A stretch of 64,000 nucleotides of DNA from Oscillospiraceae bacterium (GTDB lineage Bacteria; Bacillota; Clostridia; Oscillospirales; Oscillospiraceae). Below, one piece after another: positions 1 through 64,000 of the stretch. The notes below the pieces were generated by a model. It was given only the letters and a program-made list of their open reading frames with translations. It did no database searches and had not been told where the DNA came from. A program made the position numbers and the translations under genes. The stretch covers positions 62,001 to 126,000 of the forward strand of contig SVMG01000002.1 in assembly GCA_015067545.1 (NCBI GenBank), in the 5' to 3' direction. Every line of letters begins with the position of its first letter. Within the stretch, counting starts at the first letter, position 1.

Positions 1-1
1 C

Positions 2-1303
2 CAGGACACCGCCCTGGTAGGCTGCGCCATTGACATCGGCACGACTACTGTCACCATGGTGCTGGTGGATATGGAAAATGGCAAAATTCTGGCCAAGGGT
101 TCTTCCGGCAACGGTCAGATCCGCTACGGCGCGGATGTGATCAACCGGATCATTCAGCAGAGCCGTCCCGGCGGACGGAAGAATCTGCAAAAGGCCATTG
201 TGGAGGAGACCCTGAATCCCATCATCCGCAATCTGTGCCGCAGCGCCAGGATCAGCCCGGAAAGCATTGTCCGGCTGAGTGTGGGCGCGAACACCACCAT
301 GAATCACCTGCTCATTGGCGTGGATGCCGATCCTGTGCGGATGGATCCCTACATTCCCAGCTTCTTCGGTTGGGAGGGCTTACTTGGCGGAGATCTGAAG
401 CTGCCCGTCAATCCCCTTGCCCCTGTTATCATTGCTCCCAACATCGGCTCTTACGTGGGCGGTGACATCACTGCCGGTACGCTGGCAAGCCTCATTTGGG
501 ACAAGGACGAAATGAGCCTGTTCATCGATCTGGGCACCAACGGCGAGATCGTTTTCGGCAACCGGGATTTCCTCATGTCCTGCGCCTGCTCTGCAGGCCC
601 TGCCTTTGAGGGCGGCGATATTTCCTGCGGCATGCGTGCCACCGACGGCGCGGTGGAAGCCTGTGTGCTGGACAAGCAAACCATGGAGCCCGCACTCACC
701 ATCGTAGGTGACCCCGGGCAAAAGTGTGTGGGCATCTGCGGCAGCGGCATCATCGATATCATTTCCGAGCTGTACCGCTGTGGCATCATCAATGCCAAGG
801 GTCTGTTTGTCCGGGAGGGCAAGCGGGTGGCCCGGGATCAGCACGGCATGGGCCGTTACATCCTGGCATTCCCTGAGGAGACCGAAACCGGCCGGGAAGT
901 ATCCATCAACGAGGTGGATATCGACAACTTCATCCGTGCCAAGGGCGCGATCTTCTCCGCCATCGACACCCTGCTCCAGTCCGTGGACATGAGCGTGGAG
1001 TGCATTGACCATGTGTATGTGGCCGGCGGCATCGGCTCGGGCATTAACATGAAAAACGCGGTAAACATCGGCATGCTGCCGGATGTGGAGCTGGAGAAAT
1101 TCAGCTACATCGGCAACTCGTCACTGACCGGCGCGTATGCCATGGTCATCAGCGACCAGGCAACCGAAAAGTGCGCAGAGGTGGGCGCGAATATGACCTA
1201 TCTGGAGCTGTCTACCTATCCCGGCTACATGGATTCCTTTGTGGCTGCCTGCTTCATTCCCCACACCGATGCAAGTCTGTTCCCCAACAGCAAACAGGAG
1301 TAA
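2..1303 (+). CDS. RACo/RamA-like ASKHA-domain corrinoid activator (5' truncated)
   Basis: The frame is open from base 2, and the residues before the first ATG of the ORF track include 'DIGTTTVT', a phosphate-1 motif of the ASKHA (actin/Hsp70/hexokinase) fold, so the true start lies outside the window. Further ASKHA motifs follow: 'DLGTNGEIV' and 'AGGIGSGINMKNAV'. The family (DUF4445, reductive activators of corrinoid proteins) uses ATP and usually an N-terminal 2Fe-2S domain to re-reduce cob(II)alamin in methyltransferase systems; that domain would be upstream and is not visible. The stop is followed 3 bases later by the DUF3786 gene, so the two are cotranscribed. The family call is good; the partner corrinoid protein is unknown. 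The window also holds a B12-riboswitch transport unit, which fits a B12-using organism. Confidence 0.85.
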   Translation, partial: QDTALVGCAIDIGTTTVTMVLVDMENGKILAKGSSGNGQIRYGADVINRIIQQSRPGGRKNLQKAIVEETLNPIIRNLCRSARISPESIVRLSVGANTTMNHLLIGVDADPVRMDPYIPSFFGWEGLLGGDLKLPVNPLAPVIIAPNIGSYVGGDITAGTLASLIWDKDEMSLFIDLGTNGEIVFGNRDFLMSCACSAGPAFEGGDISCGMRATDGAVEACVLDKQTMEPALTIVGDPGQKCVGICGSGIIDIISELYRCGIINAKGLFVREGKRVARDQHGMGRYILAFPEETETGREVSINEVDIDNFIRAKGAIFSAIDTLLQSVDMSVECIDHVYVAGGIGSGINMKNAVNIGMLPDVELEKFSYIGNSSLTGAYAMVISDQATEKCAEVGANMTYLELSTYPGYMDSFVAACFIPHTDASLFPNSKQE

Positions 1304-1306
1304 GTT

Positions 1307-1915
1307 ATGCAAATTGAGAATCACAAGGAAGAAGTTCCTTTTTCCTACTATGAAAATCTGTTCCGGGATTTAGACCCGGCAGAAGCCGCCCAGCGCACAA
1401 ATGTGAAATGGGATGGAAAAGAATTTTATGTAAACCTGTTGGGCAAGGAGTACGCCATTTCCCACCCGGATTATGCCCTCCGGGCTTTGGACGGCGGCAA
1501 AGAGCCTCCCCTGCCCACCCAGACCTTCCTGCTGCGCTATCTGCTGGAGGGAAAGGCCGTGGCCGACACCGGCGCATGGCTGACTTTCCGGGAAATGCCC
1601 TGGGGCGAGCTGTACATCAAGCCCTACACCGGCCGGGTGCTGACCCGAGCAGCGTTCACCTTCGGCACTCGGATCGCCGCGTTCCGGGCGGCCTGCGAAA
1701 AAATGGGCGCAATGCCCGTCAATCATGGTGACGCAGGCTTCCAGTTTGACTTTATCGGCGGCTACCGGATGCAGATCCTGGTCTGGGAGGGTGACGACGA
1801 ATTTCCCCCCAACGCCCAGGTGCTGTATTCCGACAATTTCGGGGGCGGCTTTGCCGCGGAAGACCGCGTTGTCGCCGGTGATATTCTGATCTCCGCAATT
1901 AAAGGAAATATGTAG
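1307..1915 (+). CDS. DUF3786 domain-containing protein
   Basis: A 202-residue soluble protein with no signal peptide. The pattern '...DPAEAAQRTNVKWDG', 'YAISHPDYAL', 'LLRYLLEGK', 'PVNHGDAGFQFDF' and 'VLYSDNFGGGFAAEDR' is that of DUF3786 proteins of anaerobes. The biochemical function of the family is not known to me; members are often found beside corrinoid or one-carbon genes, and here it directly follows a RACo-like gene with a 3-base gap. It starts at ATG 1307 and ends at a strong hairpin shared with the convergent sigG gene. Confidence 0.8.
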   Translation: MQIENHKEEVPFSYYENLFRDLDPAEAAQRTNVKWDGKEFYVNLLGKEYAISHPDYALRALDGGKEPPLPTQTFLLRYLLEGKAVADTGAWLTFREMPWGELYIKPYTGRVLTRAAFTFGTRIAAFRAACEKMGAMPVNHGDAGFQFDFIGGYRMQILVWEGDDEFPPNAQVLYSDNFGGGFAAEDRVVAGDILISAIKGNM

Positions 1916-1916
1916 C

Positions 1917-1947
1917 AAAAAGCCTGCCGTCCGGCAGGCTTTTCCTA
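1917..1947. terminator. Bidirectional intrinsic terminator between DUF3786 and sigG
   Basis: Perfect inverted repeat AAAAGCCTGCCG/CGGCAGGCTTTT with a very short loop, A-rich on one side and T-rich on the other. It lies between the two convergent stop codons and can end transcription both ways. Confidence 0.85.
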
Positions 1948-1948
1948 T

Positions 1949-2728
1949 TTACGACACTGTCACGCTTTTGCGCATGGCAGAAATAGCACCCTTTTCCAGT
2001 CGCGACACCTGTGCCTGGGAGATGCCCACCATGTCGGCCACCTCCATTTGGGTTTTGCCGTCATAAAAACGCAGGGATAGGATTTCCTTTTCCCGCTTTC
2101 CCAAGGCGTTGAAGGCATTTTGCAGAGTGATGTGCTCCATCCAATGCCCCTCCGTGTTCTTGTTATCCCGCACCTGATCCATCACCGTCAACGGGTCTCC
2201 CCCGTCGGCATACACCGGCTCATACAGGCTCACCGGGGCGCACACCGCATCCAGCGCCTCGCTGATGTCCTCTATGGGCAGATCCAGCTCCTTGGATATC
2301 TCCTCCATTGTGGGCTCACGGCCAAGCCGCAGGAGCATGGCCTCCTTGCACTGCAAAACCTTATATGCCACATCCCGGATGGACCGTGAGACCCGGATCG
2401 CACTGTTATCTCTAAGGTAGCGACGCACTTCCCCTGCGATCATGGGCACGCCATAGGTGGAAAATTTCACCTGTTTTGTCGGATCAAAATTGGAAATGGC
2501 CTTGATCAGACCGATGCACCCCACCTGGAACAGATCGTCGGGACTCTCCCCCCGCTTGTCAAATCGCTGGATCACAGAAAGCACCAGCCGCAGATTTCCC
2601 TCGATCAGAGCCTGCCGGGCTTTTTCATCTCCTGTACTGGCCTTTTTGAGCAGCTCCTCCATTTCATCCGGTGGCAAGGTCTTCAGCTTTGCTGTGTTAA
2701 CGCCGCAGATCTCTACTTTTCCCTGCAT
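1949..2728 (-). CDS. sigG: RNA polymerase sporulation sigma factor SigG
   Basis: Late forespore sigma factor. The N-terminus 'KVEICGVNTAKL' is the conserved SigG signature; region 2 contains 'DDLFQVGCIGLIKAI', region 2.4 'YLRDNSAIRVSRSIRD', and region 4.2 the helix-turn-helix 'TQMEVADMVGISQAQVSRLEK'. The track starts at 2788, but ATG 2728 is preferred: it has AGGAGG 7-8 bases upstream and gives the family's usual length (259 residues). It is monocistronic, convergent with the DUF3786 gene and divergent from rpsT across a long AT-rich gap. I saw no spoIIG or sigE neighbour in the window. Confidence 0.95.
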   Translation of the reverse strand: MQGKVEICGVNTAKLKTLPPDEMEELLKKASTGDEKARQALIEGNLRLVLSVIQRFDKRGESPDDLFQVGCIGLIKAISNFDPTKQVKFSTYGVPMIAGEVRRYLRDNSAIRVSRSIRDVAYKVLQCKEAMLLRLGREPTMEEISKELDLPIEDISEALDAVCAPVSLYEPVYADGGDPLTVMDQVRDNKNTEGHWMEHITLQNAFNALGKREKEILSLRFYDGKTQMEVADMVGISQAQVSRLEKGAISAMRKSVTVS

Positions 2729-3278
2729 GGTGTATCCTCCTCTTGGCTTTGATTCCAGTATTTCCATTTGAAGGTGGATGATACCCATAAGGGCTTTGTG
2801 TATTTTACCAAATAATTTGGGAGTGTTTTCCTGTACTCCGGCTTTTTAAGGACAACGTCTGCGAAAAATCCAACTTTTTCAGCAAAAATCACTGGAACTG
2901 TTTGACATTTCCCGTTTCCGTAACACGTAATTACCGCAACCGCCAAGGTTCTGATTTTTCTCAAAAAATTGGACAATCCCTCCCCTGCGCACCTTGGCGA
3001 ATTGGGGGTTTCCCCTTGTCCGGATTGACTTTTCCACATTTTCCACAACCTTTTCCACAGCCCCTTTTTCGGTCAAAAAGTAGGCGGTGGTTTTCGGCTT
3101 GTTTACATAATTATTCTCGACGCTTTTCGACCTTTTTCCACTTTTTTCGCTGTTGTGTTTTTCACAACGGCCAAAAACTTACCTCCGATTTTTCTTCTTG
3201 ACAATTTTGTGTTTCCTGGCTCCTTCGGTTTTTCGAAAATCTTTTCTTAAAAAATCCGCCTTTTTTCAAAAAAAGGGA
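2729..3278. other. AT-rich intergenic gap with a DnaA-box-like cluster
   Basis: About 550 bases between divergent sigG and rpsT. The ORFs in the track here (2713-3048, 2879-3076, 2902-3201, 3153-3431) are low-complexity and unlike any family. The plus strand is very T-rich in its right half. Three copies of TTTTCCACA, one mismatch from the DnaA box TTATCCACA, lie at 3030-3038, 3039-3047 and 3051-3059 in the same orientation. A weaker relative (TTTTCCACT) lies near 3135. No other feature is recognised. Confidence 0.4.
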
Positions 3279-3307
3279 TTGATTTTATTGAAAATACGCG
3301 CTATAAT
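3279..3307 (+). promoter_or_regulatory. Sigma-A promoter of rpsT
   Basis: -35 TTGATT at 3279-3284, 17-base spacer, perfect -10 TATAAT at 3302-3307, 39 bases before the rpsT start codon. Confidence 0.85.
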
Positions 3308-3346
3308 GTGGAACTGTATGAGATTATCACAAGGAGGTGGAACACG

Positions 3347-3610
3347 ATGCCCAATATTAAGTCCTCTAAGAAAGATGTTATTTCTTCCAAGATCGCTTAC
3401 GAGAAGAACAAGGCAAACAAGTCCGAGCTGAAGACCAACCTGAAGAAGTTCGACGCCGCTCTGGCTAACGGCGACAAGGCCGAGGTCGAGGCTGCCTACA
3501 AGGTCGCCATCAAGGCTGTTGACCAGGCTGTCAACAAGGGTCTGCTGCACAAGAACAATGCTGCCCGCAAGAAGAGCTCCATGACTCTGAAGCTGAGCAA
3601 GCTGGCCTGA
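3347..3610 (+). CDS. rpsT: 30S ribosomal protein S20
   Basis: 87 residues starting 'MPNIKSSKKDVI', Lys/Ala-rich and helical as expected of bS20, which binds 16S rRNA early in 30S assembly. The track begins at 3308, but ATG 3347 has AAGGAGGTGG directly upstream and matches the conserved N-terminus. It is monocistronic: its own promoter lies at 3279 and its own terminator at 3626. Confidence 0.97.
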   Translation: MPNIKSSKKDVISSKIAYEKNKANKSELKTNLKKFDAALANGDKAEVEAAYKVAIKAVDQAVNKGLLHKNNAARKKSSMTLKLSKLA

Positions 3611-3625
3611 TTTCTCTGAAAATAT

Positions 3626-3658
3626 CTCCTTCCGAGTTTTCCTTGGAGGGAGTTTTTT
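3626..3658 (+). terminator. rpsT intrinsic terminator
   Basis: 10-bp stem CTCCTTCCGA/TTGGAGGGAG (with G-T pairs), 7-base loop, followed by six T. Confidence 0.85.
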
Positions 3659-3661
3659 CAT

Positions 3662-3697
3662 ACCATTTTTACCTCTTCCATTCCATGTAAAAATGGT
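3662..3697 (+). promoter_or_regulatory. Perfect 11-bp inverted repeat over the GH13 promoter (putative operator or hairpin)
   Basis: ACCATTTTTAC at 3662-3672 and its exact complement GTAAAAATGGT at 3687-3697, separated by 14 bases. The repeat spans the -35 region and most of the spacer of the promoter at 3676-3704. It could be an operator for a dimeric regulator or a hairpin; no adjacent regulator gene exists. Confidence 0.5.
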
Positions 3698-3704
3698 GTA
3701 TAAT
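3676..3704 (+). promoter_or_regulatory. Promoter of the GH13 operon
   Basis: Perfect -10 TATAAT at 3699-3704 with a poor -35 (TTCCAT) 17 bases upstream, inside the inverted repeat; 29 bases before the start codon. Confidence 0.55.
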
Positions 3705-3733
3705 TTTTTCTATCACACATGTAGGAGCCCGAT

Positions 3734-5578
3734 ATGCGAATTTTGTTCGACAGCAAGCTGCTGATGTATAAAGATCCCTTTGGAACGCTGATCCCGGGGC
3801 AAGGGTGCACCTTGCACATCCACATTCCCGAAACCGTGCCCGCCACCAAGGTGGAGTGTATTTTGTGCCACCCTGACGGAGGGTTATACAAAGCGGTCAC
3901 CATGCCCTTCCAGGAGCAGGTGGGCGCATATCACATCTTCCGGGGAGATTTTTCCCTGGAGGACACCGGGCTGTTTTTTTATCATTTTTATATCACCACC
4001 CGGGACGGCGGCTTCCGCCTGTTCAAGTATGGCAACGACACCAATATGGAAGACGGCGCGCTTTGGCAGCTAAGCTGCGTGCCGGCAGATTTCCACACCC
4101 CCGATTGGTCCAAGGGCGCGACCATCTATCAGATCTTCCCCGACCGGTTCTGCAAGGCAGGCAGCTGTGACCTCACCGGAAAATTAGAGCCCTACACCGT
4201 TCATAACAGCTGGGACGAGGAAGTAGATTGGCGGCCCAACGCCAGGGGCGAGGTGCTGAACAACGATTTCTTTGGCGGCAATTTCCGGGGCATCATGGAG
4301 AAAATGGACTACCTTGCATCCCTGGGCACCACCGTCCTGTACCTGAACCCCATCAGCAAGAGCTTTTCCAACCACCGTTACGACACCGGCGACTACAAGA
4401 CGCCCGATCCCATGCTGGGTACGATGGAGGATTTCCGTGACCTCTGCCATGCCGCCCATGAAAAGGGCATCAAGGTGATTTTGGACGGGGTATATTCCCA
4501 TACAGGCTCGGATAGCCTCTATTTCGACAAAGAGCGCACCTTTGGCGGCAATGGCGCATACTGCACCAAGGACTCCCCTTATTACAGCTGGTATCAGTTC
4601 AAGTCCTGGCCCGACAGCTACGAATCCTGGTGGGGCTTCAAGACCCTGCCCACAGTCAACAAGATGGATCCCAATTTTTTGGAGTACATCATCACGGGGC
4701 AGGACAGCGTCATCGCCCATTGGCTGAGGGCCGGCTGTGACGGCTTCCGGCTGGACGTGGCTGACGAGCTTCCCAATGGATTTCTGATGCTCTTGAAAAA
4801 GCACCTGCGCCAGCTGAAGCCCGATGCCCTCCTTATGGGCGAGGTGTGGGAGGATGCTTCCAACAAATGCGCCTATGGGCAGTGCCGCCACTATTTTGTG
4901 GACGGCGAGCTGGACAGCATCATGAATTATCCCTTCCGCACCGCCATTTTGAATTTCCTCCGGGGACAGGATGATGGCCGGGGTCTTGAAAACACAGTGA
5001 TGACCATTGCAGAAAACTATCCGCCGGAGGTGCTGCTCAGCAATATGAATCTGCTGAGCACCCACGACAGTCCCCGGATCCTGACTGCCCTTGTAGATGA
5101 TTTTGACGGAAGCCGGGAGGAAAAGGCAAACCGCCGCCTGTCTCCCGAGCAGAGAAATATCGCCTTAGAACGACTGCGTTTGGCGGCTTTTTTGCAGTTT
5201 ACACTGCCGGGCAGCCCCAGCATTTACTATGCCGACGAAGCCGGTATGGAGGGTCACAACGATCCTTTCAACCGCCGCCCCTATCCCTGGGGACGGGAAA
5301 ACGAGGCATTGCTGGCTTTTTTCCGGGAGCTGGGCACGCTGAGAAAGAACTTGGAAGCTCTGCGGCTGGGTGATATTCGGTTTTTCCACGCGCAGGAGCA
5401 GAAGATCGGCTTCACCCGGGAATACAAGGGAAAGTCCCTTAGATGTTATGTAAACTTCAGCGGTGAAGACTGGGATGTTTCTGGCGGCAAGGTGCTCTTT
5501 GGATATAATCTGCACTCCGCCGCTCCCGACTGGGTGACGCTTTCGCCCATGGGCCTGTGCATCACGGAGGCAGAATGA
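3734..5578 (+). CDS. GH13 alpha-glycosidase (neopullulanase / maltodextrin-hydrolase type)
   Basis: 614 residues with no signal peptide, so cytoplasmic. A beta-sandwich N-terminal domain (about 1-125) precedes the (beta/alpha)8 barrel, which starts at 'GATIYQIFPDRF'. All four conserved GH13 regions are present: I 'DGVYSHTG', II 'GCDGFRLDVADE' (Asp nucleophile), III 'LMGEVWED' (Glu acid/base), IV 'LLSTHDSPR' (Asp stabiliser). A C-terminal beta domain closes the protein. The layout with an N-domain fits enzymes that hydrolyse alpha-1,4 (and sometimes alpha-1,6) bonds of imported maltodextrins or cyclodextrins; exact specificity cannot be read. Its stop overlaps the next start (ATGA), so the Cys-rich protein is translationally coupled. 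Confidence 0.9.
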   Translation: MRILFDSKLLMYKDPFGTLIPGQGCTLHIHIPETVPATKVECILCHPDGGLYKAVTMPFQEQVGAYHIFRGDFSLEDTGLFFYHFYITTRDGGFRLFKYGNDTNMEDGALWQLSCVPADFHTPDWSKGATIYQIFPDRFCKAGSCDLTGKLEPYTVHNSWDEEVDWRPNARGEVLNNDFFGGNFRGIMEKMDYLASLGTTVLYLNPISKSFSNHRYDTGDYKTPDPMLGTMEDFRDLCHAAHEKGIKVILDGVYSHTGSDSLYFDKERTFGGNGAYCTKDSPYYSWYQFKSWPDSYESWWGFKTLPTVNKMDPNFLEYIITGQDSVIAHWLRAGCDGFRLDVADELPNGFLMLLKKHLRQLKPDALLMGEVWEDASNKCAYGQCRHYFVDGELDSIMNYPFRTAILNFLRGQDDGRGLENTVMTIAENYPPEVLLSNMNLLSTHDSPRILTALVDDFDGSREEKANRRLSPEQRNIALERLRLAAFLQFTLPGSPSIYYADEAGMEGHNDPFNRRPYPWGRENEALLAFFRELGTLRKNLEALRLGDIRFFHAQEQKIGFTREYKGKSLRCYVNFSGEDWDVSGGKVLFGYNLHSAAPDWVTLSPMGLCITEAE

Positions 5579-5751
5579 TGGAAAGAGAAATCTTTTTAAG
5601 CGGCTACTGCCGCTGTATGGACGCCAGCCGAATGGTGGCAGTCACGATTGAAGATAGCAACATCACCGATGTGGACTGCAATTTCGGTTCTTGCCCCTAT
5701 GAACAGGACTGCGTTTTGGCGCAGAAGATCAAGGAAACCACTTTAGAATAA
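5575..5751 (+). CDS. Small Cys-rich protein, unknown function
   Basis: 58 residues from ATG 5575 (an ATG at 5578 is equally possible). The GH13 stop codon overlaps this start as ATGA. The GGAGG inside the GH13 3' end serves as ribosome site. Five cysteines are arranged as 'CRC' in the first half and 'DCNFGSCPYEQDC' in the second, which could bind a metal or FeS cluster. There is no signal peptide or membrane segment. Translational coupling to a glycosidase is the only hint of function. Confidence 0.7.
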   Translation: MMEREIFLSGYCRCMDASRMVAVTIEDSNITDVDCNFGSCPYEQDCVLAQKIKETTLE

Positions 5752-5776
5752 CTTTAGCAAAAGGAGCGTGCCATTT

Positions 5777-6052
5777 ATGAAAAAGTATCTTCCCTACTTT
5801 CTTTTCTCCGCCATTGCTTTGATCATTTCTTTGGTTCTTTCCTTTCTGTTTGATTTTTCATTATCCAACACTTGGCAGGCATGCGTTGCATTGCTACTTG
5901 TATTTGGCCCACTTTGGATATGCGGCTGGAAAGAGGTATGCGTGCAAAAGCATAAGCATCCCGTTATTTGTTTCTTGGCCCGTTTTTATCTGATTTTGGT
6001 GTTGGTAGGTTATTTGATTTCAACGCTCGTATTTCTGATTGTTGGATTCTAA
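5777..6052 (+). CDS. Small membrane protein, unknown function
   Basis: 91 residues from ATG 5777 (AAGGAG 10 bases upstream; the GTG at 5768 used by the track is too close to the ribosome site). Three hydrophobic segments: about residues 5-25, 33-48 and 65-88, with basic residues between ('WKEVCVQKHKH'). No family recognised. It lies 25 bases after the Cys-rich gene. Confidence 0.65.
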   Translation: MKKYLPYFLFSAIALIISLVLSFLFDFSLSNTWQACVALLLVFGPLWICGWKEVCVQKHKHPVICFLARFYLILVLVGYLISTLVFLIVGF

Positions 6053-6061
6053 GATTGTATC

Positions 6062-6222
6062 GCAGGGGCGGATATCATCCGCCTGTAAAGGCTCCCCTTG
6101 AGGGGAGCTGCCGAACGAATGTGAGGCTGAGGGGTGTAACACCCTTCCGTCATTTGCTCGTTCCTCGCAAATGCCACCTCCCCTCCAGGGGAGGCTTTGG
6201 GCGATTCGTGAATCGCCCCTAC
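6062..6222. repeat. Composite palindromic intergenic repeat (R1)
   Basis: Outer arms begin GCAGGGGCGG (6062) and end CGCCCCTAC (6222), each with its own small palindrome (GGCGGATATCATCCGCC; GGGCGATTCGTGAATCGCCC). Nested inside is a second element bounded by GGCTCCCCTTGAGGGGAGC and CCTCCCCTCCAGGGGAGGC. No coding potential. The inner part belongs to the same family as R5 and R7. Confidence 0.75.
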
Positions 6223-6241
6223 TTGTTAGGAGGTGAACACC

Positions 6242-8290
6242 ATGGCAAGACTCACAGATCCCATTACCATCTTAAAAGGCATCGGCCCCACTACGGCAAA
6301 GCGGTTTGCCGCTTTGAACATCTACACCTTGGGCGACCTGATCTGCCACTTCCCCCGGGGCTACGAAGACCGCACAAAACTCCTGCCCATTGAAACAATG
6401 GAGGTGGATGTGCCGGCCTGCTTCAAAGCCATGGTGATGAACACCCCCCGCACCGCCCACATCCGCAAGGGCTTGGATCTGACCCGGGTGCAGGTGGCTG
6501 ACCACACCGCACGGCTGACACTGACCTTTTTTAACAACAAATTTGCCGCCGAGCAGCTTCAGTACGGCAGAGAATATATCTTCTACGGCACACTGACCGG
6601 GGATTTTGTGGGCTACAACATGACAAACCCCGTGTTTGAAGCCCTGGACTCCCAGCCGGTGACTACCCGGCGGGTGCTCCCCATTTATCCCCTGACCGCC
6701 GGCCTTTCCAACGCCGCCATGCTCAAGGCGGTGCGGCAGGCTCTTAGCATTTGCGACACGCCTGCGGAGATCATCCCGGAGTCCGTGCGCCGGGAGTTCG
6801 GCATTCTGGATGCCCAGCGGGCATACTATGCCATCCACGAGCCTGCCAACATGGCAGAAGCAGAGCTGGCAAAAAAGCGACTGATTTTTGAGGAATTTTT
6901 CGTCTTTTCCGCAGGACTTTCCCTCATGCGGGCCTCCCGGGCGGAGAAGAAGACGACCCCCTACAAAAATTTGAATCTTTCGTCTTTTGTCGATGCCCTG
7001 CCCTTTTCCCTCACCGGGGCGCAGAATCGGGCGATCCATGAGATCGTCAGCGATTTCGCGTCCGGCGCACCCATGAACCGGCTGGTGCAGGGTGATGTGG
7101 GCAGCGGTAAGACCATGGTAGCTGCCGCCGCGGCGTATTTGGCCATCCAAAACGGCCACCAGGCCGCGCTGATGGCGCCCACGGAAATTTTAGCAGAACA
7201 GCACCATCATTCCCTGTCCAAATTGCTAACGCCCTTGGGCATTCGTACTGCCCTGCTCACCGGCTCCATGACCCCCAAGCAAAAAGGTGCGGTGCGCACC
7301 GCCCTGGAAAACGGCGAAATTGACCTTGCCATCGGCACCCATGCACTGTTGTCCGATGCCACGCAATTTGCTGATCTCGGCCTGGTGATTGCAGACGAAC
7401 AGCACCGCTTTGGCGTTGCCCAGCGGGCCAAGCTGTCCGCCAAGGGGAGTGATCCCCACCTTTTGGTCATGTCCGCCACCCCCATTCCCCGCACACTGGC
7501 ACTTTTAATGTACGGCGATCTGGAGGTCTCCATCATCGACGAGCTGCCCCCGGGGCGGAAAGCTGTGGATTCTTTCCTGGTGAACGAATCCTATCGTGCC
7601 CGGATCAATGCGTTTATCCGCAAGCAGGTGCAGGAGGGGCATCAGTGCTTCGTGGTCTGCCCTGCGGTGGAGGAAAATGAGGATTTAGGCATCAAAGCCG
7701 CCACGGTTTGGGCGGAAACGCTGCAAAAAACCGTCTTCCCGGATCTGCGCATTTTGCTGATCCACGGTCAAATGAAGGGCGCAGAGAAGGAAGCCACCAT
7801 GGCCGCCTTTGCCCGGGGCGAGGCGGATGTATTGGTGGCTACCACTGTTATCGAAGTGGGCGTGGATGTGCCCAATGCGACCTTGATGGTCATTGAGGAC
7901 GCCGACCGGTTCGGCCTCAGCCAGCTTCATCAGCTTCGCGGCCGTGTAGGACGGGGCGGGCATCAGAGCTACTGCATCCTCACCTCTCACAACCGAAATC
8001 CCGAGACCCTCGCCCGGCTGAAGGCCCTGTGCAAAACCACCGACGGCTTTAAGATCGCGGAAGAGGATCTGAAAATGCGCGGCCCGGGCGACTTCTTCGG
8101 CGCGCGGCAGTCGGGTCTTCCCACCTTCCGGGTGGCAAACTTAAGCATGGATCTGCAGACCCTCAAGGATGCCCAGGCGGCATCCGCCAGGTGGATCGAC
8201 ACCGAGGGCACAGCCGATACTCCCGAAGCCATTGCCCTGCGCCAGCGGATCGGTACGCTGTTCCAGCGGGCCGAGGGCACAATGAATTAA
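6242..8290 (+). CDS. recG: ATP-dependent DNA helicase RecG
   Basis: 682 residues. The N-terminal wedge/OB domain starts 'LTDPITILKGIGPTTAKRF'; Walker A is 'GDVGSGKTMVA' (about 285), the DEAH-type box reads 'ADEQHRFGV', and motif VI is 'QLHQLRGRVGRGG'. RecG reverses stalled replication forks and branch-migrates Holliday junctions. ATG 6242 is chosen over GTG 6233 because AGGAGG at 6228-6233 gives proper spacing only to the ATG. It sits downstream of the GH13 group but behind repeat R1, so it may have its own promoter. Confidence 0.96.
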   Translation: MARLTDPITILKGIGPTTAKRFAALNIYTLGDLICHFPRGYEDRTKLLPIETMEVDVPACFKAMVMNTPRTAHIRKGLDLTRVQVADHTARLTLTFFNNKFAAEQLQYGREYIFYGTLTGDFVGYNMTNPVFEALDSQPVTTRRVLPIYPLTAGLSNAAMLKAVRQALSICDTPAEIIPESVRREFGILDAQRAYYAIHEPANMAEAELAKKRLIFEEFFVFSAGLSLMRASRAEKKTTPYKNLNLSSFVDALPFSLTGAQNRAIHEIVSDFASGAPMNRLVQGDVGSGKTMVAAAAAYLAIQNGHQAALMAPTEILAEQHHHSLSKLLTPLGIRTALLTGSMTPKQKGAVRTALENGEIDLAIGTHALLSDATQFADLGLVIADEQHRFGVAQRAKLSAKGSDPHLLVMSATPIPRTLALLMYGDLEVSIIDELPPGRKAVDSFLVNESYRARINAFIRKQVQEGHQCFVVCPAVEENEDLGIKAATVWAETLQKTVFPDLRILLIHGQMKGAEKEATMAAFARGEADVLVATTVIEVGVDVPNATLMVIEDADRFGLSQLHQLRGRVGRGGHQSYCILTSHNRNPETLARLKALCKTTDGFKIAEEDLKMRGPGDFFGARQSGLPTFRVANLSMDLQTLKDAQAASARWIDTEGTADTPEAIALRQRIGTLFQRAEGTMN

Positions 8291-8293
8291 AAA

Positions 8294-8319
8294 AATGGCA
8301 CACCCATGGGTGTGCCATT
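8294..8319. terminator. Bidirectional terminator between recG and the M23-type gene
   Basis: A perfect 26-base palindrome built on GGCACACCC/GGGTGTGCC with A-tract before and T-tract after, between convergent genes. Confidence 0.85.
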
Positions 8320-8327
8320 TTCATTTG

Positions 8328-10013
8328 TCACAGCAGCTCCTGGGCGCTTTTCTTCTTTTGTATCCAAAAGAATACGCCTACACCGCTGCCAAGGATCACC
8401 AGCGCCACCGGGATCAGCCACCGGGCGGTGGATTTTTCTTCCGCCGGAGCTTCCTGCCTGAGGGTCAATGGTTCGGTTTCCGGAGCTGTAACCGGCTGTG
8501 TAGGTGCTTCCTCCGCTTCCGGTTCTGTGGGGATCGTGGGTTCGGTCTGCTGGGGAATTTCCTCCCATTTGGGATGCAGGGTCATGTCCCCGGTGGGGAC
8601 GGTTTCAGCGGTCACCGCTTCCCCATTTTCCGTGAACCAGCCCAGAAACATTTGCCCCTCCATGCTTAGGACAGGTAATTCTCCCAAAGGGTTTCCCTCC
8701 TGCACAGTAATCGCTGTGCTCTCCTGTCCTACAAAGGTAACGGTAAAGCTTTGCACGGTCTTTTCGATCACAAATGCGGCCTGAAACACCTGCGCCGCAT
8801 CCCGGCCTGTGGAATCCGCTGCAAAGATCGACAGGGTATGCTGTCCGGGCTCTAATTCCCCAAAGCTCAGCTTTTTGTTCAGAGCCGTGGAGCGCAGGCT
8901 CAGTTCCCGGACGCCGCCAGTGCCGGACCAGGAGGCATACTGCTTTCCGTCCAAATATCCCTCCACCTTGCGCAGAGGGTATACGGAACTCACTTTGCCA
9001 TCCAGGCGGTAAGACGCCTGCTGCAGCGTCATGCCGTCTTCCACGGTGCAGTTGCTGAGCTTGATCTGCGAATCAAAATAGCCCATAAATGTCAGCACAG
9101 CTTTGGGAACATAGCCTATCTTTGCATCCTGCAATGTCACTTCATACCAGGTTTCTCCCAGGCCGTTGACCACTGTTGCATTGACGGACACCGTCCGTCC
9201 GGCACCCAGCACTGCGCCATCGGCCTGGGTATAAGGAATGCCGTTGGCCTTCGTTTCCGCTGCAACGGTGTAATTGCCCATGGCGTCGATATCCCGGGTT
9301 GCCTTCCAGTCGTATACATAGCCGCAATCGGTGCAGGCACCTTGGCTGTTGTACTGGGCATGGACGCACCGGGGATACAGCTGTTTTACATAGGCCACAT
9401 ATTCCTGACAGCACTTGCCGAAGGTGGTATGCAGCTCCTCCGGCAATTCCAGCAGCTCATTTATGTACGGATCCAGGGAATAGGATTTGGTCGTTCCGCC
9501 CTTGAGGATATCGTAATCCAAATGTGGGCCGGAGCTGCGGCCGGTAGAACCCACGGTTCCCACCTTTTCACCCTTGGCAACGGGCTGTCCCACCTTGACG
9601 CTGACATCTGTCAGGTGGGCATACCGGCTGTACAAGGTAACGCTTGTTCCGTTTTTTAAGGTATAGGAATGCTCCAGCAGCACATAATTGCCCCAGCTGG
9701 AGCAGCAGCTGCCGGATTTGCCCCAGTTATGCTCACAGTCTGTAAAAATATCGATGACCTTGCCTGCATAGGACGCCACCACCCGGGTGCCCATGGGCGC
9801 CGCAATGTCCAAAGAGCGATGGTTGCGGTTATCCAGATAGCAGCTGGACAGATTGTACTGCCCGGGAACGGGCCAGGCAAAATCCCGCTGGCCACCCTCC
9901 AATTTTCGCTCCCCTGCCTGGGAAGGTGGGCTGGCAGCAAATATGGATACCGGCAGCAGGCTGAGAAGCAACAGCACGCAGCCCAGCCGGAATAAAAGTT
10001 TTGTATGTTTCAA
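8328..10013 (-). CDS. Membrane-anchored M23-type peptidase domain protein with InlB-type repeat
   Basis: 561 residues from a TTG start at 10013 (GGAGG 8 bases upstream; the track's TTG at 10028 overlaps the ribosome site). Order: signal peptide (about 1-27, 'LLLLSLLPVSIFAA'), M23/LytM domain (about 45-190), a Cys-containing linker, an SH3-like segment ('GRTVSVNATVVNG...WYEVTLQD'), beta domains, an InlB/Flg_new-type repeat ('GWFTENGEAV...LHPKWE'), a Thr/Pro/Glu-rich spacer and a C-terminal membrane helix with 'KKKSAQELL'. In the zinc site HxxxD ('HRSLD') and 'YAHL' are kept, but the usual HxH reads 'HLD'. It may therefore be a weak or inactive peptidoglycan peptidase that binds the wall. It is preceded by repeat R2. 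Confidence 0.8.
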   Translation of the reverse strand: MKHTKLLFRLGCVLLLLSLLPVSIFAASPPSQAGERKLEGGQRDFAWPVPGQYNLSSCYLDNRNHRSLDIAAPMGTRVVASYAGKVIDIFTDCEHNWGKSGSCCSSWGNYVLLEHSYTLKNGTSVTLYSRYAHLTDVSVKVGQPVAKGEKVGTVGSTGRSSGPHLDYDILKGGTTKSYSLDPYINELLELPEELHTTFGKCCQEYVAYVKQLYPRCVHAQYNSQGACTDCGYVYDWKATRDIDAMGNYTVAAETKANGIPYTQADGAVLGAGRTVSVNATVVNGLGETWYEVTLQDAKIGYVPKAVLTFMGYFDSQIKLSNCTVEDGMTLQQASYRLDGKVSSVYPLRKVEGYLDGKQYASWSGTGGVRELSLRSTALNKKLSFGELEPGQHTLSIFAADSTGRDAAQVFQAAFVIEKTVQSFTVTFVGQESTAITVQEGNPLGELPVLSMEGQMFLGWFTENGEAVTAETVPTGDMTLHPKWEEIPQQTEPTIPTEPEAEEAPTQPVTAPETEPLTLRQEAPAEEKSTARWLIPVALVILGSGVGVFFWIQKKKSAQELL

Positions 10014-10062
10014 AGGGAAAACCTCCAAAGATATATGTCATCCTATACAACTGACGCACCCA

Positions 10063-10250
10063 TACCTTCCCCCGGGGGGAAGGTGCTCCAGTGGGCACAC
10101 TGGGGCGGATGAGGAATGCGGGCGGTAACCTGTAAATTCCGGAAACGTATAGGCATATTCAAGTCTCTGTTCTGCCGCCGTTCCTCACCCGTCTTCAAAT
10201 TTGTCCTATAAGGCCAAATTTGAATCCACCCTCCCCCCGGGGGAGGGTAT
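10063..10250 (-). repeat. ~190-bp intergenic repeat, inverted partner of the copy at 14192 (R2)
   Basis: Both ends carry C/G hairpins (CTTCCCCCGGGGGGAAG and CCCTCCCCCCGGGGGAGGG). Read on the minus strand it matches the element at 14192-14363 through most of its length, including 'gaggaacggcggcagaac' and 'gaatatgcctata'. The rest of the 10014-10470 gap shows nothing else I can name. Confidence 0.8.
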
Positions 10251-10470
10251 TTACCCGCTAACGCCCTTCAAAATGACAACGCAATAGATTTCCCCCATAT
10301 TATCACAAAAACCGCCCGGGGGCAATAGAAATCCCTGCCATTTCTGCCAAAGAAATTCCCATTTACTTAAAAACTTCGTAATATTTATCGGTATTGCTAC
10401 CGAAAATTGCCTGGCTGTCCGTCCTTTCTTTTCCGTATTTGGACAATTTATCTAAAACCGAAAAAATTAC

Positions 10471-10499
10471 TTGTATCTAGCGCCGAAATGTTGTAGAAT
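10471..10499 (+). promoter_or_regulatory. Promoter of gpmI
   Basis: -35 TTGTAT at 10471-10476, 17-base spacer, -10 TAGAAT at 10494-10499; the start codon is 60 bases downstream with a GGAGG site. Confidence 0.7.
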
Positions 10500-10558
10500 A
10501 GTAGGACTGGTAATATGCAATTAGCGGATGAATTCCGTTTTGGAGGTAAAGATAATCT

Positions 10559-12121
10559 ATGAAAAAACCCATCGTTCTGGTAATTATGGACGGCGTGGGC
10601 AAGGGCGACGGCGGCAGCGGTGACGCTGTGGCAGTTGCCAAGACTCCCACACTGGACAATTTGCTCGCTACCTGCCCTCACACCTATATCAAGGCTCACG
10701 GCACCGCTGTCGGTCTGCCCTCTGACGAGGATATGGGCAACTCCGAGGTGGGCCACAATGCCCTTGGCTGCGGCCAGGTCTATTCTCAGGGTGCAAAGCT
10801 GGTTGGCGAGTCCATCGAAAGCGGCAGCCTGTATCAGTCCGCCACCTGGCAGGATCTGATTGCCAACGCTAAGGAAGGCAAGGCCCTGCACTTCATGGGC
10901 CTGCTGTCCGACGGCAATGTGCACTCCAACATTTCTCACCTGATCGCCCTGCTGAAGCAGGCAAAGGCTGCGGGTGTGAAGAAGGCTTACTGCCACATCC
11001 TGCTGGATGGCCGTGACGTTCCCGCCACTTCCGCATTGGAATACGTGGGCCAGCTGGAAGACGTGCTTTCCGAGCTGAACACCGAAGGCTGTGACTACGC
11101 CATCGCCTCCGGCGGCGGCCGTATGCAGGTGACCATGGACCGTTACGAAGCTAACTGGGCTATGGTTGAGCTGGGCTGGAAGACCCACGTTCAGGGTCAG
11201 GGCAGAATGTTTGCATCTGCCAAAGAGGCTATTGAAACCTATCGTGCAGAGACCGGTGTCATCGACCAGGACCTGCCTGCCTTCGTTATCGCCCGCAACG
11301 GCGAGCCTGTTGCCAAAATCGCAAACGGCGACAGCGTAATTCTGTTCAACTTCCGTGGCGACCGGGCGCAGGAGATCTCTCTTGCCTTCGACCGCAAGGA
11401 TTTTGATAAATTCGACCGTGGTGACTATACCGGCGTGAAGTTTGCCGGCATGCTCCAGTACGACGGCGACCTGAACATTCCCGAGCATTATCTGGTTCAG
11501 CCCCCCGTCATCAAGAACACCCTGACGGAAGTGCTGTGCGACGCAGGTCTTACTGAGTACGCAGTATCCGAGACCCAGAAATACGGCCATGTGACCTACT
11601 TCTGGAACGGCAACCGCTCCGGCAAGGTCTGCGAGGAGCTGGAAACCTACGAGGAGATCCCCTCCGATGTGATCCCCTTCGAGCAGGCACCTGCCATGAA
11701 GTCCAAGGAGATCACCGAAAAGATGGTGCAGGCCATGGCTTCCGGCAAGTACCGCTTCATCCGCTGCAACTACCCCAACGGCGACATGGTGGGTCACACC
11801 GGCGTTATGGATGCTGTGGTGTACGCCATGGAATGCGTGGACAGTGGCCTGAAGGCCATTTTGGATGCCGCTGACAAGTACGGCTACACCGTCCTCATCA
11901 CTGCCGACCACGGCAACGCAGACCAGATGACCGAAACCAAGAAGGGCAAGACTGCTGTGCGTACCGCCCACTCTTTGAACCCTGTTCCCTTTATCATTTA
12001 CGATAAGGACAATGACTGGGCCATCAAAGACGGCGCTTACGGCCTTGCCAATGTAGCTCCCACCATCGTTAAGATGATGGGTCTGACCGCTCCTTCCTGC
12101 TGGGAAGAAAGCATGATTTGA
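10559..12121 (+). CDS. gpmI: 2,3-bisphosphoglycerate-independent phosphoglycerate mutase
   Basis: 520 residues, standard length. This cytoplasmic glycolytic enzyme interconverts 3- and 2-phosphoglycerate through a phosphoserine and two Mn ions. The N-terminal metal motif is 'VIMDGVG'; the phosphorylated serine lies in 'DMGNSEVGHNALG'; 'DGRDVPATSA' binds substrate; 'TADHGNADQM' supplies C-terminal metal ligands of the alkaline-phosphatase fold. It heads a run gpmI-yloU-yloV with short gaps. Its codon use is that of a highly expressed gene. Confidence 0.97.
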   Translation: MKKPIVLVIMDGVGKGDGGSGDAVAVAKTPTLDNLLATCPHTYIKAHGTAVGLPSDEDMGNSEVGHNALGCGQVYSQGAKLVGESIESGSLYQSATWQDLIANAKEGKALHFMGLLSDGNVHSNISHLIALLKQAKAAGVKKAYCHILLDGRDVPATSALEYVGQLEDVLSELNTEGCDYAIASGGGRMQVTMDRYEANWAMVELGWKTHVQGQGRMFASAKEAIETYRAETGVIDQDLPAFVIARNGEPVAKIANGDSVILFNFRGDRAQEISLAFDRKDFDKFDRGDYTGVKFAGMLQYDGDLNIPEHYLVQPPVIKNTLTEVLCDAGLTEYAVSETQKYGHVTYFWNGNRSGKVCEELETYEEIPSDVIPFEQAPAMKSKEITEKMVQAMASGKYRFIRCNYPNGDMVGHTGVMDAVVYAMECVDSGLKAILDAADKYGYTVLITADHGNADQMTETKKGKTAVRTAHSLNPVPFIIYDKDNDWAIKDGAYGLANVAPTIVKMMGLTAPSCWEESMI

Positions 12122-12152
12122 TCCAACCACTATCAACAAGGAGGTACGATCT

Positions 12153-12506
12153 ATGATCCGCCAAACCAACGAATACGGCTCCGTCAATGTCAGCGCCAAC
12201 GTCTATTCCGACATCGCCGGTACTGCCGCCTCCAACTGCTTCGGCGTCAAGGGCATGGCCGCACGCTCCGTTTCCGACGGCGTGTACCACCTGCTGCGCA
12301 AGGAATCCATGTCCAAGGGTGTCCGCGTGGAATTCCATGAGGATGACACCATTTCCATTGATCTGCACATTATGGTGGACAACGGCGTGAACCTGAACGC
12401 CGTGGGCGCTTCGATCATTTCCGAAGTGCGCTATGTGGTCGCCAAGTGCACCGGCACCGAAGTACGGGCCGTAAATGTATACGTCGATTCTATGATGATC
12501 GGCTGA
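12153..12506 (+). CDS. yloU: Asp23/Gls24 family envelope stress protein (YloU-like)
   Basis: 117 residues, typical for the family. It starts 'MIRQTNEYGSVNVSANVYSDIAG' and contains the conserved 'GVKGMA' turn and 'VEFHEDDTISIDLHIMV'. In Bacillota yloU lies next to the DAK2-domain gene yloV, as here (18-base gap), which supports the call. Exact role unknown; homologues are linked to cell-envelope homeostasis. AAGGAGG lies before ATG 12153. Confidence 0.9.
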   Translation: MIRQTNEYGSVNVSANVYSDIAGTAASNCFGVKGMAARSVSDGVYHLLRKESMSKGVRVEFHEDDTISIDLHIMVDNGVNLNAVGASIISEVRYVVAKCTGTEVRAVNVYVDSMMIG

Positions 12507-12524
12507 TAATCGGAGGTTAACAAC

Positions 12525-14153
12525 TTGAGACAGACCATCCATGGGGCCGAGTTCAGACGACTGATTATCAATGCGGCCGCTTCTATCGAGATCAACAAGC
12601 AAGCGCTGAATGATCTGAATGTTTTCCCTGTTCCCGACGGCGATACGGGAACCAATATGTCCATGACCATCAATGCCGCAGCCAACGACCTGCGCAAGAC
12701 GGAAGATCCCACCTTGGAGCAGGCCGCCGCTACCGCTGCAGCTTCCATGCTGCGGGGCGCAAGAGGCAACTCCGGCGTTATCTTGTCCCTGCTGTTTCGG
12801 GGCATCTCCAAGCGGCTGAAGGGCTGCACCGCCTGTGACGGCGTGCTGTGGGCCAAGGCTCTGCAGGAGGGCGTGGATGCTGCCTACAAGGCAGTTATGA
12901 AGCCCGCTGAGGGCACGATCCTCACCGTTGCCCGTCTGGCTGCCGCCAAGGCACATCAGGCATCCGAGGAGAATAACTACTTTGAGTATGTCCACGAGGC
13001 TGCCATTGAGGAAGCCAAAGTGGCGCTTGCCAATACCATCAACCAGAACCCGGTGCTGAAGAAGGCCGGCGTTGTGGATGCAGGCGGCAAGGGCTGGGTG
13101 GTGGCTATGGAGGCCATGCTGCTGGCTCTGCGGGGCGAGGACATCATCGTGCCCGAGAACCTGAGCAGCGGTGAGGCCAAGGCACAGGCAGATTTCTCCG
13201 ACTTTGACGACGAGGAGATCACCTTCACCTACTGCACCGAGTTCATCATCTCCCGGGAGAACGACAACGATCCGGAAAAGCTGAGAGATTTCCTGTCCAG
13301 CTTGGGCGACAGCCTGGTGCTGGTGGATGACGAAGAGATCATCAAGGTCCATGTCCACACCAACGACCCCGGCAAGGCGCTCCATGAAGCCATTGAGTAT
13401 GGCTCTTTCGTTACAGTCAAGATCGAGAACATGCGCCTGCAGCACACCGAAAAGGTGATGAGCGAGCAGGAGCTGGCTCCCAAGATCGCAGAGCCGGAGA
13501 AGCCCTTTGGCGTGGTCTCCGTGTGCGTGGGTGACGGCATTGGCGACGTGTTCCAGAACCTGGGCGTGGACGGCCTCATTTCCGGCGGCCAGACCATGAA
13601 TCCCAGCACCCAGGACATTCTGGAAGTGGTGAACCAGGTTCCCGCGGAGACTGTCTTCGTGCTGCCCAACAACAAGAACATCATCATGGCCGCTCAGCAG
13701 GTGGACGCGCTGACCCCCAAGAATGTGGTGGTCATTGAGAGCAAGACCATCCCCCAGGGCATCACCGCCATGCTCAGCTTCAACCCCGAGGGTACAACGG
13801 AGGAGAACACCGAAGCTATGACCGAGGCGCTGGGCTCTGTGGAGACCATGCAGATCACCTACGCCGCCCGGGATTCCGATTTCGACGGCCATATCATCCA
13901 CGAGGGTGACTACCTGGCCATTTGGAACGGCCTGTTCGGCACAAGTCGTGATATCAAGGTTCTGCTGAAGTCCCTGGCCGAGAAGGTGCGGGATGAGGGT
14001 AAGGATTACATCACCATCTACTATGGTGCGGATATCACCGAGAAGCAGGCACAAAAAGCCGCTGATCTGTTCAGCGACATCTGCCCCGATGCGGATGTGA
14101 ACCTCTTAAACGGTGGACAGCCTGTCTACTATTACCTGATCTCTGCTGAATAA
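12525..14153 (+). CDS. yloV: DAK2-domain kinase, YloV/FakA-like
   Basis: 542 residues from a TTG start with GGAGG at proper spacing. The N-terminal DAK2/DhaL ATP-binding domain includes 'NVFPVPDGDTGTNM' and 'GARGNSGVILS'; the middle and C-terminal parts match the FakA/YloV layout ('VHTNDPGKAL', 'GGQTMNPSTQDIL'). FakA homologues phosphorylate fatty acids bound to FakB so that they enter phospholipid synthesis. No fakB gene is in this window. Coupled to yloU and followed by a strong terminator. Confidence 0.9.
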   Translation: MRQTIHGAEFRRLIINAAASIEINKQALNDLNVFPVPDGDTGTNMSMTINAAANDLRKTEDPTLEQAAATAAASMLRGARGNSGVILSLLFRGISKRLKGCTACDGVLWAKALQEGVDAAYKAVMKPAEGTILTVARLAAAKAHQASEENNYFEYVHEAAIEEAKVALANTINQNPVLKKAGVVDAGGKGWVVAMEAMLLALRGEDIIVPENLSSGEAKAQADFSDFDDEEITFTYCTEFIISRENDNDPEKLRDFLSSLGDSLVLVDDEEIIKVHVHTNDPGKALHEAIEYGSFVTVKIENMRLQHTEKVMSEQELAPKIAEPEKPFGVVSVCVGDGIGDVFQNLGVDGLISGGQTMNPSTQDILEVVNQVPAETVFVLPNNKNIIMAAQQVDALTPKNVVVIESKTIPQGITAMLSFNPEGTTEENTEAMTEALGSVETMQITYAARDSDFDGHIIHEGDYLAIWNGLFGTSRDIKVLLKSLAEKVRDEGKDYITIYYGADITEKQAQKAADLFSDICPDADVNLLNGGQPVYYYLISAE

Positions 14154-14160
14154 AGCTACA

Positions 14161-14187
14161 CGCCCCTGCCGGGTTCGGCAGGGGCGT
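14161..14187 (+). terminator. Terminator of the gpmI-yloU-yloV run
   Basis: Stem CGCCCCTGCC/GGCAGGGGCG with a short GGGTTC-type loop, followed by a modest T stretch. Confidence 0.8.
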
Positions 14188-14191
14188 TCTT

Positions 14192-14363
14192 ATACCCTCC
14201 CCCGGGGGGAGGGTGGATTTTTGCGAAGCAAAAAGACGGGAGAGGAACGGCGGCAGAACGGAAATTGGAATATGCCTATACATTCCCTAAATCAGCACAT
14301 TACTGCCCGCATTCCTCATCCGACCTCGCTAATGCTCGGCCACCTTCCCCCCGGGGGAAGGCT
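14192..14363 (+). repeat. ~170-bp intergenic repeat, inverted partner of R2 (R3)
   Basis: Starts CCCTCCCCCGGGGGGAGGG and ends CCTTCCCCCCGGGGGAAGG; internal sequence matches the reverse complement of 10063-10250. Together the two copies bracket gpmI-yloU-yloV. No coding potential. Confidence 0.8.
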
Positions 14364-14374
14364 TAAATACCCTA

Positions 14375-14436
14375 TTGACAAGGCGTACAATAGGGTGTAT
14401 AGTATTGGTATACATATGAATGATTGCTCATATATG
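14375..14436 (+). promoter_or_regulatory. Promoter and ArsR/SmtB-like operator of the metal P-type ATPase
   Basis: Perfect -35 TTGACA at 14375-14380, 17-base spacer, -10 TATAGT at 14398-14403. Just downstream the inverted repeat ATATGA (14414-14419)/TCATAT (14428-14433), inside CATATGAATGATTGCTCATA, resembles operators of ArsR/SmtB metal sensors. No such regulator is encoded nearby. Confidence 0.65.
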
Positions 14437-14456
14437 GAAATAAAGGAGGATCTTGT

Positions 14457-16541
14457 ATGGAGCAGAAGGTCTATTATCTGAAGAATTTGGACTGCGCCAA
14501 CTGCGCGGCAAAAATAGAAGCAAAATTCAACGCCCTCCCGGAGGTGGAGTCTGCCACCATCACCTTTGCCACCCGACAGCTGCGGCTGACCGCCGAAGAC
14601 CCGGATACATTGATCGAAAAACTGACAAAAATCGCCCGGACGGTGGAGGGCGAGGTGGAAATACATATGCATGAACACCACCATGCGCATCACGGCCATA
14701 GCCATGACCATGACCACCGGCATCATCACCGGGAAACCGAATCCCCTGTGGGCATCCTTATCGGTGCGGGACTGTTTGTGGCCGGACTGCTGTTTGGCAG
14801 CATGCCGGTAATCAGCATTCTGCTATTTGTGGCTGCTTATCTGCTCCTTGGTTGGGAAGTGCTGACCACAGCCGCCAAAAACCTTGTAAAAGGCCACATT
14901 TTCGACGAAAACTTCCTCATGAGCATCGCCACCCTGGGCGCATTCGCCATCGGTGAATTCCCGGAGGCCGTGGGCGTGATGCTCTTTTACCGGGTGGGCG
15001 AATTCTTTGAGCACCGGGCGGTGGCGCGCAGCCGCAGTCAGATCATGCAGGCCCTTGACCTGCGCCCGGAATCGGTTCAGCGGTTGGAAAATGATATGCT
15101 CGTGACCATTCCTGCGGAGAATGCCCAAATTGGGGATCTGCTTGTGGTGCGTCCCGGCGACCGCATCCCCCTGGACGGCGTGGTGGTCAGCGGCGAGAGC
15201 CGCATTGACACTGCTCCCATCACCGGCGAGAGTGTACCCGTATCCGTTCGCCCGGGCAGCGAAGTGATCTCCGGCTGTGTGAATATTGCAGGATTACTGA
15301 CCGTCCGTGTGGAAAAGACCCTGCAGACCTCCATGGTCACCCGGATCTTGGAGAGCGTGGAAAATGCCGCCGCAGGTAAACCGAAAATCGACCGGTTCAT
15401 CACCCGCTTCGCCAGAATTTATACTCCCATCGTGGTAGGCACCGCCGTACTGGTGGCCGTCGTTCCCTCATTTCTCACCGGAGATTGGAATTACTGGGTC
15501 TACACCGCCCTGTCCTTTTTGGTCATGAGCTGTCCCTGTGCCCTGGTGCTCAGCGTACCGCTTGCTTACTTCTGCGGAATTGGCGTGGGCAGCAAGCAGG
15601 GTATTCTGTTCAAAAGCGGACTGACTTTGGAAGCCTTGGCATCCGTCAAGGCAGTGGTGCTGGATAAGACCGGCACGGTCACCAAGGGTGATTTTTCTGT
15701 GCAGGAGATCGTAGGCGGCGAGAAAGTTTTGACCCTCTGCGCAGCCTGCGAACAGCATTCCACCCACCCCATCGCCATGAGCATCCTGGCTGCCGCCGAA
15801 AATTATTCCCTGCCCCAGCCGGAAGCCGTGGAAGAGATTGCCGGTCACGGCATCCGCGCCACGCTGGATGGCAAGCAGATCCTCTGTGGCAACGAAAAGC
15901 TGTTGGCCCAACACGGCATCCAAGTACCGCATGCAACCGGCACACGGGTATATGTGGCCGAAAACGAAACGCTTTTGGGCTGGCTGGTGCTGGGTGACAC
16001 CGTCAAAGCAGATGCAAGCGATGCAATACGCAGTCTCAAGCGGATGGGCATTGCCACTGCCATGCTCACCGGTGACGAAGCATCCACCGCCCAGGAGGTG
16101 GGCGCACTTTTGGGCATTGATGAGATCCACGCCCGGTTGCTCCCCCATGAAAAATTGGAAGCCTTGAAAAAACTCCGTCAAAAATACGGCCCTGTCATGT
16201 TCGTGGGCGACGGCATCAACGATGCGCCGGTGCTCTCCGGCAGTGACGTGGGCGCAGCCATGGGCAGCGGCGCAGATGCCGCTATCGAAGCAGCGGATGT
16301 GGTATTTATGCGTTCGCAGGTTTCTGCCATTCCGGAATCCATCCGCATTGCCGCGCAGACCCGGCGGACAGCACGGCAGACGGTGATTTTCGCTCTGGCC
16401 ATCAAGCTGATCGTCATGCTTTTGGGGATTTTTGGTTATGCTTCCATGTGGGCGGCAGTTTTTGCGGACTCCGGCGTGGCCGCGGTGTGCGTTGCCTATG
16501 CAATTTCTCCCCTGTATTTGAAAAAGTCCGGGAAAAAGTGA
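14457..16541 (+). CDS. Heavy-metal P1B-type ATPase (Zn/Cd/Pb exporter type)
   Basis: 694 residues from ATG 14457 (AGGAGG 8 bases upstream; the track start at 14424 lacks one). Order: HMA domain with 'LDCANCAAK' (CxxC), a His-rich linker (about 75-95), membrane segments, the ion-channel motif 'SCPCALVLSVP', phosphorylation site 'DKTGTVTKGD', 'HSTHPIA' HP motif, 'MLTGD' and 'GDGINDAPVL'. The CPC channel plus His-rich stretch fits efflux of Zn, Cd or Pb (CadA/ZntA type) rather than Cu. Acts in the cytoplasmic membrane. Its promoter carries a metal-sensor-type operator. Confidence 0.92.
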   Translation: MEQKVYYLKNLDCANCAAKIEAKFNALPEVESATITFATRQLRLTAEDPDTLIEKLTKIARTVEGEVEIHMHEHHHAHHGHSHDHDHRHHHRETESPVGILIGAGLFVAGLLFGSMPVISILLFVAAYLLLGWEVLTTAAKNLVKGHIFDENFLMSIATLGAFAIGEFPEAVGVMLFYRVGEFFEHRAVARSRSQIMQALDLRPESVQRLENDMLVTIPAENAQIGDLLVVRPGDRIPLDGVVVSGESRIDTAPITGESVPVSVRPGSEVISGCVNIAGLLTVRVEKTLQTSMVTRILESVENAAAGKPKIDRFITRFARIYTPIVVGTAVLVAVVPSFLTGDWNYWVYTALSFLVMSCPCALVLSVPLAYFCGIGVGSKQGILFKSGLTLEALASVKAVVLDKTGTVTKGDFSVQEIVGGEKVLTLCAACEQHSTHPIAMSILAAAENYSLPQPEAVEEIAGHGIRATLDGKQILCGNEKLLAQHGIQVPHATGTRVYVAENETLLGWLVLGDTVKADASDAIRSLKRMGIATAMLTGDEASTAQEVGALLGIDEIHARLLPHEKLEALKKLRQKYGPVMFVGDGINDAPVLSGSDVGAAMGSGADAAIEAADVVFMRSQVSAIPESIRIAAQTRRTARQTVIFALAIKLIVMLLGIFGYASMWAAVFADSGVAAVCVAYAISPLYLKKSGKK

Positions 16542-16550
16542 TCCGGGGAC

Positions 16551-16579
16551 TGGCTTTTTTGCCGATTATCCTGTATAAT
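16551..16579 (+). promoter_or_regulatory. Likely promoter of the ROK kinase gene
   Basis: Perfect -10 TATAAT at 16574-16579; the -35 at 16551 (TGGCTT) is weak. It lies just after the ATPase stop and 31 bases before the ROK start. Confidence 0.5.
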
Positions 16580-16609
16580 AGGCTACAACCCCCGGAAAGG
16601 AGAATTCTT

Positions 16610-17551
16610 ATGAAATATGGCTTTGGCGTTGACCTTGGCGGTACCACTGTCAAGATCGCATTTTTTGACCAAACCGGCACAATGCTGGACAAATGGGAGA
16701 TCCCCACTGTAACCGCAAATAACGGCAGTCAGATCCTGCCGGACATTGCAGCCTCTGTGCTGAATTATCTGGAAGATAAGAAAATTTCCAGGGAGCAGAT
16801 CATCGGCATCGGCATCGGCGTTCCCGGCCCTGTGGATGATGCCGGCGTTGTAAACCGCTGCGGAAATCTGGGTTGGGGCGTATTCAATGTGCATACCGCC
16901 TTGGGCGAATTGACAGGCTTTCCCATCAAAGCCGGCAATGACGCCAATGTAGCTGCCCTGGGCGAAGCCTGGAAGGGCGGTGCGGTAGGCTGCGACAACA
17001 TGGTGCTGGCAACCTTCGGTACCGGCGTAGGCGGCGGCATCGTGGTAAACGGCAAGCCTGTGAACGGCGTTCACGGTGCAGCCGGCGAGATCGGCCATGT
17101 GGTCGTGGAGCGGGACGAAAAAGAACCTTGCACCTGCGGAAAATACGGATGTGTGGAAATGTATTGCTCCGCTACCGGTGTTGTTCGTCTTGCAAAAAGG
17201 CGTATGGCTCAGGATCAACGCCACAGTGTTTTACGGGAAATCGACAATTTGACCTGCAAGGATGTCTTCGACGCAGGTAACCGGGGCGATGCGTTGGCAT
17301 TGGAGGTTTTGGAGCAGGTTTATACTTATATGGGCCAGTTCTTGGCCGCCGTTTGCTGTGTCACCGATCCGGAAGTGGTGGTGCTGGGCGGCGGTGTCAG
17401 CAAGGCAGGCCAGCCCCTTTTGGAGGGTGCAAAGCGCTATTTCGACAAATATATTTTCCACGCTTCCGCATCCATCCGTTTTGCCCTGGCAACCCTGGGC
17501 AACGACGCCGGTGCTTACGGCGCATTTAAGCTGATTTTGGACGCACAATAA
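16610..17551 (+). CDS. ROK family glucokinase
   Basis: 313 residues starting 'MKYGFGVDLGGTTVKIAFF' (ATP phosphate loop). Other ROK signatures: 'GIGVPGPVD', the sugar-binding 'GNDANVAALGEAW', 'FGTGVGGGIV', and the zinc motif 'CTCGKYGCVEMYCS'. The set fits a cytoplasmic ATP glucokinase of the GlkA type; another hexose or N-acetylhexosamine cannot be excluded. The track's upstream extension (from 16448) overlaps the ATPase and has no ribosome site; ATG 16610 has AAAGGAG. The flavodiiron gene follows after 11 bases. Confidence 0.88.
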   Translation: MKYGFGVDLGGTTVKIAFFDQTGTMLDKWEIPTVTANNGSQILPDIAASVLNYLEDKKISREQIIGIGIGVPGPVDDAGVVNRCGNLGWGVFNVHTALGELTGFPIKAGNDANVAALGEAWKGGAVGCDNMVLATFGTGVGGGIVVNGKPVNGVHGAAGEIGHVVVERDEKEPCTCGKYGCVEMYCSATGVVRLAKRRMAQDQRHSVLREIDNLTCKDVFDAGNRGDALALEVLEQVYTYMGQFLAAVCCVTDPEVVVLGGGVSKAGQPLLEGAKRYFDKYIFHASASIRFALATLGNDAGAYGAFKLILDAQ

Positions 17552-17562
17552 AGGAGAAAACT

Positions 17563-19398
17563 ATGTACAACTATCGTAAAATCCAGTCCGACCTGTTTTG
17601 GGTAGGCGCAAATGACCGGCGGCTTGCCATGTTCGAGGGCGTGTACTCTGTGCCCGACGGCGTATCTTACAATTCCTATGTTCTGCTGGATGAAAAGACC
17701 GTCCTGTTTGACACTGTGGACAAGGCCGTGGCCAAGGTCTTTTTTGAAAATGTGGCCGCCGTGCTGAATGGCCGCGACCTGGACTATGTGTTCGTGCACC
17801 ACATGGAACCCGACCATTCCGCCGTTTTGGAGGATGTGGTGCTGCGCTATCCGGGCGTGAAGATCGTGTGCAACATGGCCACCCGGAACATGATCAAGCA
17901 GTTCTTTGACTTTGATTTGGACAGCCGTTGGGTAGAGGCCAAGGAGGGCGAGGTGTTCTCCACCGGCCGGCACAATTTCTGCTTCGTCAAAGCCCCCATG
18001 GTCCACTGGCCGGAAGTTATGGTCTCCTTTGACACCACGGACGGCATTTTGTTCTCCGCCGATGCTTTCGGCACGTTCGGTGCACTCAACGGCGCGCTGT
18101 TTGCTGACGAGGTGGACTTTGACCGGGATTATCTGGACGAAGCCCGTCGCTACTACACCAACATTGTGGGCAAATACGGCCAGCAGGTCACCGCTTTGCT
18201 GACCAAGGCCGCCATGCTGGACATCAAGATGGTCTGCCCCCTGCATGGTTTCGTGTGGCGCAAGAATATCGGCTATTTCATCGACAAATACCTGCACTGG
18301 GCATCCTACACCCCGGAGGAAACCGGTGTGATGATCGCCTACGCATCCGTCTACGGCAACACCGAAAATGCTGTAGAGATTTTGGCTGTCAAGCTGAGAG
18401 AAAAGGGCATTAAAACCCGGATCTTCGATGTGTCTGTCACGCCGGCGTCGGACATCGTTGCCGCCGCATTCCGTTACAGCCACCTGGTCTTTGCCTCGAC
18501 CACCTACAATGCAGGCATCTTCGTGTGCATGGAGGCTCTGCTCAGCGATCTGGTTGCTCACAATCTGCAAAACCGCACCGTTGCCCTGCTGGAAAACGGT
18601 TCCTGGGCTCCCACCTCCGGTAAGCTGATGCGGGAGATGCTCTCTAAGTGCAAGAATATGAACATCCTGGACACCGGTCTGACCATCCGCTCCGCGCTGA
18701 AGGAAAATCAGCTATCTCAGCTGGAGGCCGTTGCCGATGCTTTGGCTGCAGATATCCTGCCTGCACCCAGCAATGCGCCCGCGCCCAAAGTGGATAACAA
18801 CGCTGTATTCAAGCTGTCTTACGGTCTGTACGTCCTGACCGCCCGGGAAAACGGCAAGGACAACGGCTGTATCATCAACACTGCCGGCTTGATCACCGAC
18901 ACTCCCAAGCGGATCCAGATCGCCGTGAACAAGGCAAACTACACCCACGACATGATCCTGCGCACCGGCGTTTTCAATGTATCCGTTTTGAATGTGGATG
19001 CTCCCTTTGCTACTTTCCAGCAGTTCGGCTTCTGCTCCGGACGGGACACCGACAAGTTTGCTGAGGTTTCCTATGCTGACCGCACAGAAAACGGCCTGCG
19101 CTATATCCCGGAAAACTGCAACGCAGTCCTGTCCGGCAAGGTGGTGGAGAGCTATGACTGGGGCACTCACACCCTGTTCATCGCCGAGGTCACCGAGGCG
19201 CACACCCTCAACGATGTGCCCAGCATGACCTATCAGTACTACTTTGACCATGTCAAGCCCAAGCCCGCCCCCTCTGCCGAAAAGAAGAGCGGCTGGGTGT
19301 GCAAGATCTGTGGCTATGTGTACGAGGGCGAGGAACTGCCCGCAGACTTCATCTGCCCCCTGTGCAAGCACGGCCCGGAGGATTTTGAAAGAGTATAA
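17563..19398 (+). CDS. Four-domain flavodiiron protein (FDP + flavin reductase + rubredoxin)
   Basis: 611 residues, cytoplasmic. Domain order: metallo-beta-lactamase-like diiron domain (1-250) with ligands in 'HHMEPDHS', 'MVHWPE', 'SADAFG' and 'PLHGFVW'; flavodoxin/FMN domain (about 256-395, 'AYASVYGNTENAV'); flavin-reductase-like FMN domain (about 410-555, 'KLSYGLYVLTAR'); and a C-terminal rubredoxin ('CKICGYVYEG...CPLC', 570-611). Such fusions carry a full electron path and reduce O2 to water (or NO to N2O), probably taking electrons from NAD(P)H. It protects an anaerobe from oxygen. All iron ligands appear intact. It follows the ROK gene in a probable operon and ends at a strong terminator. 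Confidence 0.93.
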   Translation: MYNYRKIQSDLFWVGANDRRLAMFEGVYSVPDGVSYNSYVLLDEKTVLFDTVDKAVAKVFFENVAAVLNGRDLDYVFVHHMEPDHSAVLEDVVLRYPGVKIVCNMATRNMIKQFFDFDLDSRWVEAKEGEVFSTGRHNFCFVKAPMVHWPEVMVSFDTTDGILFSADAFGTFGALNGALFADEVDFDRDYLDEARRYYTNIVGKYGQQVTALLTKAAMLDIKMVCPLHGFVWRKNIGYFIDKYLHWASYTPEETGVMIAYASVYGNTENAVEILAVKLREKGIKTRIFDVSVTPASDIVAAAFRYSHLVFASTTYNAGIFVCMEALLSDLVAHNLQNRTVALLENGSWAPTSGKLMREMLSKCKNMNILDTGLTIRSALKENQLSQLEAVADALAADILPAPSNAPAPKVDNNAVFKLSYGLYVLTARENGKDNGCIINTAGLITDTPKRIQIAVNKANYTHDMILRTGVFNVSVLNVDAPFATFQQFGFCSGRDTDKFAEVSYADRTENGLRYIPENCNAVLSGKVVESYDWGTHTLFIAEVTEAHTLNDVPSMTYQYYFDHVKPKPAPSAEKKSGWVCKICGYVYEGEELPADFICPLCKHGPEDFERV

Positions 19399-19423
19399 CT
19401 CGTACGCACAAAACGAAAATAAC

Positions 19424-19452
19424 GCCTGCCGCAAAAGCGGCAGGCTTTTCTT
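19424..19452. terminator. Bidirectional terminator between the FDP and RluA genes
   Basis: Perfect 9-bp stem GCCTGCCGC/GCGGCAGGC with AAAA loop, flanked by A-rich and TTTTC tracts, between convergent genes. Confidence 0.85.
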
Positions 19453-20302
19453 ATACATCCATTCGGGAAACAATGGTCATTGGCGCTGAGGTAACCGGGT
19501 GGGTAAACTCCAGCAGCTTTGCACACAGCAACTGGGTTTTGATGCCGAAACGATCCGAAAATGCCACAGATTCTTCTGTCCCGTACTGGGGGTCGCCCAA
19601 AATTGGGTAGCCCATGTGGGCGCAATGAAGGCGAAGCTGATGGGTGCGGCCTGTGATGGGGCGCAGTTTGAGTTTACATAACTTTCCGTTTCGTTCCAGT
19701 ACCTCATATTCCGTCACCGACGGCTTGCCGTCCTCCCGGATCTCCCGGAGCAGACTGGGCAAGGGTTTCCGGGCGATGGGCGCATCGATGACGCCGGTAT
19801 CCTCTTCCGGGCCGCCAAACGTAACGGCGTAATAGGTTTTCTGCAGGTCACCCGCCTGCAAAAGGGCACTGATATGGGAATTTTTCGCAAGCAGTACCAC
19901 ACCAAAGGTATCCCGATCCAGCCGGGTCAGGGGGTGGAAGGCACAGGTCTGCCCCGTCTTTTCATAATAACCCAGGACGAAATTTGCCAAAGTGCCGGTA
20001 TTCTTGGAACGGGAGGGATGGATCAGCATACCAGCCGGCTTATCCACAGCCAGAATGTGCTCGTCTTCATAGAGGATGGTAAGATCCCCCTGCTCTGCCG
20101 GGTATTGGATTTGCGGCGCATCCAGGAGTATGGTGATGGTATCCCCTATCTGCACCGCATAGTCCGTATGCTCCGGTTTTCCGTTGACCAGTATCTTTTC
20201 GTGCCATTTCAGCCGGTTGATGAGCCCTGCGGACATGGCCATTTCCTCCCGCAAAAAGGAGGACAGTCTCCCGGCCCGGGCAGCAATATGGGTAAGGTTC
20301 AT
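19451..20302 (-). CDS. RluA family pseudouridine synthase
   Basis: 283 residues. An N-terminal S4-like RNA-binding stretch (about 15-70) is followed by the catalytic domain with 'HPLTRLDRDTFGVVLLAK' (the Asp in RLDRD is the nucleophile) and 'RPITGRTHQLRLH'. Family members isomerise uridines in rRNA or tRNA; which site is modified here cannot be read. Single gene, convergent with the FDP gene. Confidence 0.9.
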   Translation of the reverse strand: MNLTHIAARAGRLSSFLREEMAMSAGLINRLKWHEKILVNGKPEHTDYAVQIGDTITILLDAPQIQYPAEQGDLTILYEDEHILAVDKPAGMLIHPSRSKNTGTLANFVLGYYEKTGQTCAFHPLTRLDRDTFGVVLLAKNSHISALLQAGDLQKTYYAVTFGGPEEDTGVIDAPIARKPLPSLLREIREDGKPSVTEYEVLERNGKLCKLKLRPITGRTHQLRLHCAHMGYPILGDPQYGTEESVAFSDRFGIKTQLLCAKLLEFTHPVTSAPMTIVSRMDV

Positions 20303-20347
20303 AGAGATATTTCACCTGCCGATCAAGCGCATAATGCGGCGAAGCCG

Positions 20348-20541
20348 CCTTGGCTCCCCTTGCGAGGGGTAAGCGAAGCGCAGTCGCGGTAGTGAATGAC
20401 AGTCCAGTGGACTGTCAGAGCCGCGACCGGGCTCACCACAGTGAGCTGTCAGCCGAACAGGCTGACTGAGTGGTAGTCTTCTCTCCCCCAGTCAAAAATC
20501 AAATAGATTTTTGACAGCCCCCTCCTCAGAGGGGGCCAAGG
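20348..20541. repeat. ~190-bp palindromic intergenic repeat (R4)
   Basis: Terminal inverted repeat CCTTGGC (20348) / GCCAAGG (20535). Inside are several hairpins: GACAGTCCAGTGGACTGTC, a GCGGT...GACCG-type arm, and TCAAAAATC...GATTTTTGA. No ORF. It fills the gap between the RluA gene and the rplT terminator. Confidence 0.75.
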
Positions 20542-20570
20542 AAGATATTTACAACATTGTTCGGTATAGC

Positions 20571-20602
20571 AAAAGGTCTGCCGCATTTGCAGCAGACCTT
20601 TT
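20571..20602 (-). terminator. Terminator of the infC-rpmI-rplT operon
   Basis: Stem AAAAGGTCTGC/GCAGACCTTTT (20571-20581 and 20592-20602), ending in a T run on the minus strand, just past the rplT stop. Confidence 0.85.
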
Positions 20603-20608
20603 AAGCAC

Positions 20609-20965
20609 TTAGTTCAGAGCAGCCTTAGCCTTCTCAACAATAGCTGCGAATGCAGCGGTGTCGTTGATCGCCATCTCGGACAGGCTCTTGCGGTTCAGCT
20701 CGATGCCGGCCTTCTTCACGCCGTTCATGAACTTGGAGTAGTTCAGACCGTAGGGAGCGACAGCTGCGCTCAGACGGGCGATCCACATGGTGCGGTATGC
20801 ACGCTTCTTCTGCTTACGGCCTTCGAAAGCGTAGTTGCCGGACTTCATAACGGCCTGCTTGGCCATCTTGAAGTGCTTGGACTTGGAACCCCAGTAGCCC
20901 TTGGCCAGCTTCAGGGTAGCATTTCTTCTCTTGCGCGTCATCATTGCGCCTTTAACTCTTGCCAT
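20609..20965 (-). CDS. rplT: 50S ribosomal protein L20
   Basis: 118 residues, '[37 protein letters not shown]...' matching bL20, an early 23S rRNA assembly protein that in Bacillota also represses its own operon by binding the leader. It is last in infC-rpmI-rplT, 18 bases after rpmI, with a ribosome site (AGGAGG) in the gap. Confidence 0.97.
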
Positions 20966-20983
20966 TTGTCTATCCTCCTATTC

Positions 20984-21181
20984 TTACTTGTAGGGAATCA
21001 TCTTCTTGATTGCTTCTACGTTGGTAACATCAGCGTAGGCAGTTGTACGAAGATGACGGGTCCGCTTGGTGGTCTTCTTAGTGAGGATGTGGCTCTTGTA
21101 AGCGTGAGCTCTCTTAACCTTACCGCTCTTGGTCAGGTTGAATCTTTTCTTAGCACCGCTATGGGTCTTCAGCTTGGGCAT
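20984..21181 (-). CDS. rpmI: 50S ribosomal protein L35
   Basis: 65 residues from '[36 protein letters not shown]', the conserved bL35 N-terminus. The track ORF begins in infC at 21310; ATG 21181 is the right start, with AAGGAG upstream. Middle gene of the operon. Confidence 0.97.
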
Positions 21182-21212
21182 AGTAGGTTCTCCTTCCGTA
21201 TCTTTGGTTGTT

Positions 21213-21731
21213 TTATTTACTGTTCTTGGGGGTGAGGAACATCGCCATAAAGCGACCTTCCAGCTTGGGGTTCTTTTCCATATTGGCCGTTTCGGCACAA
21301 CTTGCAGCAAAGTCCATCAACAGTTTCTCACCCAGATTGGTGTGAGCCATTTCACGGCCGCGGAAGCGGACGCTGACCTTCACCCGGTTGCCGTCTGCCA
21401 GGAATTTCTGAGCAGCCTTGATCTTGGTGTTCAGGTCATTGGTGTCGATGCTGGGGCTCATGCGGATCTCCTTGATCTCCACGACCTTTTGGTTCTTTTT
21501 GGCTTCCTTCTCACGCTTCTTCTGGTCGAAGCAGAACTTGGAATAATCCATGATCTTGCAGACCGGAGGAACGGCGTTGGGAGAGATCTTCACCAGGTCC
21601 AGTCCCTGCTCATCTGCAAGGGCATTGGCCTGCTCGGCGGACATGATACCCAACTGAGTACCGTCTGCACCGATGACGCGAAGCTCCTTATCCCGGATCT
21701 CCTCATTGAGCTGATGATCTAACTTTGCGAT
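21213..21731 (-). CDS. infC: Translation initiation factor IF-3 (apparent AUC start)
   Basis: 172 residues if started at the ATC codon 21731-21729: GGAGGTG followed by six bases and then ATC GCA AAG ('...[20 protein letters not shown]'). The track's in-frame ATG at 21746 has no ribosome site and sits on that Shine-Dalgarno. infC is known for AUU/AUC/AUA starts in other bacteria, which lets IF-3 repress its own synthesis. N-domain 1-75, C-domain from about 85 ('[18 protein letters not shown]', '[12 protein letters not shown]'). IF-3 binds the 30S subunit and checks start codons. First gene of the operon, behind an attenuator. Confidence 0.93.
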
Positions 21732-21877
21732 GGTAAGCACCTCCATTATGCGCAAAAAAGCGGATGCCAAAGCATCCGCACATTCACACAGTACTCCCCT
21801 ATGGGGAAAGTGGAATATCAACCGTTTCGCGCTAGCTTGCGGTGAGGCGGATGTTCAGCCTTCTTGATTACCTGTGC
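21732..21877 (-). ncRNA. L20-type leader of infC-rpmI-rplT
   Basis: A 5' untranslated region of about 140 bases between the promoter and the infC start. It ends in an intrinsic terminator (21754-21779: stem GCGGATGC/GCATCCGC, then six U). An upstream CATCCGC (complement of 21847-21853) could pair with the terminator's GCGGATG arm, giving a competing antiterminator. Such leaders, where L20 favours termination, are known upstream of this operon in Bacillota. The exact L20 site was not traced. Confidence 0.75.
21754..21779 (-). terminator. Attenuator hairpin before infC
   Basis: 8-bp stem GCGGATGC/GCATCCGC with a 4-base loop followed by a run of six T on the minus strand, ending about 23 bases before the AUC start. 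Confidence 0.85.
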
Positions 21878-21906
21878 ATTCTAGCACAGTTTTTTTCCCT
21901 TGTCAA
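21878..21906 (-). promoter_or_regulatory. Promoter of infC-rpmI-rplT
   Basis: On the minus strand: perfect -35 TTGACA (21906-21901), 17-base spacer, -10 TAGAAT (21883-21878). Confidence 0.88.
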
Positions 21907-21957
21907 GGGTATTTTATTGAAAAATTTGTGTTTTATACCTGCAAAAAACGGATAAAT

Positions 21958-22689
21958 TTATTGTAAGGACTTTACAATCGTTCCCGGGCCCGGGCGGAAG
22001 GAGGAAAGCACCTGAATTTGCACCCCATGCTCTTTGGCCAGCTCCACACAGCGATCATGGAGCACCTGCGCCCCCTGCCTGGCAAGACAGAGCATCTCGT
22101 CATAGCCGATCTGATCATAGCGTACCGCGTCGGGGAATATCCTCGGATCCCGGTCGTAGATCCCATCCACATCGGTGTATATCTGGCATTTGTCCGCCTG
22201 CAAAAACGCTGCAAGGGCAACCGCGGTGGTATCCGAGCCGCCCCGGCCCAGAGTGGTTACATCTTCATCTGCATTTATCCCCTGGAAACCCGTGACCACA
22301 ACGATTCTTCCCGCATCCAGCTCCCGGCGAATGCGATCCTTGACAAGTCCCAGCACCCGGGCATCTGTGTGCACGCCGTCTGTAAGGAGTCCTGCCTGCC
22401 AGCCGGTGAGGCTGACCGCCCTGTGGCCCATGCTTTCCAGCGCCATAGCCATCAGACCCGCAGACATCTGCTCCCCGGCGGCCAGATACGCGTCCAGCTC
22501 CCGTTTGGACGGCGCAGTGGAAACCGCCGCGGCAGCGGACACCAAATGATCCGTGGTATCCCCCTGGGCGGACACCACCACGACCACTTGATTTCCCCCC
22601 TGGGATGCATGGATGGCCCGCTTTGCCGCCCGATGTATGCGCTTTGCATCTGCCAGCGAGCTTCCGCCGAATTTTTGCACGATCAGCAT
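21958..22689 (-). CDS. Aspartate kinase, catalytic domain only (no ACT domains)
   Basis: 243 residues from ATG 22689 (GGAGG 8 bases upstream). The amino-acid kinase fold is clear: 'VQKFGGSSLADAKRI', 'TGFQGINADEDVTTLGRGGSDTTAVALA' and 'IYTDVDGIYDRDPRI'. The protein stops at 'SSFRPGPGTIVKSLQ', exactly where ordinary aspartokinases begin their two regulatory ACT domains. No ACT remnant follows before the infC promoter, so this looks like a natural short form. It makes aspartyl phosphate for Lys/Thr/Met and diaminopimelate. The adjacent upstream gene encodes a free-standing ACT protein. Confidence 0.85.
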   Translation of the reverse strand: MLIVQKFGGSSLADAKRIHRAAKRAIHASQGGNQVVVVVSAQGDTTDHLVSAAAAVSTAPSKRELDAYLAAGEQMSAGLMAMALESMGHRAVSLTGWQAGLLTDGVHTDARVLGLVKDRIRRELDAGRIVVVTGFQGINADEDVTTLGRGGSDTTAVALAAFLQADKCQIYTDVDGIYDRDPRIFPDAVRYDQIGYDEMLCLARQGAQVLHDRCVELAKEHGVQIQVLSSFRPGPGTIVKSLQ

Positions 22690-22744
22690 TTTGTTCACCT
22701 CCGTTACATTTTACGCAATAAGGCGAATGATGGTGCAATCAGTC

Positions 22745-22879
22745 AAAAGCCTCCCCTGTGTAAGGGGAGGCGGCATTTGTGAGGAACGAGCAAATGACGG
22801 AGGGGTTGTCAATCCCTCAGTCTTTTTCTTCGCTTACGCAAAGAAAAATCCAGCTCCCTTTACACAAGGGAGCCTTAGG
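22745..22879. repeat. ~135-bp palindromic intergenic repeat (R5)
   Basis: Begins AAAGCCTCCCCTGTGTAAGG and ends ACACAAGGGAGCCTT, with a central CAATCCCTCAG segment and a GAAAAA...CTTTTTC-type pair. Same family as the inner part of R1 and R7. It separates pheB from the aspartokinase gene. Confidence 0.7.
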
Positions 22880-22889
22880 ATTTGAAATA

Positions 22890-23330
22890 TTAGCCGGCAA
22901 TGATATCCGCCTTGATGACACCGGGAGTAGCTCCCAGCTCTGCCAGCAGTTCCTCCAAAGATACTGCCACATCTGTCAATTCCGCAGAAATGGTCACCAA
23001 TGCATGGCCGTTTGTGGGGATGATGGAGTTGATGGTCAAAACATTTGCCTTTTCCTTGGCGTAGACCATCAAAAGTGCGGAAAGCACACCGGGCTCGTCG
23101 TGCAGCATCAGCTGGAAGGTGATGATACGGCCCTTCATCATGTTTTGGAAAGGCAAAATGGCATCCCGATACTTATAAAATGCACTGCGGCTGATGCCCA
23201 TGCGCTTGGTGGCCTCATTCACCGTGGACACCTCGCCTGTGGACAAAATTCTCTTTGCTTCCGCCACCTTCAGAAAGATCTCCGGCAGTGCGGATGCTTC
23301 GATAATATAATACTTGGGTTGCTTGGCCAT
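22890..23330 (-). CDS. pheB: ACT domain-containing protein PheB
   Basis: 146 residues: an N-terminal helix-turn-helix-like part ('TVNEATKRMGISRSAFYKYRDAILP') and a C-terminal ACT domain from about 70 ('ITFQLMLHDEPGVLSALLMVYAKEKANVLTINSIIPT'). This is the PheB/YszB family, long placed near aromatic amino-acid and homoserine genes; its ligand is not settled. A promoter fits upstream: TACAAT at 23394-23399 with TTGCTT 16 bases further, divergent from the permease gene. Confidence 0.85.
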   Translation of the reverse strand: MAKQPKYYIIEASALPEIFLKVAEAKRILSTGEVSTVNEATKRMGISRSAFYKYRDAILPFQNMMKGRIITFQLMLHDEPGVLSALLMVYAKEKANVLTINSIIPTNGHALVTISAELTDVAVSLEELLAELGATPGVIKADIIAG

Positions 23331-23459
23331 AAAACAGTCTCCTTCGCCGCATTGTTGTCAGAATCAACAGATTTCCCCTGCTCTGACAATTTCATTGTAC
23401 CACATTTTACTCAAAAAGCAACCCCCAGTTACGGACTTTTGTCCAAGGAAGGAGTACAC

Positions 23460-24512
23460 ATGTCTCAGTTTTCTCTTCGTAAGCTATTGCTGATCCTCAT
23501 CAGCGCAGCCGGTCTTTGGCTGGGCGTGCGGTTTGTGCTGCCCATCGCCATGCCCTTTCTTCTGGCCGCGCTGCTTGCTTTGGCAGCAGAACCTCTTGTT
23601 CACGGTCTGAACAGGCATCTGCACATGAGCCGGGGTCTGGCCGCCGGCATCGGTGTCTCCGTTGCACTGGTACTGACTGTTTTGCTGCTGTTGGCTCTTT
23701 GTGCCCTGTTGGTGCGGGAATTGGGAGCACTCGCCGGGGTCTTGCCGGATCTGGAAAACGCCACCTTGTCGGGGCTTGATTCTTTGGAGCAATGGCTGCT
23801 CGGTCTTGCCCGCAGGGCACCCGACGGCATCAGCTCCCTTCTGACGCACAGTGTGGAGGGGATGTTCTCCAGTGGCAGCGCCCTGCTGGACTCTCTGGCC
23901 TCCCGGCTCTTGAATTTGGCAGCCTCCCTTCTGAAGGCGCTGCCGGACAGTGCTTTGGGTCTCGGCACATGGGTGCTTGCGGCCTTTATGCTGTCGGCCC
24001 GACTGCCCCGGATCCGCGCATGGCTCACCGCCCATCTGCCTGCGGCATGGCATGCGCGTTATGCGCCCTATCTTCAGACCCTGAAAAAGACTGTGGCAGG
24101 CTGGCTGACAGCCCAGGCAAAGCTGGTGGGTATCACCTTCTGCATCCTCACTGTGGGCTTTTTTCTTCTGCAGATCGACCATCCCCTTTTGTGGGCGGCA
24201 GCAACCTGTCTTGTGGATATCCTGCCGGTTTTAGGCACGGGAACTGTGCTGATCCCCTGGAGCTTGGTGTGCTTTTTACAGGGCAGCAGTCTGCAGGGCG
24301 TGGGGCTGCTGGCCATTTATGCCGTGATCAGCCTGCTTCGTTCTGTGCTGGAACCCCGGCTGGTGGGCAAGCAGCTGGGGCTGGATCCGTTGGTGACCCT
24401 GCTGGCTATTTATGCCGGATATCGGCTTTGGGGGCTTCCCGGAATGCTGATCGCCCCGGTTTTGGCCGTTGCCGCCACGCAGATCCTGCTTCAAACGAAA
24501 AAACAGCCCTGA
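23460..24512 (+). CDS. ytvI: AI-2E family transporter (YtvI-like membrane protein)
   Basis: 350 residues from ATG 23460 (AAGGAAGGAG upstream); the track's start at 22779 runs through a repeat and the divergent promoter. About eight hydrophobic segments, with the long polar middle region and C-terminal 'DILPVLGTGTVLIPW' and 'LEPRLVGKQLGLDPLVTLLAIYAGY' motifs of the PF01594 family. In spore formers one such member is the sporulation membrane protein YtvI; length and layout fit, but a general permease is equally possible. Confidence 0.75.
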   Translation: MSQFSLRKLLLILISAAGLWLGVRFVLPIAMPFLLAALLALAAEPLVHGLNRHLHMSRGLAAGIGVSVALVLTVLLLLALCALLVRELGALAGVLPDLENATLSGLDSLEQWLLGLARRAPDGISSLLTHSVEGMFSSGSALLDSLASRLLNLAASLLKALPDSALGLGTWVLAAFMLSARLPRIRAWLTAHLPAAWHARYAPYLQTLKKTVAGWLTAQAKLVGITFCILTVGFFLLQIDHPLLWAAATCLVDILPVLGTGTVLIPWSLVCFLQGSSLQGVGLLAIYAVISLLRSVLEPRLVGKQLGLDPLVTLLAIYAGYRLWGLPGMLIAPVLAVAATQILLQTKKQP

Positions 24513-24598
24513 TTTGTAAACATTTGCGACAAAATTCCAAAGTTCCTATTGTGCAGACGCTTCATTTTTGGTATAATATCAAGAAAAAGTTATAATGG

Positions 24599-26656
24599 AT
24601 GTGTATTGCCTTGAAGTATGGAATTTGGAATGTATCGAACCCGGATGTCAATGCTGTTAACGCTTTGGTGGGAGCCGGATATTCTCCCTTAAGCGCTATG
24701 ATCCTCTCCTCCCGGGGGATCCATGATGCCGCCATGGCCCAGCAGCAGCTATCCTGCAACGCTCCCCTGCCGGATCCTTATCTGATGACGGATATGGACC
24801 TGGCCGCAGGACGGGTGGGGCTTGCCATGACCCGGGGAGAGAAAATTGCCGTTTTCGGCGATTATGATGTGGACGGCATCACCGCCACCTGCCTGCTGAC
24901 AGACTTTTTGCGTCGCCACGGAGCAGACTGCGTCAGCTATATCCCCGGTCGGCTGGAGGAGGGCTACGGCCTGAACCCTATTGCCATTCGCCACCTGCAC
25001 AAAAAGGGCGTCAAGCTCATTATCACCGTGGACTGCGGCATTACCGCCGTGGCAGAAGCACAGCTGTGCAAGCAGCTGGGCATTGACCTGGTGATCACCG
25101 ACCATCACGAATGTAAAGAGCAGCTGCCCGAAGCCATTGCTGTGGTAGATCCCCATCGCCCCGACTGCGGTTATCCTCACATGACCCTTTCCGGCGTTGG
25201 TGTAGCCTTTAAGCTGGCCGCCGCCCTGACGGGGGATCAGCAGGAGGTACTCCGGGAATATGCGGACATGGTGTGTCTGGGCACTGTTGCCGATGTAATG
25301 CCCCTTTTGGGAGAAAACCGGGTATTTGTGGCCCATGGCCTGGAATCCATCCGCCACACCCACCGTCCCGGCATCGCCGCGCTGATGAAAGAAAGCGGCT
25401 GCACTGCGGACAATGTCAGCGCCACCACCATCGGCTTCATGCTTGCTCCCCGGATCAACGCCGCAGGACGCATGGGTCAGATCGACTGGGCGGTGGAATT
25501 ATTCCTTACCGATGACGAGGAGCGGGCTGAATATCTGGCCAAGGCCCTTTGCGATCTGAACCGCCAGCGCCAGCAGGTGGAGTCTCAGATTTACGACGAA
25601 GCTGTGTCCATGCTCCCTGTGGGACAGCCCCCGGAGGCCATCGTCCTGGCAGACGAAAGCTGGCATCAGGGCGTTGTGGGCATCGTGGCCAGCCGGATGG
25701 CTGAGGAATACTGCTGTCCTACCTTCCTGATCTGTCTGGACGGCGAACACGGCAAGGCCAGCTCCCGCAGCTTCGGCGGATTTAATCTATTTGCATCCCT
25801 AACTGCCCTTTCCGATCTTTTGGAAAGCTACGGCGGTCACGAGCTGGCCGCAGGCTTTACCATTCACCGACAAAATATTGCCCAATTCCGTGAGCAGATC
25901 TGCAAGCTCGCGTCTGAATTTTACAGCGACTCCGGCATCCGCACGGTGCTGGATATTGACTGCACCATCACACCCGAGCTTCTGACGGTACGGGGCATTG
26001 ATTCCCTGTCCGCTCTGGAGCCCTGCGGAAACGGCTGCCCCAAGCCGGTGCTGATGATGAAAAACCTGATCGCGGAACGCATCAGCATGGTGGGCAATGG
26101 CCGGCATATGCGTCTGCGCCTGCGCTCCGCTCATCACAGCATCAACGCCATCTACTTCTCTGCCAATCCCGAGTCTGTCTCCATCGAGCCGGGGGATCTG
26201 GTGGATGTGGCATTCCACCCCCAAATCAATGAATTCCGGGGCGAACGGACTGTTCAGATGAATGTGCTGGATATCCGCCCCAGCTGCAGCTTTGCATGCT
26301 CAACGGAGCTGGGTGGGTATTCTCACATTGCCGCAGAAACACTGACCTCTGATGAGGCCGCCTTCTTGCTGCCGGACCGGGCCGTACTGGGCGCTGTTTG
26401 GCGGTATTTGGCAGGCTTGGAGCGCACTGTCAGGGAAGATCCCCTGTGCCTGTGCCGCAAGATCGTTCGCTGGGCGAATCGCCCCTTAAGTCTGGGGCAG
26501 CTGCTTACCTGTCTGGATATTTTCCGGGATGTGGGGCTGCTGCGCTACACCCGTCAACATAAAGACATTCTCATCGAGCTGACTGCCGGCGCAGAAAAGG
26601 CCGACCTGAATCAGAGTCAGACCATGCAAACCCTTCTTCACGCGAAAGAGAGCTGA
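24599..26656 (+). CDS. recJ: Single-stranded-DNA-specific exonuclease RecJ
   Basis: 685 residues (a TTG at 24611 giving 'MKYGIWNV' is an alternative start). The DHH phosphoesterase domain shows 'VFGDYDVDGITATCLL', 'VDCGIT' and 'VITDHHECKEQLPEA'; DHHA1 has 'GGHELAAGFTI'; an OB domain follows (about 450-560). RecJ degrades ssDNA 5'-3' in recombination and mismatch repair. TATAAT at 24573 may be its promoter. It is followed after 5 bases by relA, so the two are cotranscribed. Confidence 0.95.
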   Translation: MCIALKYGIWNVSNPDVNAVNALVGAGYSPLSAMILSSRGIHDAAMAQQQLSCNAPLPDPYLMTDMDLAAGRVGLAMTRGEKIAVFGDYDVDGITATCLLTDFLRRHGADCVSYIPGRLEEGYGLNPIAIRHLHKKGVKLIITVDCGITAVAEAQLCKQLGIDLVITDHHECKEQLPEAIAVVDPHRPDCGYPHMTLSGVGVAFKLAAALTGDQQEVLREYADMVCLGTVADVMPLLGENRVFVAHGLESIRHTHRPGIAALMKESGCTADNVSATTIGFMLAPRINAAGRMGQIDWAVELFLTDDEERAEYLAKALCDLNRQRQQVESQIYDEAVSMLPVGQPPEAIVLADESWHQGVVGIVASRMAEEYCCPTFLICLDGEHGKASSRSFGGFNLFASLTALSDLLESYGGHELAAGFTIHRQNIAQFREQICKLASEFYSDSGIRTVLDIDCTITPELLTVRGIDSLSALEPCGNGCPKPVLMMKNLIAERISMVGNGRHMRLRLRSAHHSINAIYFSANPESVSIEPGDLVDVAFHPQINEFRGERTVQMNVLDIRPSCSFACSTELGGYSHIAAETLTSDEAAFLLPDRAVLGAVWRYLAGLERTVREDPLCLCRKIVRWANRPLSLGQLLTCLDIFRDVGLLRYTRQHKDILIELTAGAEKADLNQSQTMQTLLHAKES

Positions 26657-26661
26657 TTACA

Positions 26662-28857
26662 TTGGAAACCTTTGAATTCCATTATGGGCAGCTGCGCGAG
26701 ACCCTCGCCAAGCACCTGCCCGGCGCAGATATCGCCACCATTGACCGGGCGGTGGAATACGCCCAAAACAAACATAAGGAGCAAAAGCGCAAGGACGGAT
26801 CCCCCTACATCATCCACCCTCTGGCGGTGGCCAAGGTGGTTGCGGAAATGGGCCTGGATGTGGACGCGGTTCTGGGCGCTCTGCTCCACGACTGCATCGA
26901 AGACACCGACGCTTCCCACGAGGAGATCGAAAAGCTCTTCGGGCAGACTGTTGCAGAACTGGTGGAGGGCGTTACCAAGCTGACCCGTGCCAATTTCTCC
27001 AGCACCGAGCAAGCGCAGATGGAGAATCTGCGCAAAATGTTCATGGCCATGTCCAAGGATATCCGTGTGGTGCTGATCAAGATCGCCGACCGTCTTCACA
27101 ACATGCGCACCATGCAGTATCAAACTCCTGCCAAGCAGGTGCTAAAATGCCGGGAGACCATGGATATCTATGCGCCCCTGGCTCACCGCCTTGGTATGCA
27201 GAAGATCAAATGGGAGCTGGAGGATATTGCTCTGCGCTATTTGGAGCCGGAGGAATATGACGGCATCATGGCCTATCTGAATGCCCACAAGGAGCAGGAC
27301 GAGGCTTTCATGCACACCATTCAGGACACCATCACTCAGCGGCTCAACGCCATGGATATCCACCATACCGCCTACGGGCGCATCAAGCATGTGTATTCCA
27401 TTTACCGCAAGATGCGCGCTCAGGACAAGAGCCTGGATGAGCTGTACGATGTATACGCCTTCCGTGTCATCGTGGACACCATCCCCGACTGCTACAATGT
27501 GCTGGGTCACATCCACGACCTGTTTAACTTGGTGCCCGGCCGGTTTAAGGATTATATCTCCACTCCCAAGCCCAACATGTATCAATCCTTGCACACCACC
27601 GTCATCGGCAAGCAGGGCATTCCCTTTGAGGTGCAGATCCGCACCTGGGAAATGCACGAAGTGGCCGAATACGGTGTTGCCGCCCACTGGAAATACAAGC
27701 AGGGCACCGGCGCAGGCAATGAAAAGGACTTTGAATGGGTGCGCCGTCTGCTGGAAAGCCAGCAGGACACCGATGCGGAAGACTACCTGCAATCCCTGAA
27801 GATCGACATGTTCGACGACGAGGTATTCGTCTTCACCCCCAAAGGCCGGATCGTCTCCCTGCCCGCGGGCTCTACCCCCATTGACTTTGCCTATGCCATC
27901 CACTCCGGCGTGGGTAACTCCATGATCGGTGCAAAAATCAACAACCGGATCACCACCATCGATGCCACGCTGAAAAATGGCGACATCATCGAGGTGCTTA
28001 CCTCTAAAAATGCCAAGGGCCCCAGCCGTGACTGGCTGACCATCTGCAAGAGCAACCAGGCCCGCACCAAGATCAAGCAGTGGTTCAAGAAAGAAAAACG
28101 GGAAGAAAATGTGATGCATGGCCGCTCCTCCTTTGAAGCGGAAATGCGCCGCATGGGCCTGCCGCTGAATTTGACCATTGACCCGGAACTGGGTCCCCAG
28201 CTGCTGAAAAAGCTGGCCTTTGACAACTGGGAGGACATGTACGCCGCCATCGGCTACGGCGGTCTGACCGCAGTCAAGGCCGTAGGCCGCATCCGGGACG
28301 ACATCAACCGTGCGCTGAAGAATCAGCAGAACGACAAGCTGCTGCAGCCGGCAGCCCTGCGCAATATTTCGGACACCGAAGCCGGCAAAACAAACCGCCA
28401 TGCGGTCAACGGTATCATCGTGGAGGACATTGACTCCTGCATGATCAAGTTTGCCAAGTGCTGCACCCCCGTGCCCGGCGATGACATCATCGGCTTTATC
28501 ACCAAGGGCTTTGGCGTGTCCATCCACCGCACCGACTGTCCCAACACAGCACAGCGCCACGAACCCATTCAGGCTGCCCGTTGGGTGAATGTCCGCTGGG
28601 CCAATCAGGACGCCCAGCCCTTCGATACCACTCTGGAGCTGGAATGCCGTACCCGCGACGGTCTTTTGCTGGATGTTGCCACCACCATGACCACCAACCG
28701 GGTACGCACCAAGGAGCTCAACGGCAAGGATCTGCCCGGCGGCAAGAGTGTGTTCACCGTCCGCTTTGAGGTCAAGGATGTGGCAGAGCTGGAGACCATC
28801 CGCAACAAGCTGCTGGCCATCCCAGATGTGCTCAGCTCCAGAAGAGGACAGAACTGA
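26662..28857 (+). CDS. relA: Bifunctional (p)ppGpp synthetase/hydrolase (Rel)
   Basis: 731 residues from a TTG start. HD hydrolase domain (about 45-150, 'ALLHDCIEDTDASHEEI'), synthetase domain (about 230-340, 'DELYDVYAFRVIV' and 'YQSLHTTVIG'), TGS domain (about 390-450, 'FVFTPKGRIVSLPAGSTPIDFAYAIHS'), zinc-finger-like 'FAKCCTPVPGDDIIGF', and a C-terminal ACT domain. Makes and degrades the stringent-response alarmone at the ribosome. The HD motif is intact, so both activities are expected. Cotranscribed with recJ. Confidence 0.96.
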   Translation: METFEFHYGQLRETLAKHLPGADIATIDRAVEYAQNKHKEQKRKDGSPYIIHPLAVAKVVAEMGLDVDAVLGALLHDCIEDTDASHEEIEKLFGQTVAELVEGVTKLTRANFSSTEQAQMENLRKMFMAMSKDIRVVLIKIADRLHNMRTMQYQTPAKQVLKCRETMDIYAPLAHRLGMQKIKWELEDIALRYLEPEEYDGIMAYLNAHKEQDEAFMHTIQDTITQRLNAMDIHHTAYGRIKHVYSIYRKMRAQDKSLDELYDVYAFRVIVDTIPDCYNVLGHIHDLFNLVPGRFKDYISTPKPNMYQSLHTTVIGKQGIPFEVQIRTWEMHEVAEYGVAAHWKYKQGTGAGNEKDFEWVRRLLESQQDTDAEDYLQSLKIDMFDDEVFVFTPKGRIVSLPAGSTPIDFAYAIHSGVGNSMIGAKINNRITTIDATLKNGDIIEVLTSKNAKGPSRDWLTICKSNQARTKIKQWFKKEKREENVMHGRSSFEAEMRRMGLPLNLTIDPELGPQLLKKLAFDNWEDMYAAIGYGGLTAVKAVGRIRDDINRALKNQQNDKLLQPAALRNISDTEAGKTNRHAVNGIIVEDIDSCMIKFAKCCTPVPGDDIIGFITKGFGVSIHRTDCPNTAQRHEPIQAARWVNVRWANQDAQPFDTTLELECRTRDGLLLDVATTMTTNRVRTKELNGKDLPGGKSVFTVRFEVKDVAELETIRNKLLAIPDVLSSRRGQN

Positions 28858-28860
28858 TTA

Positions 28861-29018
28861 TGTCATTCCGAGCCAGTGACCGATGTCACTGGCGTGGGAA
28901 TCCGTTGCCGCAAAAGATGCGGATTGCCACACCAGTGTGCGCAGAATCAAGGTGTGATTGCCACCGGCAATCATTTTATTTGATTCGCTGCGCGACGCAC
29001 CGCTGGTTCGCAATGACA
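28861..29018. repeat. ~158-bp intergenic repeat with TGTCATT ends (R6)
   Basis: Terminal inverted repeat TGTCATT (28861)/AATGACA (29012). Contains TGTCACTGG/CCAGTGACCGAT-type hairpins and ends near 'GGTTCGCAATGACA'. It resembles common dispersed repeats of gut Clostridia. No ORF; the track's 28860-29066 frame runs through it. Confidence 0.7.
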
Positions 29019-29040
29019 GCATATTTTAGGAGGTCGCATC

Positions 29041-29508
29041 ATGCGCGCAGTGTTAACAAGAGTTAATTCCGCCTCGGTCACCATTGACGGCCAGGTGGTT
29101 GGAAAAATCGGAAAGGGCTTTTTGATCCTGCTGGGCGTCGGCCCTAACGATACGGAAAGAGAATGCCGGTATCTGGCAGAAAAAGCCCTGGGTCTTCGTA
29201 TTTTCGAGGACGAAAACTGCAAAATGAACCTGGGTCTGGATGCAGTGGGCGGTGAAGTACTGGTTGTCAGCCAGTTCACCCTCTACGGCAACTGCCGCAA
29301 GGGCCGCCGGCCCAGCTTTGCTGAGGCCGCAAACCCGGAGCTAGGCAACGAACTGTACGAAAAATTCCTGTCTGTCTGTGCAGAACTGGGCTATCCCCCT
29401 CAGCATGGCCGCTTTGGCGCGGATATGCAGGTACAGTCCGTCAACGACGGCCCGGTGACCTTGATTTTGGACACCGAACAGCTGATGGATACCCCCAGAA
29501 GAGGTTAA
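29041..29508 (+). CDS. dtd: D-aminoacyl-tRNA deacylase
   Basis: 155 residues, typical DTD size. Signatures: 'MRAVLTRVNSASVTIDG', the catalytic 'VSQFTLYG' and the cross-subunit 'NDGPVT' motif that rejects L-amino acids. It hydrolyses D-aminoacyl-tRNAs (and glycyl-tRNA-Ala). AGGAGG lies 7 bases before ATG 29041. First of four tightly packed genes. Confidence 0.95.
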   Translation: MRAVLTRVNSASVTIDGQVVGKIGKGFLILLGVGPNDTERECRYLAEKALGLRIFEDENCKMNLGLDAVGGEVLVVSQFTLYGNCRKGRRPSFAEAANPELGNELYEKFLSVCAELGYPPQHGRFGADMQVQSVNDGPVTLILDTEQLMDTPRRG

Positions 29509-29511
29509 ACC

Positions 29512-30126
29512 ATGCTGAAGATCGTTACCTTGCCCTTGGGCGATTATCAGACAAACTGTTACATTCTTTTTGCCGAAGGCAGCACCACCTGTGCTGTTAT
29601 CGACCCGGGCTTTGCGCCGGAATTGGTGCTGGATCGGGTTGCGCAGTTGGGCCTTTGTGTGGAAGCCATCCTGCTGACCCACGGGCATTTTGACCATGTA
29701 GGTGCGGTAGAAGCCATTGTGCGTGCTACCGGCTGTAAGCTTTGGATGAGTGAAAGCGATTGGTCGCAATTTGCCAATCCCACCACCGCTTTCTTCTATC
29801 CCTTAGCCAACTGCGACTTCACTGAAGTCTGGTTCTGCGAGGAAGGCGAGATCATCCGCGCCGGCGGCCTGCGGTTTGACGTATTGGCCACACCGGGCCA
29901 TACCCACGGCTCTGTCTGCTACTGCTGCGAGGATGCCATATTCAGTGGCGACACCTTGTTTGCAGGCTCCTGCGGCCGCACTGACCTGCCCGGCGGCGAC
30001 TGTGAAACCATCCAGTCCTCCTTGAAGCGGCTGAGAGACTTGCCCGGCGATTACCGGGTATTTCCCGGCCACGGTGAGGGCACTACCTTGGCCCAGGAAA
30101 GGCAGTACAATCCCTATCTGAGGTAA
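29512..30126 (+). CDS. MBL-fold metallo-hydrolase (glyoxalase II-like)
   Basis: 204 residues. The zinc motif is 'LTHGHFDHVGAVEAI' (HxHxDH), with further ligands in 'TPGHTHGSVCY', 'FSGDTLFAGSCGRTDLPGG' and 'FPGHGEG'. Short YcbL-type members lack the long C-terminal substrate domain of true glyoxalase II, so the substrate is open (possibly a small thioester). 3 bases after dtd and 4 before hemZ. Confidence 0.85.
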   Translation: MLKIVTLPLGDYQTNCYILFAEGSTTCAVIDPGFAPELVLDRVAQLGLCVEAILLTHGHFDHVGAVEAIVRATGCKLWMSESDWSQFANPTTAFFYPLANCDFTEVWFCEEGEIIRAGGLRFDVLATPGHTHGSVCYCCEDAIFSGDTLFAGSCGRTDLPGGDCETIQSSLKRLRDLPGDYRVFPGHGEGTTLAQERQYNPYLR

Positions 30127-30130
30127 CACT

Positions 30131-31561
30131 ATGAAACTGACACTCATCGGTCATGAGGACCGATATGCTGTGGAGCAACTGCAAATGGCCCTGTTCTCCA
30201 CCAGCCAGGAGGGCGAAGCCGTTTCGTCACTGCACCGGGGCAAAACCTGGCTAACCGCCACTGCGAAGATCACCTTCGACGGCAAAACCGCCACCGCTTG
30301 TCGCCGGCTGAAAGCAAGTGAGGAGACCGTGCGCCTGCGCCGCCGGATCTTACAGCAGAGCTACTATCTGGCGGCGATCCAACTGCTGGAACAGCCCAGC
30401 GCGTGGGGCGCATTGGCCGGTGTCCGGCCCACAAAAATCTCTACCAAGCATCTTTTGGAGGGCGGCACGGCAAAATCGGCAGAGAAATTGCTGAAAGACG
30501 TGTATTATGTAACGCCGGATCGCCGAAAACTGGCTGTGGACTGCTCCATTTCCACAGTAGATGCCACCAAAAAGCTGGAAGACACCGACATTTCCCTGTA
30601 TGTGGGCATCCCCTTCTGCCCCACCCGGTGCAGTTATTGCAGCTTTGTCAGCCGCACCATCGGCAAGCAGACCGATCTCATGGAGCCCTATTTGGAGGCG
30701 CTGTTGCAGGAGATGGCGGTCACCGGCAAGCTTTTGGCAAATTCGGGACGCCATGTGCGTACCATTTACATAGGAGGCGGTACGCCCACCACTCTGACCA
30801 CGCCTCAAATGATCAGGCTCTTGGATGCCATCCGGGACTGCTTTGATCTTTCCCGGTGCATCGAATTCACCGTGGAGGGTGGACGCCCAGACACTCTGGA
30901 CGCAGAGAAGCTGCGTGCCATCCGGCAGCATGGGGCTGACCGCATGAGCATCAATCCCCAAACCATGGTGGACAGTGTCCTTGCTGCCTGCAAGCGCCCT
31001 CACACCGCTGACGATGTTCTGCGTGCCTACAAATGGGCGCAGGATGCCGGTTTTGAGGCCATCAACATGGACTTGATCGCAGGCCTGCCCACCGATGATT
31101 TTGACGGATTCCGGTACTCCTTGGATACCGTAGCCGCGCTGACCCCCGCCAATATCACTGTACATACTCTGGCGCTGAAAAAGGGCGCGGACCTGTTTGA
31201 AAACCGGGAATCCCTCTCCCACGCGGATCAGGTTGCCCGGATGGTGGACTACGCAAACGCGACCCTTCGCACCCTGGGCTACAAGCCCTACTACCTGTAC
31301 CGGCAGAAATATATGTCCGGCTCTTTCGAGAATGTGGGCTGGTCGAAAAATGGCCTTGACTGCCTTTATAACATCTACATGATGGAAGAAGTACACACCA
31401 TCCTCTCCCTGGGTGGCGGCGGCATGAATAAAGTCAATCTGCCGGATGGGTCACTTCAGCGATTCCACAACCCCAAGTTCCCGGAGCAGTACATTGAAAT
31501 GCTGAGCCAGGTGCTATATGACAAGAAGCAGCTTTTTGAACTGATGAAAGGAAGCCTTTGA
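30131..31561 (+). CDS. hemZ: Radical SAM coproporphyrinogen dehydrogenase-like protein HemZ
   Basis: 476 residues. An N-terminal region of about 150 residues precedes the radical SAM core 'VGIPFCPTRCSYCSFVS' (CxxxCxxC binds 4Fe-4S), then 'IYIGGGTPTTL' and 'EFTVEGGRPDT'. Length and N-extension match HemZ of Clostridia rather than classic HemN. Family role: oxygen-independent oxidation of coproporphyrinogen III, although many HemZ/HemN-like proteins do other heme or radical chemistry. No other heme-synthesis gene is in the window. The stop is directly followed by the amidohydrolase start. Confidence 0.85.
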   Translation: MKLTLIGHEDRYAVEQLQMALFSTSQEGEAVSSLHRGKTWLTATAKITFDGKTATACRRLKASEETVRLRRRILQQSYYLAAIQLLEQPSAWGALAGVRPTKISTKHLLEGGTAKSAEKLLKDVYYVTPDRRKLAVDCSISTVDATKKLEDTDISLYVGIPFCPTRCSYCSFVSRTIGKQTDLMEPYLEALLQEMAVTGKLLANSGRHVRTIYIGGGTPTTLTTPQMIRLLDAIRDCFDLSRCIEFTVEGGRPDTLDAEKLRAIRQHGADRMSINPQTMVDSVLAACKRPHTADDVLRAYKWAQDAGFEAINMDLIAGLPTDDFDGFRYSLDTVAALTPANITVHTLALKKGADLFENRESLSHADQVARMVDYANATLRTLGYKPYYLYRQKYMSGSFENVGWSKNGLDCLYNIYMMEEVHTILSLGGGGMNKVNLPDGSLQRFHNPKFPEQYIEMLSQVLYDKKQLFELMKGSL

Positions 31562-31562
31562 T

Positions 31563-32879
31563 TTGAATACCTTGATCTCCAATGTGACCATCGTCACCAT
31601 GAATGAGAAAATGGAAGTGCTCTTCGGCGCATACCTGGGCGTGGAAGAGGGTAAAATTTCCTACATAGGCAAATCCGCCCCGGAGGAAAAGCCTCAGACC
31701 ATCATCGATGGCACGGGCATGGTTTTGCTGCCCGGTCTGATCAACTGCCACACCCAGCTGGCTACCACGGTGCTGCGCAGTTATCTGGATGATCTGAGCA
31801 GTGCAGAAGCCCTGGACGAACAGCTGAAAAAAGAGGCGAAAATGGACGCCCGCAGCGCTAAGGCCGCTGCCCTTTTGGGTATTGCCGAGTGTTTGCGCTT
31901 TGGCGTCACTTCCGTTTCCGATCTTTACTACTATCCCGATGCCACCGCCGAAGCTATCGCAGAAAGCGGCATCAAGGGCAATGTCGCGCTTTCCGCTTAC
32001 CGCTTCATCGACCAGAATGAGGAGTTCGATTTCGACACCGATGAGCAATGCCGGGAGCTGGTGCGCATCACAGAAAAATGGCACGGCCATGACGGTGGCC
32101 GCATCAAGATCGATGCGGGCATCCACGCAGAATATACCAGTAACTACAAGCTGTGGGAGGGCCTTGTGGGCTTTGCCGCAGAGAAAAAGCTGGGCTTCCA
32201 GCTTCATTTGGCAGAAACCAAGGGCGAAACAGAGTCCTGCCTGGACAGAACCGGCCTTGGCCCGGCTGAGCTTCTGGGCTGCCACGGAATTTTCAATTTA
32301 CCGGTGACTGCCGTGGGCTGTGCAACGATTTCCGAAGAGGAGCAGAAGCTGCTGGGCAAAAAGAAGGCCACCGCTGTTGCCTGCCCCCTCACTGCCGCCA
32401 AAAAGGGACAGCCTGTCACTCCGGTTTTGGAGTGTGTCCGTGCCGGCATGAATGTGGCGTTGGGTACGGGCGGCGCGCTGGATGCGGGAAATCTTGACCT
32501 GTTTGAGGTCATGCGCGGTCTTGCCATGGCTGCCAGAAGCACCCGCGAAAACGCCTCCGCCCTGCCGGCCTCCGCTGCGCTGATGATGGCTACCTCCTGC
32601 GGTGCACGGGCACAGGGACGGGAAAACGAGTGTGGCATGATCAAGGTTGGCATGGATGCCGACCTGTGCCTGGTGGACTTCTCCGCACCCCACCTGATGC
32701 CCTGCCACAATGTGCCCAACGCTCTGGTATTCAGCGCCAAGGGCGGTGATGTGGCCATGACCATGGTCAAGGGCAAAATATTGTATCAGAACGGCCAGTT
32801 CCCCACCATTGATCTGAAAAATGTTGTGGAAGAGCTGACTTCTTACGCCATACCCCGTCTGTTTGCGGGTGAGAATTGA
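31563..32879 (+). CDS. Amidohydrolase-superfamily protein (MTA/SAH deaminase-like) lacking key metal residues
   Basis: 438 residues from a TTG start. The layout is that of 5-methylthioadenosine/S-adenosylhomocysteine deaminases: N-terminal beta piece ('GTGMVLLPGLINCHTQLA'), TIM barrel, 'LHLAETKGETE', and the C-terminal 'GRENECGMIKVGMDADLCLVD'. Several residues expected for the metal site differ. The N-terminal HxH reads 'HTQ'; the later His region reads 'AVGCATISEEE' where the family has a His; and the catalytic Asp region ('GTDG') reads 'GTGG'. Activity as a deaminase is therefore doubtful. It is kept intact inside a tight operon (hemZ before, a flippase gene after), so it may have a non-catalytic or changed role. 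Confidence 0.75.
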   Translation: MNTLISNVTIVTMNEKMEVLFGAYLGVEEGKISYIGKSAPEEKPQTIIDGTGMVLLPGLINCHTQLATTVLRSYLDDLSSAEALDEQLKKEAKMDARSAKAAALLGIAECLRFGVTSVSDLYYYPDATAEAIAESGIKGNVALSAYRFIDQNEEFDFDTDEQCRELVRITEKWHGHDGGRIKIDAGIHAEYTSNYKLWEGLVGFAAEKKLGFQLHLAETKGETESCLDRTGLGPAELLGCHGIFNLPVTAVGCATISEEEQKLLGKKKATAVACPLTAAKKGQPVTPVLECVRAGMNVALGTGGALDAGNLDLFEVMRGLAMAARSTRENASALPASAALMMATSCGARAQGRENECGMIKVGMDADLCLVDFSAPHLMPCHNVPNALVFSAKGGDVAMTMVKGKILYQNGQFPTIDLKNVVEELTSYAIPRLFAGEN

Positions 32880-32889
32880 GGAAATTACC

Positions 32890-34488
32890 ATGTCTGAAAC
32901 ACCGAAAAAACAATCCTTCCTCCACGGCACAGCGCTCCTTGCCATGGCCACTGCCGTAGTAAAAGTGATCGGTGCACTGTATAAGATCCCGCTGAACGCC
33001 ATCATCGGCGAGCAGGGCTTCGGCTATTACAGCACCGCCTATGAAATTTACACTGTGCTTCTTATGATCTCCACTGCCGGTCTGCCGGTGGCTATGAGCC
33101 GGATGATTGCTCAGGCCAGTTCTCTGAGCCATTACCGCCAGGTGCGCAAGGTCTATACCGTCTGCCGCACCATTTTTCTCACCCTGGGCCTTGTGGGCGC
33201 ACTGCTGATGACGCTCTTCTGCCGTCAGCTGGCCCAATTCCAGCAGCAGCCGGATGCATGGGCGGCCATTGGTGCCCTTGGCCCCTGCTGCTTCCTGATC
33301 TGCTTGATGAGTACGTACCGGGGCTTCTTCCAGGGACAGGGTAATATGCTCCCCACTTCCGTTTCCCAGGTCATCGAGGCCATCACCAAGCTGGTGGTAG
33401 GCATTGCCGGTGCGCTCTTGGTGGTCTACTACTCCCAAAGTGTCTCCCTGGCTGCAGGCGCAGCCATCATGGGCGTGACCGTCAGCTGTCTGGTGTCCTC
33501 CTTCTATCTCAATCACTGCTTCCGCAAGGCGTATAAGCAGATGCCTCAGTCCTGCGAGGAGGTCTCCTCCGGCAAGGACATTGCCAAGGGACTGCTGTCC
33601 ATCGCCATTCCCATTACCATCGGCTCTGCCGGACTGCAGCTGCTGACCGTCCTGGAGACCAAGATCTACATGACCCAGCTGCTGAAGACTCTGACTCAGG
33701 ATGTGGCCGACACCCAAAAGGGTATTTACAGCATGGCGCTGACCATTTTCAATATGCCCTGCGCTTTTATCACACCCATCACCATTTCCATCATCCCGGC
33801 CATCACCTCCCAGCTGACTCTGGGTAATACAAAAGCCGCCAAGGCCACAGAGGAATCCTCCGCCCGGATCAGCGCACTGATCTCCATGCCCTGTGCATTC
33901 GGTCTTGCGCTCCTTGCCCAGCCGGTGACCCAGCTGCTGGGCGGATACAGCGGTGAAAAGCTGGCCTTAGCCACGCGGCTCATGTCCGTGCTGGGCGTGT
34001 GCATCATATTTAATTCCACGGTGCTGTTGACCACCGCCATCATGCAGGCCCACGGCCACGAAAAGCTGCCGGTGGTAAATATGTTCATCGGTGGCTTTGT
34101 GAAGCTGGCCACAGTATTCATCCTCACGGGCAATCCCAACATCGGCATCGTGGGCACACCCATCGGAAGCCTGCTGTGCTATCTTTGCATCACCGTTCTG
34201 AACCTGTTTACCATGCGTCGGGTGCTGACCGATCCTCCCGCCATCGTCAAGCATATGCTTCGCGCACTTCTGGCCGCAGCTCTGATGGGAGCCTGCGCCT
34301 GGGGCACCTGGAAGGGGCTTCAAATGCTGCTGGGAAATGACCTCAGCCGGCTCATCAGCTGTGCCGTTCCCATTGCGGTAGGCGTGGTCGTATATGTATT
34401 TTGTGCCGTAAAGTTCCGCGCAATCACCCGGGAGGACTGTTTATTGCTTCCTAAGGGCGAAAAAATTGCAAATTTGTTGCATTTGTGA
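32890..34488 (+). CDS. Polysaccharide/lipid flippase, SpoVB-like (MOP superfamily)
   Basis: 532 residues from ATG 32890 (GAGG 8 bases upstream; the track start at 32863 lies inside the preceding gene). About 14 membrane segments; start 'SFLHGTALLAMATAVVKVIGALYKIPLNAIIGEQGFGYY' is typical of stage V sporulation protein B and its paralogues, which flip lipid-linked precursors, in spore formers for cortex peptidoglycan. The paralogue group cannot be fixed by eye, so no symbol is given. Confidence 0.82.
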   Translation: MSETPKKQSFLHGTALLAMATAVVKVIGALYKIPLNAIIGEQGFGYYSTAYEIYTVLLMISTAGLPVAMSRMIAQASSLSHYRQVRKVYTVCRTIFLTLGLVGALLMTLFCRQLAQFQQQPDAWAAIGALGPCCFLICLMSTYRGFFQGQGNMLPTSVSQVIEAITKLVVGIAGALLVVYYSQSVSLAAGAAIMGVTVSCLVSSFYLNHCFRKAYKQMPQSCEEVSSGKDIAKGLLSIAIPITIGSAGLQLLTVLETKIYMTQLLKTLTQDVADTQKGIYSMALTIFNMPCAFITPITISIIPAITSQLTLGNTKAAKATEESSARISALISMPCAFGLALLAQPVTQLLGGYSGEKLALATRLMSVLGVCIIFNSTVLLTTAIMQAHGHEKLPVVNMFIGGFVKLATVFILTGNPNIGIVGTPIGSLLCYLCITVLNLFTMRRVLTDPPAIVKHMLRALLAAALMGACAWGTWKGLQMLLGNDLSRLISCAVPIAVGVVVYVFCAVKFRAITREDCLLLPKGEKIANLLHL

Positions 34489-34565
34489 AAAAAAGCACTT
34501 GCATTTAGCATAATATTGTGATAATTTAATAGTGCTTTTAATAAAACAGAAAAGAGGTAATTTCC

Positions 34566-34841
34566 ATGAATAAAACCGAACTCATCGCTGCTACCGCCGA
34601 AAAGGCCGGTCTCAGCAAGAAGGATGCCGAGCGTGCTCTGAACGCTGCCATCGACGCCGTCACCGCTTCCCTGGTCGCAGGTGAAAAGGTGCAGATCTCC
34701 GGCTTTGGCATCTTCGAAACCAAGAACCGTGAAGCCCGTACCGGCCGCAACCCCCACACCAAGCAGACCATTCAGATCCCCGCTACCCGCGTTCCCGCAT
34801 TCAAGGCCAGCAAGAGCCTGAAGGACGCTGTGGCAAAGTAA
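34566..34841 (+). CDS. hup: HU family DNA-binding protein
   Basis: 91 residues, 'MNKTELIAATAEKAGLSKKDAERALNAAIDAV' and 'GFGIFETKNREARTGRNPHTKQTIQIPATRVPAFKASKSLKDAV', a textbook HU with the DNA-embracing arm intact. Nucleoid protein. AGAGG lies before ATG. A promoter probably lies at 34499-34525 (TTGCAT ... GATAAT, spacing imperfect). The RqcP gene starts 1 base after its stop. Confidence 0.96.
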   Translation: MNKTELIAATAEKAGLSKKDAERALNAAIDAVTASLVAGEKVQISGFGIFETKNREARTGRNPHTKQTIQIPATRVPAFKASKSLKDAVAK

Positions 34842-34842
34842 G

Positions 34843-35082
34843 ATGCGTCTTGACAAGTATCTGAAGGTCTCCCGGCTGATCAAGCGGCGGACCGTTGCCA
34901 ATGAGGCCTGCGACAATGGGCGCATCAGCGTCAACGGTCGTGTGGTGAAGGCCAGTTACGAAGTGAAGATCGGCGACAGAATCGAGATCACCATGGGCCA
35001 GCGTACTGTGGCTGTGGAGGTCCTGCAGGTTGCCGAGACCGTCCGCAAGGACGATGCAAGCGCCATGTACAAAGAAGTCTAA
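34843..35082 (+). CDS. rqcP: S4-domain RNA-binding protein RqcP
   Basis: 79 residues consisting of a single S4 domain: 'MRLDKYLKVSRLIKRRTVANEACDNGRISVNGRVVKASYEVKIGD'. This is the YabO/RqcP (Hsp15-like) protein that helps RqcH add alanine tails on stalled 50S subunits in ribosome quality control. In Bacillota it commonly follows hup, as here. Confidence 0.9.
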   Translation: MRLDKYLKVSRLIKRRTVANEACDNGRISVNGRVVKASYEVKIGDRIEITMGQRTVAVEVLQVAETVRKDDASAMYKEV

Positions 35083-35117
35083 AAAAATGAGGGAAGCTTT
35101 CGCTTCCCTCATTTTTT
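35081..35117. terminator. Bidirectional terminator between rqcP and the ECF gene
   Basis: GAGGGAAGC/GCTTCCCTC stem with 4-base loop, flanked by AAAAAAAT and ATTTTTT; it serves both convergent genes. Confidence 0.88.
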
Positions 35118-35634
35118 AGAAATTGACCTTTTTAATAACCCTCGTCAGGGGATGGAACAGCAGCATCACCGTCACAGCGGTACAGATCATTTGGGGAATC
35201 ATCGCCGTCAGCGACTGGTAAAAATAGGCCCTCGTGGCGTTCTCGTTAAAGCCATAAATAAGCGGTGTAATCACATCGTCCAACAATGTAAACATAGCGG
35301 TAAACACCACGGCGGATGCAACAACCATGACCGTTTTCAGCAGCGCATTTTTCCCAGTAAAACGCGCGCCCAGCCAGCCAAAGAAAAGCGCAAACAGGTT
35401 GTAGTACACCAGATACAGCACGATCACATTGATCTGAAAACCAAACACAAAGCACCGCAGCAGCGAAAAAGTGGTGGCAGTGGCGATACCGTGGCGGATG
35501 CCATAGCAATCGCAAAAGCACAGCAGCATCACCGTTATGATCTCAATGCCGGTCACACTGCTCAGCGCCAGCTGTCCGGCAATGAGCAGTGCCACGCACA
35601 TGGCCACGCGGACGACAAATTTTGTCTTGTTCAT
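35116..35634 (-). CDS. ECF transporter S component, probably for cobalamin or a corrinoid precursor
   Basis: 172 residues, very hydrophobic, five to six membrane segments, start 'MNKTKFVVRVAMCVALLIAGQLALSSVTGIEIITVMLL', a common S-component pattern. Such proteins bind a vitamin in the membrane and share the EcfAA'T energising module, which is not in this window. The gene is coupled to the DUF4430 lipoprotein gene (start at that gene's stop) and the unit sits behind a cobalamin riboswitch, so a B12-type substrate is inferred from context. Confidence 0.78.
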   Translation of the reverse strand: MNKTKFVVRVAMCVALLIAGQLALSSVTGIEIITVMLLCFCDCYGIRHGIATATTFSLLRCFVFGFQINVIVLYLVYYNLFALFFGWLGARFTGKNALLKTVMVVASAVVFTAMFTLLDDVITPLIYGFNENATRAYFYQSLTAMIPQMICTAVTVMLLFHPLTRVIKKVNF

Positions 35635-36056
35635 TAGCTAAAAGACTTAAATACCCAAATATACAGCTGATCCGGCTTGACCTTCAGCACTTCCGCACCG
35701 GAAATGGCAGAGCCGTACTCTTTCCCCTCGTACTCCACTGTACCCCAGGACGCATTGGCATTGTCGGCGTCGCTGGTATAGAGCATCCAGCAGCTGCTGT
35801 AATCGGTAGGATTGTCAATGCCGTTGATGGATGTGATCATACCGTCGCTGATGGTAAATTCCAGGTCACCCTTCTCCTTCAGCTTGGTCATATAGTCCAT
35901 CAGGGTCATGTCGGCTGTTTCCTGGCCGGTGGTCTTGACCACGATGTAGGTGTCAGAATCCTTGATCACCAGTTTTTCCTCCTGGCAGGCGGACAATCCG
36001 GCAAGGATCACCAACACCAGCAGAACGGACAGCGCTTTTTTCATTTTGTTTTTCAT
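35634..36056 (-). CDS. DUF4430 lipoprotein, candidate corrinoid-binding protein
   Basis: 140 residues from ATG 36056 (AGGAGG upstream; the track's 36281 start lies in the riboswitch). Lipoprotein signal with lipobox 'LAGLSAC'. The rest matches the DUF4430 fold, related to the C-terminal domain of transcobalamin: 'MTLMDYMTKLKEKGDLEFTISDGMITSINGIDNPTDYSSCWMLYTSD' and 'WVFKSF'. Anchored outside the membrane, it probably hands a corrinoid to the ECF S component encoded next. Regulated by the upstream cobalamin riboswitch and terminator. Confidence 0.82.
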   Translation of the reverse strand: MKNKMKKALSVLLVLVILAGLSACQEEKLVIKDSDTYIVVKTTGQETADMTLMDYMTKLKEKGDLEFTISDGMITSINGIDNPTDYSSCWMLYTSDADNANASWGTVEYEGKEYGSAISGAEVLKVKPDQLYIWVFKSFS

Positions 36057-36081
36057 AATTTTTTCCTCCTGAAAAATGATA

Positions 36082-36112
36082 CGGCTGCGGCGTCGATTTG
36101 ACGCCGCAGCCG
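36082..36112 (-). terminator. Riboswitch expression-platform hairpin
   Basis: Perfect 13-bp stem CGGCTGCGGCGTC/GACGCCGCAGCCG with 5-base loop, followed on the minus strand by TATCATTTTTC, between the aptamer and the DUF4430 ribosome site. Confidence 0.75.
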
Positions 36113-36165
36113 TTTTTCTGCGACAAACGCACATCCTCGTAATCACGCGAAGATGGGGAGATCCA

Positions 36166-36362
36166 TTCCGTAGGTCTTCTGACTCGTGGCTCTTGGATTC
36201 TGGGAGGATCCGCAGCATCCTCTGCCTTCCCGGAAATATTCCAGTGACTGGCTTTCGCCAAAAGAAGATGCCATACCACATACAGCGGCGGTACCGTTCG
36301 GGATTTTCACCCGATTATCTTGTTCAGCAGCCAAGGTTCATCGCCCCGGCCGCCACGGAACT
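36166..36362 (-). promoter_or_regulatory. Cobalamin riboswitch
   Basis: On the minus strand the conserved elements appear in order: 'GGGTGAAAATCCCGAACGGT', 'CCGCCGCTGT', 'AGCCAGTCACTGG', 'GAAGGC', and the 3' 'GAGTCAGAAGACCTACGG' of the B12 box region. The aptamer spans about 195 bases and is followed by a terminator hairpin and the DUF4430-ECF genes. Adenosyl- or methylcobalamin is expected to switch the unit off. Confidence 0.9.
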
Positions 36363-36436
36363 TCTATCAAATTGTCGTAATTATCATAGCACTTTGCATT
36401 CTAAATGTCAAGCCCGTGTCGAATAGCTCCGCGTAC

Positions 36437-36596
36437 AAGGCTTCCCCTTGAGGGGAAGCTGGCAAAAATCTTTGATTTTTGACTGATGAGGTGTAGGCTG
36501 CAAAGCAGCCGTATAAATCTTAATTGTCGCTTTGCGACACCACCACATCCGTCACGCCTATCGGCGTGCCACCTTCTCCTCAAGGAGAAGGCTTTT
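36437..36596. repeat. ~160-bp palindromic intergenic repeat (R7)
   Basis: Begins AAGGCTTCCCCTTGAGGGG and ends CTCCTCAAGGAGAAGGCTT, with internal hairpins (GGCTGCAAAGCAGCC, GTCGCTTTGCGAC, GCCTATCGGCGTGCC). It fills the gap between the riboswitch and the 3' end of the J-domain gene. Confidence 0.75.
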
Positions 36597-36598
36597 CA

Positions 36599-37222
36599 TC
36601 AACAGCAAAGGCCGCCACGGCAGCAGAAAATATTAAAGAACCAGCACAGCAGCAGATTGGCGCAGGGACTGCCCCGCATCTCAAAGCCTCGGAAAGAGCC
36701 GGCCTGGCGGCGGTACTGCGTACCTCCGTTTTCAATGTACTGAAGCATCTGCAGATACTCGTAGTTGTCCGGCTCCATGGAAACAGCCTTTTTGATATGC
36801 TCCAAAGCCGTCACCTGATTGCCCAGGCCGTTGTTGGCTATGGCGCTGATGTAGTACCAGCGGGCATCCTTATTGGTGGAGTTGCTGAGGATGTTCAGCG
36901 CCTCCTGATGCCTGCCCATGCGCACATACTGATAGGCAGCATTCTGATACCGGTCACCGGTCTCCTGCCGGGTATAGGTGCGTTGGCCGTAAAAGCCGCC
37001 AAAGGGATCGTAGCTGTAGCCGCCGCCTTGATTGGGCACGGCCTTTTCCGGGTTTTTGATTTGCTCGTAGGCGGCGTTGACCTCCTGCATCTTTTGCGCG
37101 GCCATCTGGTCACCCGGATTCAGGTCGGGATGGTATTTTTTCGCCAAGCGTCGATATGCTTTTTTGATCTCTTCATCGGATGCGTCCGGGCTGACGCCCA
37201 GCACCTTATAGGGGTCCGTCAT
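36599..37222 (-). CDS. J-domain protein with TPR-like region and Cys-rich tail
   Basis: 207 residues from ATG 37222 (GGGGAGG at proper spacing; the track's extension overlaps the DUF5685 gene in another frame). J domain at 1-65 ('[36 protein letters not shown]', with the HPD that stimulates DnaK), a Gly/Tyr linker, a helical repeat pair (about 100-165, '[20 protein letters not shown]'), and a C-terminus with seven cysteines ('[21 protein letters not shown]'). It lacks the DnaJ zinc domain and so is an accessory co-chaperone. It overlaps the DUF5685 gene by 17 bases. Confidence 0.83.
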
Positions 37223-38051
37223 TTCCATCCCTCCCCTCTTTCTTTTTTCTGCGGAAATTGCCCCACACGCCGCTGTACAGGATGTTGTCCAAAATGGGCT
37301 TGTCCTGCACCAGGGGCAATTTTTCAAATTCTGCGGTACAACGGCCCATGGCCAGCACCAAATATTCTTCCCATCGGGGCCAGTCCTCTCCCGTACCCAT
37401 GGCAAGATAGGGATTGTACTTTCCTTTCCGCTTATCCCGGCGGTAGTCCACCGCCGCATCTGCCAGGTAGATGAAACGACCCAGCGCCATGCCCATTTGC
37501 CGCAGCGTGGGTGCCCACATATCCTCTTGGCAGACCAAAAGCTCACCCATGAGCTCGCCGAATAAGCCTGCCGGCAAATCCGGATTGGGGCAGTTTTCCT
37601 TTTCCAGGAGGTTGATCCTGTGAATGCAGTCGGCCACGGCTTTGCATTGCCGTGGATAACGCGCCGCAATTTCCTTGTAATTCTTGCCGAACAGGCCGGA
37701 TTTCATCCGGGCTGTCAGTGCCTTGTCGTCCTGCCAGTCATCCTGAGCCTTATAATAAGCCAGCGCCACATTCATATCGGCGGCGTATTGGATGTACTTG
37801 TTATCCACCCAGCTCTTGGGTCGAATGGGATGAAGGCTGCACGCCCGGTTTCCGGCCGTCTCCTCCGGCTCGTACAGACTCATGAGCAGCAGGGCCAGGA
37901 AGGCCATGTCGTAGCTCAGCGCCAGCCGGGCGCTCTGAGATGCACGGATGCGGATCTGCCGGCAAATGCCGCAGTAAACGGCGTTGTAACGCGTCTGCTG
38001 CTGTTTATTCAATTCCTTGTAGCTGGCGGTGACGAAGCCAAACATTTCCAT
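37206..38051 (-). CDS. DUF5685 family protein
   Basis: 281 residues, mostly helical. The start '[33 protein letters not shown]' (CxxC) and '[24 protein letters not shown]' (a D...D pattern reminiscent of isoprenoid-synthase-like helical folds) are typical of the family, which commonly pairs with J-domain genes in Oscillospiraceae and relatives. Function unknown. Its 3' end overlaps the J-domain gene, so they are cotranslated. Confidence 0.78.
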
Positions 38052-38112
38052 TCCCCCTTTTTTATTGTATCATAAAAAAGGAATATGAACAGAGGATAAA
38101 CGAAAATAATTT

Positions 38113-38934
38113 TTATTCCTTCATCAGCAGCCGATTCAATGCGCCGCCGCAAAAAACCAGGCAAAGACAAAAATATAGCCACAGCATACTCAGCGCGATG
38201 GCGTAAACCGACCCGTAGATGCTGGCGTAGTTTGAAAAATACTCCACATAAACGGAAAACAGGTTGGAAAACAGCAGCCATCCAAAGGATGCCAGCACCG
38301 CGCCGGGAAAGCTGTCAGAAAATTTGTTTTTCCGATTGGGCAGTGCCATGAACATGGCGGTAAACAATGCGGTTTGCAGAAGCAGCAAAAGCACAAAGCG
38401 AAGATCAATGATTTCCCACAAGAACTCCCACAGTGCGCCCTGCACCGGGGGCAGCATCTCCAAAATGGACTCACCGAATACATTGAGCACCAATGTTAAA
38501 ATGAGCACCAGCAGAAACAGAAAGGTATAAAACACACTGATGGCGCGGGTATAGAAATAGCCACGGTCTTCCCGAACGCCGTAAATGGCATTGAGCCCCA
38601 CCAGCAGGCCGTAGATCCCCCGGCTTGCAGACCACAGCACACCCACCGCTGACACGGACACCACAGCGGTGGAAGTGTAGGCGTAGGTGGTGATGATCAG
38701 CTTCTCCGCTGCCGGCATCAGCACCTCAGGCAGGATGCCGGAGAGTGCGCTCAGCAGATTTCCGGCATCCAAGCCGGTATAGCGGAGCAGTCCCAGTAAA
38801 AGCACCAATGTGGGAAAGACCGACAGGACAATAAAATATCCCGCATTGGCTGCATGCAGACCGATGTGCATTTGCGAGAATTGCCGGAGATATCCCCAGG
38901 CCTTTCCGATCAGGCCACCCTTTGGCAGTTCCAT
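38113..38934 (-). CDS. YihY/BrkB family membrane protein
   Basis: 273 residues from ATG 38934 (GGAGG 6 bases upstream). Six membrane segments; conserved 'NAGYFIVLSVFPTLVLLLGLLRY', 'WSASRGIYGLLVGLNAIYGV', 'GAVLASFGWLLFSNLFSVYVEYF' and 'YGSVYAIALSMLWLYFCLCLVFCGGALN'. The family's transport role is unsettled. An ordinary housekeeping-type membrane gene, standing alone. Confidence 0.88.
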   Translation of the reverse strand: MELPKGGLIGKAWGYLRQFSQMHIGLHAANAGYFIVLSVFPTLVLLLGLLRYTGLDAGNLLSALSGILPEVLMPAAEKLIITTYAYTSTAVVSVSAVGVLWSASRGIYGLLVGLNAIYGVREDRGYFYTRAISVFYTFLFLLVLILTLVLNVFGESILEMLPPVQGALWEFLWEIIDLRFVLLLLLQTALFTAMFMALPNRKNKFSDSFPGAVLASFGWLLFSNLFSVYVEYFSNYASIYGSVYAIALSMLWLYFCLCLVFCGGALNRLLMKE

Positions 38935-38993
38935 ACGCGCCCTCCTTCCCATAGGCTCTTTTAGTGTATGCAAAAAATGGGAAGGTTACTACA

Positions 38994-39019
38994 AAAGCGG
39001 GGGCTTTCGCCCCCGCTTT
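38994..39019. terminator. Terminator downstream of glmS
   Basis: AAAGCGGGGGC/GCCCCCGCTTT with TTTC loop, just past the glmS stop on the minus strand. Confidence 0.82.
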
Positions 39020-39023
39020 ATGC

Positions 39024-40865
<1,842 letters not shown>

Positions 40866-40989
40866 AGAATAACCTCCTAACGAAATGGCGGCCCGCCCAG
40901 TGGCAGACCGCGTTGGCATTTCCTATTGTATATTCTCTATGTGTATTTTTCAACTATAATTTTGCTTTTTTCGACTTTTTGTCAGTTCC

Positions 40990-41877
40990 TCAAAAGAAAC
41001 TAACCGTCTGCGGCTGTAATTCGTTGAAATTCTCCAGGCTTTCCCGGCTAATTCCACATACTCCCAACTGCACCAACTGCCGGGCCGCCTCACTGCCGTC
41101 GGAAAAGCAGAACAGCGGACTCCAGCCTTCCTTGAGATTGCGCACCGTTCCGCTCCATGTGCCGCCCTTGCCCACAGAACACTGGGCAACAAAGGTCTTT
41201 TCTCCCAGAGCATGGATCACCCGGTTGCGGCTCAGCGCCCGGGCTGATGTAAACGCACAGTCAAAGCCCTCTTCACTGAGGTACAGTACATTATCCCAGT
41301 CTCTCTGGGTCATCAGCGCATCCGCTACCACGCTGATGACTTGCCCGCCTGCATCCAGGCACGCCTTTTGGGCAATGCTGTCTGCGCCCCGGGCGTTACC
41401 GGACACCAGCACATATCCCTGCCGGGCCGCCTCACGCCCCACCGTGGCGGCAAATTCTGCATTTGGCGGAGCAATATCCCGGCTTCCCACCAGGGCGATC
41501 CGCGGCCTGTGCAGGATGGATGTATCCCCTTTTGCCCACAAAACACCGGGACTGTCCAGTCCCAAACGGCGACGCAGCTCCGCCGGGTAGCCCTCACTGA
41601 CCCGGGTGATGGGCATGCAGTCCGCCTGCCAGCCCTTGGCATGATAGTAGCGCAGCAAGGGAAGATCACTCAGCAGGGAGAGAATGCGCTCCGACATCTC
41701 CGGGCCATAGCCTAGGGCGGTCAAATCCGCAGCTGTAAGCTCCCGATCTGTTTCCGGACGCTCCATTGTCGCCACGCGCATGGCAAGGGTGCGCAGCTGC
41801 GCTGTGGTAAGTATCTTTCGCTGCGGATCTCCCAGGGTGCTGCTCAGCAGCAGGAAGCCTTCCTCTCTGGCGTTCAT
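40990..41877 (-). CDS. dprA: DNA-processing protein DprA (Smf), divergent
   Basis: 295 residues from ATG 41877, which overlaps the helicase stop as ATGA. N-terminal helical (SAM-like) part, then the Rossmann DprA core: 'VLWAKGDTSILHRPRIALVGSRDIAPPNAEFA', 'YVLVSGNARGADSIAQKACLDAGGQVISV'. The 'SGxARGAD' motif differs a little from the common 'SGLARGID', and no clear C-terminal winged helix is visible. DprA loads RecA on incoming ssDNA; no competence genes lie nearby. Confidence 0.78.
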   Translation of the reverse strand: MNAREEGFLLLSSTLGDPQRKILTTAQLRTLAMRVATMERPETDRELTAADLTALGYGPEMSERILSLLSDLPLLRYYHAKGWQADCMPITRVSEGYPAELRRRLGLDSPGVLWAKGDTSILHRPRIALVGSRDIAPPNAEFAATVGREAARQGYVLVSGNARGADSIAQKACLDAGGQVISVVADALMTQRDWDNVLYLSEEGFDCAFTSARALSRNRVIHALGEKTFVAQCSVGKGGTWSGTVRNLKEGWSPLFCFSDGSEAARQLVQLGVCGISRESLENFNELQPQTVSFF

Positions 41878-43064
41878 CGGAATCTTCTCCGGGGCTTGGG
41901 AGCAACCGGTGCAGGTGCTTCCTCGCACAGAGTACCGTCGGCGTTCAGCACCATGGGACGAATGGTGTAACCGGAGAACTTTGCGATCTCGTCCAGCTTC
42001 GCCTTTTCCGGGAAGTTGCCTATCATAGAATATGCACTGCCCTTCCGTCTTGCCCGGCCGGTACGGCCAATGCGGTGCACATAGTATTCATTTTCTTCCG
42101 GGATGTCATAGTTGATGACGCATTCCACATCATCCACATCAATGCCCCGGGATGCCACGTCCGTGGCGATCAGCACCGCCAGCTTTCCTGCACGGTAGCG
42201 CTGCATGGTCTTTTCCCGCTGGCTCTGCTTGATGTCACCGTGGATGCACTCGCAGTCCAGTCCTGCCCGCTGAAATTCATCGCATAGCCGCTGGCACATA
42301 TGCTTGGTGTTGCAGAAAATGATCACCCGCTCGTAGCCCTGGGTGCGGATCAGCCGCAGGGTGGTCTCAGCCTTTTCCAGGGGCGTGACGGTCATACTGT
42401 ACTGGTCGATATCCGGCTTGTCCTGCTGCTTGGGCTCTACGGTGATCTCCACCTCGTCCCGCTGATACATCCAGGAAACGGTCATGACCTCCTGGGAGAT
42501 GGTGGCGGAAAACAGGCCCAAATTCTTGCGGTTTTTCACCTTTTCGATGATCTTGGTCACGTCCTTGAAAAAGCCCATATCCAGCATCCGGTCTGCTTCA
42601 TCCAGCACAACCGTCTGAATTTTGTCCAGTCGGATGGTCTTGCGGTTGTAGTGATCCATCAGCCGGCCGGGGGTGGCCACCACGATCTGCGGATTCTTCT
42701 GCAACTGCTGGATCTGTCCGCCGATGCCTGCGCCGCCGTACAAAACGGCTACACGGATGCCCTGGTAATGGGTCAAAAGGCCGCGCAATTCGTCACCGAT
42801 CTGAATGGCCAGCTCCCGGGTGGGCGCAAGAATCAGACCCTGAACGGCAGGGTTTTCCCCATCGATATGCTCGATCATGGGAATGCCAAAGGCAAAGGTC
42901 TTTCCCGTGCCGGTGGGAGCTTTGGCGATCACATCCCGCCACTGCATGAAATGGGGAATGGCCTCTGCCTGGATGGTGGTGGGGTAGCCGTAGCCCTTTT
43001 TCTCCAACGCCTTCAGCATGGGCTCGGACAGGCCCAGGTCGGCAAAAGTTATGTTTTCGTTCAT
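41874..43064 (-). CDS. DEAD-box RNA helicase
   Basis: 396 residues. Q motif 'ITFADLGLSEPMLKALEKKGYGYPTTIQ', Walker A 'APTGTGKT', 'DEAD' in 'VVLDEADRMLDMGFF', SAT ('FSATIS'), motif VI 'HRIGRTGRARRKGSAYS'. Shorter than CshA/DeaD, with only a brief basic tail ('KPRRRFR'). Unwinds structured RNA in cold adaptation, ribosome assembly or decay. Coupled by 4-base overlaps to both the VanZ and dprA genes. Confidence 0.92.
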   Translation of the reverse strand: MNENITFADLGLSEPMLKALEKKGYGYPTTIQAEAIPHFMQWRDVIAKAPTGTGKTFAFGIPMIEHIDGENPAVQGLILAPTRELAIQIGDELRGLLTHYQGIRVAVLYGGAGIGGQIQQLQKNPQIVVATPGRLMDHYNRKTIRLDKIQTVVLDEADRMLDMGFFKDVTKIIEKVKNRKNLGLFSATISQEVMTVSWMYQRDEVEITVEPKQQDKPDIDQYSMTVTPLEKAETTLRLIRTQGYERVIIFCNTKHMCQRLCDEFQRAGLDCECIHGDIKQSQREKTMQRYRAGKLAVLIATDVASRGIDVDDVECVINYDIPEENEYYVHRIGRTGRARRKGSAYSMIGNFPEKAKLDEIAKFSGYTIRPMVLNADGTLCEEAPAPVAPKPRRRFR

Positions 43065-43585
43065 ATTTTTTCGTCCTTTTGTAGGTTTTTTCTTATTATA
43101 GCAGTTTTTCCGCGCTTATGCAACAAAGCACAAATCAACAATGCACCTGCGATCACGCCGGCGCTGTCGATCATCACATCCCGCACGGATGGGCCGCGAC
43201 CAGCCACAAAGCCCTGGTGGAATTCATCACTTGCCGCGTACAGCGTGCCAATTCCCCACGACCACAGCCAAGGCAGTCGCACGGCAATTTTCTTCCCGAT
43301 CTGTGCAATGTGGAGCATCAACGAAAAGCCCAGCAGGGCATACTCGGAAAAATGCGCCAGCTTGCGCACCGCAAAGCCTACGGCGCTGCGGATCGCCTCC
43401 TGCTTTTCTGGAGAAAAATCTCCAAATCCGGGCACGACCAAATTCAACACCCATGTGGTGATCCGGCCGCTCATCGCCCCGGACTGCGTTCCGGTCTGGG
43501 CGGAAAAGCAAAAGATCGTCACCATCACGGCGATCACCAGCAGCAAGGAAAGCAGAATGCTATGCTTTTCGATCCAATGTTTCAT
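43061..43585 (-). CDS. VanZ family membrane protein
   Basis: 174 residues with four membrane segments; 'FSAQTG...SG', 'VRKLAHFSEYALLGF', 'SDEFHQGFVAGRGPSVRDVMIDSAGVIAG' are the conserved VanZ motifs. Named after a teicoplanin-resistance protein, but most members are of unknown role and this is not a resistance call. First gene of a three-gene coupled unit (ATGA overlap with the helicase). Confidence 0.9.
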   Translation of the reverse strand: MKHWIEKHSILLSLLLVIAVMVTIFCFSAQTGTQSGAMSGRITTWVLNLVVPGFGDFSPEKQEAIRSAVGFAVRKLAHFSEYALLGFSLMLHIAQIGKKIAVRLPWLWSWGIGTLYAASDEFHQGFVAGRGPSVRDVMIDSAGVIAGALLICALLHKRGKTAIIRKNLQKDEKI

Positions 43586-43648
43586 GTCATTTCTCCAGCT
43601 ATGTTTTTCTTCATTTTATCACATTTTTCGCCCCGTGTATACAAAAAG

Positions 43649-43673
43649 TTCCGGCAGCGTAAAACTGCCGGAA
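43649..43673 (-). terminator. spoVT terminator
   Basis: 9-bp stem TTCCGGCAG/CTGCCGGAA with 7-base loop, followed on the minus strand by CTTTTTG, just after the spoVT stop. Confidence 0.8.
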
Positions 43674-43679
43674 ATCGCA

Positions 43680-44222
43680 TTAGTTCTCCATCTGGCTGCC
43701 CAGGAAGGTGGCGGCGATCTGCGCTAATTTCTGATCGGACTCCTGCAAGGGGTCATCGTGCTCGCCCAGCAGGAGCATCACACATCCCATGAGATCCCCC
43801 TGGCACAGAATGGGCGATGCCACACCCAGGTGATACTTGTCCACCCCATCGGTGACCCGCACCGGAGTGTCCCCCGTAGTAAAACGGTAGTGCTGACGCT
43901 GCTCCATCAGCCTTTCCAGCTCCTCAGAATTGGGCTTGTCCATGAGGTCGCGCTTGGGAAGGCCCGACAGGGCGATGATGGCATCCCGGTCCGCCACAGC
44001 GGCCATGTGCCCCGTGCCGGAGCCAATGGCATCACACATCTGCGCGGCAAACTCCTGCAAGTCACCCATGGGAGAGTACTTGCGGAAGATCACGCCCCCG
44101 TCCTTCTCGGTGTAAATTTCAAGAGGGTCGCCCTCGCGGATACGGAGGGTGCGGCGAATTTCTTTGGGAATTACAATACGCCCGAGGTCGTCAACACGGC
44201 GTACAATACCTGTGGCTTTCAT
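43680..44222 (-). CDS. spoVT: Stage V sporulation protein T (AbrB-like regulator), full copy
   Basis: 180 residues. N-terminal swapped-hairpin AbrB DNA-binding domain (1-52, 'MKATGIVRRVDDLGRIVIPKEIRRTLRIREGDPLEIYTEKDGGVIFRKYSP') and a C-terminal GAF-like sensory domain (about 56-178). It is a forespore regulator acting with SigG. A sigma-F/G type promoter lies upstream. It is the intact copy of a 5' end that recurs at 46496, 50982 and 51922 in the same orientation. Confidence 0.95.
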   Translation of the reverse strand: MKATGIVRRVDDLGRIVIPKEIRRTLRIREGDPLEIYTEKDGGVIFRKYSPMGDLQEFAAQMCDAIGSGTGHMAAVADRDAIIALSGLPKRDLMDKPNSEELERLMEQRQHYRFTTGDTPVRVTDGVDKYHLGVASPILCQGDLMGCVMLLLGEHDDPLQESDQKLAQIAATFLGSQMEN

Positions 44223-44258
44223 ATATATCTATCTCCTTTAATTTACAAATTACGCTGT

Positions 44259-44287
44259 TAGTATCTGTAAACAGGGAAGATTTATAC
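44259..44287 (-). promoter_or_regulatory. Sigma-G/F type promoter of spoVT
   Basis: On the minus strand: -35 GTATA (fits GHATR), 17-base spacer, -10 GATACTA (one mismatch from CATHHTA). SpoVT is a known SigG-class gene, and sigG is present in this window. The element is 36 bases before the ATG, with AAAGGAG between. Confidence 0.75.
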
Positions 44288-44509
44288 TGATTACCCAACT
44301 TGTATTTTTATAACAAGTTAACTTTGTTTTGAAATTCGGAAAAGTGCAGCGCGGAGTTATTTTCACTGATAAGATAATCAACAGCGCCAAGTTCACACTG
44401 CATAAATGGCGCGCGGAGACCCCCCTGCGTTTAACTTGTCATATTTTCCTCCCTCACCCCTTGCAAAACGGGATTATACGATATATACTATTTTTAGCTT
44501 GAAAATTAG

Positions 44510-44695
44510 GGGCGGGGAAACGAAAGAAAACGTTTTTTGGTGACAGTTATTGGACCTTTAAGGGCTTTATACCCTGCTTCCCAAAAATACGGCGCAACTC
44601 CCGTTGCCTTTGATTACATTGATAAAAAATGTGGTCACCCAACCATACAGGATATGAAAGATATTAAAAACGTAGTTTTAGCTAATTTGAAATAA
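44510..44695 (+). pseudogene. 3' remnant of a gene, hydrolase-like
   Basis: An open frame without a usable start, ending 'KYGATPVAFDYIDKK', 'CGHPTIQDMKDIKNVVLANLK' and a stop 10 bases before the CocE-like gene. 'GHPT' near the C-terminus resembles the last catalytic block of SGNH/GDSL esterases, but the fragment is too short to prove it. AT-rich codon use like the downstream gene. The rest of the gap 44288-44509 shows nothing recognisable. Confidence 0.45.
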
Positions 44696-44705
44696 GGAGA
44701 TTCTT

Positions 44706-46280
44706 ATGAGTAACGAAATTGCAGGACACGTTTATTACGAATATTTAAACAATAAGGACGCCGACCTTTTTACCGTGGTTTGCAGACCAGATAAAAACGG
44801 CAAATACCCTACCGTTATAACCCGTAGCCCCTATGTTGATGACGATGCACTTTTAAGTGAAGAAAAAATTTGCGAAAACAGACTCAACGACTTTCAATCC
44901 TGGATTGAACGCGGATACGTCGTTATTATTCAGCACTGTCGCGGTTGCGGAAAAAGTACCGGCGACTGCGTGCCCTACATATACGAGCGCGAAGACGGAT
45001 TGTTCTTACAAGCGTGGGTTCGCCAGCAAGATTTCTACAACGGTGAAATTTATCTTGTTGGCTCAAGCTATACCGCCGCTATCCACTACGTAACCGCCCC
45101 ATTTGCCGACGATATAAAGGGTGCGGTGCTTCGCGTTAAAGACACCGAGAGATATAACTGTAACTACCGCAACGGTTTTTACAAAATGGGGCTACACGGT
45201 GGTTGGTACGTTGATATGTATAAAAAGAAAACGATTACGACCAAAAACTATACGCCTGAAAGCTATAATATGCTACCACTGTCAAATTTCTCAAAAACAG
45301 TTTTCGGTGAGAGCGCCGAGGATTTTGACGAAATATTAAAACACCCAAATCATAATGACAATTTTTGGGACACTCGTTACGGTGGCGGTGAAACGCGCGG
45401 CATATTAAACCATGCCAATATACCAATTTTGCTTATGACCGGCTTTTACGACATATTTACGGGTGGCATCTTTGATATGTGGAACGCCATCGATGATGAA
45501 ACGAAGGCAAAATCGGCATTGGCAGTACATCCATTTAACCACGATTGCAGTGGCGAGCTTGAGCCTGTAAATTTCGAGAACGGCGATATAAGCAAATTTT
45601 TTCCCGAGTACGATCTTGCCTGGCTTGACTATATACGCGGCAAAGAAAAACCTCCCTTTGAGCTCGGCAAGATAACCTATTACAAGGTTTTCGGTGATAA
45701 GTGGTGCTGTGATGATTTTTATACCGCTAACCACCTTGAAAAAATCGTTTTAGGCGACACATCGGTTACTTACAAGTACGACCCTCAAAACCCCGCCGTA
45801 TTTAAGGGTGGTTTATCAGCCAACTTCGGTGGTAACGCGTGGCAGGATGCGCCTGATTTGCGCGATGATATTATCACACTCTACACCCCCGAATTCAATG
45901 AGGATACCTTTGTAAAGGGTAAAATTAAGGCGCGCCTAAAGGTTAAATCGGATTGCGAGGACACCTGTTTTTATATTCGCATAAGCCTTTGCAAAGCTGA
46001 GGGCGACTACGGACTTCGCGATGATATAAATCAGATTTCAAACTTCTGTAATACTTATGTGCAGGGCAGCGAAATTACAATGGATTTTTCGTTTGACGAG
46101 CACGCTTTTATTATTAAAAAAGGCGAGAAAATTCGTATCGATATTTCGTCCTCTGCCTTCCCGCTTTACGTGCGACACACAAATAATAAGGGGCTTTTCT
46201 CAGAACTGACAACGACGAAAATTGCAAATAACACTGTGGTTTTGAGTGGATCATATATCGAATTGCCTATAGAAAAATAA
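44706..46280 (+). CDS. CocE/NonD-like alpha/beta hydrolase
   Basis: 524 residues, no signal peptide. The N-terminal alpha/beta-hydrolase fold carries 'CRGCGKSTG', a nucleophile-type 'VGSSYTAAIHY' (the family usually has GxSYxG, so the last Gly is replaced), 'TGFYDIFTGG' (acid Asp) and 'HPFNHDC' (His; usually PWxH). The C-terminal jelly-roll (about 350-520, 'ITLYTPEFNEDTFVKGKIKARLKV...ISLCKAEGDY') is the X-Pro dipeptidyl-peptidase C domain. The family cleaves acyl esters, amides or X-Pro peptides; specificity unknown. Clearly AT-richer codon use than flanking genes suggests acquisition. It lies between two spoVT 5' copies. Confidence 0.82.
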   Translation: MSNEIAGHVYYEYLNNKDADLFTVVCRPDKNGKYPTVITRSPYVDDDALLSEEKICENRLNDFQSWIERGYVVIIQHCRGCGKSTGDCVPYIYEREDGLFLQAWVRQQDFYNGEIYLVGSSYTAAIHYVTAPFADDIKGAVLRVKDTERYNCNYRNGFYKMGLHGGWYVDMYKKKTITTKNYTPESYNMLPLSNFSKTVFGESAEDFDEILKHPNHNDNFWDTRYGGGETRGILNHANIPILLMTGFYDIFTGGIFDMWNAIDDETKAKSALAVHPFNHDCSGELEPVNFENGDISKFFPEYDLAWLDYIRGKEKPPFELGKITYYKVFGDKWCCDDFYTANHLEKIVLGDTSVTYKYDPQNPAVFKGGLSANFGGNAWQDAPDLRDDIITLYTPEFNEDTFVKGKIKARLKVKSDCEDTCFYIRISLCKAEGDYGLRDDINQISNFCNTYVQGSEITMDFSFDEHAFIIKKGEKIRIDISSSAFPLYVRHTNNKGLFSELTTTKIANNTVVLSGSYIELPIEK

Positions 46281-46305
46281 AAAGCGAGGTGAATCACCTC
46301 GCTTT
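46281..46305 (+). terminator. Terminator of the CocE-like gene
   Basis: AAAGCGAGGTGA/TCACCTCGCTTT palindrome followed by TTTTTC, directly after the stop. Confidence 0.85.
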
Positions 46306-46307
46306 TT

Positions 46308-46496
46308 TCATTCGCATAATCCTTTATTCTTACACCATATGTATATATTCGTGATCGCTCGTTTGAATTGCTCCTCGGATGTAAATGTTGTACATAAGGG
46401 GTCTCCCTCGCGGATACGGAGGGTGCGTCTAATCTCTTTGGGAATGACGATTCGACCCAAATCATCCACTCTACGAACAATTCCTGTTGCTTTCAT
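46308..46496 (-). CDS. Truncated SpoVT/AbrB copy: DNA-binding domain only
   Basis: 62 codons. Residues 1-34 ('MKATGIVRRVDDLG...REGDPL') are identical in protein to SpoVT, then the sequence turns into an unrelated 28-residue tail ('CTTFTSEEQFKRAI...') and stops near the CocE terminator. The sensory GAF domain is missing. The DNA of the first codons is AT-richer than in the full gene, while a 23-base stretch (46405-46427) is identical to 44131-44153. It has its own GAGGAG ribosome site and a sigma-G-like promoter, so a small product is possible; otherwise it is a remnant. Confidence 0.6.
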   Translation of the reverse strand: MKATGIVRRVDDLGRIVIPKEIRRTLRIREGDPLCTTFTSEEQFKRAITNIYIWCKNKGLCE

Positions 46497-46533
46497 ATAT
46501 AAATCTCCTCTTTTTACAATTTTATTGTGATAT

Positions 46534-46562
46534 TAGTATCACACTATTTGTAGAAATTATGA
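46534..46562 (-). promoter_or_regulatory. Sigma-G/F-like promoter of the truncated SpoVT copy
   Basis: On the minus strand: TCATA, 17 bases, GATACTA. The -10 is the same as at the full spoVT; the -35 has one mismatch to GHATR. Confidence 0.55.
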
Positions 46563-46653
46563 GTAGAATTTCCAATTGTTTTTTTAATTTTAAATTGAGA
46601 TGTGAAAAGGGCGATGACGGATTCTGTCATCGCCCTTTAGGGTTAATCTCTAT

Positions 46654-49600
46654 TTATCTATTGCTTGCCATTCTTCTCTTTCTGTCAACTACGGTCAGTG
46701 TAATTACTGCACCACCGCTGATGAAGAGAAGGGCAATCCAACGGAATATATGCCTGTTATCTCCGGTTGCGGGAGAATTTGCCTTTGCGTGGACATTGAA
46801 AGTACCATCGGTACTACCATCGGTGTAGACAACGGTAATGGTGTGTTCACCAACGGCGAGAGTATCCAAATAGGATGCCTTCAGCGTGATGATGGTGCTA
46901 CCGGCCTTGGCTTCGTAGTTGGCCTTGTCAACATCCTTACCATCAACCTTGATGCCAACGAACTTGCTGAACAAACCGTTGACGACGAAGGTGATGTTAT
47001 GGTTGCTGTCCTCCGTCCAGGAGCTGCCGTCGCCCTCTACGATGTCGTAAGCCACAAGAGCTGCTGCCAGCTTATCCAGATTTGCCTTGGCAGCTTCATT
47101 CACAAGGGACTTCTCGTAGTCGGACAAAGCGTTGTAGGCGGTCTGTGCATCGGTAATCGCCTTGATCACTTCTTCATCATCAGGCTTCACGGTATCGACC
47201 GCAGGCAGCTTGGATACAGTGTCTTCCACTACTTCTACATTGCCGATCACTTCAAGAGCATCGTCGATACGCCCCAACTCGTCCTCGATGGCTTTCTTTT
47301 CGTCCTCGGTGTAGTTGCCACTATTTTCCTCAAGAGCCTTCTCCAGGTCTGCCTTGGCATTTTCAAGATCAGTCTTGTTTTCCGGGGTTACGTTCTCCGG
47401 TGTGACATTCTCGACCTTGCCGACATTCTCGGTATCGGTTGCATCGGCTGCATCGTTGATGGTATCAATCAAAGATTCTGCAATATGCTTGTGTTGCTCT
47501 AATGTTTCACGTTCACCGTCGGACACATCTTCGTCAGCAAGTAACGCATCCAGCGTTTCCACCAGTTCTTCCAATGCAGGAGCATCATCAGAGGTGACGT
47601 TATCGTTGCCGAGATTTTCAGTTGCGCTCGCCAACGCCTTGATCGGCTTCATTGTTACGGTAACTGTGGTGGTGTTGCCTGCCTTGTCAGTTACCACGAT
47701 GGTATAGGTTGCTTCCTTGTTGCCAGCCAAAGTGATGTTTTCGGTAGCAGGGTTGCCGTTCAAAGTAATCGTGCCAACGTTCTTTTCCGTAACGGTGACC
47801 TTCTGCGTCGTGTAATAGGTCTTGCCGTTTTCAACACCATCGATAACGGGAGCTGTGGTGTCATACTCCGCACCGTCGGTGGAGAGATATGTCACGTTGC
47901 CTGCTTTATCGGTGATACGGACAAAGTATACAAACGTCTTTGCATCCTCCAAGGCAACACCAAAGCTGTCGGTGTATTCCGTCCAATCGGTAATTGCCTT
48001 TACCTCATCCAAGGTCATAGCTTTGTCAGCAGAAGCGTACTCGATTTTATCAACACCGGAGAGGGTATCGTTTGCCGTGGCCTTAACGGTCACTTCGTCC
48101 TTGAAAAACAGGCCGAAGGTGATGGTATTGACAAATTCCTCCCAAGCATTTCTGTTTACAAACGCAACCTTGCCGGTAGGAGCCGTCTTATCCAACTTGT
48201 AGGTTACGGTCTTGGCAAGAGAGATCGTGCCGTCAGTTTCGTTCTTCAAATAGAAGATAACGCTGCCATCGGCGGTTTCTCCGCTGTAGGTAAGAGCGTC
48301 CTTCCAATCACCGTCAGCGTTATTGGTAAGAGATACCTTATGGCCGTCATTGGCTGTAATAACAAAGTCGCTGTTCAGCCAACCGTTGCCGTTCGGAGTA
48401 GTAGCCGTATACTCAGTAGGAGACCAGTCGTTGTATATCGTCCAGCCAAGAACATTAATGGTCGGAGCATTATAGTTATTGATATCGTAAGCAAGGTTTA
48501 CTTCGGCATAGTAATCGCCCACTGCAGTAGCGGTATTGTTCTCGTAACTTTCCACAGTAACACCCGTAGGAAGTCCTACGACCTCAACCTTATGCTCTTT
48601 GCCGTCATACTTGAAGGGCTCTCTGTAATTCCACTTTGCGCCCCTCATATTGTAATCAGCCTTTGCGATGGTGAAATCAACCGATGTTTTCAGTCCCTTA
48701 TAGTCTTCTGTTTCCTGTACGATAAAGGTGGCTGTATAGCTACCCGCCTCGGTGGGTGCAGCTACGCCGTTGTAGGCTGCGCCGCCGTTCGTCGTGCCGG
48801 AATATTCCACGGAAACCTCACCGAATTTGGCTTCACCCACAGGCGCTTTTGCAGCTTCACCATAAGTCCAGCCGGTGATAGACGGATCGACCATCCATTC
48901 GTTTTCCGCACGAGTGATCTTAAACTGCAAAGTAACCTGTGCATTATCTGTGGTGCTCCACTTGTAGTTTGCGGGGTCCTTCAGCTCCAGAACAACGTCG
49001 TAACAACCGTTCTCCTTAACACCCGTACCGCCTTCATTTTTCACCACGGTGTAGAGATCGGTATCTGTGACATCCGCTGTCTGTTCAGAACCGGTGTAAG
49101 GCTTGGTTGCGATAGTAGGCTCGATGACGGTAGCCTTTTCTATCTCCACAAGGAACATGCCGTAATACGTATTATGGTTATCTGCAACGGCGATATAGTA
49201 AACTGTATGCGCCCAGCCTGCATTTGTGAAGGAAGGTATTTCAGTACTGTATGGACCTTCCGACTCCGTGCTGTAGGTAAAAGTAATCGGCTGATTATTG
49301 ACGGCGACCGCATTTGCAGAAACGGCAGGGGTCAGCGCTTCGCCGGTATAGGTCAGCGTTCCGACCTGCTCCACCTTAACATCGGCAAGATTTGCGGCAT
49401 TGATCGTGAACGTCCGCTCTGTCGTGCCTTCAAAATTGCCCTCGCCGGTTACGGTAACGGTATAAGTATCTGCGTTTGTAAACCCAGTTTTATTCCAAGA
49501 AAGGGTGTAATCCGTACCTTCTACAAGTGTACCAAAACCGTCAAGAGTAACAGAAACAGACGGGTTATATGCTGTTCCGGTATAGGTGCCGCTTGTGGGG

Positions 49601-50697
49601 TTAAGGGTGACGGCAGCACCGGAAATCTTTGCCGCGTTGATTTTGAAGGTGGTGGAAGCGGTTACACCTCCTGCGGTCATTGTTGCGGTGGCAGTACCAA
49701 CGTTGATGTGGTTGGTATAAGTAACGGCCAGTTCGCCGCTCTGCCAGCCGTCGGAGTATTCCACGGTGGCGATCTTCTTTTCGGTTCCGTCGTAAACAAC
49801 ACCCTCAGGTGCGGAAAGCGTGGCCGTGCCACTATTTCCACAGTCGCAGGTGGCGGTAATTGTGCTGCCGTTTGCGGTGTAGGCAAACACTCCATTACAA
49901 TGGGTGGAAATCGAACGGAAGGTGTAGCCGACAAAGGAGTTGCTGGTGGTATCCAAAGTGTTGCCGGTAGGCTGCCAGTAATTGCCGTTCTTGGTCAGCT
50001 CCTTTTGGACGTGGCCAAGGCGCAGATCAATCTGGTTGACGGAGCTTACTCCGTGGAAAATGCCGTAACCACCATGGTCGACCGAGGTGACGTTGCCGAG
50101 AGTCAGGGTGCTGAGATCGTTGCAGTTCTGGAAAGCGTATTTGCCGATGGAGCTGACTTGGGGCAGATGAATTGTCCTGAGATTCAAACAGACAAGGAAG
50201 GCAAAGTCGCCCAAAGATTCAGCCTGGGGCGCAGAAAATGCGCCGAGAGCTTTGCAGGACTCAAAGGCGCGGGCGGGGATGGCGGTGGCACCGAGAATCG
50301 TCAGATCCACGCTGCCGCCGGGTTTGGTTGCCCAGGTCAAGGCAGTGCATATGGCGTTAAAGGCGTCCTCGCCCGCATTGCTGGGCAGGATAACGGTGAT
50401 TTTATCAAATTTATCCAAAGCGCCGACCAGAGTCTTCATTAGATCCTCGCTTTGCATTGAGCCGGATGCGGCGTCAATGGTACCGTCGCCGGTGTATTCG
50501 GGGATATCCAAGGCACCGAAGCAATCCCTCCATTGCCCATGGGCGCAAAATGGGCACTCCATATTAATAGATTGCGCAAAACACTTCGTGGTGCAGGTGC
50601 ATCCGCCGGGAGCCGCAGAGGCAACCTGCACACCGGCCGAAAGCATACCAACGCAAAGCAGACAAGCCATCATTCTTTTAAATATCTTCGTTTTCAT
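46654..50697 (-). CDS. Large sortase-anchored surface protein with BspA-type LRR and Ig-like domains
   Basis: 1347 residues from ATG 50697 (GGAGGAG 6 bases upstream; the track's 50736 start lacks one). Order: signal peptide (1-28), Cys-rich patch ('CTCTTKC...CPFC', about 33-50), BspA-type leucine-rich repeats (about 115-205, 'IPARAFESCKAL', 'IGKYAFQNCNDLSTL'), several MBG/Ig-like beta domains (about 290-700), further Ig-like modules ('TGKVAFVNRNAWEEF', 'VRITDKAGNVTYLS'), an acidic helical FIVAR-like stretch (about 1030-1190), a last beta domain, then 'SPATGD', a membrane helix and 'RKRRMASNR'. 'SPATG' is an LPxTG variant for a sortase. Likely adhesion or matrix binding; ligand unknown. It lies in the spoVT cassette region. 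The long plus-strand ORF 48340-50442 is its shadow. Confidence 0.85.
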   Translation of the reverse strand: MKTKIFKRMMACLLCVGMLSAGVQVASAAPGGCTCTTKCFAQSINMECPFCAHGQWRDCFGALDIPEYTGDGTIDAASGSMQSEDLMKTLVGALDKFDKITVILPSNAGEDAFNAICTALTWATKPGGSVDLTILGATAIPARAFESCKALGAFSAPQAESLGDFAFLVCLNLRTIHLPQVSSIGKYAFQNCNDLSTLTLGNVTSVDHGGYGIFHGVSSVNQIDLRLGHVQKELTKNGNYWQPTGNTLDTTSNSFVGYTFRSISTHCNGVFAYTANGSTITATCDCGNSGTATLSAPEGVVYDGTEKKIATVEYSDGWQSGELAVTYTNHINVGTATATMTAGGVTASTTFKINAAKISGAAVTLNPTSGTYTGTAYNPSVSVTLDGFGTLVEGTDYTLSWNKTGFTNADTYTVTVTGEGNFEGTTERTFTINAANLADVKVEQVGTLTYTGEALTPAVSANAVAVNNQPITFTYSTESEGPYSTEIPSFTNAGWAHTVYYIAVADNHNTYYGMFLVEIEKATVIEPTIATKPYTGSEQTADVTDTDLYTVVKNEGGTGVKENGCYDVVLELKDPANYKWSTTDNAQVTLQFKITRAENEWMVDPSITGWTYGEAAKAPVGEAKFGEVSVEYSGTTNGGAAYNGVAAPTEAGSYTATFIVQETEDYKGLKTSVDFTIAKADYNMRGAKWNYREPFKYDGKEHKVEVVGLPTGVTVESYENNTATAVGDYYAEVNLAYDINNYNAPTINVLGWTIYNDWSPTEYTATTPNGNGWLNSDFVITANDGHKVSLTNNADGDWKDALTYSGETADGSVIFYLKNETDGTISLAKTVTYKLDKTAPTGKVAFVNRNAWEEFVNTITFGLFFKDEVTVKATANDTLSGVDKIEYASADKAMTLDEVKAITDWTEYTDSFGVALEDAKTFVYFVRITDKAGNVTYLSTDGAEYDTTAPVIDGVENGKTYYTTQKVTVTEKNVGTITLNGNPATENITLAGNKEATYTIVVTDKAGNTTTVTVTMKPIKALASATENLGNDNVTSDDAPALEELVETLDALLADEDVSDGERETLEQHKHIAESLIDTINDAADATDTENVGKVENVTPENVTPENKTDLENAKADLEKALEENSGNYTEDEKKAIEDELGRIDDALEVIGNVEVVEDTVSKLPAVDTVKPDDEEVIKAITDAQTAYNALSDYEKSLVNEAAKANLDKLAAALVAYDIVEGDGSSWTEDSNHNITFVVNGLFSKFVGIKVDGKDVDKANYEAKAGSTIITLKASYLDTLAVGEHTITVVYTDGSTDGTFNVHAKANSPATGDNRHIFRWIALLFISGGAVITLTVVDRKRRMASNR

Positions 50698-50821
50698 TAA
50701 AACTCCTCCAAAACGAGAACTTTGAACAACATTCAAATATCACTATAATCAGATTTCCCTTTTGGTAAAGATACTTAATAAATCTTACCACAGAAGCTCC
50801 CAAAAATCAATATACAAAAGA

Positions 50822-50845
50822 CAGCGAGGGAAATTCCCCTCGCTG
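50822..50845. terminator. Hairpin CAGCGAGGG/CCCTCGCTG
   Basis: 9-bp perfect stem with 6-base loop in the gap between the surface-protein start and a spoVT fragment. It resembles the hairpins at 46281, 51751 and 52918. No gene end lies next to it on the plus strand; on the minus strand it would end any transcript from the spoVT fragment at 50949-50982. Confidence 0.6.
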
Positions 50846-50948
50846 TTGCTATGTATAGATATTTTGTGCAAATTGAGTCCAATCAAATACCGCTAAAAGC
50901 CCAGCATTTATGCGGGTTTCTACAACTTTTGTCCTATTATACCATATT

Positions 50949-50982
50949 CCTCCACTCTACGAACAATTCCTGTTGCTTTCGT
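50949..50982 (-). pseudogene. spoVT 5' fragment, copy 3 (start codon lost)
   Basis: The first 11 codons of spoVT (KATGIVRRV...) in the AT-rich version, followed by unrelated sequence and a stop after about 19 codons. The ATG is changed to ACG, so it cannot be translated normally. The ribosome site and upstream leader are kept but split by a 69-bp repeat (51002-51070). Upstream 'GAAGATTTATACTGA' matches the spoVT promoter region, but its -10 is lost. Confidence 0.75.
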
Positions 50983-51001
50983 ATATCTTTCTCCTTTTCC
51001 T

Positions 51002-51070
51002 GTAGGGAACAACCTATGTGTCGTTCCTTTTCGTTTTGCAATGTGGAACGGCACACAGGCCGTCCCCTAC
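51002..51070. repeat. 69-bp palindromic mini-repeat (R8)
   Basis: Ends GTAGGGAAC and GTCCCCTAC (8 of 9 complementary). Two internal hairpins, AACAAC...GTCGTT and GGAACGGC...GCCGT. Inserted in the leader of spoVT fragment copy 3: removing it restores a leader like that of the full gene. Near-identical to 51941-52009. Confidence 0.8.
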
Positions 51071-51179
51071 AATAATTTTACAAATTACTCTTGCTTTATT
51101 TGTAAAAGGGGAAGATTTATACTGACTGATTTACATTTTGATGGTGCTATGATATGATAAACAAAAAGGCGGTGATTTT

Positions 51180-51740
51180 GTGAAAATTCAGCTTCTAGAA
51201 AATGCTACAGAAATCCGGAACACTTTTATCAATACTTTTGTATTATCTTGGGATGAGTTTCAAATCAAGCAAAAAGATTGGATTGCCGAAATGGCAAAGA
51301 ATAAGTACACTATTGATATTAACTGGTATAAGCAAGCATATCTGTGGGATAAATTAAACTTTGACTTTTCAGTTTCCACATTTTCAAAAGCTCTTTCAGA
51401 ACTCAAAACTCACGCAGGAAGAGTATTAATTATGTCAGAAGATGAAACACTTTGTTGCCCGAGTGAATTGTTTTACAATAACGAAAAGGTTAAGAATTTC
51501 GTTGCCCAAGTTGATGGTAAAGAATTAGCAAAACTTATTGAAGATGAATGGTATGATTCTTATAAATTAGCCGCACAGAACATGTATAATCCTGATGCGG
51601 TTTTGCCCGAAGATCTATATGTTTTTGATGAATCAATGACTTGGCTTGTCGTGTTCACACATGAAACCACCGATTGGGAATTGGATGAAAATAATCCAAT
51701 GAAACAAGCCGAAACGCGTTACTGCATGATACACAAATAA
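51180..51740 (+). CDS. Unknown 186-residue protein (DUF4275-like at best)
   Basis: Starts at GTG 51180 with GGCGGTG upstream. Soluble, acidic, rich in Trp and aromatic residues. 'LYVFDESMTWLVVFTHETTDWELDENN' near the C-terminus resembles DUF4275-type proteins ('...THE...'), but the match is by memory only. AT-rich codon use differs from housekeeping genes. It is the only gene between spoVT fragments 3 and 4 and ends at a hairpin, so it looks like the cargo of one cassette. Small cargo proteins of this kind are sometimes immunity proteins; nothing here proves that. Confidence 0.55.
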   Translation: MKIQLLENATEIRNTFINTFVLSWDEFQIKQKDWIAEMAKNKYTIDINWYKQAYLWDKLNFDFSVSTFSKALSELKTHAGRVLIMSEDETLCCPSELFYNNEKVKNFVAQVDGKELAKLIEDEWYDSYKLAAQNMYNPDAVLPEDLYVFDESMTWLVVFTHETTDWELDENNPMKQAETRYCMIHK

Positions 51741-51750
51741 TATTATTGAA

Positions 51751-51772
51751 GCGGAGTGAATTTTCACTCCGC
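51751..51772 (+). terminator. Terminator of the 186-residue gene
   Basis: 10-bp stem GCGGAGTGAA/TTCACTCCGC with 2-base loop, 10 bases after the stop; a weak T tract follows. Confidence 0.75.
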
Positions 51773-51888
51773 CTTTGCTATGTATCGGTCAAAATATGCG
51801 TTCTTTGTCAAAAAATTTTCTTCAAAAATCGCTCGGAAGCCCAGTATTTATAAGGCTTTATCGCACTTTTGTGTTATTATAACACGAG

Positions 51889-51922
51889 CCTCCACTCTTC
51901 GAACAATTCCTGTTGCTTTCAT
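51889..51922 (-). pseudogene. spoVT 5' fragment, copy 4
   Basis: 11 spoVT codons in the same AT-rich version as copies 2 and 3, ATG intact, then 'EARVIITQKCDKAL' and a stop (24 codons in all). The ribosome site is kept, followed at once by the 69-bp repeat at 51941. From the hairpin (51751) to the repeat (52009) this unit parallels 50822-51070, so about 250 bp are duplicated. Confidence 0.75.
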
Positions 51923-51940
51923 ATATCTTTCTCCTTTTCC

Positions 51941-52009
51941 GTAGGGAACGACCTATGTGTCGTTCCTTTTCGTTTTGCAATGTGGAACGGCACACAGGCC
52001 GTTCCCTAC
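51941..52009. repeat. 69-bp palindromic mini-repeat (R9)
   Basis: Perfect 9-bp terminal inverted repeat GTAGGGAAC/GTTCCCTAC; nearly the same sequence as 51002-51070. It carries no ORF. The outer arms of R1 (6062-6222) have the same plan (GNAGGGGCG + small palindrome). Confidence 0.8.
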
Positions 52010-52037
52010 TCATGCGCAATGCAGATTATTGAAAAGA

Positions 52038-52070
52038 AAGGGAGACAGCTTCTTTGGAAGCGTCTCCCTT
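52038..52070 (-). terminator. Transaldolase terminator
   Basis: AAGGGAGAC...GCTTC / GAAGC..GTCTCCCTT stem with one bulge, followed by TTCTTTTC on the minus strand. Confidence 0.75.
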
Positions 52071-52082
52071 GTTGATAATTTT

Positions 52083-52778
52083 CTATTTGTCCAGGCCGCA
52101 ATTGAGCATGGTTTTGCCTTTTCCGCAAAGCTTTTCAAAATCATGCACAAAGGTAACATCCGCAGAATCCACACAGGGGTGCTTTATGAGGCCCTCGATG
52201 ACATCGGGTGCCACCGTAACAGCACAAATACCGGATTCGCAAAGCTCCTGCACCTGCAGAGAGTTCTTAAAACTGGCCGCAAGGATTCGGGTCTTATATC
52301 CGCTGGATACAAAGATATCCTGCATGGTTCTTGCAACCTCTATGCCGTTGCTTCCAAGGTTATCAATGCGGTTTATGTAGGGCGCTGCATAATCGGCGCC
52401 GCTTTTTGCGGCAAGATACGCCTGGAGGGGATTGTAGATCGCCGTTGCAGTAACCTTGTAGCCCTCGCGGGAAAGGGCACGCATTGCCTTCAGTCCTTCG
52501 GGAATGGTGGGGATCTTGATAAAGGTCTTTGACTTTTCACCCAAGACCTCAACCATATATCGTCCCTCTTTCACCATCTCCTCTGCAGTCAGCGAGATCA
52601 CCTGGGCATGAAGCTCGGCATCAGGGCCTATAAAATCCCGAATCTGCTTTAATGCCGCATAAGGGTTTTTCCCCTCCTTGGCAAGGATAGAGGGATTGGT
52701 AGTAACACCGTCTACCGGATAGTATTCATATATCTGTTTGATTCTTTCAAGGTTGGCATCATCGACAAGCAGTTTCAT
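52083..52778 (-). CDS. Transaldolase / fructose-6-phosphate aldolase-like protein
   Basis: 231 residues, the short TalC/FSA subfamily. 'LLVDDANLERIKQIYEYYPVDGVTTNPSILAKEG' and 'FIKIPTIPEGLKAMRAL' (the Lys forms the Schiff base) and 'VTATAIYNPLQAYLAAKSGADYAAPYINRIDNLG' are conserved. It moves three-carbon units between sugar phosphates or cleaves fructose 6-phosphate; which one cannot be told by sequence alone. A promoter fits upstream (52814-52842). It is separated from the redox operon upstream by a hairpin. Confidence 0.88.
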   Translation of the reverse strand: MKLLVDDANLERIKQIYEYYPVDGVTTNPSILAKEGKNPYAALKQIRDFIGPDAELHAQVISLTAEEMVKEGRYMVEVLGEKSKTFIKIPTIPEGLKAMRALSREGYKVTATAIYNPLQAYLAAKSGADYAAPYINRIDNLGSNGIEVARTMQDIFVSSGYKTRILAASFKNSLQVQELCESGICAVTVAPDVIEGLIKHPCVDSADVTFVHDFEKLCGKGKTMLNCGLDK

Positions 52779-52813
52779 ATAAACACCTCATTTTTGTTGT
52801 AATTTGTATTTTT

Positions 52814-52842
52814 ATGTTAGCATTGTAAAAAACATTTTTCAA
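52814..52842 (-). promoter_or_regulatory. Promoter of the transaldolase gene
   Basis: On the minus strand: TTGAAA, 17 bases, TAACAT, in an AT-rich gap 35 bases before the start codon (GAGGTG site between). Confidence 0.6.
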
Positions 52843-52917
52843 TTAGTGAAATATACAATCTTTTTTTGTTTCCCATTATTCGGATTGTTACATTTCATTC
52901 TCTTCGCCCGTTCGCGC

Positions 52918-52945
52918 AAAAGCGAGGGATAATTCCCTCGCTTTT
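52918..52945 (-). terminator. Terminator of the redox operon
   Basis: 12-bp stem AAAAGCGAGGGA/TCCCTCGCTTTT-type, just past the flavoprotein stop; same style as the hairpins of the spoVT cassettes. Confidence 0.75.
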
Positions 52946-52950
52946 GTCCG

Positions 52951-54666
52951 TTAGTAAATATTACCGTTCTGTCTGAAGCTGCGCCATACATTTTCAAAGA
53001 AAGCATCGTCCTGGGGTATGGGGCGCACTTCGCGCACATTGATCTCGAAGCCCTTATCCGTCATGACGACCTCCTGCACCGTGCCGGGGTCGGTATGAGG
53101 CTCGGACATAGCAGTCAGCACCGCTGCCTGGGTCAAAAGCACATCCCGGAGTGCCGGATCTGCGGCTGTCTTCAGCTGCTCGATGGTTTGCTCCAGGATC
53201 TGCTTGATCTTCTCCGTATCCCGAACCGCGGCGGCATGATCGCTCATACGGCGCTGTGCAGCCTGAATGTGAAGCTGTGCATTGCTGTCGGTTTTGATTT
53301 TCGTTTCCGATGCAATGGTCAAAAACTCTTTTTCGTCGATCAACACGCCGGGGTGCTGTGAAATGTACTGTGCCGCACGCACAGATCCCACCTGGCCGGC
53401 ATTCAGCGCGCTTCCGCCCGGACGGGAGATGCCGTGGGTGCCGGCACACTCGCCAACGGCAAACAAACCCTTCACCGAGGTTTGCCACCACAGATCCACG
53501 CCAACGCCGCCGTTGCAGTGCTGTGCGCAAAGAGCGATCTGCAGATACTCGCTGTGCAGATCAACACCCTTGCTCTTATACAGTTCAATGGCCGGAGCGT
53601 TCATTTTTGCCAACCGCTCAATGGGTGTGCCGAAGGTCGCGCCCGCCTTGTCCAGGTAGTCAAAGGCCTCCTGCGACAGCTTGGAGAATGTAATATCAAA
53701 GGGATTTTTCGTGAAATCCAGATAAACTTTGCGTCCTCTGTCCACACACTCCCGGTAGACCAGCATATCGATCAGAGATGAGCCCTTCTCCGCTTTTTTC
53801 GGATCAAAGGGCCACTGGTAGCCCTTCAAAAACACCAGCGACAGGCCCTGATACTTGTCGTCAAAATAATCCCACAAAAAGTCGTGCTCGCAGCCATCCT
53901 TGTCGATGGACACAAACCGGGGCAGCACCTGCATGTAGGTGCCAGACACATTCCACCGGGGATCAACGGAGGCCAGACCGTACTGCCAAAGGGCAAGGCT
54001 CTGCATTTTGGCTCCCGCAGCAATGCCAAGGCCGGTGGAGCCCATGTGGCACTTGGGATATACGCTGTCAGCATAGATGCCCGCAGGCCCGCCGGTAGCC
54101 ATGATGATATCCCGGCAGCGGAAGGCCACCGGCTCTTCGCCCTTCAGACAAAGCAGTCCGCATACCCGGTCGTTTGCCTTTAGGATCTTGACTGCCTTAT
54201 AGCCGTCGAAGATCTCCACGCCAAGGCTTTCCGCCTTTTTCTGCAAGGCCTCAGTCATAAACTTCGAGGTCAGCGGCCCTGCACTGGTCGCCCGTTCATA
54301 GGGATCGTGGTCGGTCTTGTAGCCGATGTATTCGCCGTAGCGGTTCGTAGGGAACGGAACACCCAGCTCGCACAGATTCAAAAAGCACCGGGCAGACAAA
54401 GCCGCCTCACACAGGGCATTATCCCCGTCCACACAGCCACCGTCAAACAGGTTTTGCGCCATGGAACGCACACTGTCGGGACGGTCTCCGGAAAGGCCCA
54501 GCTTATAATAGGTCTGCTTGTCCGAGCCGGTATTTCTTGATGTGCCGCAGTTTACGCCCTCCGTGACCACGGCAGCCTCCACGCCCAGCTGCTTGAGCCG
54601 ACAGGCGGCATTGTAGCCCGCTGCGCCCGTGCCGATCACGATGGCATCATAGGTATACATTTTCAT
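52951..54666 (-). CDS. FAD-dependent fumarate-reductase-type oxidoreductase
   Basis: 571 residues from ATG 54666 (AGGAG 6 bases upstream; the track's 54750 start is inside the SDR gene). N-terminal FAD fold 'YDAIVIGTGAAGYNAACRLKQLG', 'GTSRNTGSDKQTYYKLGLSG', 'IMATGGPAGIYADSVYPKCHMGSTGLGIAAGAKM', 'GVGVDLWWQTSVKGLFAVGECAGTHGISRPGGSALNAGQVGSVRAA' place it in the succinate dehydrogenase/fumarate reductase flavoprotein superfamily. There is no signal peptide, heme domain or FMN-binding domain, so it is a soluble cytoplasmic enzyme acting on an enoate or enone-type substrate. Its start overlaps the SDR stop (TAATG), so it is translationally coupled. Confidence 0.85.
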   Translation of the reverse strand: MKMYTYDAIVIGTGAAGYNAACRLKQLGVEAAVVTEGVNCGTSRNTGSDKQTYYKLGLSGDRPDSVRSMAQNLFDGGCVDGDNALCEAALSARCFLNLCELGVPFPTNRYGEYIGYKTDHDPYERATSAGPLTSKFMTEALQKKAESLGVEIFDGYKAVKILKANDRVCGLLCLKGEEPVAFRCRDIIMATGGPAGIYADSVYPKCHMGSTGLGIAAGAKMQSLALWQYGLASVDPRWNVSGTYMQVLPRFVSIDKDGCEHDFLWDYFDDKYQGLSLVFLKGYQWPFDPKKAEKGSSLIDMLVYRECVDRGRKVYLDFTKNPFDITFSKLSQEAFDYLDKAGATFGTPIERLAKMNAPAIELYKSKGVDLHSEYLQIALCAQHCNGGVGVDLWWQTSVKGLFAVGECAGTHGISRPGGSALNAGQVGSVRAAQYISQHPGVLIDEKEFLTIASETKIKTDSNAQLHIQAAQRRMSDHAAAVRDTEKIKQILEQTIEQLKTAADPALRDVLLTQAAVLTAMSEPHTDPGTVQEVVMTDKGFEINVREVRPIPQDDAFFENVWRSFRQNGNIY

Positions 54667-55379
54667 TATAATCTCCTGATGTGGAAGCCGCCGTCTACAT
54701 CGACGGACTGGCCTGTTACATAGGGCAGCGCGCCGCTGCACAGCGTCCATACTGCTGACGCGATGTCCTCCGGCTGTCCCCAGCGCTGAATGGGCAGCAG
54801 GCCGCCATCGATCAGGGTGTCGTATTTCTGCTTGACGCCGCCGGTCATATCGGTTGCGATGATGCCGGGCCGCACCTCATTGACCAGGATGCCAAACTCC
54901 GCCAGGCGGTCGGCAAACAGCTTGGTCACCATGGAAAGGCCTGCCTTGGAAATGCAGTATTCCCCCCGGTTTACGGAGCTTGTATAGGCAGAAAGGGAGG
55001 AAATGTTGCAGATATATCCGCCCTGTCCGTTTTCCTTCATTTTGTTGGCCGCCAGCTGCGTTAAGAAGAATGTACCCTTGAGATTGATATCCAGAACATA
55101 ATCATAGCTTTCCTCGGTCATTTCCAGAAGGTCAGCGCGCACCTTGGGTGCAACGCCGGCCACATTGACCAGCACATCGATGTGCTCTGCCGCGGCGATC
55201 AGTCTTTTCCGGTCGCTGTCAGCGGATATGTCTCCGGGCACATACACGAAATGCGGATGCTCCATAGGGGATGCTTCCCGTCTGCTCATGCCGACAACGC
55301 GGTAGCCCTCCTCCAGGAACTTCTTTACCACTGCCAGACCGATTCCCGATGCAGCACCGGTTACAATTGCCGTTTTCAT
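54666..55379 (-). CDS. SDR family NAD(P)-dependent oxidoreductase
   Basis: 237 residues. Cofactor motif 'VTGAASGIGLAVV', 'VNVAGVAP' (NAG-type), catalytic Ser 'NISSLSAYT' and 'YCISKAG' (YxxxK), C-terminal 'GQSVDVDGGFHI'. A classical short-chain alcohol/ketone dehydrogenase. ATGA overlap with the OYE stop upstream and a 1-base overlap with the flavoprotein start downstream put it in the middle of a tight three-gene operon. Substrate not readable. Confidence 0.9.
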   Translation of the reverse strand: MKTAIVTGAASGIGLAVVKKFLEEGYRVVGMSRREASPMEHPHFVYVPGDISADSDRKRLIAAAEHIDVLVNVAGVAPKVRADLLEMTEESYDYVLDINLKGTFFLTQLAANKMKENGQGGYICNISSLSAYTSSVNRGEYCISKAGLSMVTKLFADRLAEFGILVNEVRPGIIATDMTGGVKQKYDTLIDGGLLPIQRWGQPEDIASAVWTLCSGALPYVTGQSVDVDGGFHIRRL

Positions 55380-56701
55380 TTCTTTTCACTCCCGCACTGA
55401 GTTTTGTATATGGGCATGTACACATCCCTGTCTCTTATGACACAGCCGGGCGTACCACCCTTTGTGCGCATGATCTGCGTGCACTTGGAGCAGCAAATGC
55501 AGATCTTGTTTTTCTCCATTGCACCGCTTTTCAGAATATCTTTGGCGAAATCGGGATAGGCAAAGATGGTTCTTCCAAAGCCTGCAAGATCAAAGCCGCC
55601 ATTGCGGATATATGCTGCCACCACATTCGGAGCAGCCACACCAAGATAGGTCACCGCTGAGCAGATCAGTGCCATTTCGGGATTGCGTTCCTTCAGCTGA
55701 GCAATGCCGTTGAGCATCCGCGCAACGCCCTGCAGGGGATGCTCCGGGGCTTCGTAACCGCCCTGGGCATAGGGTCTGTTCACGTGGGGGTTAAAATAGG
55801 GGTTGCCCATGGTGATATTCAGCAGCCTTACTCCATATTGATAAAGCTCCTTGATCAGCCAGTCAGGCTCAGTGGGGTCAAAGTCCAGGCTGCCGTCATT
55901 TTTCACGCCGAAGCCATAGGGATAGGGAAAACCGTCATAGACATTCAGACGGGAGGATACGATAAAATCCTTCGGGCTGCACTCCAGTGCACCCTTTACG
56001 CTCTCACGCAGCAGTCTCGTTCTGTTTTCAAGACTTCCGCCGTATTTTCCCTGACGCTCGAAAGCGGACAGCAGTTCAGAATTGAGGTATCGGTGGCAGC
56101 ATTTGATGTCCACGCCGTCGAAGCCTGCCTTTTGGGCCAGTACCGTGCCATGCACCAGAGCCTCCTGCACCCGATCCAGGTAATCGTCGGTGACGATCCT
56201 GTCGGATGAGATGGGGCTGTCCTTTTCAAAGATCGGATTGTTGTATGCGATCAGGGGCGCGGGCGTTCCCTGGGGCTTGGAATATCTGCCGGAGTGGGTC
56301 GCCTGCATAATGACCACAGGCTCATAGCCGTTTTCCTTGAGCGCAGCTTCCTTAATGTCCTCGACTTGTTTTTTGAAATCGTCCAGATTGTTTTCCGTTA
56401 TGTAAAGCTGGCGCGGATTGGCTCTGCCTTCTTCCATGACCGCCGTTGCCTCGAACCAGATCAATCCCGCTCCGCCTTTGGCAAAACGGTCGTAACGTCT
56501 TTTCGTAAGAACGTCGGGAGATCCGTCCGCCGTGCCGTCGCAGCCCTCCATGGCCTGACAGGTCAGACGGTTGGGGATGACTTTTCCGCAGATCTCAAGG
56601 GGTGTGCTCAATACAGCGGTATCCTCCGCAAAGGGAAGACCTGTGCCCAACTGTGTGTTTTGCTCCTTAAATTCATCGAAAGTTGTATATACTTTTTGCA
56701 T
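55376..56701 (-). CDS. Old-yellow-enzyme family flavin/FeS oxidoreductase (short form)
   Basis: 441 residues. FMN barrel of the NADH:flavin oxidoreductase/OYE family: 'PNRLTCQAMEGCDGTADGSP', 'GGAGLIWFEATAV', 'QATHSGRYS', 'AGFDGVDIKCCHRYLNSELLSAF', 'ENRTRLLRESV', 'GFGRTIFAYPDF'. A C-terminal Cys set 'CICCSKC' + 11 residues + C fits a 4Fe-4S site as in 2,4-dienoyl-CoA reductase and BaiCD/BaiH. The FAD/NAD(P)H domain that follows in those enzymes is absent, so electrons probably come from a partner. First gene of the operon with the SDR and flavoprotein genes. Confidence 0.87.
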   Translation of the reverse strand: MQKVYTTFDEFKEQNTQLGTGLPFAEDTAVLSTPLEICGKVIPNRLTCQAMEGCDGTADGSPDVLTKRRYDRFAKGGAGLIWFEATAVMEEGRANPRQLYITENNLDDFKKQVEDIKEAALKENGYEPVVIMQATHSGRYSKPQGTPAPLIAYNNPIFEKDSPISSDRIVTDDYLDRVQEALVHGTVLAQKAGFDGVDIKCCHRYLNSELLSAFERQGKYGGSLENRTRLLRESVKGALECSPKDFIVSSRLNVYDGFPYPYGFGVKNDGSLDFDPTEPDWLIKELYQYGVRLLNITMGNPYFNPHVNRPYAQGGYEAPEHPLQGVARMLNGIAQLKERNPEMALICSAVTYLGVAAPNVVAAYIRNGGFDLAGFGRTIFAYPDFAKDILKSGAMEKNKICICCSKCTQIMRTKGGTPGCVIRDRDVYMPIYKTQCGSEKK

Positions 56702-56720
56702 ACTGATCCCTCCTGTTATT

Positions 56721-56807
56721 ATTGTACTGGAAACAGCGGAGATAATCTATATAAAAATTGCTTTATTCTATGTAAATCTTGCAAAATTTACGCAAATATG
56801 CTATAAT
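56721..56807. promoter_or_regulatory. Divergent promoters of the redox operon and the AraC regulator
   Basis: Plus strand: TTGCAA (56779), 17 bases, TATAAT (56802-56807) for the regulator. Minus strand: TACAAT (56726-56721) with a weak -35 (TAGATT, 56749-56744) for the operon. A poor -35 on the operon side fits activation by the AraC protein. Confidence 0.65.
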
Positions 56808-56825
56808 TACGGCGAGGTGAGCCCT

Positions 56826-57617
56826 ATGCAAAAAACTGTACAAACCGTTTATCACTCTTCTCAGCCTTTACATAAGCATTCTCATTTTCACGATTGCCAC
56901 CAAATCATCCTTGTTGTGCGGGGAAATGTGGAGTTCTTCGTGAACGATCGGCATATCAGCGCGTCGGATGGCGACATCGCCATCTTCAGCCGCTATGAGA
57001 ACCATTCCGTTTGTAATTGCTCCGAGGAATACGAGCGATATGTTTTGCATATTGACCCAGATGTTGTCAACCAGAAAAGCCCCGTTTATTCCCTGTTGAC
57101 TGACCGGCCCGCAGGTTTTTGCAATGTGTTGAACATTTCTTCCTGCAAGGGCGAGATAATCGGTCTGTTCAAGCGAATGATCGTCGAGCACAACAGCCAG
57201 GCTCGGCTCTCCGACGAACTGGAGCAGCTGTTGGTCAAGCAGCTGCTGGTCATGGTCTACCGAAGCACAACTGTGACCTTCCACAGCACCTACGACGATG
57301 TGGTGGCAGATCTGAAGCGTCAGTTTGAAAACAACTGCCAGATCCATTATAATCTGGACAACCTGGCTCGGAAATACAGTATAAGCCCCTCCTCCCTGTC
57401 CCACCGCTTCCAGGCGGCCACCGGCGTTTCCGTTATGGAATATCTGCAATCCTGCCGTATGGCCAACGCCAAGCAGCTGCTTGCCGACACCCATCTCAGC
57501 ATTGGGCAGATCGTGGAGCGCTGCGGTTTTTCCGATAACAGCAACTTTAGCCGCGCATTCAAAAAGATGACGGGGATGTCTCCCTCCGCCTTCCGCAAAC
57601 AATACAAGGCGCGGTGA
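56826..57617 (+). CDS. AraC family transcriptional regulator
   Basis: 263 residues from ATG 56826 (GAGGTG 6 bases upstream). N-terminal cupin-type sensor ('HKHSHFHDCHQIILVVRGNVEFFVNDR...GDIAIFSRYENHS'), C-terminal double helix-turn-helix ('YNLDNLARKYSISPSSLSHRFQAATGVSVMEYLQSCRMANAKQLL', 'SIGQIVERCGFSDNSNFSRAFKKMTGMSPSAFRK'). Divergent from the OYE-SDR-flavoprotein operon and its likely controller, responding to a small substrate. The track's long N-extension from 56571 lies in the OYE gene and is not real. Confidence 0.92.
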   Translation: MQKTVQTVYHSSQPLHKHSHFHDCHQIILVVRGNVEFFVNDRHISASDGDIAIFSRYENHSVCNCSEEYERYVLHIDPDVVNQKSPVYSLLTDRPAGFCNVLNISSCKGEIIGLFKRMIVEHNSQARLSDELEQLLVKQLLVMVYRSTTVTFHSTYDDVVADLKRQFENNCQIHYNLDNLARKYSISPSSLSHRFQAATGVSVMEYLQSCRMANAKQLLADTHLSIGQIVERCGFSDNSNFSRAFKKMTGMSPSAFRKQYKAR

Positions 57618-57666
57618 AGTCCGCCCGGCGGAGCGTGATAACACAGCCGTTCAGGAGGTATGCCCC

Positions 57667-58386
57667 TTGATAAACAAACTCACAGAAAACCGATTCCGAA
57701 TCCTCAGCGGCAGTATGCTGAAATTGCTGGCGATCATCAGCATGACCATTGACCATTCTGCCGTGATCCTTTATCCCGTGATCGACGCAATGCGCGTTCC
57801 CATCAGTATTGGCGGAAGGGCCATCACTTTGTACTGGGTCATGCGCAAGCTCGGCCGGCTGGCCTTTCCGATCTTTTGCTTTCTGATCTCGGAGGGCTAT
57901 GCGCACACCGGAAACAAGGTGCGCTACGGCCTTCGGCTGCTGATCTTCGCCCTTGTTTCTGAGCTCCCCTTCAATTTGCTTCATGGCAACCGTTGGTTGG
58001 ATGCCAGTGGGCAAAATGTCTTTTTTACTCTGTTTTTGGGGCTCATACTGATCCACGCCTACGAAGCAGAGGTCCATCAGCTTCTGAAATTTCTTGCTAT
58101 GGCCGCTGTGTGCACGATCGCCGTCGTGCTGAAGGCAGATTACGGACTGTACGGCGCGCTGCTGGTCCTTGTGATCCATCTTTTCAGAAATGCACCGTGT
58201 GTTCAGCCGCTTCTGGCCTATCCCCTGCTTTCCGGAGAAATTGCCGCCTGTGCCGCCTTCGTGCCCATCCATTTGTATAACGGCAAGCGCGGCTTTATCC
58301 GAACGCCATTTTTGAAGTTCTCCTTCTATGCGTTCTATCCCGCGCACATTTTGGTGCTCTACGGGATCCGCTATCTGCTGAAGTGA
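57667..58386 (+). CDS. TraX family membrane protein
   Basis: 239 residues from a TTG start with AGGAGG 8 bases upstream. About seven membrane segments; 'MLKLLAIISMTIDHSAVIL', 'RKLGRLAFPIFCFLISEGYAHTGNKVRYGLRLLIFALVSELPFNLLHG' are the TraX signatures. TraX of the F plasmid N-acetylates pilin; chromosomal members in Bacillota are thought to be membrane acyltransferases of unknown target. No conjugation genes are nearby. It ends at a strong terminator. Confidence 0.9.
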   Translation: MINKLTENRFRILSGSMLKLLAIISMTIDHSAVILYPVIDAMRVPISIGGRAITLYWVMRKLGRLAFPIFCFLISEGYAHTGNKVRYGLRLLIFALVSELPFNLLHGNRWLDASGQNVFFTLFLGLILIHAYEAEVHQLLKFLAMAAVCTIAVVLKADYGLYGALLVLVIHLFRNAPCVQPLLAYPLLSGEIAACAAFVPIHLYNGKRGFIRTPFLKFSFYAFYPAHILVLYGIRYLLK

Positions 58387-58390
58387 ATAC

Positions 58391-58431
58391 AAAGACCCAG
58401 CGCAATGGCACCGCCACCGCGCTGGGTCTTT
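58391..58431. terminator. Bidirectional terminator between the TraX and nucleotidyltransferase genes
   Basis: Perfect 13-bp stem AAAGACCCAGCGC/GCGCTGGGTCTTT with a 15-base loop, between convergent genes. Confidence 0.85.
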
Positions 58432-58459
58432 TGTCTGGAAACAGGTGATTTCAGAATTC

Positions 58460-59638
58460 TCACCTGTTGCTTTTTGTTTTTTGGGCCAGGTTAAGGTCTC
58501 TGAGCATTTTGTCGACACCCGAACCAGTCTCTTCGTACACTCTCGCGCCTCTTTTGAGCAAGCGGGCAGCGCGAACAATGCCGCCGTTAAAGATCAGACA
58601 GAGCCACCGATGGAGCTGGCAGAACGGATACAGCCATTTGTACTTGTAAAGAACCGGATACTGTCTTCTTAATTCATGGTACGGACGAAACACCAAGTAC
58701 ATGGCATATCCGACTCGCCCACCGTTTTTGGCACTTTTGACTGCTATGCTGTTGTTTACTCCTCCGTAAATCCCACCGCTGAGAACATAGCCTTCCATCC
58801 GTTTCGTTATTTCCGTATGAACGGCCTCGCCGAACCAAACCTCAGATAAATGCTCCGCATTTTGTGCAAATTCCAATAATTGTCCAGCCTGAAGCAATTC
58901 TGTTTTCTTTTGGTGATCATACTCCAGCCGATGATTCAGCAGCCACAGATCCACAAAAAACCGAATTCCGCAGCCAGCCTCTGTGAAATGCTTTGCCATA
59001 TGCGCAATATGGTAAAAATAGAACATCTCATTGCTCATGGCATATTGTTGTCCGCTGATGCACCAAGCATGCTCATCCCATATGCTTTTCAGCACTTCAT
59101 TGGCATTCGCCAAATAGTGTTCTTCGATGGTTTCAAAGTGCAGCTCCAAATGGACGCCGCTGGGCGCATACATCTGTACATCATGGTCATATGCGCCCTG
59201 ATTCTGATAGTTCAGTTTGCCGACAAGCGCATCCGTTGCCGCAGCAACATCCTTCGGTTTTACCAAAATATCAATGTCCGAGCTTGTCCGCATCCACGGC
59301 TCCGGATAATACCGACGCATCACCGCTCCCTTTAGGGGCATGTACGGAACGCCGGCTTCATCCAAAATGCGGCAGATCTCAGTTAGTTCATACCCGATCC
59401 GCTCGTAGCGATATACAGCAAGGATCTGCTGCTTTCTGAAAAGCTCGTTTATTTCGTTGTCCTGCAAGGCTTTTTGCGTGTTTAACTCTGCCGCAACAAG
59501 ATGCGCAACATCATGTGCCTTGGAAAGCGCATATGCCTCTTTCAGAATGTCCGGCGCAAGGTCGTGCTTGATGGGATACTGTTTCCCACAAACCTGTGCC
59601 CTTATTGTGCCCAAAACAATAGCTGTAATCGTGCTCAT
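58460..59638 (-). CDS. Nucleotidyltransferase-fold protein (NTP_transf_5-like)
   Basis: 392 residues. 'GVPYMPLKGAVMRRYYPEPWMRTSSDIDILVKPKDV' carries the metal-binding DxD of the nucleotidyltransferase fold; 'GVHLELHFETIEEHY' and 'FYHIAHMAKHFTEAGCGIRFFVDLWLL' follow the family pattern. Members commonly sit in polysaccharide and secondary-metabolite clusters; their reaction is not known. Last gene on this side of the exopolysaccharide cluster. Confidence 0.8.
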   Translation of the reverse strand: MSTITAIVLGTIRAQVCGKQYPIKHDLAPDILKEAYALSKAHDVAHLVAAELNTQKALQDNEINELFRKQQILAVYRYERIGYELTEICRILDEAGVPYMPLKGAVMRRYYPEPWMRTSSDIDILVKPKDVAAATDALVGKLNYQNQGAYDHDVQMYAPSGVHLELHFETIEEHYLANANEVLKSIWDEHAWCISGQQYAMSNEMFYFYHIAHMAKHFTEAGCGIRFFVDLWLLNHRLEYDHQKKTELLQAGQLLEFAQNAEHLSEVWFGEAVHTEITKRMEGYVLSGGIYGGVNNSIAVKSAKNGGRVGYAMYLVFRPYHELRRQYPVLYKYKWLYPFCQLHRWLCLIFNGGIVRAARLLKRGARVYEETGSGVDKMLRDLNLAQKTKSNR

Positions 59639-59726
59639 TCCAAGCTCCTACCTTGTTATTTGTCGTAGTTTATTACAGGCAAAATGCGGCTCACGTCTAT
59701 CCCGTTTCTCGCCCTAAAAACGATAC

Positions 59727-60911
59727 TCAGTCTCTAAAGTATAAATCTCTGGTATAGATCTTATGCAAGACATCTGCAATTTCATCATTATATCGATTTG
59801 CAATGATTACATCCGATATTTCTTTAAATTCCTGCAGATCTTTGATTACACGGCTGTTAAAGAAATCATTTTCTTTCATGGTCGGCTCATAAACGACAAC
59901 TTCAATGCCCTTAGCCTTAATTCGCTTCATCACGCCCTGAATGGAAGACTGCCGAAAATTATCACTGCCTGCTTTCATAGTTAAGCGATATACACCAACT
60001 ATTTTGGGATTCTTGGCTATTATTTGATCTGCAATAAAGTCCTTGCGGGTGCTGTTTGCTGCAACGATTGCGGAAATGATATTCTGTGGCACATCGTTAT
60101 AGTTAGCCAACAACTGCTTTGTATCCTTTGGCAGACAATAGCCTCCATATCCAAAAGATGGATTATTATAATGTGTGCCAATTCTGGGATCCAGACCGAT
60201 TCCCTCAATAATAGATTTTGTATCGAGCCCACGAACTGCCGCATAAGTATCCAGTTCATTAAAAAAGGAAACACGAAGTGCTAAATATGTATTGGCAAAT
60301 AGTTTGACCGCCTCTGCTTCAGTGAGGTTCATATAGCGCACATCGATTTTCTCCTTGCATGCGCCTTGCACCAAAAGGCCAGCAAATGTCTCAGCCGCTT
60401 TTCGCATCTTTGCGTTTTCCATCGGCACGCCGATAATGATACGACTCGGATAAAGATTATCATAAAGGGCTCTACCCTCACGCAAAAACTCTGGGCTAAA
60501 CAGAATATTATCGCAATTGAAGTCCGTTCTAATCTTTTCTGTAAATCCCACCGGTACAGTGGACTTAATGATCATCACTGCATTGGGGTTTGCTTGCATG
60601 ACCTGTCTTATTACATCTTCAACAGAGGAAGTGTCGAAATAATTCTTGTCGGAATCATAATTGGTGGGCGTGGAAATGATGACCAACTCCGCCTCGTGAT
60701 ATGCAGATGCGCCATCGGTGGTTGCGGTTAAATCTAGCGGTTTGGTTTTTAAATACTCCTGAATATCTTTATCCACAATGGGCGACTTTTTGTTATTGAT
60801 CATTTCCACCTTTTGTGGAATAATGTCAACAGCGGTAACATGGTTATGCTGCGCCAGTAGCACAGCCATAGACAGACCAACATAGCCTGTTCCTGCAACT
60901 GCAATTTTCAT
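59727..60911 (-). CDS. ugd: UDP-glucose 6-dehydrogenase
   Basis: 394 residues, the short Ugd form. NAD site '[21 protein letters not shown]', '[11 protein letters not shown]', '[24 protein letters not shown]', '[22 protein letters not shown]' and the catalytic Cys in '[18 protein letters not shown]'. It oxidises UDP-glucose to UDP-glucuronate in the cytoplasm. The next gene upstream on this strand is the UDP-glucuronate epimerase, so the pair supplies UDP-GlcA and UDP-GalA for a capsule or exopolysaccharide. Confidence 0.92.
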
Positions 60912-60957
60912 ACGCTTATCTCGCTTTCAAATGTGATGATGTATATTTTTATGGATA

Positions 60958-62031
60958 TTAAACGGAGTAAAATTCTTTATACCACTTTGCAAATCTGCGC
61001 AAGCCCTCACGCAGAGAGATAGACGGCTTGAAGCCAAAGTCCTGTTCCAGAGCTGCAATATCCGCATAGGTTACCGGAACATCACCAGGTTGCATGGGAA
61101 CTAACTTTTTATGGGCTTCAAAATCATAATCTGCTGGTAATACTTGAGCACGAACCAGTTCTTCCTGTAGCACACAGACAAAGTCCAACAGTTTTTCTGG
61201 ATTGTTGTTACCAATATTGTAGACTCTATAAGGCGGCAACGGCAGACCGTCTGCGCCGTTTTTCTTTTCGGGAGCACACTGCATTACCCGCTTGACTCCC
61301 TCTACAATGTCATCTACATAGGTGAAATCACGCTTGCAGTTTCCGTAGTTAAAAATTTCAATAGTCTGCCCTTTTAGGAGTTTGTTGGTGAAGCCAAAAT
61401 AGGCCATATCCGGACGGCCGGCGGGGCCATAGACAGTAAAAAAGCGCAATCCCGTGGAAGGAATATTATAAAGCTTGGAGTAAGCATGCGCCAGTAACTC
61501 ATTGGATTTTTTCGTAGCCGCATATAGGCTAACAGGATTATCCACCTTATCCTCGGTCGCATATGGGATCTTCTCATTGCTTCCGTAAACAGAGGAACTG
61601 GAAGCATAAACCAAATGTTCTACAGGATAATGACGACAGGCTTCAAGGATATTATAAAAACCAATAATATTGCTCTCTATGTACACGTCTGGATTGGTAA
61701 TCGAATACCGGACACCGGCCTGGGCCGCCAAATTGACCGCAACTGTAAAGCCAAACTTCTCAAACAGGTCTTCTACTAAAACTTTGTCTGCAATATTACC
61801 CTGAACGAATTCCCATTTGGAATTTGGATGTAACGCCGCCTCTTTCGTTATCTCCTGCAGTCGATATTCCTTAATGGAAACATCGTAGTAGTCATTCATA
61901 TTGTCAAGACCAATTACTGTCACAGGCTCTACAGTCCGCAGTAGTTCCAATACCAAATTGGCGCCAATAAATCCTGCTGCGCCGGTGACAAAAATGGTTT
62001 TGTTTTGAAGATGGATGTTTGAAGCTAACAT
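60958..62031 (-). CDS. NAD-dependent epimerase, UDP-glucuronate 4-epimerase type
   Basis: 357 residues, extended SDR. 'TIFVTGAAGFIGANLVLELL', 'YDVSIKEYRL', 'YASSSSVYGSNEKIPYATED', 'YAATKKSNELLAHAYSKLYNIPSTGLRFFTVYGPAGRPDMAYFGFTNKLLKGQTIEIFNYG' match the LpsL/Cap1J group that converts UDP-GlcA to UDP-GalA. The YxxxK catalytic pair is present. Between ugd and the flippase gene. Confidence 0.9.
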   Translation of the reverse strand: MLASNIHLQNKTIFVTGAAGFIGANLVLELLRTVEPVTVIGLDNMNDYYDVSIKEYRLQEITKEAALHPNSKWEFVQGNIADKVLVEDLFEKFGFTVAVNLAAQAGVRYSITNPDVYIESNIIGFYNILEACRHYPVEHLVYASSSSVYGSNEKIPYATEDKVDNPVSLYAATKKSNELLAHAYSKLYNIPSTGLRFFTVYGPAGRPDMAYFGFTNKLLKGQTIEIFNYGNCKRDFTYVDDIVEGVKRVMQCAPEKKNGADGLPLPPYRVYNIGNNNPEKLLDFVCVLQEELVRAQVLPADYDFEAHKKLVPMQPGDVPVTYADIAALEQDFGFKPSISLREGLRRFAKWYKEFYSV

Positions 62032-62123
62032 GATTCCTTATATTCCTTTTCAATAATTAATCTTGTCTTAATTAAGCCTTCAAGCGTTGTGCATTTACCG
62101 TTGCCATTGGTGTTGAACACATC

Positions 62124-63623
62124 CTACTTAATATTTTTGATCAAATTTTTATTTGTTAATAAAGTTACTGCTCCATATACCAAGGCCACTACAATACATA
62201 CAACAAGAGCTAATGCCAACAATTGTACATAGTTTGTTACATTGAAAATAAAATAGGGTTTAATAAGTAGGATCACAACAAAAACGATAGTATTAATAAC
62301 GAGTCGCTTGTATTCGCACCATGGACTTCTTTGTAGAATTACCCTATTCGCATAAATAATAATATCGTTCATTCGATATGCCAATGCAGTAATCGTTCCA
62401 ATCAAAACACCATAAATACCAATCCAATTTACAAGGATCACAGATGTTGTAATGTTGATTATCGCTTCCAGAATACTACGATATTTCGTTTTATCTGCAT
62501 GTCCAGTAACCGTAATCAATCGGGCTGCTACTGCTCGAACCCCTGACATCAAATTAATGATAACAAACAAAATTGGAAGACCCGACATCATATAATTCGC
62601 ATCTGCGACGCCTTTTGTATACAAGGACATAAATGGCGTAATCATGATATATGCCGCTGTCATTACAGTAAAAACGATTCCTGAATATAGTGCACTGTAT
62701 CGATCATACAATGCCAGAAACTTTTGTCGATCTTTATAAAAGTTCTGCCCCAACAGGAAGCCCAAACCTGCATTTGCGGTGTTTACCATTGTGTTCAGTG
62801 CACCAAAAACTAAATTATAGACACTGTAGACGCTTGCTAAAGCAAAGCTGCAAAAGGTCGAAATTAAAAATACATCTGTTCCCGAAAAAATTGTAGCAGA
62901 TATTTCGTGTACAACAAATGCTCCTCTCTCCTGCAGAGAATCGTATGCTCTTGTTTTGGTTGGTTTCAACCATGGATATTGCCTTCTGCAAAGCAGCAGT
63001 ACTGCGGGAATCTTGATCAAAGAAACCACTACAAATCCTGCTTGCACCCAAACAACATTACATCCTGCGGATACCAAAATAATTTTCGTGATTGACATAC
63101 CAACGCTGATTACGAACGATATTGCATCTACAAAATAGTTCTTTCCATCCGCAATCAAAAGTTGCATATATGCAGACGAACAATAATACGTCAGGCAATT
63201 ACCCGCGCCTTGTAGTATAATCACCAGGAAAATAGTCTGTCGGTCCACAGAGGAGTGCGACACTAACGGATATAGTATCGCAAAGCCCATAACGCCTAGT
63301 GTGTAAAAGATCGTTACTTTTCTAAAATAAGCTTTTGTTTGTCCAATTAAAATATTGATCTGTTCTTGATTCTGTTGATCCAACGGCTTGTATAGGGCAT
63401 TTATTGACGCAGTTCCAATACCCGCTTCTAACAACGCTAAATATCCAAAAATCTGCGTAATCGTTGATAGCAAGCCGTTTACCTCTGAGCCATAAGACAC
63501 AATAAAAAGCCTGGGAATAATAATATTGAGTAGCATTAGTACAATTTTTGTACCAAAACTAATGACTACATTTCTAACCACAAGGTTCCCTTTTCCTTGG
63601 ATGCGCAAAAAGCTACGACTCAT
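62124..63623 (-). CDS. Wzx-type polysaccharide flippase
   Basis: 499 residues from ATG 63623 (GGAG 7 bases upstream, inside the glycosyltransferase 3' end; the track's ATG 63653 lacks a ribosome site). Twelve or more membrane segments, start 'GNLVVRNVVISFGTKIVLMLLNIIIPRLFIVSYGSEVNGLL' typical of MOP-superfamily O-antigen/capsule repeat-unit flippases. AT-richer than the core genome, as usual for such clusters. It overlaps the glycosyltransferase gene by 11 bases. Confidence 0.88.
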   Translation of the reverse strand: MSRSFLRIQGKGNLVVRNVVISFGTKIVLMLLNIIIPRLFIVSYGSEVNGLLSTITQIFGYLALLEAGIGTASINALYKPLDQQNQEQINILIGQTKAYFRKVTIFYTLGVMGFAILYPLVSHSSVDRQTIFLVIILQGAGNCLTYYCSSAYMQLLIADGKNYFVDAISFVISVGMSITKIILVSAGCNVVWVQAGFVVVSLIKIPAVLLLCRRQYPWLKPTKTRAYDSLQERGAFVVHEISATIFSGTDVFLISTFCSFALASVYSVYNLVFGALNTMVNTANAGLGFLLGQNFYKDRQKFLALYDRYSALYSGIVFTVMTAAYIMITPFMSLYTKGVADANYMMSGLPILFVIINLMSGVRAVAARLITVTGHADKTKYRSILEAIINITTSVILVNWIGIYGVLIGTITALAYRMNDIIIYANRVILQRSPWCEYKRLVINTIVFVVILLIKPYFIFNVTNYVQLLALALVVCIVVALVYGAVTLLTNKNLIKNIK

Positions 63624-64000
63624 AAATTGCTCCAATTTTTCTTGCAAACTCATTAGGGGATAGAGATTTCAGTCTTATCTGTACTGCAGGCCAATCAACA
63701 TCATGCTCTTTAAGGATTTCTTCTACCCACGCCTCTACATCGTCGTATGGCAGATGCAATGCACCGCCAAGGTTGGCATCTTTAGGCACATGCTCAGACA
63801 TCAAGCACAGAATCCCTGCGGCTTGGGATTCCAATGCCACCAATGGTAATCCTTCACTGCGTGATGGCAGTAATGTGTAATCCATTGTACCAAACGCTTG
63901 GCGCTTATCCACATTGGACGGCAGAAAATGTACACAACCCCCAAGTTTCTCCGTCTCAATACATTCTATTAAACGGGCATAATATCCCTCGTCGACAACA
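63613..64000 (-). CDS. Glycosyltransferase family 4-like protein, C-terminal part (runs off the window)
   Basis: The frame is open to the window end, so the start lies beyond base 64000; the track's GTG 63912 is internal. Visible: 'VDEGYYARLIECIETEKLGG', 'VHFLPSNVDKRQAFGTMDYTLLPSRSEGLPLVALESQAAG', the GT-B nucleotide-sugar motif (E-x7-E type, 'EGLPLVALE'). It probably adds a sugar to the repeat unit flipped by the next protein. Specificity unknown. Confidence 0.88.
   Translation of the reverse strand, partial: VVDEGYYARLIECIETEKLGGCVHFLPSNVDKRQAFGTMDYTLLPSRSEGLPLVALESQAAGILCLMSEHVPKDANLGGALHLPYDDVEAWVEEILKEHDVDWPAVQIRLKSLSPNEFARKIGAIYES

Follow-up and report, generated by a model that had tools for sequence, protein, structure and literature searches.

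In the amidohydrolase superfamily, a single metal is coordinated by the HxH motif, the His of strand beta-5 and the Asp of strand beta-8, whereas the hydrolytic water and the amino group that leaves are attended to by the beta-6 His and a Glu. Catalysis can be lost in proteins of this fold, as in the collapsin response mediator proteins of animals, which are dihydropyrimidinase-like, non-catalytic and devoid of the metal ligands. The pseudo-dihydroorotase (pDHO/PyrX) of Pseudomonas is also inactive, yet ATCase activity depends on its presence (PMC7053772). The active enzymes of the deaminase subgroup include those that convert SAH into S-inosylhomocysteine, which is then handled by a SAH-hydrolase homologue; this route operates in Methanocaldococcus and is indicated for Thermotoga, and the archaea that use it are devoid of the MTA/SAH nucleosidase, MTAN (PMC10978960).

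The window analysed here, a stretch of 64,000 nucleotides from an Oscillospiraceae bacterium, encodes a protein of the MTA/SAH deaminase subgroup that resembles pDHO in being an amidohydrolase-superfamily barrel that has apparently lost catalysis and has nevertheless been kept. The two cases differ in that pDHO belongs to the dihydroorotase subgroup and its partner is known, whereas the protein of the window's genus belongs to the deaminase subgroup and its loss of function would follow the replacement of a pathway. A pDHO-type scaffold for ATCase was considered and rejected, as the closest relatives are MTA/SAH deaminases and the neighbouring genes are hemZ and spoVB, not pyrB. The collapsin response mediator proteins are of yet another subgroup, and the genus protein is likened to them by description only. 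A literature search of incomplete coverage for amidohydrolase pseudoenzymes of the SAH/MTA deaminase subgroup returned nothing relevant. One might tentatively propose, as a possibility that we find rather doubtful, that this is a first pseudoenzyme family from the SAH/5′-deoxyadenosine deaminase subgroup, produced by a traceable replacement of a pathway, and that, in a genus of gut bacteria with at least 136 species, it is now an obligatory protein partner for one of its neighbours in the row relA-dtd-hemZ-spoVB (e.g. HemZ or the SpoVB-type flippase).

Gene neighbourhood and protein fold

The preliminary description had reported a full-length ORF between hemZ and a flippase gene, and the gene was found at exactly those coordinates (Table 1). 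Its TTG start codon lies one base past the hemZ stop codon and the spoVB-type gene abuts or overlaps its end. This arrangement is conserved, with hemZ directly upstream at 93/93 genus loci for which enough upstream sequence was available, and spoVB as the downstream neighbour at 100/100 genus loci and in most relatives of the family and the order. A purine-rich site like GAAAGGAAG precedes the gene in 98 of the 100 genus orthologues. When orthologue start codons were assigned by the nearest fit to the alignment, TTG was found in 77/100 genus orthologues compared with 4/54 homologues from outside the genus, a clade-wide move to a weak start that may lower the expression, and hence the dose, of the pseudo-deaminase. 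Another gene of the row, encoding an MBL-fold (GloB-like) protein (29512-30126), evolves much faster than its neighbours, its identity to the window being 46-63% in genus loci compared with 71-93% for dtd and 59-88% for hemZ. At 35116-36281, two adjoining ORFs on the minus strand encode an ECF transporter S component-like membrane protein and a secreted-looking protein; a Pfam search of these two ORFs gave no match.

Table 1. Positions, within the window, of the pseudo-deaminase gene, its main neighbours and the codons of its active-site residues
Feature	Position	Strand	Remarks
relA/spoT	26662..28857	+	opens the conserved gene row
hemZ	30131..31561	+	radical SAM, TIGR03994
Ribosome-binding-site-like GAAAGGAAG	31546..31554	+	8 nt upstream of the TTG start
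Pseudo-deaminase gene (amidohydrolase superfamily, MTA/SAH deaminase subgroup)	31563..32879	+	438 aa, TTG start
H63, first His of HxH	31749..31751	+	kept in 100/100 genus orthologues
Q65, replacing the second HxH His (HTH to HTQ)	31755..31757	+	changed in 17/100 genus orthologues
H188, aligned to the His of TM0936 'GPHSPY', substrate side	32124..32126	+	kept in the window protein
H215, beta-5 His of HLxET	32205..32207	+	kept in 97/100 genus orthologues
E218, Glu of HLxET, proton shuttle in active enzymes	32214..32216	+	kept in the window protein
G252, replacing the beta-6 His (TM0936 'AAHC')	32316..32318	+	His in 0/100 genus, 70/70 outside
G303, replacing the beta-8 Asp ('LGTDGA'; GTDG to GTGG)	32469..32471	+	Asp lost in 75/100 genus orthologues
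spoVB/MurJ-type flippase gene	32863..34488	+	more likely to start with the ATG at 32890
HU-type DNA-binding protein	34566..34841	+	closes the conserved gene row

The window protein belongs to the amidohydrolase superfamily by descent and by fold. It matches PF01979 over its full length with 136.9 bits (cut-off 25), and its nearest solved relatives, in a full-length sequence match, are MTA/SAH deaminases. The deaminase models of NCBIfam recognise it with high significance, yet far under their equivalog cut-offs (283.5 bits versus 609 for PRK06038, the best of them, and 235.7 versus 522 for PRK07228). An AlphaFold model for which 67 homologues were aligned (mean pLDDT 96.5, pTM 0.94) consists of a barrel and a small beta-sandwich, and the best PDB matches in Foldseek were 4f0r, 4f0s and 4dyk, all from the MTA/SAH deaminase group, with TM 0.93. 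The quality of the model together with these matches indicates, therefore, that the fold is complete. It is common to the MTA/SAH and 5′-deoxyadenosine deaminases (TM0936, 1p1m/2plm; CV, 4f0r/4f0s; PA, 4dyk/4gbd; MjDadD).

Loss of catalytic residues within the genus

The active site was mapped by alignment with TM0936 and the Pseudomonas enzymes. Among the features of an active deaminase, the window protein retains the beta-5 His and the Glu; HxH is without its second His, neither the beta-6 His nor the beta-8 Asp is present, and residues on the substrate side are replaced. The preliminary description had pointed to three changes, namely HxH to HTQ, a lost later His and GTDG to GTGG, and had predicted from them the loss of MTA/SAH deaminase activity. 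The three changes are real on the alignment to MTA/SAH deaminases and the predicted loss of activity is supported by the disappearance of catalytic residues across the clade, with the correction that the changes differ in age and that only the loss of the beta-6 His is genus-wide. A shifted alignment that would restore the metal residues was looked for and rejected, since 70 homologues from outside the genus align at the same columns and keep all six catalytic residues there. Errors of assembly or sequencing were also discarded, because independent assemblies with 80-89% identity share both HTQ and the loss of the beta-6 His.

Orthologues were collected at three levels, namely the window's genus, the rest of its family and further families of the same order, and 100 distinct genus orthologues were compared with 54 outside homologues, to which 16 were added later. 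No genus orthologue keeps the beta-6 His, the position being occupied by Gly in 86 of them and by Ser, Asp, Asn, Cys or Thr in the remainder. HTH is preserved in 83/100 genus orthologues and Glu218 has been lost in 38, being replaced by Gln in 35. The beta-5 His215 is lost in three orthologues, L126, L161 and L003 (Asn, Asn and Pro, respectively), whose active sites are more eroded than any others in the comparison. In sister genera, the same locus is occupied by positional orthologues with intact sites. The nearest of them, from another genus of the family that is represented by one genome only (L084/L114), is 53% identical, has all the residues intact and lies in a row relA-dtd-MBL-hemZ-X-spoVB-HU, as in the genus.

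To place these losses on a tree, the eight active-site columns were left out of its computation and the states were scored as kept or lost. The genus formed one clade (SH-aLRT 98), and the changes needed were one for the beta-6 His, 12 for D303, 23 for E218, five for H65 and two for H215. These counts thus point to a stepwise decay in which the beta-6 His was lost first, and only once, and the other residues later and repeatedly. HTQ in the window protein is a young state confined to one subclade. The preliminary description had reasoned that metal residues kept by close relatives would indicate a recent decay. HTH is common among close relatives and the Asp survives in some of them, which fits that expectation for two of the three changes, but none keeps the decisive beta-6 His, and for this residue a recent decay in one species was rejected. 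The distribution of residues is thus best described as that of a clade-wide pseudoenzyme rather than of a recent decay. As the sister genus has an intact orthologue in this locus, and a single founding loss was followed by graded and repeated ones in a genus of 136 species, it offers an unusually clean record of the passage from enzyme to pseudoenzyme.

Gene content around the SAH pathway

The genes that accompany the deaminase differ between the genus and its relatives. At 32 outside loci, the sequence flanking the deaminase upstream contains a gene for an inosine/guanosine-specific phosphorylase (TIGR01700), nearly always directly adjacent to the deaminase; this is so at 0/100 genus loci. 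Pathway gene content was scored in 47 well-assembled genomes, 22 from the genus and 25 others. MTAN exceeded the cut-off in 21/22 genus genomes versus 7/25 of the others, and the same numbers were obtained for LuxS, whereas SAH hydrolase was present in 0/22 versus 16/25. The luxS and pfs genes adjoin on contig 14 of the window's genome, and the single genome of the nearest sister genus carries SAH hydrolase but has no MTAN and no LuxS. The sole genus genome of the 22 without luxS and pfs (G036) probably has an assembly gap, because its close relatives carry both genes. In another genus of the family (G246 contig 1, 66832-69335; L214 and L110), SAH hydrolase is encoded directly downstream of the intact deaminase homologue, an organisation that supports the S-inosylhomocysteine route. 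Across 244 genomes of the order, 18 contained both the deaminase and MTAN, 120 the deaminase only, 86 MTAN only and 20 neither, an avoidance with an odds ratio of 0.035 whose p-value is not to be taken as a probability, because the count takes no account of shared ancestry and depends on the cuts used, which were E 1e-25 in the case of MTAN and about 1e-55 in that of the deaminase.

Combined with the published deaminase route, this gene content can therefore be read as the replacement of the deamination route by Pfs/LuxS, which would be a plausible cause for the origin of the pseudoenzyme. The gain of Pfs alone is not the cause of the decay, because at least 18 genomes outside the genus combine MTAN with a deaminase homologue; the residues were intact in all those that were read, no independent decay of the active site was found among the MTAN-positive relatives read, and the presence of MTAN as a sufficient cause was rejected. 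The history that we consider probable is one of descent in place from a deaminase, followed by the exchange of the route for Pfs/LuxS, a stepwise decay and the maintenance of the fold for a non-catalytic role. The ancestor in the same locus would have been an active SAH, 5′-deoxyadenosine or MTA deaminase, whose deaminated product would have been converted into hypoxanthine by SAH (S-inosylhomocysteine) hydrolase followed by an inosine-specific phosphorylase. The ancestor of the genus would then have adopted the Pfs and LuxS route, with SAH hydrolase and the operon-linked phosphorylase absent, and we infer that this change of route preceded the decay and freed the deaminase from catalytic selection. 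The beta-6 His would have been lost once, and the beta-8 Asp, the Glu of HLxET and the second His of HxH would have been eroded repeatedly afterwards. The annotation of these genes also calls for correction, as they would receive an amidohydrolase or deaminase label though the genus has another route for SAH.

Retention, constraint and possible roles

The product of the gene is a working protein and not a remnant. A copy was found in 125/136 genus genomes, one of these copies being a weak match only, and in 39 of the 40 high-quality genus genomes (completeness of 90% or more, contamination of 5% or less). Twelve genomes were without a clear copy, but nine of them were also without spoVB and three had spoVB at a contig edge, so the missing copies are explained by assembly gaps and a true absence in some members of the genus was rejected. 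The median dN/dS was 0.112 (range 0.037-0.175 in 73 close pairs) and the length of the protein varied only from 434 to 448 aa in 100 genus genes. The retention of the protein noted in the preliminary description is thereby extended to the genus, and the loss of catalytic residues across the clade coincides with purifying selection on the protein, as expected for a pseudoenzyme. Since nearly all the species keep an intact protein in the same row, it must therefore perform a job that is independent of deaminase chemistry.

The preliminary description had proposed that this job may be regulatory or newly catalytic. A new enzyme, in which H63 and H215 would cooperate with newly fixed residues to catalyse another reaction in the barrel, most species having a metal, could account for the conservation of HTH and of the first and beta-5 His, and for the residues that are fixed specifically in the genus, which include R112, D160, C163, N194 and H241. 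The invariant H63 and the near-invariant H215 hint at a structural or metal role that most species have kept, and they are the chief argument against a role carried elsewhere in the protein. We nevertheless hold a new enzyme to be unlikely, as the columns of the old pocket (277, 278, 281, 283, 284, 188 and 218) are among the more or most variable, in the window species Gln stands in for the second HxH His and Gly for the beta-8 Asp, and L003, L126 and L161 lack the beta-5 His too; these losses differ between species and a new catalytic site common to the genus should be shared. The variability of the pocket and of the residues on the substrate side argues against a shared new reaction and, in addition, against a kept nucleoside site. 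This weighs on a more improbable alternative, a sensor or buffer that would bind SAH, MTA or 5′-deoxyadenosine without turnover and regulate HemZ or methyl metabolism. The intact fold and barrel of the model would be compatible with it, as would the neighbouring HemZ, a radical SAM enzyme with 5′-deoxyadenosine as its expected by-product, but W83, present in 54/54 outside homologues, is Ala in 91/100 genus orthologues, R143, present in 35/54, is Leu in 96/100, the equivalent of H188 has changed in 75/100 (to Tyr, Phe, Trp or other residues) and the loop 277-284 is scrambled.

A decay still in progress, in which a dispensable remnant would be kept just because spoVB translation needs its intact reading frame, could be suggested by the gradual loss of the catalytic residues and by the lower expression that the TTG start may imply. 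It is very improbable given the low dN/dS, the uniform lengths, a constraint similar to that of hemZ and a C-terminal part that is nearly frozen. Least credible of all is a deaminase that remains active and tolerates the losses thanks to a different metal site: the window protein keeps the whole fold, H63, H215 and E218, but not one of the 70 outside homologues departs from the beta-6 His or the beta-8 Asp, and the genus possesses a complete Pfs/LuxS route.

A non-catalytic role remains the preferred reading, and our best guess at present is a structural or regulatory one, as a scaffold or regulatory subunit. Purifying selection would hold the fold most likely for protein binding or scaffolding via residues 101-122 and 341-420, and HemZ and SpoVB are candidate partners by adjacency only. 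Mean amino acid identity to the window was 71% for the pseudo-deaminase, 73% for hemZ and 64% for spoVB, and the three identities correlate about equally (0.66-0.75), a result that names no partner because shared ancestry alone would produce such a correlation. Outside the genus, no columns of the protein are better conserved than those of the active site, and within the genus those same columns are among the most variable, column entropy placing position 281 at the 96th percentile and position 284 at the 98th. Such variability of the old pocket would favour a role that resides elsewhere in the fold. Mean column entropy in the genus was 1.82 in the loop 274-290, 0.61 in residues 335-422 and 0.52 in residues 96-122, and the near-frozen segments (101-122 and 341-420) are distant from the old active site, so that the search for a partner can be put directly to the test.
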